Origin: Candidatus Roizmanbacteria bacterium RIFCSPLOWO2_01_FULL_35_13
Lineage (GTDB): Bacteria > Patescibacteriota > Microgenomatia > UBA1406 > GWC2-37-13
Reading direction: 5' to 3'
NCBI GenBank assembly: GCA_001789635.1
Contig: MGAF01000058.1
Coordinates: forward strand, 5,218-50,399
DNA: 45,182 nucleotides
A program made the translations under genes and the position numbers. Under the pieces are notes generated by a model. It did not search any database. It was not told the origin of the DNA and saw only the letters and a program-made list of their open reading frames with translations. Position 1 is the stretch's first letter, and every line of letters starts with the position of its first letter. Of the stretch, positions 1-45,182 are shown one piece after another.

Positions 1-1
1 G

Positions 2-112
2 CACGAATTTCCAACTATTCATTTTTTTATCGGATCGTTGCTAGTATTCGGGGGAATATATTTAGCCGAGGGAAGAATCCACTGGCACCCTTTGCACAAG
101 TTAAAAGGTTAG
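2..112 (+). CDS. C-terminal end of an EamA/DMT-family transporter (partial)
   Basis: An open frame enters from the left edge and ends at TAG 110-112. The 36 visible residues include IHFFIGSLLVFGGIYLAEG, the last membrane helix and short basic cytoplasmic tail typical of ten-helix EamA (drug/metabolite transporter) proteins. Only the final helix is present, so the substrate cannot be said. A complete EamA protein also occurs at 8505-9383. The call rests on the shape of this last helix and is moderate. Confidence 0.55.
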   Translation, partial: HEFPTIHFFIGSLLVFGGIYLAEGRIHWHPLHKLKG

Positions 113-145
113 AGGTTAGGAAGCTAGATTGGAAAAGTGGTTAGG

Positions 146-460
146 GTTAAGAAACCAGTTTGGTTAGGAGTAAAAAGTTAAGAGTGTATGGATAATCAAA
201 ATCAAGAAACAAAAAACCCAATAATGTCATTTAGAGATCTGAATGTTTATCAGAATACTTATAGGGCAATGTTACTAATGTAACGAAACAATTGTAAGTT
301 TAGAGCAATGTAGAGATCTATATATGTCAGAGAATAAAGAGATTGATCAGCTGATTAAAATATATGACATTTCCGGTAGACAGCTTTATAATCTTGCAAA
401 AGCATGGACTAATTTTAAGCGACCAATTTCTTAACCTCTAAGCTAAACTGGTTTCTTAAC
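146..460. repeat. 16-bp perfect inverted repeat flanking a four-helix-bundle pseudogene
   Basis: Positions 146-161 read GTTAAGAAACCAGTTT and 445-460 are its exact reverse complement. The arms enclose the broken gene at 188-434. The left arm lies in a stretch of GGTTAG-like motifs (104-170). The arms are too far apart (283 bases) for a terminator hairpin. They could be ends of a small non-autonomous element or relics of local duplication. Confidence 0.7.
188..434 (+). pseudogene. Four-helix-bundle protein (23S rRNA IVP family), internally deleted
   Basis: ATG 188 opens 31 codons ending at TAA 281; they contain SFRDLNVYQNTYRAML, the classic first helix of the four-helix-bundle family first known from 23S rRNA intervening sequences. 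From 303 to 434 a different frame encodes the C-terminal helix, including EQCRDLY and IYDISGRQLYNLAKAW, ending at TAA 432-434. The middle helices (about 60 residues) are missing and the two halves are out of frame, so the gene is dead. The function of this family is not established; it is very common in CPR genomes. Confidence 0.8.
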
Positions 461-503
461 CATTAAACATTGAACAAGTCCTATAGACTTTATTGATACA
501 CTT

Positions 504-512
504 TGTTAAAAT
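504..512 (+). promoter_or_regulatory. Candidate extended -10 for the nucleotidyltransferase gene
   Basis: TG-T-TAAAAT at 504-512 matches an extended -10 element. Transcription would start near 519, only about six bases before ATG 525. No Shine-Dalgarno sequence is present, which fits a near-leaderless message. A second possibility is TATAGA at 482-487, giving a leader of about 30 bases. Confidence 0.35.
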
Positions 513-524
513 TGACACCTAAAT

Positions 525-1274
525 ATGAATATAGCAGGTATTATTTTGGCCGGTGGTAAAGGTACAAGGATAAATTCACATAAAGTTAATAAAGTAACAC
601 TCCAGTTCGTAGGGAAACCTATCATCGGCTATGGAGCAGAGCTTTTTGAAGGACTAACAAATCCTATAGTAGTGGTAGTCGGAGCCTTCTCACACAGTGT
701 TAAAGATGCCCTTAAAAAATATACTGTAAATTATGCCTATCAGCAGAAACGATTAGGCACAGCTCATGCTGCAAAAATCGGCATGGAAAAAATAAATAAA
801 AAAAATCCCCCGGATTTGGTTTTAGTAGGATATGGCGATCATATGATGTTTTATAAAAAGTCCACAGTAAATGAACTTATAAAAAAACATTTATTGCACA
901 AAGCTGTCCTTTCAATAATTACAACAGTACATTCAAATCCGGATGAACTAGCCTGGGGTCGGGTTATACGTAATAAAAAAGGATTTATAGTAGATAATAT
1001 TGAGCAAAAAGACGCGACTCCTGAGGAAAGAAAAATAACCGAGCTTAATGCCGGTTTTTACTGCTTTGACTACAAATTTATTAAAGAGAATATAGATAAA
1101 GTTAAAAAGTCCACTGTTACTAATGAATATTATATTAACGCTCTTATTCATATTGCAGTCGAACAAGGCAGGAAAGTAGTCGGCTTGAATGTACCTTTCA
1201 AGGAAGTCGGAATCGGGATAAACAGATTACCCGAGCTTCAACTGAGTCAGGAGATTTTTCAGAAAAGAAGTTAA
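525..1274 (+). CDS. GlmU-like sugar-1-phosphate nucleotidyltransferase
   Basis: This 249-residue protein is a single Rossmann-like NTP-transferase domain. The signature LAGGKGTR lies at residues 8-15, and QQKRLGTAHA at 73-82 matches the uridine-binding LGTAHA motif of GlmU. GYGDH at 103-106 supplies the metal-binding aspartate. The left-handed beta-helix acetyltransferase domain of GlmU is absent, so it should only make an NDP-sugar (probably UDP-linked) from sugar-1-phosphate and NTP in the cytoplasm. It would feed the glycosyltransferases of this window. It stands 14 bases before the next gene and may share its mRNA. The exact sugar is unknown. Confidence 0.8.
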   Translation: MNIAGIILAGGKGTRINSHKVNKVTLQFVGKPIIGYGAELFEGLTNPIVVVVGAFSHSVKDALKKYTVNYAYQQKRLGTAHAAKIGMEKINKKNPPDLVLVGYGDHMMFYKKSTVNELIKKHLLHKAVLSIITTVHSNPDELAWGRVIRNKKGFIVDNIEQKDATPEERKITELNAGFYCFDYKFIKENIDKVKKSTVTNEYYINALIHIAVEQGRKVVGLNVPFKEVGIGINRLPELQLSQEIFQKRS

Positions 1275-1288
1275 AATGAAAACTTCAT

Positions 1289-2434
1289 ATGGAATCAATT
1301 TCAATAGATAAGCTCCCGCATGGTAAGTATAAAGTTTGGAAACCCGAAAGCATTGGCATACATAGCTTCAGTCAAAAAGATACTAAAAAATTAGCAGCAG
1401 TTAGATCTGCTGAACAAAATACCTTAACACATTTAAAAGAAAATATTTTTAGACCGGATAGAAATTTGCTACCCGGTTCATTGGGAAAAGGGCAAAATGG
1501 GAGAATTGTCTTGATTAGACCAACTGGTCCTTATACAGAGTCAACGCTCATGGGAGTTGCTTTAGAAGATAAGATATTTACAGATCCTGGAGAATTGGAA
1601 TCGTATAATACGGGTGAAAAGGAAATAAAAATTGTTAAATCAAAGGTAATCTATGATTTGCCGCCTAACCTGCAAATTGAATATTGGAAAGTGGTGATGG
1701 CAACTCTAACTGCATATAATAAAGTCTTCTCGGAAATTGATAATAAACACGTTATTGCTGTAGTTGAAAACGTAGTTCCCGCTACTTCAGATGATTATAG
1801 AACTTCAAAATCATTAAGACCATCACATTTTCATGTTATTGCAATTAATACAGACTTTATTGAAGCTCAGGATCCTTTTATTTTTCCACCACATTTGCAA
1901 CATTTACAGGAAGAAATAGATCACTTTATTGGAAAACAGAAACTTATGGGTGAATTTACAAAAAGAATACACGATAAATTACCCGATTCTGAAAAAGAGA
2001 AATTAGAAGAGAATGGATTAAAATTTGTAACCACTCCTCCATTAGGATATGAATTTTCTTTCAAAGTTAGTCCAGAAGAACTTTTAAAAGATCCAAAATT
2101 TGTTCAGGAGTGCATGTTGGCAAATCATAATATATTTGCAAAAATAGCTAAATTAGCAAGAGCAGTTGTCGAAGGAGTAGGTAAATATGGTGAAAGTAAG
2201 TGGGATATTATTCCGCAACCTGCTTACAGAAAATATATTTACATAAAAGACGGGAAGCTATGCATGAGAATTTGTCCAGTATTAAAATCTTCTGCAGGTC
2301 CAATGGAAACTTTGTTCTTAGATTACGAAAGAGACCCAAAAAATAAAAGGGAATTTGAGGATAAACAATTATCCAATTTACAAAACAAAATTCTTAGTAT
2401 TACAATTGGGCTTTTGAAGGGAGTATCTAAATAA
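1289..2434 (+). CDS. Uncharacterised 381-aa cytoplasmic protein
   Basis: I do not recognise this protein. It has no signal peptide or membrane helix. A strand ending in SHFHVIAI (H180, H182) recalls the HxHxH core of HIT/GalT nucleotidyl-transferring enzymes, but the third histidine is replaced, so this is only a hint. The region around 195-260 is charged and probably helical, and the C-terminal part carries a conserved-looking PMETLFLDYERDP stretch. ATG 1289 was chosen because an ATG at 1276 gives only a short reading frame. It follows the nucleotidyltransferase by 14 bases and precedes another orphan gene by 33, so the three may be cotranscribed. Confidence 0.6.
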   Translation: MESISIDKLPHGKYKVWKPESIGIHSFSQKDTKKLAAVRSAEQNTLTHLKENIFRPDRNLLPGSLGKGQNGRIVLIRPTGPYTESTLMGVALEDKIFTDPGELESYNTGEKEIKIVKSKVIYDLPPNLQIEYWKVVMATLTAYNKVFSEIDNKHVIAVVENVVPATSDDYRTSKSLRPSHFHVIAINTDFIEAQDPFIFPPHLQHLQEEIDHFIGKQKLMGEFTKRIHDKLPDSEKEKLEENGLKFVTTPPLGYEFSFKVSPEELLKDPKFVQECMLANHNIFAKIAKLARAVVEGVGKYGESKWDIIPQPAYRKYIYIKDGKLCMRICPVLKSSAGPMETLFLDYERDPKNKREFEDKQLSNLQNKILSITIGLLKGVSK

Positions 2435-2467
2435 TGTAATTATAATTAAATTAGCTAATAAATCATA

Positions 2468-2911
2468 ATGGAAAGTCCACATTCTTTAGAAGTTAGCTTG
2501 AAATCTTTAGAAAAAATTGCTCAAAAAGTTGCTGGCAAATCTTACAAGATTGTTTCCAAAAGTCTAAATAAACGAGTTGATAGTACAACCAAATTTTGTA
2601 CTTTTGTAAATTCTGCAGCAAATGGACTATTACAAGAAGAAGGGTTTCCTTCGGAGTACATAGAGTATGAAAATCCAAATGACAGAGGACTACCATCTCA
2701 TGCCTTTATTCGGATAATTGATACTTCATCACAAATATTAATTGATTTTCAATACAAACAGTATGTTTCTGAAGAGTTACAAAAAAGAGTTCCAGACAGC
2801 ATGATTGTATTTTATAATTCTAAAGATGAACTGGATGCTGGATTATCATCGCATAAAATAGAACCTCAATACTTCCACAAATGGATTGAAGAGTTATTCT
2901 GGAATAGATAA
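2468..2911 (+). CDS. Small protein with a possible Cys-His-Asp (transglutaminase-like) triad
   Basis: This 147-residue soluble protein is not firmly recognised. C44 begins a helix-like stretch (TKFCTFVNSAANGLLQEEGF), H78 lies in LPSHAFIRI, and D93 in ILIDFQY. The order and spacing (Cys at a helix start, then a His strand, then an Asp strand) resemble papain-like folds such as transglutaminase-like or arylamine acetyltransferase cores. This is pattern matching, not family assignment. It would act in the cytoplasm since no signal peptide is visible. It lies 33 bases downstream of the preceding orphan gene. Confidence 0.55.
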   Translation: MESPHSLEVSLKSLEKIAQKVAGKSYKIVSKSLNKRVDSTTKFCTFVNSAANGLLQEEGFPSEYIEYENPNDRGLPSHAFIRIIDTSSQILIDFQYKQYVSEELQKRVPDSMIVFYNSKDELDAGLSSHKIEPQYFHKWIEELFWNR

Positions 2912-2937
2912 GTAAAAAATTTGCATTATTTTACTAA

Positions 2938-3030
2938 GAAAACACTGATTTAACCATAATTGTTCCAGCTTATAACGAAGAGAAATTAATGCAGACACTT
3001 TTGAGCAAAAATAAAAATAGCCCCTTCTGA
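2938..3030 (+). pseudogene. N-terminal remnant of a GT2 glycosyltransferase
   Basis: The frame from 2938 to TGA 3028-3030 encodes LTIIVPAYNEEKLMQTLL, the unmistakable first beta strand and loop of family 2 glycosyltransferases (IVPAYNEE). There is no start codon in place and the frame stops after about ten further residues, so only a scrap of roughly 30 codons remains. It is bordered by the tRNA-derived repeat at 3049, suggesting the gene was lost by rearrangement at this boundary. Confidence 0.7.
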
Positions 3031-3048
3031 TAGTCTAATTGCAAATTT

Positions 3049-3066
3049 GAGCGGGATAGGGGTGTC
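3049..3066 (-). repeat. Copy of the tRNA-Gly 3' end (possible attachment site)
   Basis: Positions 3049-3066 match 3414-3431, the 3' end of the tRNA-Gly gene, at 17 of 18 bases (GAGCGGGATAGGGG plus GTC). The copies are direct repeats enclosing the GIY-YIG gene. In addition 3064-3077 is a near reverse complement of 3398-3411 (TTAGCGAAAGAC). Such partial tRNA copies are classical traces of site-specific integration or of tRNA-end duplication. Confidence 0.6.
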
Positions 3067-3106
3067 CTTCGCTAAATTTTATTGGAAATGATTAGCTTCG
3101 GAACAC

Positions 3107-3382
3107 CTAACTTATATTCAGTTTCGTCTTTGCTAAAGCTACATCTACTAATCTTTTATAGGCAAAAGCTTTTCCTGAACCGGATTTGATATAAAGTTCA
3201 AAATCCTTTGCTTTTTGTTTGTTTATGAATGCGCAGTACCAAACAAATTTCCAAGGTGCATGACCTTTTGTAAAGGTTGATTTACCTTCATTATGTTCTT
3301 TGATTCTATTTCTTAAATCCTTCGTGTAACCGTAGTACAAAATTCCGGATTTTGAACTTTGTAGTATATAGACATAGTACAT
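3107..3382 (-). CDS. GIY-YIG domain endonuclease, YhbQ/UPF0213-like
   Basis: The protein is 91 residues when started at the ATG at 3382 (MYYVYILQS). A longer open frame runs upstream through the tRNA gene, but those codons are tRNA sequence and not protein. The fold is one GIY-YIG domain: YVY at 3-5, YYGYT at 16-20, the arginine of KDLRNR (24-26), and the glutamate of FELYIKSGSG (62). Such small nucleases resemble YhbQ and the UvrC N-terminal domain and are abundant in CPR genomes; some family members cut DNA, but the role of these single-domain proteins is unknown. Its position just 3' of a tRNA gene, between copies of the tRNA end, suggests a small mobile or formerly mobile cassette. Confidence 0.85.
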   Translation of the reverse strand: MYYVYILQSSKSGILYYGYTKDLRNRIKEHNEGKSTFTKGHAPWKFVWYCAFINKQKAKDFELYIKSGSGKAFAYKRLVDVALAKTKLNIS

Positions 3383-3414
3383 AGCTATCGTCTGTAGCTT
3401 TAGCGAAAGACGAG

Positions 3415-3485
3415 AGCGGGATAGGGGAGTCGGACCCCTTTTCTTTGCTTGGAAAGCAAATGTTGGACCGTTCAACTAATCCCGC
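3415..3485 (-). tRNA. tRNA-Gly (anticodon UCC)
   Basis: The minus strand folds into a complete cloverleaf. The acceptor arm GCGGGAT (3485-3479) pairs with ATCCCGC (3422-3416). The D arm contains the AACGGTCCAAC region. The anticodon stem TTTGC/GCAAA encloses the loop TTTCCAA, giving anticodon TCC. The T arm is GGGG-TCCGACT-CCCC. The discriminator base is U (3415), as is usual for bacterial tRNA-Gly. The CCA end is not encoded. It decodes GGA and perhaps other glycine codons. Confidence 0.95.
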
Positions 3486-3542
3486 ATAGAAAAATAAAAA
3501 ATTAAATATTAAAAATCAAAAATACATATCAAATACAGAAAA

Positions 3543-3548
3543 TATTAT
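3543..3548 (+). promoter_or_regulatory. Candidate -10 box for the GT39-like gene
   Basis: TATTAT at 3543-3548 would start transcription near 3555, about five bases before ATG 3560. The upstream region is A+T-rich and no good -35 or Shine-Dalgarno sequence is visible. It lies in the 74-base gap between the divergently transcribed tRNA and this gene. Confidence 0.3.
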
Positions 3549-3559
3549 ATCATTGTTTC

Positions 3560-4969
3560 ATGCCTAAAGGCAAGAAAATTCTTTTTTTAATATTTTTTCT
3601 AGCTTTTTTAGTTCGTCTGATTAGTCTTGACCAATCCCTATGGTTGGATGAAGCGACGACGGCGAGGGTTGTTCACAAATATAATTTTTTTGAAATTGTT
3701 ACTAAATTTTCTCCAAATGATTTTCATCCTCCGCTCTACTATCTAATCATGAAGGTTTGGACAAATATGTTTGGATATAGCGAAATTGCATTGCGTATGC
3801 CAAGTATATTATTTAGTCTGTTAACTGGTTACCTGGTTTACTTGTTAGGAAATAAAATCACAAACAACGATTCTGGACCCCACTCCGCTGAAGCTTCGAG
3901 GGGTAAACAAGCCGGAATGACGAAAGAAAATGTTGGAATATGGTCTGCGGCGTTTTTTTTGTTTAATCCTCTGATTATTTACTACAGTCATGAAGCGAGG
4001 ATGTATATGATGGCGACAATGTTTTTGATAGCAAGTTTGTATTACTTGTTAGCTGGTTACCTGGTTGCCGGGTTAAAAAACAAAATTTTATTTTCATTAT
4101 ATCTTTCATTAAGTTTTCTGACTTTTTACGGATCGATATTTTTAATTATTCCAATTATTTTATATTTAATTTATAAAAAAGAATTCAGAGTTTTATTTTT
4201 GTTACTGCTACTGTTTACTCTTACTTTATTGTTAATTTCTCCTCTACTCTTTCAGCAACTTAATAATGCCAAACAGCAGATAAAGTTAATTCCTAACTGG
4301 AATCTGGTTTTAGGAAATGCTGATTCAAAGAATCTGCTGCTTATTCCGATAAAATTTTCAATCGGGAGAATCAGTTTTTACCCAAAATGGTTTTATTGGG
4401 GGATATCTATCCTATGGACAGGAATTGTTTGGTTTTTGGCAGTGAAAGGCGGATTGAAAAATAAATTTTTAATGTATTTGATTTTCGGCACCTTAGGATT
4501 GGGTATAATTTTTTCATTCTTCACTCCCCTGCTCCAGTATTTCAGGTTCTTATATTTAATACCGATAATCAGCGTATTAATAGCAATAGGAGGCTCAACT
4601 GAACACCTTAAAGGTGTACGTTGGATTGTTGTATCAGGATTTGTCTGTTGGTCTTTGATTTATTTATTAAACGCAAATTTTCACAGGGAGGATTGGAAAA
4701 GTTTAGTAAGAAATTTACCAAATAATACTAAAGTTTATATGATTACATCTACATCGGATCCGCTAGAATATTATGCCAATAATATTAAGATATTAGATAT
4801 TAGATATTTGGAAGAGCAAAAATCCCTGGATAAAGTATTGTACGTAATTCCCTATACCAGCGAAATTCATGGAATCGAATACAGGACTAATTTGGCTGCA
4901 AAAAGATTTAGTTTGATAAACGAAAATTCATTCCGGGGAGTGACTTTGGAAAAATGGGAAAAAGATTAA
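3560..4969 (+). CDS. GT-C glycosyltransferase, GT39/PMT-like
   Basis: This 469-residue protein has about ten to twelve membrane helices and the hallmark of GT39/ArnT enzymes: an acidic pair in the first extracytoplasmic loop (WLDEATT, D30-E31) followed by DFHPPLYYLI at 55-64. Enzymes of this superfamily move a sugar from a polyprenyl-phosphate donor to a protein, lipid or glycan on the outer face of the membrane. Residues about 104-121 (DSGPHSAEASRGKQAGMT) come from an in-frame repeat insertion at 3869-3922 and fall in a loop, so the enzyme may tolerate it. The gene ends four bases into the convergent flippase gene. Donor and acceptor are unknown. Confidence 0.85.
   Translation: MPKGKKILFLIFFLAFLVRLISLDQSLWLDEATTARVVHKYNFFEIVTKFSPNDFHPPLYYLIMKVWTNMFGYSEIALRMPSILFSLLTGYLVYLLGNKITNNDSGPHSAEASRGKQAGMTKENVGIWSAAFFLFNPLIIYYSHEARMYMMATMFLIASLYYLLAGYLVAGLKNKILFSLYLSLSFLTFYGSIFLIIPIILYLIYKKEFRVLFLLLLLFTLTLLLISPLLFQQLNNAKQQIKLIPNWNLVLGNADSKNLLLIPIKFSIGRISFYPKWFYWGISILWTGIVWFLAVKGGLKNKFLMYLIFGTLGLGIIFSFFTPLLQYFRFLYLIPIISVLIAIGGSTEHLKGVRWIVVSGFVCWSLIYLLNANFHREDWKSLVRNLPNNTKVYMITSTSDPLEYYANNIKILDIRYLEEQKSLDKVLYVIPYTSEIHGIEYRTNLAAKRFSLINENSFRGVTLEKWEKD
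3869..3922. repeat. In-frame palindromic repeat inside the GT39-like gene
   Basis: The segment contains GATTCTGGACCCC, a hairpin-forming block ACCCC...GGGGT (3877-3904) and GGAATGACGA. The block CACT-CCGCT-AAGCTTCGAGGGGTAA closely resembles the one at 10990-11020 inside transketolase. It is far richer in G+C than the host gene and adds about 18 residues without breaking the frame. Confidence 0.7.
4781..4809. repeat. GATATTA-type microsatellite in coding sequence
   Basis: GATATTA units are repeated almost in tandem here, encoding KILDIRY. Similar GATATT(A/CG) arrays occur at 9810-9837 in transketolase and 11924-11951 in galE. They may be an insertion-prone simple repeat or chance in A+T-rich DNA. 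Confidence 0.4.
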
Positions 4970-6249
4970 ACAGGAAACATTTTTTTGAATTCTTTGATAC
5001 CAGCGATTGTTTGGATTGCTATGGCAACAAAAAAGGCAAGCGCAATAATATATGGCGGCCCTAATACTCCCGTGGTTGGAATTACCAGGTAACAACCTAC
5101 TGTTAAGATTATAAAAAATACAATGTTAGAGATTAAAATATAACCCGGTTTTTTAACCGTGTATAACAGAAATAACATCGGTAGACTGCCAAGAGTATAA
5201 AGAATAAAGGGTAAGCTCAGAGCCTTAGTAATAGAGGCGGTTTGGACAAAATTTTCCGTAAAAAAAAGAGTGTAAATTTGCGGCGGAGTTAAAAAAAGTA
5301 ATAAAAATAAAGCTGTCGGAATTAATAAGTACATAAAACCGGTTTTTAGTTGCGAAATTGCCTCTGATTTTTTGCTGATTCTGGCAAAAGACGGCGAAAG
5401 GACCTGGGTTATGCTGATTACCGTAGTTATTATCGTCAGAATTATTTTTTGCGAAAGTCCATAGTAGCCTACTTCACTCTTTGATCTGAAATAAGACAAA
5501 AGAAAAAGATCCATGCGGAGTCCTAAATTAAAAAACTGGGAAGCTATAAAATAGGTTAATGTGTAGCCAAAGCGGACCTCTTTTTTATTGACTACCGACT
5601 TTAAAATTAAGGTAAAAGTACTTTTTTTTTCAAAAAGCAGTATTAAGAAAAAAATAACCGGACCAACGATACCAAAAACAAAAATAATTGATCCTACCGT
5701 GACCAACTTGGTCGACATCATTATTAAAATAATTGCGGTTTTAATCACATTTGATATGTTAAGATAAATGTTAGTTTTGATAAATTTTTTGGTGGCAAAA
5801 AGCACATTCTGAAGAAAGTTCTGCCAGATAAAAAAGAGTACTGAAAACGAAGTCAGCCAGAATTCGTGTACCGGAGCTCCGGTTTTAAAGAAAACCCTGT
5901 CCAGATAAGGGAAAAAGAAAAGTAAAACGGTAATGACTAAAAGTGAAAAAACCGATTGGTAAACAAAAGTACTTTTTATAAAACTATACAAATTGTCGGA
6001 CTTTTTTTCATAAAGTCCCGGAAGATAAGAGTAAATTGTAGCCGTGGTGCCAAAATCCAGAATGTTCGCAAGAACATAGGCGATGCCTAAGAGTACGCTT
6101 AACACGCCATATTGGGAAGGTGTGAGGATTCTTACAAGTATTAAGGCAAAAAGCGCCGTAAAAAAAACATTCAGATAGTTGCCGAGGGTATTTATGATGA
6201 TATTTTTACTGGTTGGTCTTTTAATAAAGTTAAGCAGCCTTAAGATCAT
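4966..6249 (-). CDS. Wzx-type polysaccharide flippase (MOP superfamily)
   Basis: This 427-residue protein has about twelve hydrophobic helices. The N-terminus IINTLGNYLNVFFTALFALILVR followed by LTPSQYGVLS is the usual start of Wzx/RfbX O-unit translocases, and the loop FRSKSEVGYYGLSQKI is also typical. It would flip undecaprenyl-diphosphate-linked oligosaccharides from the inner to the outer leaflet. It is transcribed divergently from gmd across a 48-base region with overlapping promoters, and it converges with the GT39-like gene. A second, MurJ-like flippase lies at 21144-22445, so more than one lipid-linked substrate may be exported. Confidence 0.85.
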   Translation of the reverse strand: MILRLLNFIKRPTSKNIIINTLGNYLNVFFTALFALILVRILTPSQYGVLSVLLGIAYVLANILDFGTTATIYSYLPGLYEKKSDNLYSFIKSTFVYQSVFSLLVITVLLFFFPYLDRVFFKTGAPVHEFWLTSFSVLFFIWQNFLQNVLFATKKFIKTNIYLNISNVIKTAIILIMMSTKLVTVGSIIFVFGIVGPVIFFLILLFEKKSTFTLILKSVVNKKEVRFGYTLTYFIASQFFNLGLRMDLFLLSYFRSKSEVGYYGLSQKIILTIITTVISITQVLSPSFARISKKSEAISQLKTGFMYLLIPTALFLLLFLTPPQIYTLFFTENFVQTASITKALSLPFILYTLGSLPMLFLLYTVKKPGYILISNIVFFIILTVGCYLVIPTTGVLGPPYIIALAFFVAIAIQTIAGIKEFKKMFPV

Positions 6250-6255
6250 TGAATC

Positions 6256-6287
6256 ATTGTAGCAAAAATTCCGGAATATGATACAAT
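6256..6287. promoter_or_regulatory. Overlapping divergent promoters of flippase and gmd
   Basis: On the plus strand TG-A-TACAAT (6279-6287) is an extended -10 for gmd, with TTGTAG at 6257-6262 as the -35 candidate (19-base spacer). On the minus strand TG-C-TACAAT (6264-6256) is an extended -10 for the flippase, with TTGTAT at 6286-6281 as its -35. Each -10 therefore overlaps the other promoter's -35. Predicted starts fall at or within a few bases of the ATG codons, implying nearly leaderless messages. Confidence 0.6.
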
Positions 6288-6297
6288 TTTAACTTAT

Positions 6298-7278
6298 ATG
6301 GCAAAAAGAGCGATAATAACGGGAATCTTAGGTCAGGACGGTCCATACCTCGCAAAATATTTACTTGCCAAAAATTATAAAGTGTACGGGATGGTCAGAC
6401 GTTATTCGAACCCTACCTTTGACAACTTAGATTATGTCGGTATAACAAACAAAATCGAATATATTGAGGGGGATATGGGTGATGAATCATCCCTTATGAA
6501 TGTTATTAGGGTTGTCAGACCCGACGAAGTTTATAATCTCGCAGCCCAGTCTTTCGTAGGTGATTCCTGGCAGATGGCAAAGCTAACTACAGAAGTCAAT
6601 GCTATCGGAGTGCTTTATTTATTAAACGCCATTAAGTATATCTCGCCTACCGCAAAATTTTATCAGGCGTCTACATCCGAGATGTTCGGTTTAGGCAACA
6701 CTAAGGGCTATCAGGACGAAAATACTAATTTTCATCCCAGAAGTCCCTACGGCATTGCCAAAGTTTATGCCCATATGATGACTATTAATTTTAGAGAGTC
6801 GTATGGTTTATATACCTCTAACGGAATTCTTTTCAATCATGAATCTCCGATAAGAGGAATACAGTTTGTAACCAGAAAGATCACAGATGGCGTAGCCAGG
6901 ATAAAACTTGGACTCAAAGATAAATTGCATCTTGGCAATCTGGATGCCAAGCGAGATTGGGGTTTTGCCGGAGATTATGTCGAAGCAATGTATATGATGC
7001 TACAACAAAAAAAAACTGATGATTTTGTAGTGGGAACGGGTATAAATCATTCGGTAAAAGAATTTGTTCAACTGTCCTTTAAATATGCAGGTATTGAAGA
7101 TTGGGAAAAATATATAGTAATAGATCCCAGATTTAAACGCCCGGCCGAGGTCCATGAGTTAAAGGCCAAACCGGATAAAGCTTTTAAGCAGTTAGGCTGG
7201 AAACCAAAAGTGAGTTTCGAGGAACTTGTGAAGATGATGGTCGAAGCGGATCTTAAAAGAGTTAAAAAACTACTTTAA
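6298..7278 (+). CDS. gmd: GDP-mannose 4,6-dehydratase
   Basis: This cytoplasmic short-chain dehydrogenase of 326 residues converts GDP-D-mannose to GDP-4-keto-6-deoxy-D-mannose. The NADP-binding loop is G9-ILG-QDG15. The catalytic set is visible as STSEMFG (T126, E128) and SPYGIAK (Y151, K155). The family-specific FNHESPIRG (179-187) and RPAEVHEL near the C-terminus separate Gmd from other epimerases. It is somewhat shorter than the E. coli enzyme (about 370). No GDP-fucose synthase (GMER) or Rmd is recognised in the window; one of the two aminotransferases could in principle make perosamine from the product, but both look closer to other sugar families. It overlaps the convergent downstream gene by nine bases. 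Confidence 0.93.
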   Translation: MAKRAIITGILGQDGPYLAKYLLAKNYKVYGMVRRYSNPTFDNLDYVGITNKIEYIEGDMGDESSLMNVIRVVRPDEVYNLAAQSFVGDSWQMAKLTTEVNAIGVLYLLNAIKYISPTAKFYQASTSEMFGLGNTKGYQDENTNFHPRSPYGIAKVYAHMMTINFRESYGLYTSNGILFNHESPIRGIQFVTRKITDGVARIKLGLKDKLHLGNLDAKRDWGFAGDYVEAMYMMLQQKKTDDFVVGTGINHSVKEFVQLSFKYAGIEDWEKYIVIDPRFKRPAEVHELKAKPDKAFKQLGWKPKVSFEELVKMMVEADLKRVKKLL

Positions 7279-8508
7279 TCTTTCAAATAAATATAAATAA
7301 TAAGAATCATTAAGCTTCCACTGATTCAGTTTTTTGCGGGGTTTGAAAGTGTTTACCTCGTAGGCGGGATTATTAAAAATATTTTCATTTTTATTAATCA
7401 CGAATAAATATTTGTTATGGTAGTAGTCGTCAAAGTCAATTAAATAATTATCTTTCTTCATCTGATATTTTATTACCACGGATAAATTATCATAAACCAG
7501 ATTGACAATATTAAAATCTTGCAGGTTTTCCTGCCTGCCGGCAGGCATGGCTTTTTTAATTATTTCGTAAGCTTTCTTTTCCATGGGATAGTTCCAGTTA
7601 TCCGCCATTCCGAATGCATTTTTTGGTTTTGGAAAATAAATCAGTAAATCTACAACAAGAAACAAGAGACAAGAAACAAAAATAATCTTATCAGTAATTT
7701 TTTTTCTTAAATAACCGGCTAAAAAAATAAAAAGAATCAGACTTAAAGAAAGGTATCTGTGCGGCAGGAGCTGAAAGTTAGCCAAACTCTTTGAGTTTTT
7801 AAGGTATTCCAGAAAAACAACAAGATTATAAAATTTGTTTTTTAACTCAAAGATTATAATAGGTGAAAAACCTAAAAGAAAACCTGAGAGTGCAACAATA
7901 AATCGAAATCGGGTGTTAACATAAACTAAAAATATGGGGAAAAAAATTAAGGTTGCGAAGTGAAACTGCGAAATTACACCAATCATAAAAAAAACTAAAA
8001 AAAGATATATCTGCTTTTTAGTTTTTTTATAAAATCCTGTAAATAATATTAAGAAAGGTATCAGGGAAAACTGAAAATTCGGTCCAAAGAAAAATCTGGA
8101 AAAGTCTATGTATAAAGGTAAAAGCGAATATAAAGAGATGATTAAGATTGCTGCTTTTTGATTGAAAAGCAGCTTTACTCCATAAAAAAGCGGAATAATC
8201 ATTAATGCAGTAAATATCATAAATAAATATGAGGAAATTAACGGCTCGAAATTACCCAGCAAAAGAAATACTAGAAGAAAATAATAGTTAATTGAACCCT
8301 GAAGGATCTGTTTTCCGCCGGTAACTATCGAACTCCCGGGACCTACCAGAGTTAATTCCTTGTTCCGCCAGATTTCTAGAGCCCTAGTTGAAGTCCAGGC
8401 CTGATCAAAAGAAAAATTAAGGTGTCCGGTGAAATTGACAAACCTGATAAAAATATATAAAAAAATAAAAACCAGCAGCAGAAGTATTTGTTTTTTTTCA
8501 ATTTTCAT
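7270..8508 (-). CDS. Multi-pass GT-C glycosyltransferase-like protein
   Basis: The 412-residue protein has about ten membrane helices and the GT39-like layout. The first loop reads FSFDQAW (D35-Q36), so the usual second acidic residue is glutamine. A loop with GGKQILQGSINYYFL follows where other members have PPLYY. Residues MPAGRQ near 323-328 derive from a perfect 16-base palindrome inserted in frame at 7532-7547. Its ATG overlaps the TGA of the upstream EamA gene (8505-8508), so both are translated from one mRNA. It probably transfers a sugar from a lipid-phosphate donor outside the membrane, but the D-Q change leaves activity open. Confidence 0.65.
   Translation of the reverse strand: MKIEKKQILLLLVFIFLYIFIRFVNFTGHLNFSFDQAWTSTRALEIWRNKELTLVGPGSSIVTGGKQILQGSINYYFLLVFLLLGNFEPLISSYLFMIFTALMIIPLFYGVKLLFNQKAAILIISLYSLLPLYIDFSRFFFGPNFQFSLIPFLILFTGFYKKTKKQIYLFLVFFMIGVISQFHFATLIFFPIFLVYVNTRFRFIVALSGFLLGFSPIIIFELKNKFYNLVVFLEYLKNSKSLANFQLLPHRYLSLSLILFIFLAGYLRKKITDKIIFVSCLLFLVVDLLIYFPKPKNAFGMADNWNYPMEKKAYEIIKKAMPAGRQENLQDFNIVNLVYDNLSVVIKYQMKKDNYLIDFDDYYHNKYLFVINKNENIFNNPAYEVNTFKPRKKLNQWKLNDSYYLYLFERLK
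7532..7547. repeat. TGCCTGCC/GGCAGGCA palindrome encoding MPAGRQ
   Basis: A perfect 16-base palindrome of high G+C in an A+T-rich gene. It is read as PAGRQ on the coding (minus) strand. The PAGRQ-coding palindrome is, from general knowledge, a recurrent insertion in CPR protein genes. It sits in a hydrophilic loop near the C-terminal soluble part of the protein. Confidence 0.75.
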
Positions 8509-9383
8509 TTTGCATAGGTTGTCAAAGCAATACTGATAAATACAATCACCGTGCCGATGAACAAACCGGCTGTCAATTTTTCTCCAAGTAGAATATACGC
8601 GCTGAAATAAGCAAAGACCGGAAGCAAATAAAGTGAGAAAGATCCGATGACGGGATTGGCATATTTATAGGAATATTGATTCAACATATAAACACCAACC
8701 GTCGCAAACAGCGAAACATAGAGTATCGAAACTAATGAGCCGGTATCCAAGGCTAGCCACCAGGGATAAGCGAGCGAGAATTCAAAAAAAGACAAGAAAA
8801 AAAAAACAATCGTAGCCGTGAAAAAAAACAGGGACGTAATGACTAAAGGGTTATATTTTTTTTGATACTGCTTAGAAAGCACTGCATAGAGCGACCAGCA
8901 CATTACCCCTAAAATTATTAATAAATTTCCCTTCAAATCACCGGTAAACGGGACATTTTTTTGAATTAAGGGTAGTATTGTTACTAACAATACTCCAAAA
9001 AGTCCTAGGGATATATAAATCCATCTTTGAATTTTCATTCTATAACCAAATAAAAAATAACCAATCAGGCCTACAATGATCGGAACCCCGGCATAGAGCA
9101 TCTGAGCTATCGAAGCCGTGGTTAATTTAACACCGATTGCAAACAAACCAATATTTATGGTCGGGAGCAGGGATAGCAAGATAAGTTTTCGAAAATCGCT
9201 ATCAAATTTTGGTTTTTGTTTAATGAACATCGGGAGTAAAAAAACCGAGGCAATAAAAAATCTGATAAAAGAAAAACTGAAGGGTGGAATTTCCTGAATT
9301 GCAATTTTAATAACAGGAGATGCTGCTCCGCCGAAAATCGAACCAAATAAAATAACCAGGATAGCTTTAGTTTTGTTCGACAT
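8505..9383 (-). CDS. EamA-family (DMT superfamily) transporter
   Basis: The protein is 292 residues with ten predicted helices in two homologous halves (about 5-140 and 148-290), the standard EamA arrangement. The opening GGAASPVIKIAIQEIPPFSFSFIRFF is the family's typical helix 1-2 region, and YVSLFATVGVYMLNQYSYKYANPVIGS marks the second repeat. Members export or import small metabolites; substrate cannot be read from sequence. It is the first gene of a two-gene minus-strand unit with the GT-C protein at 7270-8508 and is divergent from transketolase across 24 bases. Confidence 0.85.
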   Translation of the reverse strand: MSNKTKAILVILFGSIFGGAASPVIKIAIQEIPPFSFSFIRFFIASVFLLPMFIKQKPKFDSDFRKLILLSLLPTINIGLFAIGVKLTTASIAQMLYAGVPIIVGLIGYFLFGYRMKIQRWIYISLGLFGVLLVTILPLIQKNVPFTGDLKGNLLIILGVMCWSLYAVLSKQYQKKYNPLVITSLFFFTATIVFFFLSFFEFSLAYPWWLALDTGSLVSILYVSLFATVGVYMLNQYSYKYANPVIGSFSLYLLPVFAYFSAYILLGEKLTAGLFIGTVIVFISIALTTYAK

Positions 9384-9390
9384 GAATTTT

Positions 9391-9397
9391 TATTATA
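9391..9397. promoter_or_regulatory. Overlapping -10 boxes in a 24-base divergent gap
   Basis: TATAAT on the minus strand (9397-9392) lies eight bases before the EamA ATG (9383). TATTAT on the plus strand (9391-9396) lies eleven bases before the transketolase ATG (9408). Both messages would be nearly leaderless, and the two promoters cannot be fully occupied at once. The -35 elements would have to lie inside the opposing coding sequence; none is obvious. Confidence 0.45.
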
Positions 9398-9407
9398 TAT
9401 TAATAAT

Positions 9408-11414
9408 ATGCCAAATAAAGAGTTTCTGGAAAAAATTTGTCGGTTGTTAAGATATGATATATTAACTTCAACTTCAGCCGCCGGATCGGGTCATCCGACC
9501 TCGGCTTTATCGGCAGTGGAGCTTATGACGGCTTTGTTTTTTGCAGGCTTTTTAAGTTATGATCTTAAGGATCCGAAAAATTTGACGAACGACAGGCTAA
9601 TTTTTTCTAAAGGACACGCATCTCCTCTGCTCTATTCTCTGTATCATGCAGCCGGTGCAATTTCCTATGACGAACTACTTACTTTGAGAAAGTTTGGTTC
9701 CCGTTTAGAAGGTCATCCAACACCCGGATTTCCTTATGTTGATGTTGCAACCGGAAGTCTTGGACAAGGATTGTCAGTAGGAGTAGGAATGGCAATGGGA
9801 ATAAAAAAGATATTCGATAATAGATATTCGATATTAGCAAATAAAAATACCATAAAAAATGTAGAAAGAATTCCAAAAATATGGGTATTGTTGGGTGATT
9901 CGGAGTGTGACGAAGGGCAGGTGTGGGAAGCGATAGAGTCGGCTGTAAGATTTAATCTCGATAATTTAATTGGAATTTTGGATGTCAATAAACTCGGACA
10001 GTACGGGGAAACCTATGAGGGTTGGAATCTGGAAAGATATGAGAGAAAAGTACAGGCGTTCGGATGGAATACTGCAATAGTTAAAGACGGACATGATTTA
10101 AATCAGATATTTGAAGCATTTAAATCAGATATGAAGGGAAAGCCGACTATGATTATTGCCAGGACAGTTAAGGGTAAGGGAATTTCTTTTTTGGAAAATA
10201 AAGAGGGATGGCATGGGAAGGTACTTAATGAACAGGAATTAAAGTTAGCTTTAAAGGAATTGGGCGAAGTTGATTTAAAAGTTAGAGGAGATCTAATTAA
10301 GCCAAATTTCCAATTTCCAATTTCTCCTTCGACAAGCTCAGGATCCCGAGCAAAGTCAAGGGACAATTTCCAAGTAAATCCAAATAATAAAATAAATCAC
10401 GTAATTTCTAAACTTGAAAAATTTATTCCTAATACCGACCTAAAAATTGAAATTTCGACTAGGGAAGCTTATGGTGATGCATTGGTTGAATCAGGTGAAA
10501 TGTACCCGAGTTTAGTAGTCCTGGATGCGGGTATGGCAAACTCCACATATGAAGATAAATTTCAAAAAAAATTTCCCGACAGGTTTTTTGAGATGTCTAT
10601 TACCGAAGAAAATATGACAGGAGTAGCTCTCGGATTATCTAAATTAGGATTTATACCCTTTTTTTCAACCTTCGCCGCTTTTTTAACACAGACTTTTGAC
10701 CAGGTAAGAATGGCGCAATATTCAAACGCAAATTTAAAAATAGTCGGATCCCATGCCGGAGTTTCGATCGGTCAGGACGGTCCTTCCCAGATGGGACTTG
10801 AGGATCTGGCAATGATGCGAAGTATTTCAAACAGTACAATTTTTTATCCGGCTGATGCAACTTCAACAAAAAAATTAATCAAAATTATGATTGAGGATAA
10901 GGGAATATTTTACCTAAGGACAACAAGAGGAAAGACATCAATTCTATATGATGAAAATGAAGAATTTAAAATCGGTGGATGCAAAGTTCACCCCACTTCG
11001 CTCTTCGAGCTTCGAGGGGTAAGTAAAGTTAAAACTATAAAGTCGAAAACATTAATAATTGCAGCCGGCATAACTCTGCATGAAGCATTAAAAGCGCAAG
11101 AAAAATTAGCAGACGAAGAAATTGATGCGGTGGTTATTGATTGTTATTCAATAAAACCTTTGGATGAAAAAACAATTATTAAATATATTAGCGAATATAA
11201 AAATATAATTGTTGTGGAAGATCACTATCCCTATGGTGGATTGGGAGAAGCAATAGCGTCCCTAATTTCCAATAACCAATTACCAATATCTAATTATGCT
11301 CATTTATGCGTGCGTAAAATTCCCCGGTCCGGAAAGCCCGAAGAACTGTTAAAATATGAAGGGATTGACGCTTTGACAATATTTAGTAACGCGAAGGAAA
11401 TGTCAACCCAGTAA
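9408..11414 (+). CDS. tkt: Transketolase
   Basis: This 668-residue thiamine-diphosphate enzyme carries both transketolase halves. The N-terminal half has SAAGSGHPTSALS, KGHASPLLYSLYHA, and the ThDP motif GDSECDEGQ...LDVNKLGQYG (about 163-200). The pyrimidine-binding half starts near 345 (STREAYGDALVESG) with SITEENMTGVALGLS. It moves two-carbon units between ketose and aldose phosphates, yielding ribose-5-phosphate and erythrose-4-phosphate. Repeat-derived segments are embedded in loops: around 133-145, 304-325 (STSSGSRAKSRD), about 528-538 (HPTSLFELRGV) and about 620-630. It heads a two-gene operon with galE six bases downstream. Confidence 0.93.
   Translation: MPNKEFLEKICRLLRYDILTSTSAAGSGHPTSALSAVELMTALFFAGFLSYDLKDPKNLTNDRLIFSKGHASPLLYSLYHAAGAISYDELLTLRKFGSRLEGHPTPGFPYVDVATGSLGQGLSVGVGMAMGIKKIFDNRYSILANKNTIKNVERIPKIWVLLGDSECDEGQVWEAIESAVRFNLDNLIGILDVNKLGQYGETYEGWNLERYERKVQAFGWNTAIVKDGHDLNQIFEAFKSDMKGKPTMIIARTVKGKGISFLENKEGWHGKVLNEQELKLALKELGEVDLKVRGDLIKPNFQFPISPSTSSGSRAKSRDNFQVNPNNKINHVISKLEKFIPNTDLKIEISTREAYGDALVESGEMYPSLVVLDAGMANSTYEDKFQKKFPDRFFEMSITEENMTGVALGLSKLGFIPFFSTFAAFLTQTFDQVRMAQYSNANLKIVGSHAGVSIGQDGPSQMGLEDLAMMRSISNSTIFYPADATSTKKLIKIMIEDKGIFYLRTTRGKTSILYDENEEFKIGGCKVHPTSLFELRGVSKVKTIKSKTLIIAAGITLHEALKAQEKLADEEIDAVVIDCYSIKPLDEKTIIKYISEYKNIIVVEDHYPYGGLGEAIASLISNNQLPISNYAHLCVRKIPRSGKPEELLKYEGIDALTIFSNAKEMSTQ
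9810..9837. repeat. GATATTCGATA microrepeat in transketolase
   Basis: Two GATATTCGATA units separated by ATA encode KIFDNRYSILA. The stretch lies in the variable loop just before the ThDP-binding GDSE motif, which is a tolerant place for insertions. Similar arrays occur at 4781-4809 and 11924-11951. Confidence 0.5.
10324..10364. repeat. STSSGSRAKSRD-encoding palindromic insertion in transketolase
   Basis: CTCCTTCGACAAGCTC...GAGCAAAGTCAAGGGAC folds on itself (CCTTCGAC with GTCAAGG, GCTC with GAGC). It is preceded by a run of AATTTCC units (10308-10325). Together they insert about 20 residues between the two halves of the enzyme. The reverse strand reads DFARDPELVEG, a peptide often mis-annotated in other genomes. 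Confidence 0.8.
10990..11020. repeat. ACCCC...GGGGT palindromic insertion in transketolase
   Basis: The block ACCCCACTTCG...GCTTCGAGGGGT forms a hairpin and encodes HPTSLFELRGV in frame. It shares its outer arms and AGCTTCGAGGGGTAA with the repeat in the GT39-like gene at 3869-3922, so both come from one repeat family. Confidence 0.75.
11264..11295. repeat. AATTTCC/ACCAATTACC simple-repeat insertion in transketolase
   Basis: Near-tandem units AATTTCCAAT, AACCAATT, ACCAATATCTAATT encode SLISNNQLPISNYA close to the C-terminus. The composition (no G, many CCAAT) differs from the flanking codons and resembles the AATTTCCAATTTCC run at 10308-10325. Confidence 0.5.
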
Positions 11415-11419
11415 AAAAA

Positions 11420-12430
11420 ATGAAAAATAAAATATTAGTGACAGGAGCGGGTGGATATATAGGATCCATCGCAACTTATTTATTTTTACAAAAGGGATAT
11501 GAAGTTGTAGCGATTGATAATTTTTCAACAGGTTATAAACAACCGTTAGAATTGTTAAAAAATAAATTTGGCGAATATAAATTAAAGATTTATGAAGCTG
11601 ATCTTAAGAATAATTTCAGCGGGGTTTTTAAAAATGAAAAAAATATCCAAGCTGTTATTCACTATGCTGCATCCTGTATTGTGGACGAATCGATGAGTAA
11701 ACCGGGTAAATATTTTAAGAATAATATATTGAGCACTCTTAATCTTCTGGAAAATATGACAGCGAATAAAATTTCAAATCTGGTATTTTCTTCAACATCT
11801 GCAGTCTACGGAGAAGCTAAAAGCATACCCGTTGATGAAAACCATCCGAATAATCCAGTTAGCGTGTACGGCGAGTCTAAGCTGATGGCGGAAAAAATGA
11901 TCCAATGGTACGGAAAAACAAAAGATATTAGATATTCGATATTAAGATATTTCAATGTATGTGGAGCATCTGATGATGGCTTGATCGGAGATTCCAAAAA
12001 GCCATCCTCCCTTCTTGTTCAAAATGCTGTGCGGGGTGCTTTGAATATAGAATCTTTTTATCTGACCTGTCCGAAAGTCGATACGCCGGATAAAACTCCC
12101 ATCCGTGATTATATAAATGTTGTTGATCTCAATGAAGCCCATCTGGCTGCGCTTGATTATTTATTAAACAAAGGTAAAAGCGGGATCATTAATTTGGGTA
12201 CAGGGACAGGAAACTCGGTTTTGGAAATTGTTAATAAAGTTCAGGAAGTGACCGGAACAAAATTCGATGTCAAAAAAACCACTCCCAGAAAAGGCGATCC
12301 TGCAAGATTAAATGCTTCTATAGAAAAAGCCAAAAGAGTATTAGGTTGGGAGCCGAAAAGAACAATCGAAGACAGCGTGAAATCGTTAGTAAAATGGTAT
12401 AAATTGCATCCGCTCGGTTGGGATAATTAA
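11420..12430 (+). CDS. galE: UDP-glucose 4-epimerase-like protein
   Basis: The 336-residue extended short-chain dehydrogenase begins with TGAGGYIGS (GxxGxxG at 9-15) for NAD binding. It has SSTSAVYG (123-130) and VYGESK (Y149, K153), with LRYFNVCGA downstream, the standard GalE active-site and substrate region. It should interconvert UDP-glucose and UDP-galactose, or the N-acetylated forms, in the cytoplasm. It starts six bases after transketolase and is probably translated from the same mRNA. It ends three bases before a convergent methyltransferase gene. Substrate preference (hexose or N-acetylhexosamine) cannot be decided by eye. Confidence 0.9.
   Translation: MKNKILVTGAGGYIGSIATYLFLQKGYEVVAIDNFSTGYKQPLELLKNKFGEYKLKIYEADLKNNFSGVFKNEKNIQAVIHYAASCIVDESMSKPGKYFKNNILSTLNLLENMTANKISNLVFSSTSAVYGEAKSIPVDENHPNNPVSVYGESKLMAEKMIQWYGKTKDIRYSILRYFNVCGASDDGLIGDSKKPSSLLVQNAVRGALNIESFYLTCPKVDTPDKTPIRDYINVVDLNEAHLAALDYLLNKGKSGIINLGTGTGNSVLEIVNKVQEVTGTKFDVKKTTPRKGDPARLNASIEKAKRVLGWEPKRTIEDSVKSLVKWYKLHPLGWDN
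11924..11951. repeat. GATATTAGATATTCGATATTA array in galE
   Basis: The array encodes DIRYSILRY just before the conserved RYFNVCGA. Because this strand is normally hydrophobic in GalE proteins (..IRYxxLRYFN), the repeat may be native sequence that happens to be repetitive, unlike the clear insertions in transketolase. Confidence 0.35.
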
Positions 12431-12433
12431 ACT

Positions 12434-13087
12434 TTATTTCATCTGCATTGAATTGGTTATGAACTGAAACCCGTTTTTTTTAATAAAAAATAATCTTGAG
12501 TTTTTAGGAATTAATGCGCGCAAATCTTTTTTTGTATATTTATAAAATTTGGGTCCCCTTTGTATACTCAAATATATATTGTGCAATATGTTTAAAAAAG
12601 ATAATTTTTTTTCGCAATAGGAAAAAATAAATGACTTTTCACCCATCAAATTAAACAGCCGTTTTAACTGCTCACTATTTAAATAATCAATTAAGCCTAT
12701 TCCAACAAGAATATCAAAATTTGGAAGTCTATCAATTTTTGTAACATCTTCAACGCGAAGCTCAATTTTTTCATCAAGCTTCAGGCTTTTAGCTAATTTT
12801 TTGATTTCTTTTATGGCAACATCAGATATATCAATAGCGATTATTTTCTTTGGTCCATATCTCATTAGTAGACTTATTGAAAATTCACCAAAACCACACC
12901 CTAAGTCTAAAATAGTTTTTCCTTTAACTTTAGGTCCGATTAATTTTAGCGTTACTTCTTTTCTTGTATTAGTGGCTCTGAAAAATGAGGCAATTCTTTC
13001 CAATACGTTTAATTTTACTGTTTTACCATAGGCTAAGGAAGACCATTGTTTTATTTTTTTATCCCAGTATTCTTTTTGCGTCAGCAT
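12434..13087 (-). CDS. Class I SAM-dependent methyltransferase
   Basis: This 217-residue soluble protein has motif I ILDLGCGFGEF (about 59-69), an acidic end to strand 2 (IIAIDIS), and motif II-like FDILVGIGLIDYL. It is a Rossmann-fold methyltransferase of the Methyltransf_11/23 type. The N-terminus TQKEYWDKKIKQW is common in sugar or small-molecule methyltransferases. The acceptor is unknown; O-methylation of a surface sugar is plausible from context. It converges with galE and is upstream of the RAYT insertion zone, which lies on its 5' side. Confidence 0.85.
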   Translation of the reverse strand: MLTQKEYWDKKIKQWSSLAYGKTVKLNVLERIASFFRATNTRKEVTLKLIGPKVKGKTILDLGCGFGEFSISLLMRYGPKKIIAIDISDVAIKEIKKLAKSLKLDEKIELRVEDVTKIDRLPNFDILVGIGLIDYLNSEQLKRLFNLMGEKSFIFSYCEKKLSFLNILHNIYLSIQRGPKFYKYTKKDLRALIPKNSRLFFIKKNGFQFITNSMQMK

Positions 13088-13172
13088 GGAAAAATAATCA
13101 TATCAGATTTATTAATGACTTGATAGTAACTTTCTCTTTTAACCACCTATCGTTAATGAATTGTCCTGTAGC

Positions 13173-13194
13173 CATCTTTCACCTCGGGAGTGAA
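13173..13194. repeat. REP-like palindrome, copy 1 (truncated)
   Basis: CATCTTTCACCTCGGGAG followed by TGAA. These 22 bases are identical to the reverse complement of the right-hand copy at 14048-14074. The last four bases of the palindrome have decayed (ATAT instead of GATG). It lies 23 bases beyond the stop codon of the RAYT gene. Confidence 0.85.
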
Positions 13195-13217
13195 ATATAT
13201 TGTTATGAAGTTCTAAA

Positions 13218-13901
13218 CTATCTAATCCAATCAAAAGTGTACTTCACCATCTCTCTCATTTTTTGATCAACTGCATTATTTAGAATGAATTGTTTGAATT
13301 TAGATTGATCGTATCCAAAAGAACTCATGATTTCATCTGTTCTGATTTTTAAGGGGTTGGATTTGCTAATGAATGGTTTGATAGACGAATAAGGATATTC
13401 AAATATATCTTCAGGATTATTTACTAACTGATGAGCAAAACAATTGGTGTGGATGTATCTTGAAGTATAGGTTAATTGTTCCTGATTTTTGATCCTTTTA
13501 GATATAAACTGAGGTAGAAAAATGGGACCTTTTCGATGAATTCCTTTGTTGTAGTAGTGGGTAATTGAATTTAAAATATTTGACATAAATTTAATAATTC
13601 CGTTTTCTTTAAGTTGTTTAATAAGAAAATGATAATGATTCGGCTGGAGTGAGAATGAAAAAATTTCAATCATAAAATGACTATTAACGAATATTTTTTT
13701 CAATTTTGAATTATGTGTCTCCTCTGGAAGTTTTTTGAAAAGAGAATAGCGCAAGCTAGAAGACAACTCAGATCTGTAGTAACTAAAAATATCAATAAAT
13801 TCATCAGCTAATTTAGGGATAAAGATTTCTCTACAATCTATTGTTTTATCATAAATATGATAAATTCCACCGTTGTAAAAAACATCATATCTTGAAGGCA
13901 T
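13218..13901 (-). CDS. REP-associated tyrosine transposase (RAYT, Y1_Tnp/IS200-like)
   Basis: The protein is 227 residues. It opens with NGGIYHIYDKTID, the RAYT N-terminal strand. PNHYHFLI (H89-Y-H91) is the HUH metal site, and YTSRYIHTN (145-153) contains the expected catalytic tyrosine. GPIFLPQFISKRI (125-137) is also typical. RAYTs nick single-stranded REP hairpins and are thought to spread them; they are usually single-copy and domesticated-looking. The gene is flanked by inverted copies of one palindrome (13173 and 14048), exactly the expected substrate. A TATAAT box lies at 13946-13941. The frame is intact, so the enzyme may be active. Confidence 0.92.
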   Translation of the reverse strand: MPSRYDVFYNGGIYHIYDKTIDCREIFIPKLADEFIDIFSYYRSELSSSLRYSLFKKLPEETHNSKLKKIFVNSHFMIEIFSFSLQPNHYHFLIKQLKENGIIKFMSNILNSITHYYNKGIHRKGPIFLPQFISKRIKNQEQLTYTSRYIHTNCFAHQLVNNPEDIFEYPYSSIKPFISKSNPLKIRTDEIMSSFGYDQSKFKQFILNNAVDQKMREMVKYTFDWIR

Positions 13902-13932
13902 AATTTGCAGTTAATAATAATTATAGCTTTAA

Positions 13933-13965
13933 GTCAATGGATTATAAGCCACAAAGTATGGTTTT
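13933..13965 (-). promoter_or_regulatory. RAYT promoter region with block shared with the TrpR-like gene
   Basis: The minus strand contains TATAAT (13946-13941). The block 13933-13965 aligns with 44897-44930, upstream of the TrpR-like gene, with 27 matches in 33 positions and one gap. Shared core: TACTTT(T)GT-GC-TATAATCCAT-GAC on the coding strand. Transcription from this -10 would give a leader of about 30 bases. Confidence 0.5.
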
Positions 13966-14047
13966 CAGATTGTCATAAAGTCAAGTTTAATTCCAAGGAC
14001 ATTTGATAGAATTTTGTTGGATTACTATATTTAGATTGTAATAATGT

Positions 14048-14074
14048 CATCTTTCACTCCCGAGGTGAAAGATG
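14048..14074. repeat. REP-like palindrome, copy 2 (complete)
   Basis: The arms CATCTTTCAC and GTGAAAGATG (10 bp each) enclose TCCCGAG. It is inverted relative to copy 1 and overlaps the 3' end of the GT2 gene at 14054-14917, supplying its last six codons and its TGA stop. Confidence 0.9.
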
Positions 14075-14917
14075 CAGTTGGTAAGCTATGTACTTCTTGT
14101 ACAAAATAAATTCATACCAGGCGCGAAGCAGACCGGAAAGAATTCCGCGCCAGCCGTCGCGTATACCCAGGTGCCAGATTGTCCAGCGCAAAAAAATATA
14201 TGGAGGCTGAGTTAGTATTTTGAAAAAGGCGGTGGGTAGGCTTTCGTTCAGATCGTGAATCTGAACATCCGTATATGAATTGAATTTCCTGAAAACATCT
14301 TTAAGTGTTGGATGTGAATAATGCAGAATAGAATTTTGCAGGTAACCTATTTTTCCCTCAACTTTAAATTGTTCATGGACTTCGACGATCGGGTCATAAC
14401 GAGCAGACTTCGCTTTGAACAATCTGACTAAACGGTCATAAGCCCAGTCCCCGCCTTTTAAGAAGGCACCGAGAAAATAAGGTTTGCGGGGAATCCCGTA
14501 GGCAATTGTCGAATTATGAATTATGAATTTTGAATTAAGAATTGATATTATTTCATTTTTTAATTCTTCAGAAACAACCTCATCTGCATCAACCCTTAAA
14601 ATCCAGTCTGTCGTGCAATTGTCAATAGCCCTGTTGATATTTTTTTGTACAGCTTTAAAATCGTCTTTCTCCGAAGCATTTTTTCTTATAACTTCAGCGC
14701 CAAGACTTTTAGCGATTTTTCCCGTCTGATCGCTACCCATCCAGAGAATAATTATTTTATCGCACCACTTGACGCTCTCAATACAACGGGCAATGTTTTT
14801 TTCTTCGTCTTTTGCAGGAATTACAGCAGTTATCGTTTGTATACCACTTTGCTTTGATTTTGCAGACAAGTGGGATATGCCTACCGTAGCTTTCAAATCA
14901 GAATTAAGCTTATCCAT
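14054..14917 (-). CDS. WaaE-like GT2 glycosyltransferase
   Basis: This 287-residue enzyme has the GT-A features ITAVIPAKDEEKNI (29-42) and LRVDADE (107-113, the DxD metal site), then RLVRLFKAKSARY and VHEQFKVEGKIGYL, as in the WaaE/KdtX group that adds hexoses to inner-core glycans. Three oddities are visible. Where relatives read V-D-S-G-S-T-D it reads LWMGSD, losing the aspartate that contacts the nucleotide and one residue. Residues 127-136 (LNSKFIIHNS) come from an AATTCATAATTC repeat. The last residues (QLHLSPRE) and stop derive from a REP palindrome. Activity is therefore uncertain. It follows a GT-C gene by 48 bases. Confidence 0.82.
   Translation of the reverse strand: MDKLNSDLKATVGISHLSAKSKQSGIQTITAVIPAKDEEKNIARCIESVKWCDKIIILWMGSDQTGKIAKSLGAEVIRKNASEKDDFKAVQKNINRAIDNCTTDWILRVDADEVVSEELKNEIISILNSKFIIHNSTIAYGIPRKPYFLGAFLKGGDWAYDRLVRLFKAKSARYDPIVEVHEQFKVEGKIGYLQNSILHYSHPTLKDVFRKFNSYTDVQIHDLNESLPTAFFKILTQPPYIFLRWTIWHLGIRDGWRGILSGLLRAWYEFILYKKYIAYQLHLSPRE
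14511..14544. repeat. GAATTATGAATT microrepeat inside the GT2 gene
   Basis: Three imperfect GAATTATGAATT/TTGAATT units encode the peptide LNSKFIIHNS on the minus strand. The segment interrupts the sequence between the DxD region and the next conserved block, so it is probably an insertion in a loop. Confidence 0.55.
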
Positions 14918-14965
14918 AGTTTAGATTTTGAATCAAAATCAAAGCTTCGTTAGGTATAAACCCTG

Positions 14966-16180
14966 TCACTTTGAAAGCGAAGGGGTATACCATATCGGCA
15001 TAATCCAAAAATTCATCACTATAATACCAATATATAATATCAGGTAAAACGTAATAGCCGGCATTTTACTTCGATATTTTTCAAGTCCTTTGAGAAAAAA
15101 ATAACCAAACGGTATAGCTAAACTGACAAGAAACGCGCCCTTGACGGTTGAGTAGAAAGGAAGTTTTAGGTTATAAAGAAGATAACTGGTAAAAAGCAAA
15201 ACGGAATAAATAATCAGTAACAAATTTTTTTTAGACACCATTCTTATTTCTTTTAAAAATCCGACAGCCGATAAAATAAATAAGGGAAAAGAAAAAATAA
15301 CAAGCAGAATTCCTTTTTTGGAATAATGTTGTACCGGTAACATTACATTATGTCCGTCATAAAACCAGGAAAAGTAAGTCCCGGGAATAAAGGAATAATG
15401 CTGGGACTTATAAAGATCCATTTTCAGAAAACCGGTTAGATCGGTAAAGAACTTTAAATCCCGACCGCTCGGCTTATGGCGATCCTGAAACTGGGGAAAA
15501 TCCACTGACGCAACGAAGGGATTTTTATACAATATTAAGTTCCGGCCATAAAACCAACCGGATAAAATTAAAACCATAATCAAAGGGATAAGGAGAAATT
15601 TTACTGTTTGTAAAATACTTTTTCTTTGTAGAAAGAGTTCACTTAAAATTAAGGCGGCAAGAAAAACAATGGATGTAGCTTTGGTAAGTAGTGATAACCC
15701 GATTAAAAATCCCAGAATTATTTTTGCATTCAAAGTGGGATTTTGCCTACGAGTTAAAAAATAAGTCATACTAACGCTGATCAAAACTCCGGAAAAAAAT
15801 TCGTTACCGATTGCCGGAGTCAAATATAATACTACCGGTAAAGAGGAAACAATTAGAGTTCCTAACAACGCTAATGTCAGATCAGAAAATCTTTTTTTAT
15901 ATAAATAAAAAGATATATAAACTAAAATGATCCAGGAAAAAAAGCCGATTAATTTTGCCGAAACCAGGTTGGGAAAAAATGAAGCCAGCAAATAATAAAG
16001 CGGCGGCTGATACAGTTCCCAACCCTCCGAAGGCAGAGGGATTCTTCTCTCGTTCTTTATAAATTCTATATAGTCCCTGTGGTTTAAGGCATCAAATCCT
16101 TTATTCGTAGGATAATTTATGAGATTATGCAGTTGGAGAACCGCTATTATAAGTAATAAGAAAAGAAAAACCTTATTCAT
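14966..16180 (-). CDS. Multi-pass GT-C glycosyltransferase-like protein
   Basis: The 404-residue protein has about ten helices. The first loop carries GFDALNHRDYIEF (D30, H34) and then WELYQPPLYYLLASFF (54-68), a GT39/DUF2142-like arrangement in which the acidic residue precedes an invariant-looking PPLYY. Enzymes of this class use polyprenyl-phosphate sugars outside the membrane. It overlaps the end of the upstream GT-C gene by eight bases, so the two are translationally coupled. Its closest relatives appear not to be the triplicated paralogs upstream but a different GT-C branch. Confidence 0.72.
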   Translation of the reverse strand: MNKVFLFLLLIIAVLQLHNLINYPTNKGFDALNHRDYIEFIKNERRIPLPSEGWELYQPPLYYLLASFFPNLVSAKLIGFFSWIILVYISFYLYKKRFSDLTLALLGTLIVSSLPVVLYLTPAIGNEFFSGVLISVSMTYFLTRRQNPTLNAKIILGFLIGLSLLTKATSIVFLAALILSELFLQRKSILQTVKFLLIPLIMVLILSGWFYGRNLILYKNPFVASVDFPQFQDRHKPSGRDLKFFTDLTGFLKMDLYKSQHYSFIPGTYFSWFYDGHNVMLPVQHYSKKGILLVIFSFPLFILSAVGFLKEIRMVSKKNLLLIIYSVLLFTSYLLYNLKLPFYSTVKGAFLVSLAIPFGYFFLKGLEKYRSKMPAITFYLILYIGIIVMNFWIMPIWYTPSLSK

Positions 16181-17342
16181 TTTTGCGGATGATTGCCTTG
16201 TATCCTCTGCTTCTCGGGTCAGACGTGATAATAACTTTTAAATCCGGTTTCTTGGGAGATATTTCCCTGGGATAAATCCAACCAAACATCTCATCAGCTT
16301 GGCTTGAATCGGGTTTTTTCCCATAGGCTTCAAAGAGATACCTCCAGCCGCCAAAATAAAGGTATTTTTCTGTGGTTTCCAATCGGAAGGATTTATTTCC
16401 GATTTTTCCAATAGTATTTCTGATCAATTCCTTTTTTGTCGACAGACCAGAATTCGTACTCCATCTGGTAACAGTCAAAAAAGCATTAAAAATATAAAAA
16501 ATCAACAAAAAAATCAGGATTCCCCTATTTAACTTAACCAGATATTTACCCAACCATAAGGAAATTAAAGGAATAAATCCAAGAAAATAATAATTATTGA
16601 ATTTGGCTCCTAACTCTTTATGCTGCAAAAGTCGAAGTGGCGTCTTGAGGTTATCGAAATTATGGACGAAATCGTAAACGATTAACGGTGAATAAAGAAT
16701 TAAAAAAATAAGTAAAGATATAAACAAGAGGGAAAAATTGATCCGCCGAATTTTAATATATTGGTATATCAAAACAATAAAATAAATAGGAACGTAAATA
16801 AGTAAAGATGCGTGGATATGGAAAGAAAGACCGATTAGAAATGCCAGAGCAACATGCCAGCGGGCGTCTTTAAAGGATTTAACAAGACAAAAAAATATTA
16901 ACAGCGAAATTAACGGAACGAGTGTTGAATTCCAGAATCTTCTGTCATACTGCAAAACAAAAGGTAAAAATGCATAAAATGCAGTCGAGACAATGGCGGT
17001 TTTTTTACCAAGTAAGTTCTCCGCTACAAAATAGAAAACGATCAAGGTGGTTATACCGACAACAGAAGCTGCGTAGGCGAGAATCACAGGATCGAGTTTA
17101 CCGATCCATAACAAAAGCGCATGAAGGTAAACCAGTCCCGGTCCGATGTAATATCCGGTTTTTCCAGCACTGAGACCTATCCAAATCGGATGAAGGTCTT
17201 TTATCTGACTAAGGGCAAGTAGCGAGTGGTATTCTTCATCAATTCCGAAATAAAATAACTCCGGTACACTCCAAAAACGTAAAAAAAAAGTAAACAAAAA
17301 AATTATCATTATTAACCAGTTTTTTTTGAAAAATTGTTTCAT
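16173..17342 (-). CDS. GT-C glycosyltransferase, third tandem paralog
   Basis: A 389-residue membrane protein starting MKQFFKKNWLIMI. The first loop is FGIDEEYHSLLALSQ (D35-E36-E37), followed by DLHPIWIGLSAGKTGYYIGPGLVYL. The soluble C-terminal end FRLETTEKYLYFGGWRYLFEAYGK...GWIYPREI...KVIITSDPRSRG is shared, with variation, by the genes at 17493-18956 and 18940-21183. The three are tandem duplicates of one GT39-like ancestor. This copy is shortest at both the middle and the end. The 150-base gap to the previous paralog contains a REP-type repeat. Confidence 0.8.
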   Translation of the reverse strand: MKQFFKKNWLIMIIFLFTFFLRFWSVPELFYFGIDEEYHSLLALSQIKDLHPIWIGLSAGKTGYYIGPGLVYLHALLLWIGKLDPVILAYAASVVGITTLIVFYFVAENLLGKKTAIVSTAFYAFLPFVLQYDRRFWNSTLVPLISLLIFFCLVKSFKDARWHVALAFLIGLSFHIHASLLIYVPIYFIVLIYQYIKIRRINFSLLFISLLIFLILYSPLIVYDFVHNFDNLKTPLRLLQHKELGAKFNNYYFLGFIPLISLWLGKYLVKLNRGILIFLLIFYIFNAFLTVTRWSTNSGLSTKKELIRNTIGKIGNKSFRLETTEKYLYFGGWRYLFEAYGKKPDSSQADEMFGWIYPREISPKKPDLKVIITSDPRSRGYKAIIRKNE

Positions 17343-17352
17343 TATTTTAAAG

Positions 17353-17460
17353 TGTCATTGCGAGCGATAAGTTTTTCTAGCGAAGCAATCCCTGAATTGA
17401 TAATTAAAATAATGAGATTGCTTCGTCGTTTTTGCTAAAATCACACTCCTCGCAATGACG
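17353..17460. repeat. TCATTGCGAGC-type palindromic repeat, copy 1
   Basis: The outer arms GTCATTGCGAG and CTCGCAATGAC and inner arms GCGAAGCAATC and GATTGCTTCGTC give a nested 108-base hairpin. A second copy lies at 44001-44082. Repeats of this core are widespread in unrelated bacteria. It occupies most of the gap between two GT-C paralogs and could act as a transcription attenuator, though there is no U-tract. Confidence 0.85.
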
Positions 17461-17492
17461 AAGTTTATTTTTAATAAAATTATTACAATCAG

Positions 17493-18956
17493 CTAATTTT
17501 TAATTACATAACCATAATAAACTCCTTCATTGAATTGAGTTATTATTTTTTCTTTAACTCTAGCTGGATATTCTGAAATTATTACTCTGAGTTCGGGTTT
17601 TGTTTTGGAAATTTCATCCTGATAAATCCATCCGAAAAAATCGTCGGCGTGGCTTTGATCTGGAGTCTTGCCGTAGGCTTTAAAAAGATACCTCCAGCCG
17701 CCGGCCGAGTGGTATTTGCGGCCGTCCCCTGTCCGGGTTTCTAAATAAAATGAATTTCCAGCAACAACCGGCATAATTTTCTGAATCAGCTTTTTACGGG
17801 TAAGCAGTCCGAACTGTTCCTGCTTGAGTGTAATTAAGGAAGATAAGTTGATCAGCACAAAAATTATTAGTATTAGAATTCCAATTCTAGCGGGTAAATT
17901 GCTTAAAAATAAACCAATATTGATTGTAAAAAGAGTTAAAAAACCCAAAAGATAATAAGCTACCACACCGCCCGGATAAAAAATATAAACAGCAAGAAAT
18001 GAGATAAATGCTAAAGCTAATATTCGATACCCGGGTATGATGAAGGATTTATATAAAAACCAAATCAAAATAATTAAGGAAAACATGCTTAGTAAAATAT
18101 ATGTTTTTGTTATACTACCATGAATTCCCAACTGAATTTCATCCTGAACATTACTTAGCGGACTGATAAACCATATTCTTGAAAGTGTATTTAACAGCTG
18201 AGAGAACGAAGATATTATATTGATGTTATTATGTTTCTCAAAAAATTTTCCTGCAAATCTAACCGGCATCAACATATTGTCGAAATTATGATTCAGGTCA
18301 AAAATAAAAAGGGGAAGTGTTACGACAAAAAATCCCGCTAAAGAGCCCATATACGTCGGCAATTTAATTTTTTTTCGGGCAAGCCAGATTACATAAGCAA
18401 ACACCGGACAAAAAGCCAGAAGAGACAGGTGTATGTGGAGGGCAAGACCCATAAATATGAAGGCTAAGATTACCCATCTCTGGTCTTCAACTGTTTTATA
18501 CAGCAGGAACAACATCCATATTGAAAAAAAAGCTATTGGAGTAGCGCTCCAAAATCGCCTGTCAAAAAAATTCAGGAATAAGGAGCCTGAATAAAAAGTA
18601 AATGCGTAGAGCGCAGCTTTTCCGGAAAAAAACTTTTTAGTCACATAATAAATACTGATCGCTGTCATAACTCCAAGTGCTGCTCCAAAAAATGCAAGAA
18701 TGATGGGATCTTTTGCTATAAATAATAAAAAAGCCGTAAGGTAAGTAAATCCGGGACCAAGATAATAGTTAACATTGGAAGCACTGACTCCAATCCAGAC
18801 CGGGTGAAAGTTTTTTACCTGCTCCCAGGCGAGCAAGGTCTGGTATTCTTCATCGAAATTAAAACTAAAGAATTCTCCCAGTTTCCAAAAACGGAAGAAG
18901 GTTGAAAGTAGGACGATTAATAAAATTAAATAGTTTTTTCTAAAGTATTGTTTCAT
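17493..18956 (-). CDS. GT-C glycosyltransferase, second tandem paralog
   Basis: The protein is 487 residues from the ATG at 18956 (MKQYFRKNYLIL), chosen over an upstream ATG at 18974 because it matches the start of the neighbouring paralog. The first loop FNFDEEYQTLLAWEQVKNFHPVWIGVS (D35-E36-E37) is nearly identical to that of the fused paralog upstream. About eleven helices are followed by the external tail YLETRTGDGRKYHSAGGWRY, GWIYQDEI, VIISEYPARV and GVYYGYV. It likely glycosylates from a lipid-phosphate sugar on the outer membrane face. It overlaps the upstream gene by 17 bases. Confidence 0.8.
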   Translation of the reverse strand: MKQYFRKNYLILLIVLLSTFFRFWKLGEFFSFNFDEEYQTLLAWEQVKNFHPVWIGVSASNVNYYLGPGFTYLTAFLLFIAKDPIILAFFGAALGVMTAISIYYVTKKFFSGKAALYAFTFYSGSLFLNFFDRRFWSATPIAFFSIWMLFLLYKTVEDQRWVILAFIFMGLALHIHLSLLAFCPVFAYVIWLARKKIKLPTYMGSLAGFFVVTLPLFIFDLNHNFDNMLMPVRFAGKFFEKHNNINIISSFSQLLNTLSRIWFISPLSNVQDEIQLGIHGSITKTYILLSMFSLIILIWFLYKSFIIPGYRILALAFISFLAVYIFYPGGVVAYYLLGFLTLFTINIGLFLSNLPARIGILILIIFVLINLSSLITLKQEQFGLLTRKKLIQKIMPVVAGNSFYLETRTGDGRKYHSAGGWRYLFKAYGKTPDQSHADDFFGWIYQDEISKTKPELRVIISEYPARVKEKIITQFNEGVYYGYVIKN

Positions 18957-21183
18957 TTTCCAATATATAAACATAATAAACTCCCTCGCGAAAAAAGCTA
19001 AGCGGTTTTTGTTTAGTCCTCCGTGGTTCTTCCGAGATAATAATGTTCAATTCCGGTTCTATTTTATTTATTTCATCCGGATAAATCCATCCCAAGACAG
19101 GATCTATATTGCTTTTTGCGGGAGTCCTTCCGTAAATTTTAAACAAAAGTCTCCAGCCCGCATAAGCATATTCGGGATTAGGTAGGGAGCCTGCTGTTTC
19201 TAAACTAAAAGACCTGTTTCCTATAACTCTCATAGTTTTATCAATAAGTTTTTTTCTCATGGTTAATCCATAGTAATCTTTAGTTGTGAGTACGGTTAAA
19301 AAATTAATCAGAATAAAAACCGTCATAATAATATAAGCTGCTAATTTAGGTAAGGAATTCAGCCAATAACCGATTGCTATTGTCAACAGAGTTAAAAAAC
19401 CCATCAGGTAGTATTCCGGATTATAACTGGGATAAATTAGATAAGCCAAAAGAATAGTAATCAACGAGATCAGAAAAATATGAAATCCTTTTTGCCTGTT
19501 TTTAAGAAAAAAATAGACTAAAGCGGTTAAGGACAAAAAAGAAAGAAATATATTTCCCTGGATTTTATAAGTATTAGTTTCCAAAACAATATCCTGAAGG
19601 TTTGAGTTTAACTTTGTAAACCAAATACGGCCAAGAGTTGAGGTAAAACTTTGGAAATGGCTGAATATATTTTCCAAACTAAAGGAATAAAGTCCGGTTT
19701 TTTTTCTTTCAACAAGTATTTTGTACGGAGCCAGCAGATTATCGAAGTTATGATTAATATCGAAAATAAGCAACGGCAAAGTGAGTATCAGATAAAAGAT
19801 AAGAGATAATAGATAAGTGAACGGTTTTATTTTTTTAATATTTTTAAATACGCTATAAACGGTCGGCAGTAAGAATAATAAAAGCAAGAGGTGAAAATGA
19901 AAGGACAGACCGATCAGAACAGCGGTGAGTATATACCAGCGCGTGTTTTCACTAGCCATAATCAGACTGTAAACATACAGTAGCGAAATGAGCGGGATAA
20001 AAGACGGATTCCAGAATCTCCGGTCGTAATAGTTAATTAGTGTTGAGCAACCATAGACGAGCGCAGCAAAAACAGCGACTTTTTTGGAAAAAATTTTTTC
20101 CGCCACAAAGAACAAAACGAAAATATTTACCATTCCCAGAATTGCGGAAAAATACGCCAACACAACCGGATCACCGTTTTTAACCAAAAATAGCAGATAA
20201 TTGAGATAGATGAATCCCGGAGCGAGAAAGTAATTGATATTGGCCTGACTTACACCTATCCAAATCGGATGAAAGTTTTTAACCTGTTCCCAGGCTAATG
20301 TTCCCTGCCATTCTTCGCTGAATGTAAAAATAAAAAAATCAGGTACTTTCCAGAATCTGAGGAACATAATAACCGGCAGAAACAAAAGTAAAGGTTTATT
20401 TTCAAAAAGGGATTGGAAATAACCCTTTAAAAGATCCAGAGCGATCTCCGGAGAAATTTTTAACGAGGACCGCAAGCGCAGCAATAGAGAGATAATTGAT
20501 AACGGGAATAAAACATTTTTGGCTAAATATTTTCCATAATTTTCAAAGATCAGTTTTTGCTTTTCTTTTTTTTCTTCAGGTCTGATGCCTCCGCTTGAGG
20601 CTTTATGGTGGTAGACCAGTGCTTTAGGTTCAAAGATAATTTTTCCGTGCATTTTAATTCTTTTGGAAAGATCTACTTCCTCAAATATTTTTGGGAAATT
20701 TTCATCGAAGCCATTTATTTTCAGCAGGGCACTTTTCCGGAATGACATGTTGCAGCCATAGACAAAATCCACTTCCTGTTTTTTTGTGCTCCAGAATTTA
20801 TAGCTGAACATCGTACCCAGGATATTTGTTCTTCCCGTATCAACTTCGGAATCATCGGGTACATTCTCTCCATCATTAATAACCCTTCCGGTAACTCCGA
20901 CTATTTTTGAATCAAAATATGCCTCGATATGGTTGGGAATCGTTTCCTTGGTAATCTCCACATCATCATCAAAAAAAATAACGATCTTGCCCCGAGCTTT
21001 TTTCAGACCTTCATTTTTGGCGGTGGAAGTATTACCGGTAGATTCTACGATAATTATTTCAAACAGATTCCCGTGGAATGATTTTATTTGATTGCGAAGT
21101 TTATTGGCCAATCCGGGTCTTTGAAAAGTCGGAATGATAATTGTTACCTCCCGGTTAGAAGCTCTTTTTTGTAGCGTTGCCAT
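18940..21183 (-). CDS. GT2 - GT-C fusion glycosyltransferase
   Basis: This 747-residue protein joins two glycosyltransferase modules. Residues 10-215 are a GT2 domain: TIIIPTFQRPG (14-24), FDDDV (71-75, DxD), and NGFDENFPKIFEEVDLSKR (157-175, ED acceptor-site motif). Residues about 265-747 are a GT-C unit paralogous to the two genes downstream: FTFSEEWQGTLAWEQVKNFHPIWIGVS and the C-terminal GWIYPDEI, NIIISEEPRR, GVYYVYI. At residue 289 serine replaces the aspartate found in both paralogs, so the GT-C half may be altered or inactive. A natural reading is a two-step enzyme: the cytoplasmic GT2 builds a lipid-linked sugar and the GT-C half uses it outside. It overlaps the MurJ-like gene by 40 bases. 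Confidence 0.85.
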   Translation of the reverse strand: MATLQKRASNREVTIIIPTFQRPGLANKLRNQIKSFHGNLFEIIIVESTGNTSTAKNEGLKKARGKIVIFFDDDVEITKETIPNHIEAYFDSKIVGVTGRVINDGENVPDDSEVDTGRTNILGTMFSYKFWSTKKQEVDFVYGCNMSFRKSALLKINGFDENFPKIFEEVDLSKRIKMHGKIIFEPKALVYHHKASSGGIRPEEKKEKQKLIFENYGKYLAKNVLFPLSIISLLLRLRSSLKISPEIALDLLKGYFQSLFENKPLLLFLPVIMFLRFWKVPDFFIFTFSEEWQGTLAWEQVKNFHPIWIGVSQANINYFLAPGFIYLNYLLFLVKNGDPVVLAYFSAILGMVNIFVLFFVAEKIFSKKVAVFAALVYGCSTLINYYDRRFWNPSFIPLISLLYVYSLIMASENTRWYILTAVLIGLSFHFHLLLLLFLLPTVYSVFKNIKKIKPFTYLLSLIFYLILTLPLLIFDINHNFDNLLAPYKILVERKKTGLYSFSLENIFSHFQSFTSTLGRIWFTKLNSNLQDIVLETNTYKIQGNIFLSFLSLTALVYFFLKNRQKGFHIFLISLITILLAYLIYPSYNPEYYLMGFLTLLTIAIGYWLNSLPKLAAYIIMTVFILINFLTVLTTKDYYGLTMRKKLIDKTMRVIGNRSFSLETAGSLPNPEYAYAGWRLLFKIYGRTPAKSNIDPVLGWIYPDEINKIEPELNIIISEEPRRTKQKPLSFFREGVYYVYILENETIL

Positions 21184-22445
21184 AGGAATTCACTCCCAAT
21201 TATGCCAGTAAACAGTAGCGTTATCAATCCTGTGCTGATTGCCATCTGGGGTGTGAAATACTTTATGCAAACAAATACTGTTAACCAAGCCAAAGTAAAA
21301 GCAATAATATTTAGAATACCCAATTCTTTTTGTTTTTTTAAGGCAATAAGCGGCTGAAAAAATATATTGTTAATTCCCCAACCGATTGCCGGAAGAATAA
21401 AAAGTGGAATAAATTTCAAAGTATTTAGTGCATCCTTCTGACTGAATTTGCCTCCTACAAATAACAGATTAATAACATATGGGATTAATAAAATAGTTAT
21501 TAGAGTAATGACAATACTTATTCCAAGAGTTATAAATTTAAATTTCCTGACATCCAGAGCGGCTTTCAAATAATTTTTTTTGTTGAAATCTTCAATTAGC
21601 TGCGGTAATAAAACTATCTGAAAACCAATCGTCATAATACTAGTTGCAAGTGAAAATATTCTAAAAATCAGGTTGAGGTGCACAAGACTGCCCGTCGGTA
21701 GTGACGATCCCAAGGATCGGACAAGTAAAGAATCACTCCGCAATGCAAAATATCCGAGCATCAATGGTAACCATGTAAAGATAATGCTAAACATTGCTTG
21801 TATATCTTTTTTATCAGGTAATAGATCTGACAGACTGAATATTCTTGAAGGCGGTAAAACAAAAATTATCTGAATAAGAATGTTAAAAACAAAGGCTATA
21901 ACTAAAGCCCAGATTCCAAGTTGAGTAGCGAAGAGTAATATAATTAATACATTAGCAGCACTTCCAATTAGTTGGGCTAGTGGAAATCTAACGTAATTTT
22001 TGTGCAGGTAGTAATAACTGCCGAAAAAAGTTGCGACAATTGCCAGAGGATAACTCCAAGCCATGAAGGTCATTTGTTGCGTTACTGCTTTTATAAACTG
22101 CTCTCCCCTACTCTGGTAAAGTAGTTCTGAAATAGGGGCGCTGAAAAAAAACAAAAGTAGGCTTAGTAAAGTTATAACTGAGCCCAGAAAAACAAATGTT
22201 TTAGTAAAAAATTTATTAAAACCTTGCGGTTCTTTATTTTTTTGTTCAGATAAGACAGGTAGCAGGACGTCGTTCAGGGTTCCATAGATTACGGTGACAA
22301 TAATTGTAGGCAGAGCAACTGCGGCTAAGAAAACATCCAGTTCAAAAGATGCACCGAACAGTCGGGTGACGACAATCTGACTGATCAACTGAATGAAAGT
22401 TGAAATAACGAAGATTATCGTAACGCCAAAACTTTTTTTGACCAT
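21144..22445 (-). CDS. MurJ/MviN-like lipid flippase
   Basis: The protein is 433 residues from ATG 22445 (a TTG at 22454 is also in frame). About twelve helices are present, fewer than the fourteen of canonical MurJ. TRLFGASFELDVFLAAVALP near the N-terminus is the MurJ signature region, and WGINNIFFQPLIALKKQKELG is the matching C-terminal helix. It belongs to the MOP exporter superfamily and would flip lipid II or another polyprenyl-diphosphate glycan. Its place between amino-sugar enzymes and glycosyltransferases argues for a surface-glycan substrate rather than lipid II. It follows the acetyltransferase by 15 bases. Confidence 0.85.
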   Translation of the reverse strand: MVKKSFGVTIIFVISTFIQLISQIVVTRLFGASFELDVFLAAVALPTIIVTVIYGTLNDVLLPVLSEQKNKEPQGFNKFFTKTFVFLGSVITLLSLLLFFFSAPISELLYQSRGEQFIKAVTQQMTFMAWSYPLAIVATFFGSYYYLHKNYVRFPLAQLIGSAANVLIILLFATQLGIWALVIAFVFNILIQIIFVLPPSRIFSLSDLLPDKKDIQAMFSIIFTWLPLMLGYFALRSDSLLVRSLGSSLPTGSLVHLNLIFRIFSLATSIMTIGFQIVLLPQLIEDFNKKNYLKAALDVRKFKFITLGISIVITLITILLIPYVINLLFVGGKFSQKDALNTLKFIPLFILPAIGWGINNIFFQPLIALKKQKELGILNIIAFTLAWLTVFVCIKYFTPQMAISTGLITLLFTGIIGSEFLWQRYKKELLTGR

Positions 22446-22460
22446 AATCCCCAATTGAAC

Positions 22461-22985
22461 TTATTTGTATTTTACCGGATAACCTTTTTTATTTACATAA
22501 CCCTTTATCTTTGCAGGATTTCCATAAACTAAGGCAAAATCAGGGACATTTTTTGTCACAACGCTACCAGCACCGACGAGAGCAAAACTCCCGATTGTAA
22601 CGTTGGGTAATACAACGGAGTTTGCTCCAATCGACGCCCCGGTTTTAACTACAATTTTGCCGACTGACCAGTCTTCATCTGTTTTAAGCTGGCCGTTTTT
22701 ATTTATTGCTCTGGGATTTTTATCATTGGTAAAAACAACATGAGGGCCTATAAAAACGCCATCTTCGATATTTGTTCCATGATAGATGGAGCAATTATTT
22801 TGAATTTTGCATTTATTGCCGATGTTTACGCTAAAATCCACATAGACATTTCTCCCGATTATGCAATTTTTGCCTATTTTTACTCCTTCCCGAATATGGC
22901 TATGATGCCATATTTTGGAATTATCCCCAATCAAAGCTTTGACTGAGATATCGGCAGTAGCGTGGGCAAAATATTTTTTTTTCAT
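22461..22985 (-). CDS. WlbB/WbpD-like sugar N-acetyltransferase
   Basis: The 174-residue protein is almost all left-handed beta helix, with hexapeptide repeats from IGDNSKIWHHSHI to FALVGAGSVV. The sequence KIWHHSHIREGVKIGKNC and the loop FTNDKNPRA match acetyltransferases that finish UDP-2,3-diacetamido-2,3-dideoxy sugars (WlbB, WbpD). It is translationally coupled to the aminotransferase by a four-base overlap (22982-22985), matching the two consecutive steps of that pathway. The preceding oxidation step (WbpB/WlbA-type dehydrogenase) is not in the window. It acts as a cytoplasmic trimer using acetyl-CoA. Confidence 0.85.
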   Translation of the reverse strand: MKKKYFAHATADISVKALIGDNSKIWHHSHIREGVKIGKNCIIGRNVYVDFSVNIGNKCKIQNNCSIYHGTNIEDGVFIGPHVVFTNDKNPRAINKNGQLKTDEDWSVGKIVVKTGASIGANSVVLPNVTIGSFALVGAGSVVTKNVPDFALVYGNPAKIKGYVNKKGYPVKYK

Positions 22986-24091
22986 CTCAAGATTAGGTAA
23001 TTTTGAATTTGATCAATTATGTAATCTATTTGTTTTTTAGTCAAAAGCGGGTGAACCGGCAAAGATAAAACTTGCCCGGACATTTTTTCCGCAACTGGAA
23101 AGTCACCTTTTTTATAGCCAAGTTTTTTTATGTGATTGACCAGATGCAAGGGCTCTGGATAGTAAATTCCACTGCCTATGCCTTTTTTTGTAAGATAAAG
23201 CATAAATTTATCGCGATTAGATTTGAAATCTTCAGTCAGACGCACTGTAAACTGATGAAAAACATGCTTATTATTTTTACGAACTGTTGGTAGGATTAAG
23301 CCCGGAATATTTTTCAATCCCCGGGACATAAGTTTTGCATTTCTGATTCTTCTATTAGTAAGCCAATTAATTTTTTTTAGTTGAGCCAAGCCAATAGAAG
23401 CGGCAATATCGGTCATCCGGTAATTATATCCCAGATCATAATATTCATAACGTTTTTTTCCGGACTGACCATGATGTCTAAAAATCTGACATCTTTGCAT
23501 AATTATTTTTTTATCAGTCACTATCAATCCGCCCTCACCACTTGTTATATTTTTTGTGGCATAGAGAGAAAAAGCAGTTACATCTCCAAATCTCCCGGCT
23601 TTTTTTCCCTTACTTTCAGCTCCGAGTGCCTGACAAGCGTCTTCAAGAATGGAAATATGTGCTTTACCAATAGCATCTTTTAAATTTTTACAATCATAAA
23701 TTTGCCCATACAAATCTACAGGAATAATTGCTCTTGTTTTTGCAGTAATTTTTTTTACTGCCTTAAAAGGGTCGATATTGAAATCATCCTCATTAATATC
23801 GGCAAATACAGGTGCTGCTCCCAACATGAGTATGGCATTTGCAGTAGCTACAAAAGTAAAAGGACTGGTAATTACTTCATCTCCTTTTCTTACGCCTAGA
23901 GCATACAGGGCTGAATGTAATGCAGCTGTACCACTGTTAAAGGCAACGGCATATTTTGTTCCGCAAAATTCTGCAATTTTTTTCTCCAGTTCTTTAACTC
24001 GCGGCCCCTGGGCTATGATTCCGGATTTAAGAACTCTGGTAACCATTCTTATTTCCTGATTGCCAATTACGGGCTTTGAGAGTGGGATCAT
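22982..24091 (-). CDS. DegT/DnrJ/EryC1 sugar aminotransferase (WbpE/WlbC-like)
   Basis: This 369-residue PLP enzyme shows the family marks: SGIIAQGPRVKELE (23-36), NSGTAALH (52-59), PVDLYGQ (124-130), ILEDACQALGA (148-158), and the PLP lysine in SLYATKNITSGEGG (K180). It transfers an amino group to a keto-sugar nucleotide, most likely the 3-keto group given the WlbB-like partner directly downstream. It is the first gene of the minus-strand unit that runs to about 17493, with a TATAAT box eight bases before its ATG. Perosamine synthase-like activity on the Gmd product is an alternative. Confidence 0.87.
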   Translation of the reverse strand: MIPLSKPVIGNQEIRMVTRVLKSGIIAQGPRVKELEKKIAEFCGTKYAVAFNSGTAALHSALYALGVRKGDEVITSPFTFVATANAILMLGAAPVFADINEDDFNIDPFKAVKKITAKTRAIIPVDLYGQIYDCKNLKDAIGKAHISILEDACQALGAESKGKKAGRFGDVTAFSLYATKNITSGEGGLIVTDKKIIMQRCQIFRHHGQSGKKRYEYYDLGYNYRMTDIAASIGLAQLKKINWLTNRRIRNAKLMSRGLKNIPGLILPTVRKNNKHVFHQFTVRLTEDFKSNRDKFMLYLTKKGIGSGIYYPEPLHLVNHIKKLGYKKGDFPVAEKMSGQVLSLPVHPLLTKKQIDYIIDQIQNYLILR

Positions 24092-24098
24092 ACGATAA

Positions 24099-24104
24099 AT
24101 TATA
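24099..24104 (-). promoter_or_regulatory. -10 box of the aminotransferase operon
   Basis: TATAAT on the minus strand (24104-24099) lies eight bases before ATG 24091, in the 61-base gap separating this operon from the one ending at 24153. The message would be almost leaderless and no Shine-Dalgarno is seen. The -35 region is A+T-rich without a clear TTGACA. Confidence 0.5.
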
Positions 24105-24152
24105 TAAAAAGATTAAGTGATTTAATTGATGAACATTATAATTAGCTTGTTA

Positions 24153-25601
24153 TTATAGTCCCCAACTATATACTTCCAGCGGCCAATTATCACCCTGGGC
24201 CTGTGGCAATCCATCAACTCTGAATTCTCTTTTCATATTTTTTTTGGCATATTGTTTAATGTCTTCGGGTAAAAAACTTTCCCAGTCCTCAACTATTAGA
24301 AGACCCTTGGAATATTTATTTTTTACTTTTAAAAATTGGTTTAATGTTCCATAGCTCATTGTTTGATCAACAGGAAAAGGTTTGGGTTTTTCATATCCTT
24401 TTATAAAATAAGCTGTGACCAGTTTATTTTTCAAGTACCAGTATTGAGTGTCATACCAGTCGTTAAAAACTGCAACATTATCTAACCTCGGAAACTTTTC
24501 GCTGATCAATCCGAATGCAGTTTTGTAATCTGCGATCTGGACATCACCGTAAAGATCCGAATTCGGATTATAATAGTTTACCGGTTTTCTGACTATTTTA
24601 ATTCCACCCAGATACAAAAGCATAGCTATAATAATACAAACAACAGAACTTTTTTGCTTAAAAAACCTCCTCCCCACTTCGGACCAGAATACGGAAAAGT
24701 AGACAAATAGCAAGCTAAAGAGAGGCAATATATATCTGACATTATGAGTGTAGTGAGCAAAAGTCCAGAGAAAAAGATAAACAGCGATCAAAGCAAAAAT
24801 ACCCAGATGTACGATTTTTCTGTATTTCAGGCTATAGATAAAACCGAATAAAGCCGAAAGACTAAATAAGGAATACTGACTCCAAAACAATTCCCTGAAA
24901 TAGGTCAGATGATTGGAAAAATTAATTCGATAATAGTAAAGAGCGAATAATAAAATGGCTGAGCAACAGATTAAAAAAATATAGAAAAGATTAATTCTGT
25001 GCTTGTTAAATTTATACTGCTTCCCATAAGTCAGATAAAAAAAATAAGGAAGCCAGAATAGCGTACCCAAAAGGTGAAAAAAAGTAGAGGTAAGACAAAG
25101 AAAGATTATTAATAAATGGATTTTAGAGTTATTTTTTTTATTTTCATGTAATAGAATTAGAGCATAAATTTCAAAGAGTAAAAGGGTTTGTAGAATTGAA
25201 TATGGTTTTGCCTGAGTTGAATTAGCCAGATTTATCTGGCTGAAGGCTGAAATAAATGCAGCCAACAGCCCGGCGGAAATACCGGACAGTTTGAAAGCTA
25301 AAAGAAACGCACCCAAAATTCCGGCTGTTCCCAATAGTACGACAGGGATACGGGCGCTAAATTCGTTATGACCAAAAATTCGTAAAAAAACACTTTCCGT
25401 CAAAATAAATAACGGTTCGTAATTAAGTCTGCTTAAAGCTATTAAAGGAGTTTTTTCACCGGTTATTATATCTCTGGCCAAACCGGCACCGTAGGCTTCA
25501 TCCGACCAAAAAGAATGATTGGATTGGATTCCCTTAAGCCTGAACAACAAACCTAAAAAAATTATCAGGAATAAAATGAAAATTACCAGCGTTTTCTTCA
25601 T
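24153..25601 (-). CDS. GT39/PMT-like GT-C glycosyltransferase
   Basis: The protein is 482 residues with about eleven helices. The first loop FWSDEAYGAGLARDI (D34-E35) is followed by LSRLNYEPLFILTESVFLRIFGHNEFSARIP, the canonical PMT_2 order including the ARIP motif. The soluble C-terminal third (about 350-482) faces outside and ends in YSWGL. It should transfer a sugar from polyprenyl-phosphate to an outer acceptor. It is the last gene of the long minus-strand series that starts at 41777, and overlaps the 1050-residue protein upstream by four bases (ATGA). Confidence 0.85.
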   Translation of the reverse strand: MKKTLVIFILFLIIFLGLLFRLKGIQSNHSFWSDEAYGAGLARDIITGEKTPLIALSRLNYEPLFILTESVFLRIFGHNEFSARIPVVLLGTAGILGAFLLAFKLSGISAGLLAAFISAFSQINLANSTQAKPYSILQTLLLFEIYALILLHENKKNNSKIHLLIIFLCLTSTFFHLLGTLFWLPYFFYLTYGKQYKFNKHRINLFYIFLICCSAILLFALYYYRINFSNHLTYFRELFWSQYSLFSLSALFGFIYSLKYRKIVHLGIFALIAVYLFLWTFAHYTHNVRYILPLFSLLFVYFSVFWSEVGRRFFKQKSSVVCIIIAMLLYLGGIKIVRKPVNYYNPNSDLYGDVQIADYKTAFGLISEKFPRLDNVAVFNDWYDTQYWYLKNKLVTAYFIKGYEKPKPFPVDQTMSYGTLNQFLKVKNKYSKGLLIVEDWESFLPEDIKQYAKKNMKREFRVDGLPQAQGDNWPLEVYSWGL

Positions 25602-28600
25602 ACTTTCTTTTTTCTAATAAAGTATAGCGCCGTGGTAAATAAAAGTGTGATCAAACTTCCGACAACACCGTAGTAGAAGTAGCGCTGCGATTTGTATTCG
25701 ATGAGAAATTTCAAATCATAAGATCCGTCAGTATTAACCGAGCAGTTGTCCGTTGATTGACAGATAACATCGGGTTCTATTATCCAGCCATTGGCATATG
25801 AATTGGCTACAAAATGTTTATTTTCCAGAAGCGGATCCGAAAAAAAGGTCTCTTCTAGATTAACTGAGAGTAAATTATCGTTCTGAATACTGCTACGGGT
25901 AAGTTTTGAAATGTAGTCGATGTAATAATTCTCGGAAAAAGTAATTTTTTCCCTCCAGTTAGAAAAAGTTTTATGATTTTTAATTTTCAATTTTCCATCT
26001 CCCAGGCTGCTTACGTAACCGCTATTCAGAAATCCTGTCAGTTCGGACAAATCGGCATGGGTATCTTCATTATCGGCAAGAATTTTGTATTTGCTTAACA
26101 AATTTCTTGAATTTTCAAAATTCAGTGAATCTTTTTCAATTTTTAGTGGGCTGATTTGCCAATCTTTATTGAACTGCTCCAGAAAAACCAAAGGAAAAGT
26201 TTTTCTCGCCTGATGAAGATTAACTAAATATTTTACAGGACTTAATTGTTTGAATTCGACGATTGGATTCGCAATTATTTTATTGTCGATAATTTTTACT
26301 GAGTCAGGGCTGCTATTGGGTAGGGAAACAACAGTAATATTTTTATTTTTTAGCAACTTTCCGATTTGGATTATTGCTTTTTGGTTAGGCGGTATTTTAA
26401 CCGGAAAATTAAGAGTACGGGTGCTGGCGCCTGCAAAACCTGATTCCCACCAAATTCCTACAATGTTTGGGACAGGTTCGTCACCCAGATAAATTCCTGA
26501 CAGGAAAAATGGCTCGTCACCAGTTGAGATGTAGATTAATGTGGAATTAAAAGCGCTCCAGGCTGTTTCACCAGAATAAAATTTATAGGGTGCAGGTTCT
26601 GAAGCGGGAAAAACCAGCATGTCCTCTCCCGGTAGATTAGAGTAGCTGATAACATGCTTGTCTCCCCGGTAAAATCTGGCCTCAACCTCCGGTTTTTGTT
26701 GATCCTGCGCTTTGTTCCAACTAAAAGGATATTTTTGTCCGTCTGAACTTTTTACATTATGAAGTGATTGAGTTTCATTCAGTACGACGGAGTTATGATC
26801 GGCAAAAGCATAATCATCCTGTTTTTTAAACATAATATTTTGATCCAAATTCAACAGGTTTGAGTTAATTAATAATGATAGACTGACGATTTCCTGATTG
26901 GTATAAATCACAGTATCCGGAACATATAAAACCGGGTAATTTCTGGAAACCTGATAAAGATCCCATTTCCCAAAATTAGTGATTAAACTGATGCCATTTT
27001 GCGAACCAAGATTTGTTTTAATAAATTCCGGCGAATCGCTGTCACCATAAAAATCAAAATTGAAATCATTTCTCTGAAGCAGGTATTTTACTCCCATCAG
27101 GCGCAACAACTCCGCAGAATTACTGCTGTACTGGTTATAGGTGGAATTAATGAATGATGAGTAGAGCGGTTGAATGGGCTGAGGAGGCGAATAACCCTCA
27201 CCGTATAAGTGCTGGATGATCGGTTTGTTAATAACAATATCGGTTATGTCGACTGTGCCGCTATAACCCCAGTCATAGACATTAGTTTTATCATCAGGCA
27301 GGAGCATAATTTTGAAATAATCTTTTTTGTTATTGATCCAGTCTCTTGCTTTGAAAATGTAGTCGGGTGAATTTAAATGAAAGGATAAGTTGTATTTATG
27401 GTTGAATCCGGTACCTATTTCACTTGTCGGGAACATTTTACCGAACAAGAAGAAATAATTGTAGCCAATTATCAGTAAGAAAAGCAGTGTCGTCCAAGCG
27501 CATAAAGCAAGTAACCGGTTTTTTAATTTAGCAAGCAAAAATCCATAAATTGTCCCAAAAGCGGTTCCGGCCAAAATAGAATAGCCTATTACCGTAAGGA
27601 TTGTAAATTTTTGCCAGGGCGCCCTTTGGATCCAAAATAAGGGCAGATTATCAATAAGCCAGGAGTATGTGTCGCCCAGCGGCGGATTGGTTCCCTTTCC
27701 GAAAAAAAGACCCAACAAGGTTATAAATAAAAAGAACGAGATAATTTTTTTATTTTGATTTTTAATCAGGAGAGCTGAAAAAGCCAAAATAGGCAGGGAG
27801 AAACTTAATAAAACGAGCAGCGAGTTTGTCTCATATGGGATAAATTGCTCCAAATATCTTTGACCGCCCCAGACATCGAAATACGACACATCTCCAAATA
27901 GTCTTAGAGTATTTTTTAAAGCCGTAAAAGAGTTAACCCAGATTAAAAGATCATTGACGGCATAGACTTTTATACCGACTGAGGAGGTAATATAATCCGA
28001 TTGGAAGATAAAATGTCCCAGTGGAATAAGCCAGAATAAACTTGATAACAGATAAGTGAAAATAAAAAACAGGAAGAGATACAAAGAATTAAACAGTTTC
28101 CCAATTTTTTTTGGACGAAAAAAATATAGGTTATGAAAGATAAAATAAAAAAGCAGCATAGCGAACATTATCATCATGAGTGGCGGCTGGATACCGATAG
28201 GTGCTCCGATAAAGGCGATAAAAGGTAAAAGGAAAAGAACCGTTCTCAATGAAAATTTTTTTTGCAGCAAGCCGATAAGTAAACCTAATAAAAACGGGAA
28301 AAGAGCCAAGGTTGTGATCGCAAGTTGCAAGCGAGCCCAGATAAAAGGTAAATAGAAGTTAAAAAGATAAGCGGCTACCGAAGCGAAAATAATTTTTTCC
28401 CGATGCGGTGTATTTTCAGCTATTACAACCGAAGCCAAAAAGTACATGGCCAGTCCGGTAAGAAAAAACCAAAAAACAAAAGTTATTTTTTCTATTGAAA
28501 TAACATCAAAACCGATTGAGGATAAAACCGCTTGTGGAAGTATAAAAGGCAAAGAGGCAATGTCATTAGCCCTATCCGATCCGCCCGCAACTTTGGGATA

Positions 28601-28750
28601 CCAAAGATATGTCCGATCGATAAATCTTTCGTTGGGAAAAAAGGTTTGATTGACGTCTACACTGGATATTAGTGTGTTTGGTTTAAACCATAAAAGGGGT
28701 GTAAGACTCAAGACAAATATTAAAGCTAAAAGATAAAAGTTGATTTTCAT
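25598..28750 (-). CDS. Large AftD-like GT-C membrane protein (1050 aa)
   Basis: The first ~430 residues hold about twelve helices. The first external loop, SSVDVNQTFFPNERF...LWYP then GGSDRANDIASLPF, resembles the D-x-N-PxRF...GG pattern of the AftD/DUF3367 arabinofuranosyltransferase family and of YfhO-type proteins. Residues ~440-1010 form a large external region, probably beta-rich and carbohydrate binding. A last helix (about 1020-1042) ends in RKKKV. This topology, a GT-C core with a long exported tail and final anchor, is that of AftD. Assignment is tentative. It is coupled to a methyltransferase upstream and a GT39 enzyme downstream by four-base overlaps. Confidence 0.55.
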   Translation of the reverse strand: MKINFYLLALIFVLSLTPLLWFKPNTLISSVDVNQTFFPNERFIDRTYLWYPKVAGGSDRANDIASLPFILPQAVLSSIGFDVISIEKITFVFWFFLTGLAMYFLASVVIAENTPHREKIIFASVAAYLFNFYLPFIWARLQLAITTLALFPFLLGLLIGLLQKKFSLRTVLFLLPFIAFIGAPIGIQPPLMMIMFAMLLFYFIFHNLYFFRPKKIGKLFNSLYLFLFFIFTYLLSSLFWLIPLGHFIFQSDYITSSVGIKVYAVNDLLIWVNSFTALKNTLRLFGDVSYFDVWGGQRYLEQFIPYETNSLLVLLSFSLPILAFSALLIKNQNKKIISFFLFITLLGLFFGKGTNPPLGDTYSWLIDNLPLFWIQRAPWQKFTILTVIGYSILAGTAFGTIYGFLLAKLKNRLLALCAWTTLLFLLIIGYNYFFLFGKMFPTSEIGTGFNHKYNLSFHLNSPDYIFKARDWINNKKDYFKIMLLPDDKTNVYDWGYSGTVDITDIVINKPIIQHLYGEGYSPPQPIQPLYSSFINSTYNQYSSNSAELLRLMGVKYLLQRNDFNFDFYGDSDSPEFIKTNLGSQNGISLITNFGKWDLYQVSRNYPVLYVPDTVIYTNQEIVSLSLLINSNLLNLDQNIMFKKQDDYAFADHNSVVLNETQSLHNVKSSDGQKYPFSWNKAQDQQKPEVEARFYRGDKHVISYSNLPGEDMLVFPASEPAPYKFYSGETAWSAFNSTLIYISTGDEPFFLSGIYLGDEPVPNIVGIWWESGFAGASTRTLNFPVKIPPNQKAIIQIGKLLKNKNITVVSLPNSSPDSVKIIDNKIIANPIVEFKQLSPVKYLVNLHQARKTFPLVFLEQFNKDWQISPLKIEKDSLNFENSRNLLSKYKILADNEDTHADLSELTGFLNSGYVSSLGDGKLKIKNHKTFSNWREKITFSENYYIDYISKLTRSSIQNDNLLSVNLEETFFSDPLLENKHFVANSYANGWIIEPDVICQSTDNCSVNTDGSYDLKFLIEYKSQRYFYYGVVGSLITLLFTTALYFIRKKKV

Positions 28751-29391
28751 TTTTTATTGTAGCTGATGAACCAATACTGGCTCAGGAAAGGAATGAACGG
28801 TTTTTCGAGACCTGTATTCAAATTGCCCCTTAGTCCAAACCAGAAGGGTTTTATTCTCAAATTATTAACTTTAATATTTTGAAATAAATTTTTTAAATCG
28901 GATTTAGTATATTCCCTGATGTGTACTTGTTTGCCCAGATGACCTTCATCAGCCAGAAGCAGCGGATATTTTGGAGCCTGACCGATAAGAATTTTAATAA
29001 AGTTGCTCAATCGATATCTGTTAGGAGTCGTAATAAGACATTGACCACCTTTTTTTATGACGCGGTTGATCTCTTTTATAAAGTTGACGTCGTCCTCCAC
29101 ATGTTCCAAGACATCGAAACTAACTACAAAATCGAAATAATTGCTTCTGAAAGGAATTTTATTTCCGCCATATTTTTTGAAAATAAAATTCGCTTGATAT
29201 TCTTTTTTCCTGTGATCGTCTATATCAAGACCAAATATTTTATTTTTATTAATGTTAAAGATTGAGGTATATAATCCTGTGCCGCAACCGACATCCATAA
29301 TTGATTTATTTTTTATGGTTTTTGCGTAGGCGGAGATAAAACTATAAATAGCCTTTGAACATTTATCGGTCTCGACATTTTTATCCGGCAT
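28747..29391 (-). CDS. Class I SAM-dependent methyltransferase
   Basis: The 214-residue protein has motif I IMDVGCGTGLYTSIF (33-47), strand-2 acidic residue in IFGLDIDD, and FDFVVSFDVLEHVEDD, the standard Methyltransf_11 post-I pattern. HIREYTKSDLKNLF is the usual C-terminal feature. It resembles ubiquinone/menaquinone-type and sugar methyltransferases; in this position a glycan O- or C-methyltransferase is likely. Its start abuts the stop of the GT4 gene directly upstream and its stop overlaps the next ATG, so it is tightly cotranscribed. Confidence 0.85.
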   Translation of the reverse strand: MPDKNVETDKCSKAIYSFISAYAKTIKNKSIMDVGCGTGLYTSIFNINKNKIFGLDIDDHRKKEYQANFIFKKYGGNKIPFRSNYFDFVVSFDVLEHVEDDVNFIKEINRVIKKGGQCLITTPNRYRLSNFIKILIGQAPKYPLLLADEGHLGKQVHIREYTKSDLKNLFQNIKVNNLRIKPFWFGLRGNLNTGLEKPFIPFLSQYWFISYNKK

Positions 29392-30558
29392 TTAGTTTAT
29401 TGACTGAAAAATTTTCAATTCAGTTTCAGCTATTTGCTTCCAACTGTATTTTTTGACGATATCTCTTCCGGATTCGATTAATTTTTTCGCTAAATTTTCA
29501 TTGGTTAAAAGTTCTCGTATATTATTGGCGAATTTAATTTGGTTAAACATATCAATTCCGATAATAGCTTTTTTAAGATTTGTGAATGCAGGGAGCCGAT
29601 AAGCTACGACAGGCAAACCGCAGGCTAGAGCTTCATAAAGAGCTATCCCCCACCCTTCTTCCTGGCTGGCGGATACAAAAATTTTACTGGCCTTCATGGT
29701 TTTAATAAGTTCAACTTGGTCCAGTGGTCCCAATAATAAAATATTTTTATTCAGATCTGATCGGATTATTTCCCGCTTGACCTGCTCTACTATTTTAATT
29801 GTCCCGCCACCGGCTATTGCTAACAACCGCTGATTATTTTGTTTTACAACCAATGACCAGATCCTGATTATTTCAAATATTCCCTTACTGGCTCTTAGAC
29901 CGCCTGCAAAGCAAGCGTCATATTTTTTTGGCAACATTGGCAGACTATCTATCAATTCCAAATCGACTCCATTGGCAACTGAAAATATTTTTTTGGCATA
30001 GTCATGTTTTAAAAATAAATTTTGAATTGTCTTGCCTTCCAGCGTATCGTATAACAGTATACAAGCGGATTGACTCCTGATCAATTTAAAGCTAAATCTT
30101 TGTAACAAAAAAGCAACAGAATTAATAATGAAATTACCCTTTCTCTTGAAAGGTGGACGGTAAAGATGATGGATCATAGCCATCCATTTTAGATCCGGCC
30201 GGCTTAATTTAAGAAAAAAAGCCGGTATGATATCGCAAAAATAATCGGAAGTAGTGTAGACAATGTCGTATTCAGGTAAACGGTTTAGCAGTAAAAGTGA
30301 ACTAAAAGTAGAAACGATGTATGATAGAGCTCTACCCAGATTATTTTTTTCTTTTCTGGAAAAAATATGAGCCCGGGCAAGAATAAATCTGGCTTTTAAT
30401 CCCTCGGCTTTATAAGTGGAATAAGAACCAATTGTAGTTAAGAAACTGACTTCAATCCCTTTTTTAAGTAGTTTTTTAGCAATTTCAATATGACGTGTCA
30501 TTCCCCCACTTTTTGCAGTACCCATTCCGGATCCGTTACTGATAAATAAAATCTTCAT
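29392..30558 (-). CDS. GT4-family glycosyltransferase
   Basis: A 388-residue GT-B enzyme. The N-terminal domain begins ILFISNGSGMGTAKSGGMTRH with the glycine-rich loop. The C-terminal domain has CFAGGLRASKGIF, LAIAGGGTIK, and the nucleotide-sugar-binding ExxxxxxxE motif SQEEGWGIALYEALACGLPVV. It should add a retaining-linkage sugar to a lipid-linked acceptor on the cytoplasmic side. It sits six bases after the epimerase gene at 30565-31587. Donor sugar not predictable. Confidence 0.9.
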   Translation of the reverse strand: MKILFISNGSGMGTAKSGGMTRHIEIAKKLLKKGIEVSFLTTIGSYSTYKAEGLKARFILARAHIFSRKEKNNLGRALSYIVSTFSSLLLLNRLPEYDIVYTTSDYFCDIIPAFFLKLSRPDLKWMAMIHHLYRPPFKRKGNFIINSVAFLLQRFSFKLIRSQSACILLYDTLEGKTIQNLFLKHDYAKKIFSVANGVDLELIDSLPMLPKKYDACFAGGLRASKGIFEIIRIWSLVVKQNNQRLLAIAGGGTIKIVEQVKREIIRSDLNKNILLLGPLDQVELIKTMKASKIFVSASQEEGWGIALYEALACGLPVVAYRLPAFTNLKKAIIGIDMFNQIKFANNIRELLTNENLAKKLIESGRDIVKKYSWKQIAETELKIFQSIN

Positions 30559-30564
30559 TAAAAT

Positions 30565-31587
30565 TCAGAAATTCTTAAATAATTCTTTGTTTTGTTTGAC
30601 CCAATCGAAAAGGAATTTTACGCCTTTTTCGGGGGATATTTTTGGTGACCAACCAAAATCTTCTTTCGCCTTGGAAATATCGGAAACATAGATTGGTTGG
30701 TCTCCTGGTCGCCAATCTGATGTTTTATAGTTTATTTTTTTTGAATAAAGTTTTTCTAAATAAGCAAAAGTCTCAAGAAGCGAAAGCGTAAATTTCTTAC
30801 CACCACCGATATTATAGATTTGACCGGAAGTTTTTTTGATATTTTTTTCAGCCAACTCATAAGCCTGAATTAAATCAGTAATAAATAATATGTCCCTGAC
30901 CTGTTTTCCGTTTCCATACATGGTAATAGGTTTATTGAGTAAAATAGCGATGATAAACCAAGCTATCCAGCCTTGATCTTCAATTCCAAACTGCCTTTTT
31001 CCATAAATACAAGATTGTCTAAATACAACCGTTTTCAGACCATATATTCTGGCATAGTCGCGGAAATATTGATCGGCCATACCTTTTGAACAACCGTATG
31101 GTGAATGAAAATCCAATAGTCTTTTTTCAGATATGCCATTAGGAAATTTTTTGAATTCATAACGGGTTTTTTTCTTTACTGTTTTTACATCTTCCATCGC
31201 TCCATATACTTTATTGGTAGACGAATAGAATAAAATGGGTGGTTTGTCAGATAGTCTGGCTGCCTCTAAGACGTTAAAAGATCCTATTGCATTATTCTCG
31301 AAGTCATAGCGAGGATCTGCAACAGAGTTCGTTACGGCAACTTGTCCGGCCAGATGGTAAGCAACGTCTACTTTACCAAGCAGGGCAACTAATTTCTTAT
31401 AATCTGTTCTAATATCACCTTTGACAAATTTAACTTGAGGATAAGTTTTTTTTATCCAAGCAAAATTCAGAGAAGTTCCTTTTCTTGACAGATTATCGAA
31501 GATTAATACATCTTCTCCTTTAGTCAATAAATATTCCGCTAAATTAATACCAATGAAACCAGCCCCACCGATGATGAGTCTTTTCAT
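30565..31587 (-). CDS. CDP-paratose 2-epimerase-like NAD-dependent epimerase
   Basis: The 340-residue extended SDR starts IIGGAGFIG (G7, G10, G13). It has YSSTNKVYG in place of the usual TSS pattern, SPYGCSKG for the catalytic Tyr-Lys, and IYGKRQFGIEDQGWIAWF and YGNGKQVRDIL. These are hallmarks of the RfbE/TyvE (CDP-tyvelose 2-epimerase) subgroup. Such enzymes epimerise C2 of a CDP-3,6-dideoxyhexose or related sugar. No CDP-sugar synthesis genes lie in the window, so the true substrate may differ. Its N-terminal four bases overlap the upstream methyltransferase. The N-terminal half of the fusion at 36819-39020 is a second member of the subgroup. Confidence 0.8.
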   Translation of the reverse strand: MKRLIIGGAGFIGINLAEYLLTKGEDVLIFDNLSRKGTSLNFAWIKKTYPQVKFVKGDIRTDYKKLVALLGKVDVAYHLAGQVAVTNSVADPRYDFENNAIGSFNVLEAARLSDKPPILFYSSTNKVYGAMEDVKTVKKKTRYEFKKFPNGISEKRLLDFHSPYGCSKGMADQYFRDYARIYGLKTVVFRQSCIYGKRQFGIEDQGWIAWFIIAILLNKPITMYGNGKQVRDILFITDLIQAYELAEKNIKKTSGQIYNIGGGKKFTLSLLETFAYLEKLYSKKINYKTSDWRPGDQPIYVSDISKAKEDFGWSPKISPEKGVKFLFDWVKQNKELFKNF

Positions 31588-32234
31588 ATTTTTATGATGG
31601 CAACATTATAGGCAATAAATTGTTTTGGTACAAATCTTTCCATTATATATTCATATATGTTAAAAAGTTTATTTAAGGCTGGCGGATAGACATGGGCTTC
31701 AAAAAATTTAAATTGCGACTGGGGGAAAACTTTTTTAATTATGCGGATAAAATAAGATTGTTTGAAATGATTATGTTTTTCCATCAGAACCATATGCGGA
31801 TAAAATAGCGGATTATAGCGGTTGGCTTCTACAATGATAATATTTCCTCCGGGTTTACTGACGCGTTTTAATTCGTGCAGCGCTTTAAGGTGTTTTTCCT
31901 GCTTTTGATCTTTTTCATCGACGTGGTGCAAAACGTCGTGCATGAAAACGTAATCAAACTCCTTGTCCTTAAAGTTCAAACTCAAAACACTTCCGGTTTT
32001 AAAATTCAAACCTTTGATTTTATCGATATTGTAATGTTTGTAAACATCGACGGCATAAGTCTTTAATTTTTTTTTGTTAATAAAATTCCAGGCGTCGGTT
32101 CCTGTACCACAACCAACATCCAAAATCTTACTTCCCTTTTTGAAAGTAAAATTAATTTTTTTTAAGATAGTCGAACTGTATATGACGGCAACTTTATTCA
32201 TTTTTTTTTGAAGCATAGACTTCCATGGAGTCAA
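31584..32234 (-). CDS. Class I SAM-dependent methyltransferase
   Basis: The 216-residue protein has ILDVGCGTGTDAWNF as motif I, then YAVDVYKH and FDYVFMHDVLHHVDEKD (Methyltransf_11). KRVSKPGGNIIIVEANRYNPLF is characteristic of a group often found with sugar epimerases. The start is uncertain: ATG codons at 32234, 32216 and 32201 are all in frame, and the later ones reduce the overlap with the upstream gene (ending 32194). The four-base overlap with the epimerase downstream suggests coupling. Substrate unknown, probably a glycan hydroxyl. Confidence 0.82.
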   Translation of the reverse strand: MTPWKSMLQKKMNKVAVIYSSTILKKINFTFKKGSKILDVGCGTGTDAWNFINKKKLKTYAVDVYKHYNIDKIKGLNFKTGSVLSLNFKDKEFDYVFMHDVLHHVDEKDQKQEKHLKALHELKRVSKPGGNIIIVEANRYNPLFYPHMVLMEKHNHFKQSYFIRIIKKVFPQSQFKFFEAHVYPPALNKLFNIYEYIMERFVPKQFIAYNVAIIKI

Positions 32235-33108
32235 ATAAATTAACCGGTACTACCCACTTTTTTACCATATTAATAAAAGTTTTTTCCAACAATAAATTAA
32301 GAAAATTAAATACCGGGTTTTTTATTTTTTTAACTCTTTTCCAAAGGTAATCAATACTGAAGTACCAGGTATAGCGATTCTTCTTTAGAATTGAAAAATT
32401 ATTTTTTTCGAGGAGTTTTTTTATTGAATGACTAGTAAAATAAAAAAGATGCGGCGGTCTGATGTGCCACCAGGATTCTTTCATAATTTTAGCTGTCGGG
32501 CTACCGATATCAGGAGTTACCAGACAGAGAATGCCGTCCTTTTTCAATAATCTATTAGCTTCTTTGAGCAATTTCCCAGGATCGGTGACATGTTCAATAA
32601 CATCCAGAATAACAATACAATCAAAAAAATTCGATTTAAACTTCTGTTTTTCTAGAGTTCCCTGAAAAACATTTTTTAGATGATAAACATTTTTGGCAAA
32701 GTTTATGGACCACTCCGAAAGATCGGTTCCATAAGTTTTCCAACCAAGTTTTTCTGCTTCATGCAAAAAGATGCCGGTTGAACAGCCTATGTCCAGAATA
32801 GTTCCCTTATCCGCTTTATAATTTTCCAGTTTTTTCAGTATTTTTTTGAAAGAAAGGGCTCTGTTTTCCGATTCTGCCTGGTAATCTGGATCGTTCAAAT
32901 TTAAATAATGTTTTTCCAGATTTGACCTCTTTTCCCTGGGATTGACATAAATTAAACTGCAATTCATACATCTAACAATTTGCGGATGTTTACCGTAATC
33001 GCTGTCGGATATTAAATAATTACTGTCCTTATAATCAGATATTTTACTTTTATAGATTACCTTAAATAACTTTTCATCACAAATTCCACATTTTATTTTT
33101 GTTTCCAT
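32194..33108 (-). CDS. Zinc-ribbon plus SAM methyltransferase (C-methyltransferase type)
   Basis: This 304-residue protein begins with four cysteines, CGIC (7-10) and CMNC (47-50), spaced as a zinc knuckle. Motif I ILDIGCSTGIFLHEAEKLGWKTYGTDLS follows, then FDCIVILDVIEHVTDPGKLL. The layout (N-terminal CxxC...CxxC, middle methyltransferase, C-terminal tail) is that of the Methyltransf_23 group with N-terminal zinc-binding module, including sugar C-methyltransferases and surface-glycan methyltransferases. It starts five bases after the UbiA gene ends. Confidence 0.82.
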   Translation of the reverse strand: METKIKCGICDEKLFKVIYKSKISDYKDSNYLISDSDYGKHPQIVRCMNCSLIYVNPREKRSNLEKHYLNLNDPDYQAESENRALSFKKILKKLENYKADKGTILDIGCSTGIFLHEAEKLGWKTYGTDLSEWSINFAKNVYHLKNVFQGTLEKQKFKSNFFDCIVILDVIEHVTDPGKLLKEANRLLKKDGILCLVTPDIGSPTAKIMKESWWHIRPPHLFYFTSHSIKKLLEKNNFSILKKNRYTWYFSIDYLWKRVKKIKNPVFNFLNLLLEKTFINMVKKWVVPVNLFDSMEVYASKKNE

Positions 33109-33112
33109 AGGG

Positions 33113-33811
33113 TTAAAAGATTTGCGATTTGCTTAAAAATATTAAAGAAAGGATTAACCATCCGATCGATAAAAATACCAGTTTGCGGGGTGTAATGTCT
33201 TTGTAAGATTTACGGTAATTTATCGCGTTTATAACATTAAGACTTCTCAATTCAAAAAATCTTTTTATCGACATCAGACTCGCACCGGATGACCATAAAA
33301 AAAGCAAAAAAGGAATTGAAGGAGTAGCGTTGGAAATTGTATACCACCCAATAAGGAATCGTAATGGATTATTCACAGATTCCGATATCACGTCTACATA
33401 AGCTTTATCTTTTAGACGTATAGGTGGAACATTATAGATAATTCCGGCTAAAAAAAAACCTAACAACGACAAACTTGTATAAGTTTTGATATAGAAAAGA
33501 GATAAAAGCATTGAAATAAAAAAAATTAGAAAGGTAAAAATTAAGGAATTTTTTTTGGAAATTTCCCCTTTGGGTATCGGGCGAAATTTTTTGACAGGAT
33601 GATGTTTATCGCTTTCAGAATCAACGATCTGATTAATTATATAGTTGGAAGAGGAAATAAGACAAGCCAAAGTCACGGATAATATAATGACAAAGGGAAT
33701 ATGTAAATCAGGATACAATACTGGTTTTGACATCGCGAACAAGAGTCCCAATAGGACGACAAAATTTTTCGGCCAGTGCGGTATTCTTAAGATTTTTAAG
33801 TAAGAAAACAT
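33113..33811 (-). CDS. UbiA-family prenyltransferase, decaprenyl-phosphate phosphoribosyltransferase-like
   Basis: The protein is 233 residues from ATG 33811 (an in-frame TTG at 33829 is less likely). It has about eight helices. The first Asp-rich motif is N60-QIVD64-SESD68, followed by HHPVKKFRPIPKGEIS; HPxKxxRPIxxG marks the branch that includes DPPR synthase (UbiA, Rv3806c), which attaches 5-phosphoribose to polyprenyl-phosphate. The second motif region is DKAYVDVISESVNNPLRF. If it acts so, it provides lipid-linked pentofuranose donor, a good match with the AftD-like protein at 25598-28750 and the transketolase. It begins just beyond the stop of the GT-C gene upstream. Confidence 0.72.
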   Translation of the reverse strand: MFSYLKILRIPHWPKNFVVLLGLLFAMSKPVLYPDLHIPFVIILSVTLACLISSSNYIINQIVDSESDKHHPVKKFRPIPKGEISKKNSLIFTFLIFFISMLLSLFYIKTYTSLSLLGFFLAGIIYNVPPIRLKDKAYVDVISESVNNPLRFLIGWYTISNATPSIPFLLFLWSSGASLMSIKRFFELRSLNVINAINYRKSYKDITPRKLVFLSIGWLILSLIFLSKSQIF

Positions 33812-33812
33812 T

Positions 33813-35690
33813 TTAATTGATGGAAACAACTACAATTTTTTCCAATCTGGAATCGGCTGGCGAAACTGCGAAATTATTATCGACAAAAAACTCTTGCCGG
33901 ATATAGATTTTTTTATTGACGATAAGTTTTGTAAGATCGTAAAAAAATTTAATTGATCTTTCTTTATTATCAGCCAACTTTATGAAATAAACTGGTTTTA
34001 ATTTTTTTAGATTAGTACCCGCTTCAACTTTAATCTGGGAGTTCTTTGAGCCGATAGTGTAATTTGAAATTAAGATTAAAAATTTGGGTTTTTTTTTAAA
34101 TTTAAATTCCAGAATAAAGTGACCGGTTTGACCTGAATTTATAGGAAAAATAACCGTATCATCCCTGATAATATTTTTTCTTATTTTAGCTTTTTTTTCA
34201 AACTGGCCGTTATTAAAATTATCCTTATAAATTATTTTCCAGGGTAACACTTTCCAGTCATTTAAAATATCGTAACGTAGAAGCACTATTGATAAGATGA
34301 CGGCTAAAAAAGGAATAAAGAATTTTTTATTGGATATAGCGAAAATCGAGAAAAAGAACAGAATAATACTGAATGCCAAAAAAATGTAAGGTAGATGGTA
34401 AAAATTGAGATCCTGTCCGAAACCTAACAAAGAGGTTTTTAAGACCAATTTTAATGAATTAAAAATACTTATTATCAGTAATAATAGAAAAATCGTCAAC
34501 AAAGTTTTATTTTTTAAAGGTAATACTGAGAGAGGAAGAAAGAGGAAAGATATAGCTGCCAAAATGTAGCGCGTATCAAATCCACCACCGTTCCAGTCAT
34601 AAGCAAATGAAAATAAAATGACCGGCAAGATAAATAAAGAGCATAATAATATCGTTATCTGCGGTGACTTCCTTTTCACGTAAAATAAGCCCAGTAGAGA
34701 TAAAAGTAGAACCGGTGACAAAAAAAACACTCCATTCCTTTGTTGGCTGAATAATTGACCGATAAACCCTGATTTAAAATTTCCCGAAAAAAATCCTTGC
34801 CAGGTTCTCGCCCAGGTGTAAAAATAGTGGTGGGAGTAGGTTGTGGAAAAAGGATTTTCGAATAGTAACCATTGATAAAGCAACAAAGTAGTAACCGGTA
34901 TAAGGAACGCTATTATGGTTAAAACAATTTTAGTTAGCTTTAGTTTAGTACCGACAATTTTAGAAAAATTATATAGGCAATAAACGAAGATTGGTAATAA
35001 ATAAATAACATTAAGATATTCCGTCAGTATTGAAAAACCGGCAGTTACGCCAATAATTATAAAAATCCACCACTTAGGCTCAGACTTTTTCAAACTTAAA
35101 GAGAGAACATGATAAACCAAACTCAAAATAAGAAGAGTTGAGAGTGAATGTGAAAAGTATAGGGTTGAGTATTTCCAGTTCAGGGAGCCAATCGCAAATG
35201 TAAGTGTTGCTAAATTTATTGCAAAATTATTTTGCCCAATCAATCTACTTATTTTCCAAAAAAAAATTACATTTAAAGTACCGGTAATGGCCGGTGATAT
35301 CAGTAAAAACAATATAAGGATACTCGTCACGGGAAATTCTCTGTAAAGCAATTCTTTGGATGTATTAATATTAGTGGTTTCGAAACGTTGAGGATCATCA
35401 GCTAACTTAAGAAATCCGGTTATTGATTTGCCAAGTAAGTAAAGAGGTGACGAAACAAGTGCCAATCCAGGGGATCTGTCGGAATAGAATTTGTTTTTAT
35501 AAGCAGAGACACTTACGTAATTGGTATAGCTTATGTATTTTCCCAACTCAAATTTTTTATTCTCGAAAGCTGATCGGAGTAATGCGTAGTGGCTGCCGTC
35601 ATTTGATCCGACTATGGCTCCGGGGCCGGTAACGTAATAAAACAGGGAAAGAAGAAAAAAAATTATTAATAAACCCAGATTTTTTTTCAT
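33813..35690 (-). CDS. Large multi-pass GT-C-like membrane protein (625 aa)
   Basis: About twelve helices precede an external C-terminal domain (about 490-625). The first loop reads VGSNDGSHYALLRSAF (N30-D31, H34) and continues with YKNKFYSDRSPGLALVSSPLYLLG (64-87). D-G-S-H plus SDRSPG is a recurrent pair in a poorly characterised GT-C branch of archaea and CPR bacteria. The tail is probably beta-rich (GQTGHFILEFKFKKK, a carbohydrate-binding-like segment). Its function as a lipid-phosphate-sugar-dependent transferase is inferred from topology. It is coupled to the GT4 gene by an ATGA overlap at 35687-35690. Confidence 0.65.
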   Translation of the reverse strand: MKKNLGLLIIFFLLSLFYYVTGPGAIVGSNDGSHYALLRSAFENKKFELGKYISYTNYVSVSAYKNKFYSDRSPGLALVSSPLYLLGKSITGFLKLADDPQRFETTNINTSKELLYREFPVTSILILFLLISPAITGTLNVIFFWKISRLIGQNNFAINLATLTFAIGSLNWKYSTLYFSHSLSTLLILSLVYHVLSLSLKKSEPKWWIFIIIGVTAGFSILTEYLNVIYLLPIFVYCLYNFSKIVGTKLKLTKIVLTIIAFLIPVTTLLLYQWLLFENPFSTTYSHHYFYTWARTWQGFFSGNFKSGFIGQLFSQQRNGVFFLSPVLLLSLLGLFYVKRKSPQITILLCSLFILPVILFSFAYDWNGGGFDTRYILAAISFLFLPLSVLPLKNKTLLTIFLLLLIISIFNSLKLVLKTSLLGFGQDLNFYHLPYIFLAFSIILFFFSIFAISNKKFFIPFLAVILSIVLLRYDILNDWKVLPWKIIYKDNFNNGQFEKKAKIRKNIIRDDTVIFPINSGQTGHFILEFKFKKKPKFLILISNYTIGSKNSQIKVEAGTNLKKLKPVYFIKLADNKERSIKFFYDLTKLIVNKKIYIRQEFFVDNNFAVSPADSRLEKIVVVSIN

Positions 35691-36838
35691 AATAAAGGGT
35701 TTAAACTTCTCCCGAATATTATATTCCAGTCGAATTTTTTAATATAACGGAGAGCATTTTGTCTGTAAGTTTTTAACATTTCTTCATCCGTCAGATATTT
35801 TAGTAGAGCTTTTTTAAGATCCTCTTTAGAGTAGTTAATTATAGTACCACATTGATTTTTAACAATTTCCGGAGCCGAGTGTGGAACATTGGTCATAATT
35901 ATAGGAAGGCCGGCAGATAAATAGTCCTTTAATTTAGTCGGATCGGCAAAATAAGAATAATTATCAGATTCTTTACGGTACATGGCAACAGCTAAAGCAC
36001 TGTCCGACAGTAGACTGTCGAGTAATTTTCTGTTTTTAACCCAACCTTTAAAAGTAATATGTTTTTCAACTTTTAAAGCAATGGCTAATCGTTGTAGTGC
36101 TGATTCATAAGAACCGCCACCGATAATTAGAAAATGAAAGTCTTTTATTTTTTTGATTATGTCCGGGATAACCGAGATTATCAACTGTACTCCCTGTTTT
36201 TTTACCAGGGAACCCAAATAAAGCAGCTGATGTTTTTTAACATTGGCAAAAGGTATTTTTTTAATTTTATCAGTCCAGACTCCGATCGGGACAATTTTTT
36301 GGCGGTTATAAAGCGAGCGCCTAAGCCCTTTAAATTTTTCCCGGGCTTCGGAAATTCTGGGAGAAACATTCCAGGTTTCATCGGCATATTTCAGACAAAG
36401 AGCATCGGCCCAGTGATATAAATTGTCTAATGGCGGGTACGTAAATCTTTTTGGTACGAAATCTATTGTGTAGTAGATAACTTTTTTTACTAAACCCAAT
36501 TTTTTTAAAATTATACCGGCAAATGCATTCAGATTGTCAACTCCGATAAAAATATCATATTTTTCTTTTTGTTTAACGACCCAAAAAATCGTAAGTAATA
36601 ATTCAAGAGGATAGTTAAGGATAGATATTGGTAGACGAAAAGACCACTGTTTCTTAATCTGTACTTTGGACTTAACAATTACCTCAAAAAAAGATTTAGT
36701 GTTATCGACAAATAAGGGGTGACTAATGTACAATAGTTTCGTAATTTTGCGGCTGACCAAATAATCTTTGAGAGCTTGAGGTGCTCCGTATACGAGATGA
36801 TGGGTAGCTATAGCTATTTTATTTATGTTGTATATCAT
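35687..36838 (-). CDS. GT4-like glycosyltransferase
   Basis: The 383-residue GT-B protein starts [20 protein letters not shown], has [41 protein letters not shown] in its N-terminal domain, and [34 protein letters not shown] and a C-terminal [26 protein letters not shown]. The last replaces the usual ExxxxxxxE with DPTKLKDYL, as in GT4 relatives acting on odd donors. It is clearly paralogous to the C-terminal half of the fusion upstream, which shares [37 protein letters not shown]-like order. It overlaps that gene by 20 bases. Confidence 0.83.
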
Positions 36839-39020
36839 AATTGATTATTCCTGACTTTTTTAATATAGTTTCAAATATGATATCCCATGTGAGATTCCGT
36901 GTATATTTGAGAGCGTTGGAACTGAATTGATGGTGTAGTTGTGGTGACGATAGAATTTTTGTCAAAGCCTGGTTTAATTCTGACTTGGTATTATTAATAG
37001 AAAATCCCATTTTATTTTTTTCTATTTCTAAAGATATATTATATCCTTTACTGCAAATTACCGGAACTCCTGCTGCTAAAAGTTCTTTGATTTCTACTGG
37101 GTCTCTAAACATAGCTGGAGTACGATCAGAAACTTCAACAACCGCAAGTCCAATTCCATAGGATTTGTAATTACTAATACTTTTTTGATGCGGCACGTTT
37201 TCAATAAAGGAGACCTGTTTTTGAATTTCATCTTTTTTAATCAACTCTGCCAATTTTTTTCTATCTAAGTGACCAACTATTATGTAAAGATGCAATCGTG
37301 GCATCTTTTTTACCTGTTTTTTAAAAACTTCGACTACCAGTGTTATTAAGGAAAGTTGGGGAGAAAGAAAGCCATCAATTACCAATGCGTTTTTGTCGCT
37401 TTTAACATCTATTTTTTTCTTTACCTGATTTTTGGAATAAATTCCGGCCCGTAAAAGTATATTTCTATCTTTAGGAAGTCCCATGGCCTGTCTTATTTTT
37501 AAAATTTCAGGAGTACTGCTCCATACCACGTCTGCAAATTTCACAGAAATGAAATCTCCAAGATGATAGAGAATATTGAAAAAAAAATTATTATAACGCT
37601 TTTTGGAATAATCATCCGTATAGTATATTAGGTTAAATGTATTACCGAGAAGTTTTAAAAAAACTCCGGAAAGGGCGTTTATTGGATTTACTGCTATGAA
37701 ATATTTTATTTGGTTTTTATGTTTTAGGAACCAGGTTATATTTATATATATGTCTTTAAGCGCCGATAAAGGATTACTTTCGGTTTTAAAAAGAGAGTGT
37801 TCAAATAGAATTAACTGTTTAGAAACTGTAGAAAAGTAAAGACGGAATGCTTGAACGGCGCCAAAAGCTGAAGTCGTATGGGCAGCTAATAATGTAGTTC
37901 CCATTTTTTTTGCTTTAATCGATGATCTTTGAAAAAAAGTATAAGTAGAGGAACCAATTGAAAGGTTTGAAAAATGTCCGGACATACATATTTCCTCAAT
38001 AGTTCGATCAATATTATATTGATAGTTCCAATCTGGATAGTGTTTTTTAAACTTTGAGACGTCTGAAATATACCAGATATGGTCTCCTTCGCGTGCGTTT
38101 TTTTTATATTCGATATTGCTTTCTGTCTTAAAAATCGTTTCAACTTTTTTAATTGCTTCAAGAATTGATATATTTGCATGCCGCGAACCTCCTGCATTGT
38201 ACACTTCGCCTGGTCGGGGGTTTTGATGGAAATGCCAAAACATATTTACGAGATCAAAACTGTGAATGTTATCTCGAACCTGTTTCCCTCTATAACCAAA
38301 AATTGAATATCTTCTTCCTGTAGCAATAGATTTAATTAAATAAGCTAAGAAACCATGTAGTTGGGTACCTGAATGTGCCGGACCAGTAAGACAGCCTCCG
38401 CGAAAAATACCAGTCGGTAAATTAAAATATTTTCCATATTCTTGAACCAAAATATCCGCAGCTACCTTAGATGCTCCGAAAATACTATGTTTTGAATTAT
38501 CAATTGTCATTGATTCATCAATTCCCTTATAAAGGGAATGTGTTGTTGGAAGTTCGTAACGGGTATTTTTCTCGATGAGTGGAAGTTTGTTAGGACTATC
38601 ACCATAGACTTTATTTGTAGAAGTAAAAATAAAGGTTGCATTTGGTGAATACTTTCGATAATTTTCCAGCATCACCAGAGTTCCTGCTGCATTGATTGAA
38701 AAATCAGTTTGTGGTTCTTTTGCTGCCCAATCATGCGATGGTTGTGCTGCCGCATGGATAATAATGTCAAATCGTTTATATTTATTAAAAATATTCTTGA
38801 TTGAATTATCGTCTCTTATATCTATTGGGTAATGGTGGTACTGATTTTTATACTCTTCTTCAAGTGATTCCTTTTTCCAATTTGTACTGGCTTCTTTTCC
38901 GAAGAAATAAGCCCGCATGTTATTATCGATTCCGATTATTTCGTAGTCTTTTTCCGCCAAGAATTTAACGGCTTCAGATCCTATGAGTCCGGCAGAACCT
39001 GTTATAAGAGCTTTTTTCAT
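36819..39020 (-). CDS. Epimerase - GT4 fusion protein
   Basis: The 733-residue protein starts at ATG 39020 ([16 protein letters not shown]); the open frame continues upstream only by a TTG. Residues 1-345 are a complete NAD-dependent epimerase of the CDP-paratose-2-epimerase type: [27 protein letters not shown], and [23 protein letters not shown] with [15 protein letters not shown]. From about 365 a GT4-like GT-B module begins ([19 protein letters not shown]), with a C-terminal [23 protein letters not shown]. This half is paralogous to the next gene. The fusion would couple sugar epimerisation to its transfer. It has a 121-base upstream gap with a small hairpin, so it may have its own promoter. 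Confidence 0.85.
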
Positions 39021-39031
39021 CACCCAAAATT

Positions 39032-39067
39032 CTACTGCCAGCAAACATTATTTGCAAGGTCCAGTAG
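39032..39067. promoter_or_regulatory. Hairpin in the leader of the epimerase-GT fusion
   Basis: CTACTG (39032-39037) pairs with CAGTAG (39062-39067), and inside GCAAA pairs with TTTGC across CATTA. It lies 12 bases before the ATG on the minus strand, downstream of an A+T-rich TATAAA region (about 39070-39085). It might reduce ribosome access or simply be chance; no known riboswitch pattern is seen in this 121-base gap. Confidence 0.3.
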
Positions 39068-39141
39068 TGACTTTATATTTTTTATATAAAAGGTTAATGA
39101 GATAAATTGGAAGTTTATTACTTTTCATGGAGTAATGAGTA

Positions 39142-40242
39142 TTATTTGGTATATTTATTAATAAATTGACAAATTTTTTCAACTATTTCCAATTTTAACT
39201 CCGAGTAAAGAGGTAAACATAAAATTCCGTCAGAGATCTTAACTGCGTTAGGAAAAGATTTAGCCATATTGAAAGGATTGAGATAATTAGTTAAAAACTT
39301 ATAGCTGTTTGTAAGGGGGTAAAAATATTTTCTGGGTTTTATGCCTTTTTTACCCAGCTTAGCACATATTAAATCCCTGGTTTTTCTGTCACTAAACAGT
39401 ATTGGCAGATATGCATAGTTATAATCAGGAGTAACCAGTTTTTGAAATTTTAAACTGCTGTTATTTTGTAAAAGTCTTTTATATAATTCGTAAATTTTTT
39501 TACGGAGCAGAATTTTGCTGTTAATTTTTTTTAAATTCAATAACCCCATGGCTGCCTGAAATTCGCTCATTTTTGCATTAATTCCGGCCAGTACAACTTC
39601 TTCTTCACCTGTAATTCCGAAATTACGTAATAAATTTACATCTTTATTAATTTGGATTGAATTCGTTGTAATTGCACCTCCTTCTATAGTATTAAAAACT
39701 TTGGTGGCGTGAAAACTGAAGGTTGAAATATCTCCGTATGATCCGATTAATTTATTTTTGTATTTAACTCCAAAGGCATGAGCTGCGTCGTAGATTATTT
39801 TTAATCCATTTTTTTTGGCCAGCTTTTCCAATCTTTCAGTAGCGCAGGGATTACCATAGACGTGAACGGCTAAGATGGCAGAGGTTTTATTTGTAATTTT
39901 TTTTTCGATATCAGCCGGGTCTATGTTATATGTTTCCGGATCTATATCGGCAAAAACCGGGGTACAGCCTTCCCATAGGATTACGTTGGTTGTAGCCGGA
40001 AAAGTAAAGGGAGTTGTGATGATTTCACCTTTAAGATTAAGCGCTTTAATCGCAAGCTGCATAGCGAGAGTCCCGTTAGTCACTAAAGATAAAAGTTTTC
40101 CTCCGATATATCCCGGTAGTTTTTTTTCAAGTTGTCGGACGAATTTACCGTTATTAGTCAGCCAAGCTCTTTTCCAGATCTGTTTTACATATTCCTGATA
40201 CTCCTTTAAATTTGGGAGCTCGGATTTTGTGACGTTTATCAT
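39142..40242 (-). CDS. DegT/DnrJ/EryC1 aminotransferase, VioA/FdtB-like
   Basis: The 366-residue PLP enzyme has TNNGKFVRQLEKKL, VTNGTLAMQLAIKAL, HVYGNPC, IYDAAHAFGV and the PLP lysine in FSFHATKVFNTIEGGA (K181). SFHATKxFNTxEGGA is typical of the VioA/FdtB/QdtB branch, which aminates C4 or C3 of dTDP-4-keto- or 3-keto-6-deoxyglucose. It is followed within seven bases, in the same operon, by a gene (upstream on the strand) for a NeuD/VioB-like acyltransferase, fitting an N-acylated 4-amino-4,6-dideoxy sugar. RmlA/RmlB are not in the window. Confidence 0.85.
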   Translation of the reverse strand: MINVTKSELPNLKEYQEYVKQIWKRAWLTNNGKFVRQLEKKLPGYIGGKLLSLVTNGTLAMQLAIKALNLKGEIITTPFTFPATTNVILWEGCTPVFADIDPETYNIDPADIEKKITNKTSAILAVHVYGNPCATERLEKLAKKNGLKIIYDAAHAFGVKYKNKLIGSYGDISTFSFHATKVFNTIEGGAITTNSIQINKDVNLLRNFGITGEEEVVLAGINAKMSEFQAAMGLLNLKKINSKILLRKKIYELYKRLLQNNSSLKFQKLVTPDYNYAYLPILFSDRKTRDLICAKLGKKGIKPRKYFYPLTNSYKFLTNYLNPFNMAKSFPNAVKISDGILCLPLYSELKLEIVEKICQFINKYTK

Positions 40243-40249
40243 ATATAAA

Positions 40250-40906
40250 TCAGATTAAATCTTTCCAATTTTTTGCGGATATTTTCCGGATTGACCTGGC
40301 CGGAACTCCATAGGCTAAGGTGTGCGGCGGAATATTTTTAGTCACAACTGCACCGGCCCCGATAAAACTGCCCTCACCTATTTTTATCTTATCTATAATC
40401 GTGACCCCGACCCCTATCCAAGAATCTTTGCCGATTTTAACATTTCCTGCGATATTTGCACCCGGTCCTATCGTTACAAAATCTCCCAGTTCGGCGTCAT
40501 GGTTAATCAGTGAGTTTATATTGACTATACAGTTCTTTCCTATTTTAATATCGCAGGTCATAATTACTCCTGGACAGATGATCGAGCCTTTTTGGATGGA
40601 TATATACTGATTTATGGGTACGGACGGGTGAATGACCGATTCCAGGGAAAAACCCAGTTTTTCAATTTTTCTGACTATAAGTTTCCGTAAAGGACTTCCG
40701 ATAGCCGGTACAAAAGTAACATTTTTTTTAAAAGATGTTATACGAGATAAGGAATATACGGGTTTATCCATAAGGAATTTGGCATGAGGTTTATCTTCCA
40801 GAAAACCCAAAACCAGGGAATCTTTTTTCAGGTTTTTATAAATTAAGTAAGTTTCCCTGGCCATACTTCCTGCTCCAAGAATGTATATTTGTTTTTTATT
40901 TTTCAT
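40250..40906 (-). CDS. NeuD/PglD-like sugar acyltransferase
   Basis: The 218-residue protein has the N-terminal Rossmann-like nucleotide-sugar-binding subdomain (YILGAGSMARETY, 8-20) and a C-terminal left-handed beta helix from about 100. NSLINHDAELGDFVTIGPGANIAG contains the catalytic His-Asp/Glu pair position (H136-D137) of PglD and related N-acetyltransferases. Hexapeptide repeats IGKDSWIGVGVTI and IGEGSFIGAGAVV complete the trimer helix. It should N-acetylate the amino sugar made by the aminotransferase next to it. It overlaps the GT2 gene upstream by 11 bases. Confidence 0.87.
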   Translation of the reverse strand: MKNKKQIYILGAGSMARETYLIYKNLKKDSLVLGFLEDKPHAKFLMDKPVYSLSRITSFKKNVTFVPAIGSPLRKLIVRKIEKLGFSLESVIHPSVPINQYISIQKGSIICPGVIMTCDIKIGKNCIVNINSLINHDAELGDFVTIGPGANIAGNVKIGKDSWIGVGVTIIDKIKIGEGSFIGAGAVVTKNIPPHTLAYGVPARSIRKISAKNWKDLI

Positions 40907-41777
40907 TTAGTTCATATTCTATACCCTTTATCAGGTATATAAATCCAAAAATTAATTTTAAAATAAAAACAGAAAAAAATAATAAAGGATGGTTGAGTAT
41001 TTTTTTGAATTTATTTTTTTCCAGAAAAACCGTGAGAAATCTGTATTTTACCCCCAATTGTTTTTTAATTATATTTTCGTAGATTTCCTTGTCCCCGGAC
41101 CATTTATTTTTATAAATCTTAATTCCCCTGACATATCGGCTCTTTTTGAAAAGATACTGGCTGAAGGTCAGGTTTTCTTCGTGATGGCGCACAGGCAAGT
41201 CGATTTTCCCGAATTTGACTCCAAGTTTTTGCAGTTGAATATCCATATCCCAGTCAGCCGGGCCAGAGGATAATAATGGATCATATTTTTCAGTTTTAAA
41301 AAAAACATTTTTTTTTATTACCCTTACTGCGTCAATCGGTGTTGCATCATAAAAACTCCGTTCATAATTTCTGATTTCCTGCAATATTTTGTTATTAGCG
41401 ACAATTTTTTCAGGAATAAAAAAGGCGTCCGTCTCTTTGGAAGTGATAATTTTAGAAGCCAGATTTTTCAGTAAATTTACCGATAATTCCATATCATGAT
41501 CTAAAAAGAATAAATAATCATTTTCTGCTTTTTTGGCTCCTAAATTTCTTTGTCTGCAGGCTTGAGAGGGCTTTCCGTTAACATAAAAAATTTTAAGTTT
41601 ATATTTTTTTGCAAGGTCGGCAGTTTTGTCACGGCTGTAATTGTCAATTAAAATAATTTCATATTTATTTTGGGGATAATCCTGTTTTAATATGCTTTCG
41701 ATACATAGTGGCAGAACTTTTTCAGAATTAAAAGTCGGGATAATTATTGAAAAAGAAGGTAAATGACTATTTTTCAT
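40896..41777 (-). CDS. GT2-family glycosyltransferase
   Basis: The 293-residue GT-A enzyme has FSIIIPTFNSEKVLPLCIESIL (9-30), LIDNYSRDKT (nucleotide-binding loop), and FFLDHDME (D93-H-D95, metal site). Near the C-terminus two hydrophobic stretches (NHPLLFFSVFILKLIFGFIYLIKG) form membrane anchors, suggesting action on a lipid-linked acceptor at the inner face. The middle (HEENLTFSQYLFKKSRYVRG) resembles hyaluronan/mannosyltransferase-type relatives. It is the first gene of the long minus-strand series ending at 24153 and is divergent from the membrane-protein pair at 41829. Confidence 0.88.
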   Translation of the reverse strand: MKNSHLPSFSIIIPTFNSEKVLPLCIESILKQDYPQNKYEIILIDNYSRDKTADLAKKYKLKIFYVNGKPSQACRQRNLGAKKAENDYLFFLDHDMELSVNLLKNLASKIITSKETDAFFIPEKIVANNKILQEIRNYERSFYDATPIDAVRVIKKNVFFKTEKYDPLLSSGPADWDMDIQLQKLGVKFGKIDLPVRHHEENLTFSQYLFKKSRYVRGIKIYKNKWSGDKEIYENIIKKQLGVKYRFLTVFLEKNKFKKILNHPLLFFSVFILKLIFGFIYLIKGIEYELNEK

Positions 41778-41812
41778 TTTTAAAATTAATTTTTTGCAAC
41801 CCTACGGTGACT

Positions 41813-41820
41813 AGTATAAA
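41813..41820. promoter_or_regulatory. Overlapping divergent -10 boxes between GT2 and membrane-protein genes
   Basis: TATAAA on the plus strand (41815-41820, within AGTATAAAATACT) lies about eight bases before ATG 41829, predicting a leaderless message. TATACT on the minus strand (41818-41813) would start the GT2 operon message with a leader of roughly 30 bases. The palindromic AGTAT...ATACT makes the promoter bidirectional in form. Confidence 0.45.
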
Positions 41821-41828
41821 ATACTCTC

Positions 41829-42329
41829 ATGCCAATTTTATTTTTATTGTTAAGTTATTTTCTTGCCTATCAAAGCAACTTTGATTTTATATTCCTGACG
41901 GTACTCCTCTTAGTTGGATTGTCTAGCTATTTTAAGATAGTTGAAAATTTCAATATTGAAATAAAAAAAAATATCCAGATTTCCGGTCTGAGACAATCGG
42001 TTCTCCTGCAAAGAATTTTATTGGTGATGCTGTATATTTTATCACTATTTTTAGCTGAAAAAATAAAGCTGCTTCCCGAAATATTCAGAATAAGTAAAAC
42101 CGAATTTGCCGGCTTTTTTTTCTTATTATATATTCCGATCATATTATTGTTTAAATTTTCTGCAGATATAACCGTATATATTGCATTATTATTATTACTT
42201 GTTACACCTTTTTCCATAATACATAAATATCAAAATACTGCGGAAATATTACCAATTGTAGTTTATTTACTTATTTTCACAGCGTTAATACAAAATTTGA
42301 AACATATCTATGTTGAGAGTAGAAAATAA
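41829..42329 (+). CDS. Small multi-pass membrane protein, unrecognised
   Basis: The protein is 166 residues with four or five hydrophobic segments (about 2-28, 61-80, 93-113, 116-131, 136-155) and no catalytic motif that I recognise. The C-terminus HIYVESRK is cytoplasmic by the positive-inside rule. It overlaps the downstream TIG-domain protein by 20 bases, so the two are probably coupled and may form a complex. Codon use is as A+T-rich as the neighbours. It could be an assembly or anchoring factor for an envelope structure. Confidence 0.65.
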   Translation: MPILFLLLSYFLAYQSNFDFIFLTVLLLVGLSSYFKIVENFNIEIKKNIQISGLRQSVLLQRILLVMLYILSLFLAEKIKLLPEIFRISKTEFAGFFFLLYIPIILLFKFSADITVYIALLLLLVTPFSIIHKYQNTAEILPIVVYLLIFTALIQNLKHIYVESRK

Positions 42330-43395
42330 AAGCGGTTTGTATTTTACATTGTTTGCAGAGACTATCATAATAGTTTTAAGTTCTGTTTCCGGTATCTTCC
42401 AACTTTATTTATTGGCTGCATTTTTATTGAGATTTCTCATTCCGGAATTACACATTCCCCTCAATGAAACAATTTTTGCCTTAAGCAATCAGCAGTTAAG
42501 TGTTTATCTGGGAATTACTTTATTGACACAAACAGTCTGTATTTTGTTTAAGGTAATGCAAAAGCGAATAGAACTGAGACGAATTATAGATATTAATAAC
42601 GATGAAAAATTTATTTATATATTAACTTCCTTATTCTTTGCTCATTTTTTCGCCAGCAGCTTAAATTTTTTTACCGGAACCTATCCCGTAGAAGTTGTGA
42701 TATTTTTTGTTTTATTTATTTTTATACTTCCCACAATTACAGAGTTATATAAAAGTTTAGGAAATTTTACCCAATATAAATTTTACAAAGATATTCTAAT
42801 TAAAAATAAACCGTTGAATTTAGAAAAGGAAAAGGTTCAACCGGCAATAAATGTTAAGTTTAAAATTCCACAATTTCATATAGCGAAAAAAAACATATTT
42901 TTGGGAAGCGGTATAGTTTTGATGATGTTAATTTTTATATTGGCAATTGCGGCTGTTATCTTGAAATCTTACGAATATGCGCTTAAGCAACGGCATATAA
43001 AAGAGTCGACGAGCATAGTTAAAGTAACACCGGTTAAACCGGTAGTCGGAGAAGAAGTTGTTTTGGAAGGATTTAATTTCGGTTGGAGAACTAATCCGGA
43101 GGACGCATTGATGAGCGATTACGGTCAGGTATCAGTCGAAACTTGGACTGAACAGAAAATAGATTTTAGTATTCCATTGGATTGGAAAGAGGGGGCTGTA
43201 AACCTTTGGATAGTAAGGAACAAAACCGACAACCCCCCCTTTGTGCAATATAAGAGCAATATTGTTTCACTAAATATTAAATCACGTTGGGATTATTATC
43301 CGACAGAAAAAGAATTCTTTGATGATTCACTGCAGTCATTAGTAATAAAAGGATTCAAGAAAATCAGACGTAAAATAGAATTAAATAAAGATTAA
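42310..43395 (+). CDS. Membrane protein with external IPT/TIG domain
   Basis: The 361-residue protein has four helices in the first 145 residues, a charged cytoplasmic segment (about 146-193), and a fifth helix at 197-219. Residues 236-324 form an IPT/TIG immunoglobulin-like domain: VKVTPVKPVVGEEVVLEGFNFG opens it and VNLWIVRNKTDNPPFVQYKSNIVSLNI closes it. The tail after it (325-361) is charged. The TIG domain would lie outside the cell, where such folds bind glycans or proteins. Together with the preceding membrane protein it forms a two-gene operon between the glycan operon and a membrane hydrolase-like gene. Function unknown. Confidence 0.72.
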   Translation: MLRVENKSGLYFTLFAETIIIVLSSVSGIFQLYLLAAFLLRFLIPELHIPLNETIFALSNQQLSVYLGITLLTQTVCILFKVMQKRIELRRIIDINNDEKFIYILTSLFFAHFFASSLNFFTGTYPVEVVIFFVLFIFILPTITELYKSLGNFTQYKFYKDILIKNKPLNLEKEKVQPAINVKFKIPQFHIAKKNIFLGSGIVLMMLIFILAIAAVILKSYEYALKQRHIKESTSIVKVTPVKPVVGEEVVLEGFNFGWRTNPEDALMSDYGQVSVETWTEQKIDFSIPLDWKEGAVNLWIVRNKTDNPPFVQYKSNIVSLNIKSRWDYYPTEKEFFDDSLQSLVIKGFKKIRRKIELNKD

Positions 43396-43396
43396 A

Positions 43397-43909
43397 TCAT
43401 TTACTTTCTCCTTCTTTTAATACTTTTTCATAATGACCCAGGGTTACCATTTTCTGCACAGTATATCTGTTCATAATCCGGTATGTAAGAAAATAACTCT
43501 GTGGAAGCATATGATTAGCTATGGTATCAAATATCAGGTGTGAACTAATTCCAAGTGCCAAGGCTAAGATAATGGGAAGAACAAACAATTTTTTATTCCT
43601 AATCCGGCTTTTTGACTTTAAACTCAAAAATAAATAAAGAATCAGCAAAAGAAAAACCCATTCCCAGGCATGGAAAGGTACTATTATTTTATTGTTGATT
43701 TCAAAATAATTTCCGGAAAGAAAAGAATTAAGATCAAAGGAAAATCCGAATGCTACAAAATAATCATAAAGATGATCAAAATCAATTAAAACACCCCCCA
43801 ATAAAGCCGCGAAAAAAGCAGAAAACGGTTTTTTAAATTTGTCCCAGACAAACACACCAATCATTAAACTTAATAACAGATGAACTATTTCATGTAAAAA
43901 AAGAGACAT
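43397..43909 (-). CDS. DUF457/YdjM-like membrane-bound metal-dependent hydrolase
   Basis: The 170-residue protein has about four helices. HEIVHLLLSL (6-15), GGVLIDFDHLYDY (38-50), HAWEW (about 79-83) and SSHLIFDTIANH (about 121-132) place His and Asp residues as in the LexA-regulated, membrane-bound metal-dependent hydrolase family (YdjM, DUF457). The reaction of this family is unknown. It converges with the TIG-domain gene with only one base between the stop codons. Its 5' side opens onto the repeat-rich zone from 43910. Confidence 0.75.
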   Translation of the reverse strand: MSLFLHEIVHLLLSLMIGVFVWDKFKKPFSAFFAALLGGVLIDFDHLYDYFVAFGFSFDLNSFLSGNYFEINNKIIVPFHAWEWVFLLLILYLFLSLKSKSRIRNKKLFVLPIILALALGISSHLIFDTIANHMLPQSYFLTYRIMNRYTVQKMVTLGHYEKVLKEGESK

Positions 43910-44000
43910 AAGTAATAAGTGTAAATGAAAGTATTGATACGATCAATAGAAATATGATCGAGTAACTATTCACAGTTCTTGACAAAGATTATAATCAATT

Positions 44001-44082
44001 GTCATTGCGAGCGGTGAGTTTTGGAGCGAAGCAATCTCATTAATGGGATTGCTTCGTCGTCGTTCCTCCTCCTCGCAATGAC
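44001..44082. repeat. TCATTGCGAGC-type palindromic repeat, copy 2
   Basis: GTCATTGCGAG (44001) pairs with CTCGCAATGAC at the right end, and GCGAAGCAATC with GATTGCTTCGTC inside. It is 82 bases long and matches the core of copy 1 (17353-17460) while the spacer differs. It lies in the 520-base stretch 43910-44429, which otherwise contains only the PaaX-like fragment and a palindrome. Confidence 0.85.
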
Positions 44083-44153
44083 ATAGTCTGGTATAGTTTT
44101 GTCGAGAAGCGTGAACTCTTACATGATCGAGAAGTTATCGACAGCTTAGGTAT

Positions 44154-44330
44154 TCAGGATTTAATGCTAAATAATTTTAACTCCTTGATTAGTTTTTTCA
44201 CTTCATCGGCCTTCCAATTCGGCGGGAGCAATTCTTTCGGTATAAACGTATCCTTGAAGTAAGTTGAGATGAATTGATTTCTTAAACTTTTTAACCAGAT
44301 GTTGTGATCGCATAATGTTGTTAAGCGCTC
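44154..44330 (-). pseudogene. C-terminal remnant of a PaaX-like regulator
   Basis: Reading the minus strand from 44330 to TGA 44156-44154 gives 58 codons with IWLKSLRNQFISTYFKD then TFIPKELLPPNWKADEVKKL. The pattern D-x-FIPKELLPxNW is the C-terminal signature of PaaX-type winged-helix repressors (DPxLPxELLPxxW). Upstream the frame has TAG at 44333-44331. The N-terminal and central parts are missing, so the gene is broken. A possible N-terminal piece lies at 45084-45019, beyond the TrpR-like gene. Confidence 0.65.
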
Positions 44331-44399
44331 CTAATCTATACTCTGCAGGTCTATCAATAAATGTTTAGTTTTCGAATATAAACCGTTTACTTAGTTAAC

Positions 44400-44425
44400 A
44401 CTTCGATTAAACGTTTAATCGAAGT
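44400..44425. promoter_or_regulatory. 26-bp perfect palindrome just past the TrpR-like gene
   Basis: The half-site ACTTCGATTAAAC is followed directly by its reverse complement, starting five bases beyond the TrpR-like stop codon. It differs from the upstream palindrome (44866-44895) only by a G/A and its paired C/T. No U-tract follows, so it is not a standard terminator. It is best read as a protein-binding site or the boundary of an element. Confidence 0.7.
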
Positions 44426-44429
44426 AAGA

Positions 44430-44867
44430 TTAAATTCCTTCAGATTTTGTCCTTTCATAATCGAATTTTCTTTCCCATGCAGATTTCCAATTTATACCAT
44501 ATGTTCCAGGAGGGAAAAGTTCGTTATAAAGTCCCTGTAAAAATAGGGCAATTTTTTCATTTCTTACAAGATTTTTCAGAGCAGGAACTATTCCGTCACT
44601 TTTTTCCATTACAAAGTGAAATTTTGAAACCGTAGAACTCGATACTTTAACGACATCGCAAATTGTATAGTAATCAATTTTCTTCATTAGTAGAAATATA
44701 ATTATTATTCTTTTAGCTATCATTATTCTCTCAACCGGTGAAAGTAGTTCAATAAGTACTTTATTGAAGTCCTCTTTACTTGTTTTTTTTGCCAGCACTT
44801 CAAAAAGAAGAGTAAAAAGTTTTTCATAAACACTTTCTTTAAGACGGTATTTAGAAATCCTAGTCAT
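44430..44867 (-). CDS. TrpR/YerC-superfamily DNA-binding regulator
   Basis: The 145-residue protein contains the Trp-repressor core: LLSPVERIMIAKRIIIIFLLMKK (41-63) followed by the helix-turn-helix DYYTICDVVKVSSSTVSKFHFVME (65-88), where VSSSTVSK is the recognition-helix region. The N-terminal 40 residues form a helical dimerisation arm and the tail (115-145) is polar and aromatic. It lacks the tryptophan-binding set I would expect of TrpR, and is nearer YerC-type proteins. It is flanked on both sides by almost identical perfect palindromes, the upstream one covering its start codon, which strongly suggests autoregulation. Confidence 0.85.
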   Translation of the reverse strand: MTRISKYRLKESVYEKLFTLLFEVLAKKTSKEDFNKVLIELLSPVERIMIAKRIIIIFLLMKKIDYYTICDVVKVSSSTVSKFHFVMEKSDGIVPALKNLVRNEKIALFLQGLYNELFPPGTYGINWKSAWERKFDYERTKSEGI

Positions 44868-44895
44868 ACTTCAATTAAACGTTTAATTGAAGTAT
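44866..44895. promoter_or_regulatory. 30-bp perfect palindrome overlapping the TrpR-like start codon (operator)
   Basis: The half-site ATACTTCAATTAAAC is followed directly by its reverse complement. Bases 44866-44867 belong to the ATG of the regulator. The palindrome lies between the -10 box at 44905-44910 and the coding region, so a bound protein would block transcription, and the RNA hairpin would bury the start codon. The core ATTAAACGTTTAAT is shared with 44400-44425. Confidence 0.8.
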
Positions 44896-44904
44896 TGTCT
44901 ATGG

Positions 44905-44910
44905 ATTATA
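44905..44910 (-). promoter_or_regulatory. -10 box of the TrpR-like gene
   Basis: TATAAT on the minus strand (44910-44905). The expected start near 44898 places the whole palindrome inside the first 30 bases of the message. The surrounding 33 bases closely match the region upstream of the RAYT gene. No convincing -35 is seen. Confidence 0.55.
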
Positions 44911-45018
44911 TGCTACAAAAGTAGGGATTTGGACTGAATTAATAAGACGAAATACTTAATAGATAATTAAGATTTCAAAAAACATTTAATTTCATTAAAA
45001 GGAAAGTTCCTTGAATTT

Positions 45019-45084
45019 TTATAGTATAAAGTATCCTATTAAATCAAGAAGTAACCAGTCAGACGGCTTTAGTAATTTTTTCAT
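45019..45084 (-). pseudogene. N-terminal fragment of a PaaX-like regulator (21 codons)
   Basis: ATG 45084 opens MKKLLKPSDWLLLDLIGYFIL and stops at TAA 45021-45019. KLLKPSDWLLL is, from memory, the characteristic N-terminus of a PaaX-like winged-helix family common in CPR genomes. An AAAGG lies four bases before the ATG. It could be a separate micro-peptide, but with the matching C-terminal piece at 44154-44330 on the same strand, a broken gene is more likely. The rest of this 315-base stretch (44868-45182) shows only the TrpR-like promoter and the TTTAAT-CCTATAGAC motif near 45133-45148. Confidence 0.5.
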
Positions 45085-45182
45085 TACCTTTAACTAATAT
45101 CACTTCCTTTTAATTAGTTAATACTTGTTATCGTCTATAGGATTAAACTCTAGGCCACCAGTGGAATAGAGTCTTTGCGGTA

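Follow-up and report, generated by a model that had tools for sequence, protein, structure and literature searches.

A TrpR-fold protein family of Candidatus Roizmanbacteria with matching palindromes at both gene ends and scattered copies in housekeeping genes

The locus and its TrpR-like gene

The Candidatus Roizmanbacteria (CPR) genome studied here comprises 1.45 Mb in 61 contigs, and the window, meaning the whole stretch of 45,182 nucleotides that was analyzed, ends at the end of its contig (C58). Within it, a gene for a TrpR-like protein is framed by two perfect palindromes (Table 1), the only ones longer than 16 bp in the 45 kb. The 26 bp common to both lie at 44868-44893 in the 5′ copy, ending directly 5′ of the ATG, and show 24/26 identity between the copies, with both differences (G/A and C/T) placed symmetrically. 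The pair of near-identical palindromes that a sequence-only reading had described around this gene is confirmed, coordinates and symmetric differences included. Because the longest single palindrome among 200 first-order Markov sequences of the window's composition was 26 bp, two matching palindromes of 26-30 bp that bracket one gene are not a product of chance.

Table 1. Position of the TrpR-like gene, its framing palindromes, and its predicted recognition elements in the window
Feature	Position	Strand	Remark
TrpR-fold DNA-binding protein gene	44430..44867	-	ORF, 145 aa; helical TrpR core with C-terminal helical extension
5′ operator (putative): 30-bp perfect palindrome ATACTTCAATTAAACGTTTAATTGAAGTAT	44866..44895	.	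covers start codon
3′ operator (putative): 26-bp perfect palindrome ACTTCGATTAAACGTTTAATCGAAGT	44400..44425	.	first base 5 past stop codon
Helix-turn-helix (HTH), residues 66-89	44601..44672	-	AF2 helices 66-73 and 77-89
Residue 77 codon	44637-44639	-	residue varies in step with base 4 of the palindrome half-site

About 320 bp from this unit, at 44000-44083, lies a longer compound inverted repeat (TGTCATTGCGAG ... CTCGCAATGACA). It contains an inner palindrome (CGAAGCAATC...GATTGCTTCG) and looks like a dispersed repeat of another kind.

The window protein matches the Pfam Trp_repressor family with E=7e-6 and 26.5 bits, just below the curated cut-off of 27. An AF2 model built from 23 homologs has a mean pLDDT of 82.9. 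In a Foldseek search of the PDB, the best 37 matches were all E. coli TrpR or TrpR-like, with probabilities up to 1.00 and TM-scores by target length of 0.65-0.80, every E-value of these lying above 0.05. The NCBIfam TrpR equivalog gave 14.1 bits, below its cut-off of 67.25. Because the best Foldseek matches are TrpR or TrpR-like while the equivalog score falls short, the window protein, as modeled, is of the TrpR fold (all-helical with an HTH), yet evidently not a tryptophan repressor. The fold proposed by the sequence-only reading is borne out by the AF2 model and its TrpR matches. A sequence-profile search of solved structures with the window protein returned designed helical proteins only.

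To judge by their places, the invariant residues of the family belong to the TrpR core and the HTH. Motifs of a nuclease or transposase were not found, and a Y1_Tnp match is also absent. The named relatives in GTDB genomes are all from CPR and nearly all from Candidatus Roizmanbacteria. A search of the literature on CPR for TrpR together with palindromes gave no hits.

Matched palindromes across the family

Framing was assessed in 83 distinct homologs with flanks; a further 244 ORFs of the same loci served as controls. For each gene, a 26-mer near the 5′ end and another near the 3′ end are chosen so as to give the highest score, which combines palindromicity (ignoring the central two pairs) with mutual identity. 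A matching palindrome is present at both ends of 65/83 homologs and of 0/244 control ORFs (Fisher p=2e-52), the control guarding against the fact that the score was devised after the pattern was seen; the other 18/83 homologs have no clear framing. In most homologs the 5′ palindrome occupies -26 to -1 relative to the ATG and the 3′ palindrome starts within ~15 bases past the stop codon, and both window palindromes lie at these canonical places. A site at the far end of the gene had been called unusual; the site itself is real, but within this family it is the rule. The palindrome sequence varies widely from homolog to homolog, yet the two ends of one gene agree.

The center of the palindrome is constrained in its own way. 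In 130/130 framing palindromes the central dinucleotide is TA, CA, CG, or TG, that is, a pyrimidine-purine step. This is a rule at the level of DNA, and it fits a protein bound across the dyad that bends the site at a flexible step. In the TrpR consensus quoted in PMC9413887, the center is left unspecified.

Protein and palindrome vary together. Across 62 genes, the more two proteins differ, the more their half-sites tend to differ as well (Mantel r=0.36, with no permutation above 0.21). Among half-sites starting with ACT, Pro77 pairs with ACTA in 8/9 cases and other residues, Ser77 among them, pair mostly with ACTT (p=9e-4 for the association of residue 77 with the half-site, by a statistic that ignores phylogeny). 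On the tree, this residue 77/half-site pair switches repeatedly within one well-supported clade. One homolog (L196) is mixed, with an ACTT half-site at one gene end and ACTA at the other, and covariation enrichment across the whole HTH is only a trend (p=0.07). In four homologs of one small clade the palindrome reads ACTTYR-N6-YRAAGT, the pattern cacTTTAnnnnnnTAAAgtg published for operators of HisR/YerC (PMC9413887).

From the framing, the tracking of the half-site by residue 77, the central step rule, and the HisR/YerC pattern in one clade, we conclude that the framing palindromes are the probable cognate operators of their own TrpR-like proteins. Autoregulation through palindromic operators, a prediction from sequence comparison, is well supported. 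The sequence-only reading had proposed a TrpR-like protein acting on its own symmetric sites and had named covariation of palindrome and recognition helix across homologs as a check. The proposal gains from family-wide framing, recognition-helix covariation, and the subclade match to the published HisR operator; the behavior of residue 77 is in line with the check.

A remote TrpR-like gene of the window's genome (L248, G000:C15:26141-26521; 169 aa) has the GC-richer palindrome ACTACCATCCTACGTAGGATGGTAGT at both ends, in two exact copies.

Scattered copies and the overwriting of coding sequence

The window palindrome occurs in 12 copies in its genome (G000) at ≤3 mismatches, and a reversed control pattern occurs in 0. 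The copies lie mostly within ORFs, where they encode TSIKRLIEV in the sole open frame; these ORFs are gatB, argS, trmD, fmt, an M20 peptidase, two methyltransferases, and a membrane glycosyltransferase. G002 holds 11 copies of the framing palindrome of its TrpR-like gene L064, 9 of them extra and mostly intergenic, and in G004 the framing palindrome of L052 recurs in trmD and elsewhere. The scattered sites of these three genomes are near-exact copies, 24-28 bp long, of a framing palindrome. G005 and G014 have a framing palindrome with few or no scattered copies. For a dozen genomes the list of sites comprises 75 inside ORFs, at 40 gene positions, and 23 intergenic ones; it favors ORFs, since protein searches supplied some of the regions. 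Of the in-ORF gene positions, 17/40 are common to more than one genome.

Some palindromes occur apart from a matching gene. No TrpR-like gene was detected in G003 at 98% completeness, though in-ORF palindromes are present, and no cognate framing palindrome was found for the in-ORF palindrome of G049 or for sites with an ACAC center in G002. The sequence-only reading had counted widespread palindromes without the gene against recognition by the protein. Such occurrence was found, but the sites are near-exact copies of framing sites at conserved positions, which widens that reading rather than refuting recognition.

A metabolic regulon was considered for the scattered sites and rejected, as Pfam searches of 30 palindrome-bearing ORFs and 10 neighbors gave no common function. 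No his gene was recognized among the gene neighbors examined or the palindrome-bearing genes.

A second palindrome family, TCTGCTTTAATCTATTAATAGATTAAAGCAGA, has about 5 copies in G000, on contigs C4, C37, C39, and C43 (L171, L172, L175, L177, L178), three of them just beyond gene 3′ ends. It is similar, not equal, to the framing palindromes of the TrpR-like gene in contig C46.

The in-ORF copies were first read as insertions resembling Rickettsia palindromic elements (RPEs), a reading ruled out by alignments without length change. The genes gatB, M20 peptidase, fmt, trmD, and one methyltransferase (MTb) have the same length in relatives that lack the palindrome, and gatB aligns gap-free at the palindrome position to solved bacterial GatB sequences (PDB homologs). 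Shared positions often hold different palindromes at identical codons in different genomes, and G003 has three palindrome types over four shared ancestral positions. Because relatives carry palindromes at the same codons with no change in length, the palindromes have overwritten coding sequence rather than interrupted it.

What is conserved at these sites is the DNA. Where the amino acid is unchanged, and in pairs whose palindromes are identical or almost so, synonymous third positions are 89% identical inside the palindrome and 49% identical over the 20 codons that flank it to either side. Between G000 and G052, members of different genera, fmt agrees at 26/26 positions inside the palindrome, against 12/24 flanking synonymous positions. 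Because of this difference between sites and flanks, the in-ORF palindromes are held by constraint on DNA, not on peptide.

A variable linker of arginyl-tRNA synthetase (argS; L022 and orthologs) is a hot spot at which unrelated short palindromes are found according to genome (CCACGGCCGTGG, CCACGTGG, TCACGATCGTGA, and the window palindrome). In the methyltransferase MTa of G003 (L082) and G020 (L095), GC-rich hairpins of the CCTGCCGGACGGGCAGG type, with a few extra residues, stand where the other genomes have the palindrome. The M20 peptidase of G000 (L021:1831-2355) has 174 aa, in comparison with ~440-450 aa in relatives; a repeat immediately 3′ of the palindrome may have disrupted it.

Proposed mechanism, alternatives, and related systems

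Each TrpR-fold protein of the family would have its own palindromic operator of ~26 bp with a pyrimidine-purine center, paired at the gene ends. A dimer or a pair of dimers most likely binds each of the two copies. The 5′ palindrome, directly against the start codon, would bring about autorepression, and the 3′ palindrome, ~440 bp away, may allow cooperative or looped binding. Protein and operators change jointly and fast, even at syntenic loci. The scattered palindromes would be additional sites of the same protein and probably have a chromosome-wide role, which is favored over a metabolic regulon because the host genes share no theme, the sites lie in ORFs, and the constraint acts on DNA. 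Taken whole, this reading of a family with its own paired operators, autorepression, and scattered copies as further sites strikes us as reasonably probable. The scattered sites may serve in chromosome organization or in regulation, or may reflect selfish spread.

Selfish spread without any host function is, in our judgment, unlikely. The palindrome would be a repeat that copies itself over similar short sequences, by conversion, single-stranded DNA annealing, or transformation, with help from the TrpR-like protein, and in-ORF copies would persist where the encoded helix is tolerated. Such copying would suit the identity of copies within a genome next to differing orthologous sites between genomes, the three palindrome types at the four ancestral positions of G003, the uniformity of the asymmetric ACAC center over the G002 sites, and the lack of a theme among host genes. 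Against it stand the absence of a nuclease or transposase motif and the TrpR-core/HTH look of the invariant residues, the lack of insertion or duplication at the sites, and the existence of one-armed intermediates; neutral spread would also not favor ORFs, in which most listed sites lie, albeit in a list biased to ORFs. It is likewise doubtful that TrpR-fold protein and palindrome propagate themselves as a pair, rewriting short coding stretches without insertion, successive versions replacing each other at the same housekeeping codons. If true, the pair would be a homing-like or chromosome-marking class of DNA, neither transposon nor operator set.

It is improbable that the protein is an ordinary local autoregulator for which only the framing palindromes matter, the in-ORF palindromes serving another DNA-binding protein. 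This would account for in-ORF palindromes where no matching TrpR-like gene exists (G003, and the ACAC type in G002) but sits badly with the scattered sites of G000, G002, and G004, near-exact copies of framing palindromes as they are.

The sequence-only reading had also offered the palindromes as the ends of a mobile unit. In its classical form, palindrome, gene, and palindrome would move as a cassette and lone palindromes would be scars, as the tight framing with little else inside the unit, the several diverged paralogs per genome, and the patchy distribution might suggest. The palindromes differ, however, between syntenic TrpR-like loci, both at the pair flanked by NUDIX and kinase genes (G000:C32 and G002:C4) and at G000:C46 and G005:C23, and the comparison shows the two framing palindromes, as putative operators, changing together with the gene. 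Where the NUDIX-kinase junction lacks the TrpR-like gene (G003, G005), no palindrome is left behind, nor is there a target duplication or footprint. A cassette leaving solo palindromes is disfavored by these loci and empty junctions. Lone palindromes, moreover, replace sequence at constant length, and no relative was found in IMG/VR. The proposal thus did not hold up and is highly improbable.

That mRNA hairpins are the functional form is barely credible, since the CA center on the sense strand of coding copies, which would suit an RNA element, is forced because the opposite strand reads TGA in frame, while the center is inverted in orientation between the two flanks in L047, L198, and L251 and always obeys a DNA step rule that a hairpin loop does not need.

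The reading of paired operators with further sites scattered over the chromosome suggests a fast-changing protein-DNA recognition system, hitherto undescribed, in tiny uncultured bacteria. Its ~60 natural pairs of protein and operator, which share one fold but change in specificity, would be data from which to read directly how TrpR-type proteins recognize DNA. CPR housekeeping ORFs carry a strong DNA-level constraint, at the same codons across genera and with changing sequence, that neither RPEs nor operators explain. If the scattered sites do organize or mark the chromosome, they would add a new architectural system to a phylum whose DNA organization is almost unstudied.

Sites of parS, Noc, MatP, and SlmA are strong palindromes of 12-16 bp, scattered in ~10 or more copies, some inside ORFs. 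The scattered palindromes described here resemble them in strength and in reaching into ORFs. The architectural proteins differ from the present family in fold, and their sites are shorter, unpaired at gene ends, and much slower in turnover.

HisR/YerC and TrpR share with the family the TrpR fold and symmetric operators with a lineage-specific consensus, and one clade here has the ACTTTA-N6-TAAAGT pattern of HisR. The 20-bp HisR/YerC operator is present in the 4 homologs noted above and absent from the window gene, whose half-sites lie 14 bp apart. Nearly half of the genomes bearing hisR have a site before that gene (PMC9413887). The family here differs from both regulators in having a site, usually of 26 bp with a 14-bp distance between half-sites, at both gene ends, in palindrome identity that varies per gene, and in many sites within ORFs; no amino-acid regulon was seen, and the sequence is far under the TrpR equivalog cut-off. 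Two features were not found described for TrpR/HisR-like autoregulators, namely cognate operators at both ends of the gene, and site turnover inside housekeeping genes.

REP/RAYT systems (REPtrons) are alike in pairing a gene family with cognate short palindromes that are also scattered genome-wide (PMC2817692, PMC3733652). RAYT is a tyrosine transposase (Y1/HUH) and REPs are extragenic, usually in >100 copies, whereas here the protein is predicted to be of the TrpR fold, no nuclease was seen, and the palindromes number ~2-12, often in ORFs.

The palindromic elements of Rickettsia and Wolbachia are likewise multi-copy palindromes read in frame within housekeeping genes (PMC2229807, PMC6649704), but they are insertions of 105-146 bp that lose their repeat identity over time. 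The palindromes here are 26 bp long, still perfect, length-neutral, swapped at the same codon, and accompanied by a gene for a putative cognate DNA-binding protein. Other repeat-like peptides in gatB (L019), fmt (L024), the methyltransferase (L025), and L026 seem to be in-frame insertions, more like the true RPE type; examples are RFRTQLRQGYDGRASQYDK in GatB and NDSGVVAPLRGTPPQNDV in L025.
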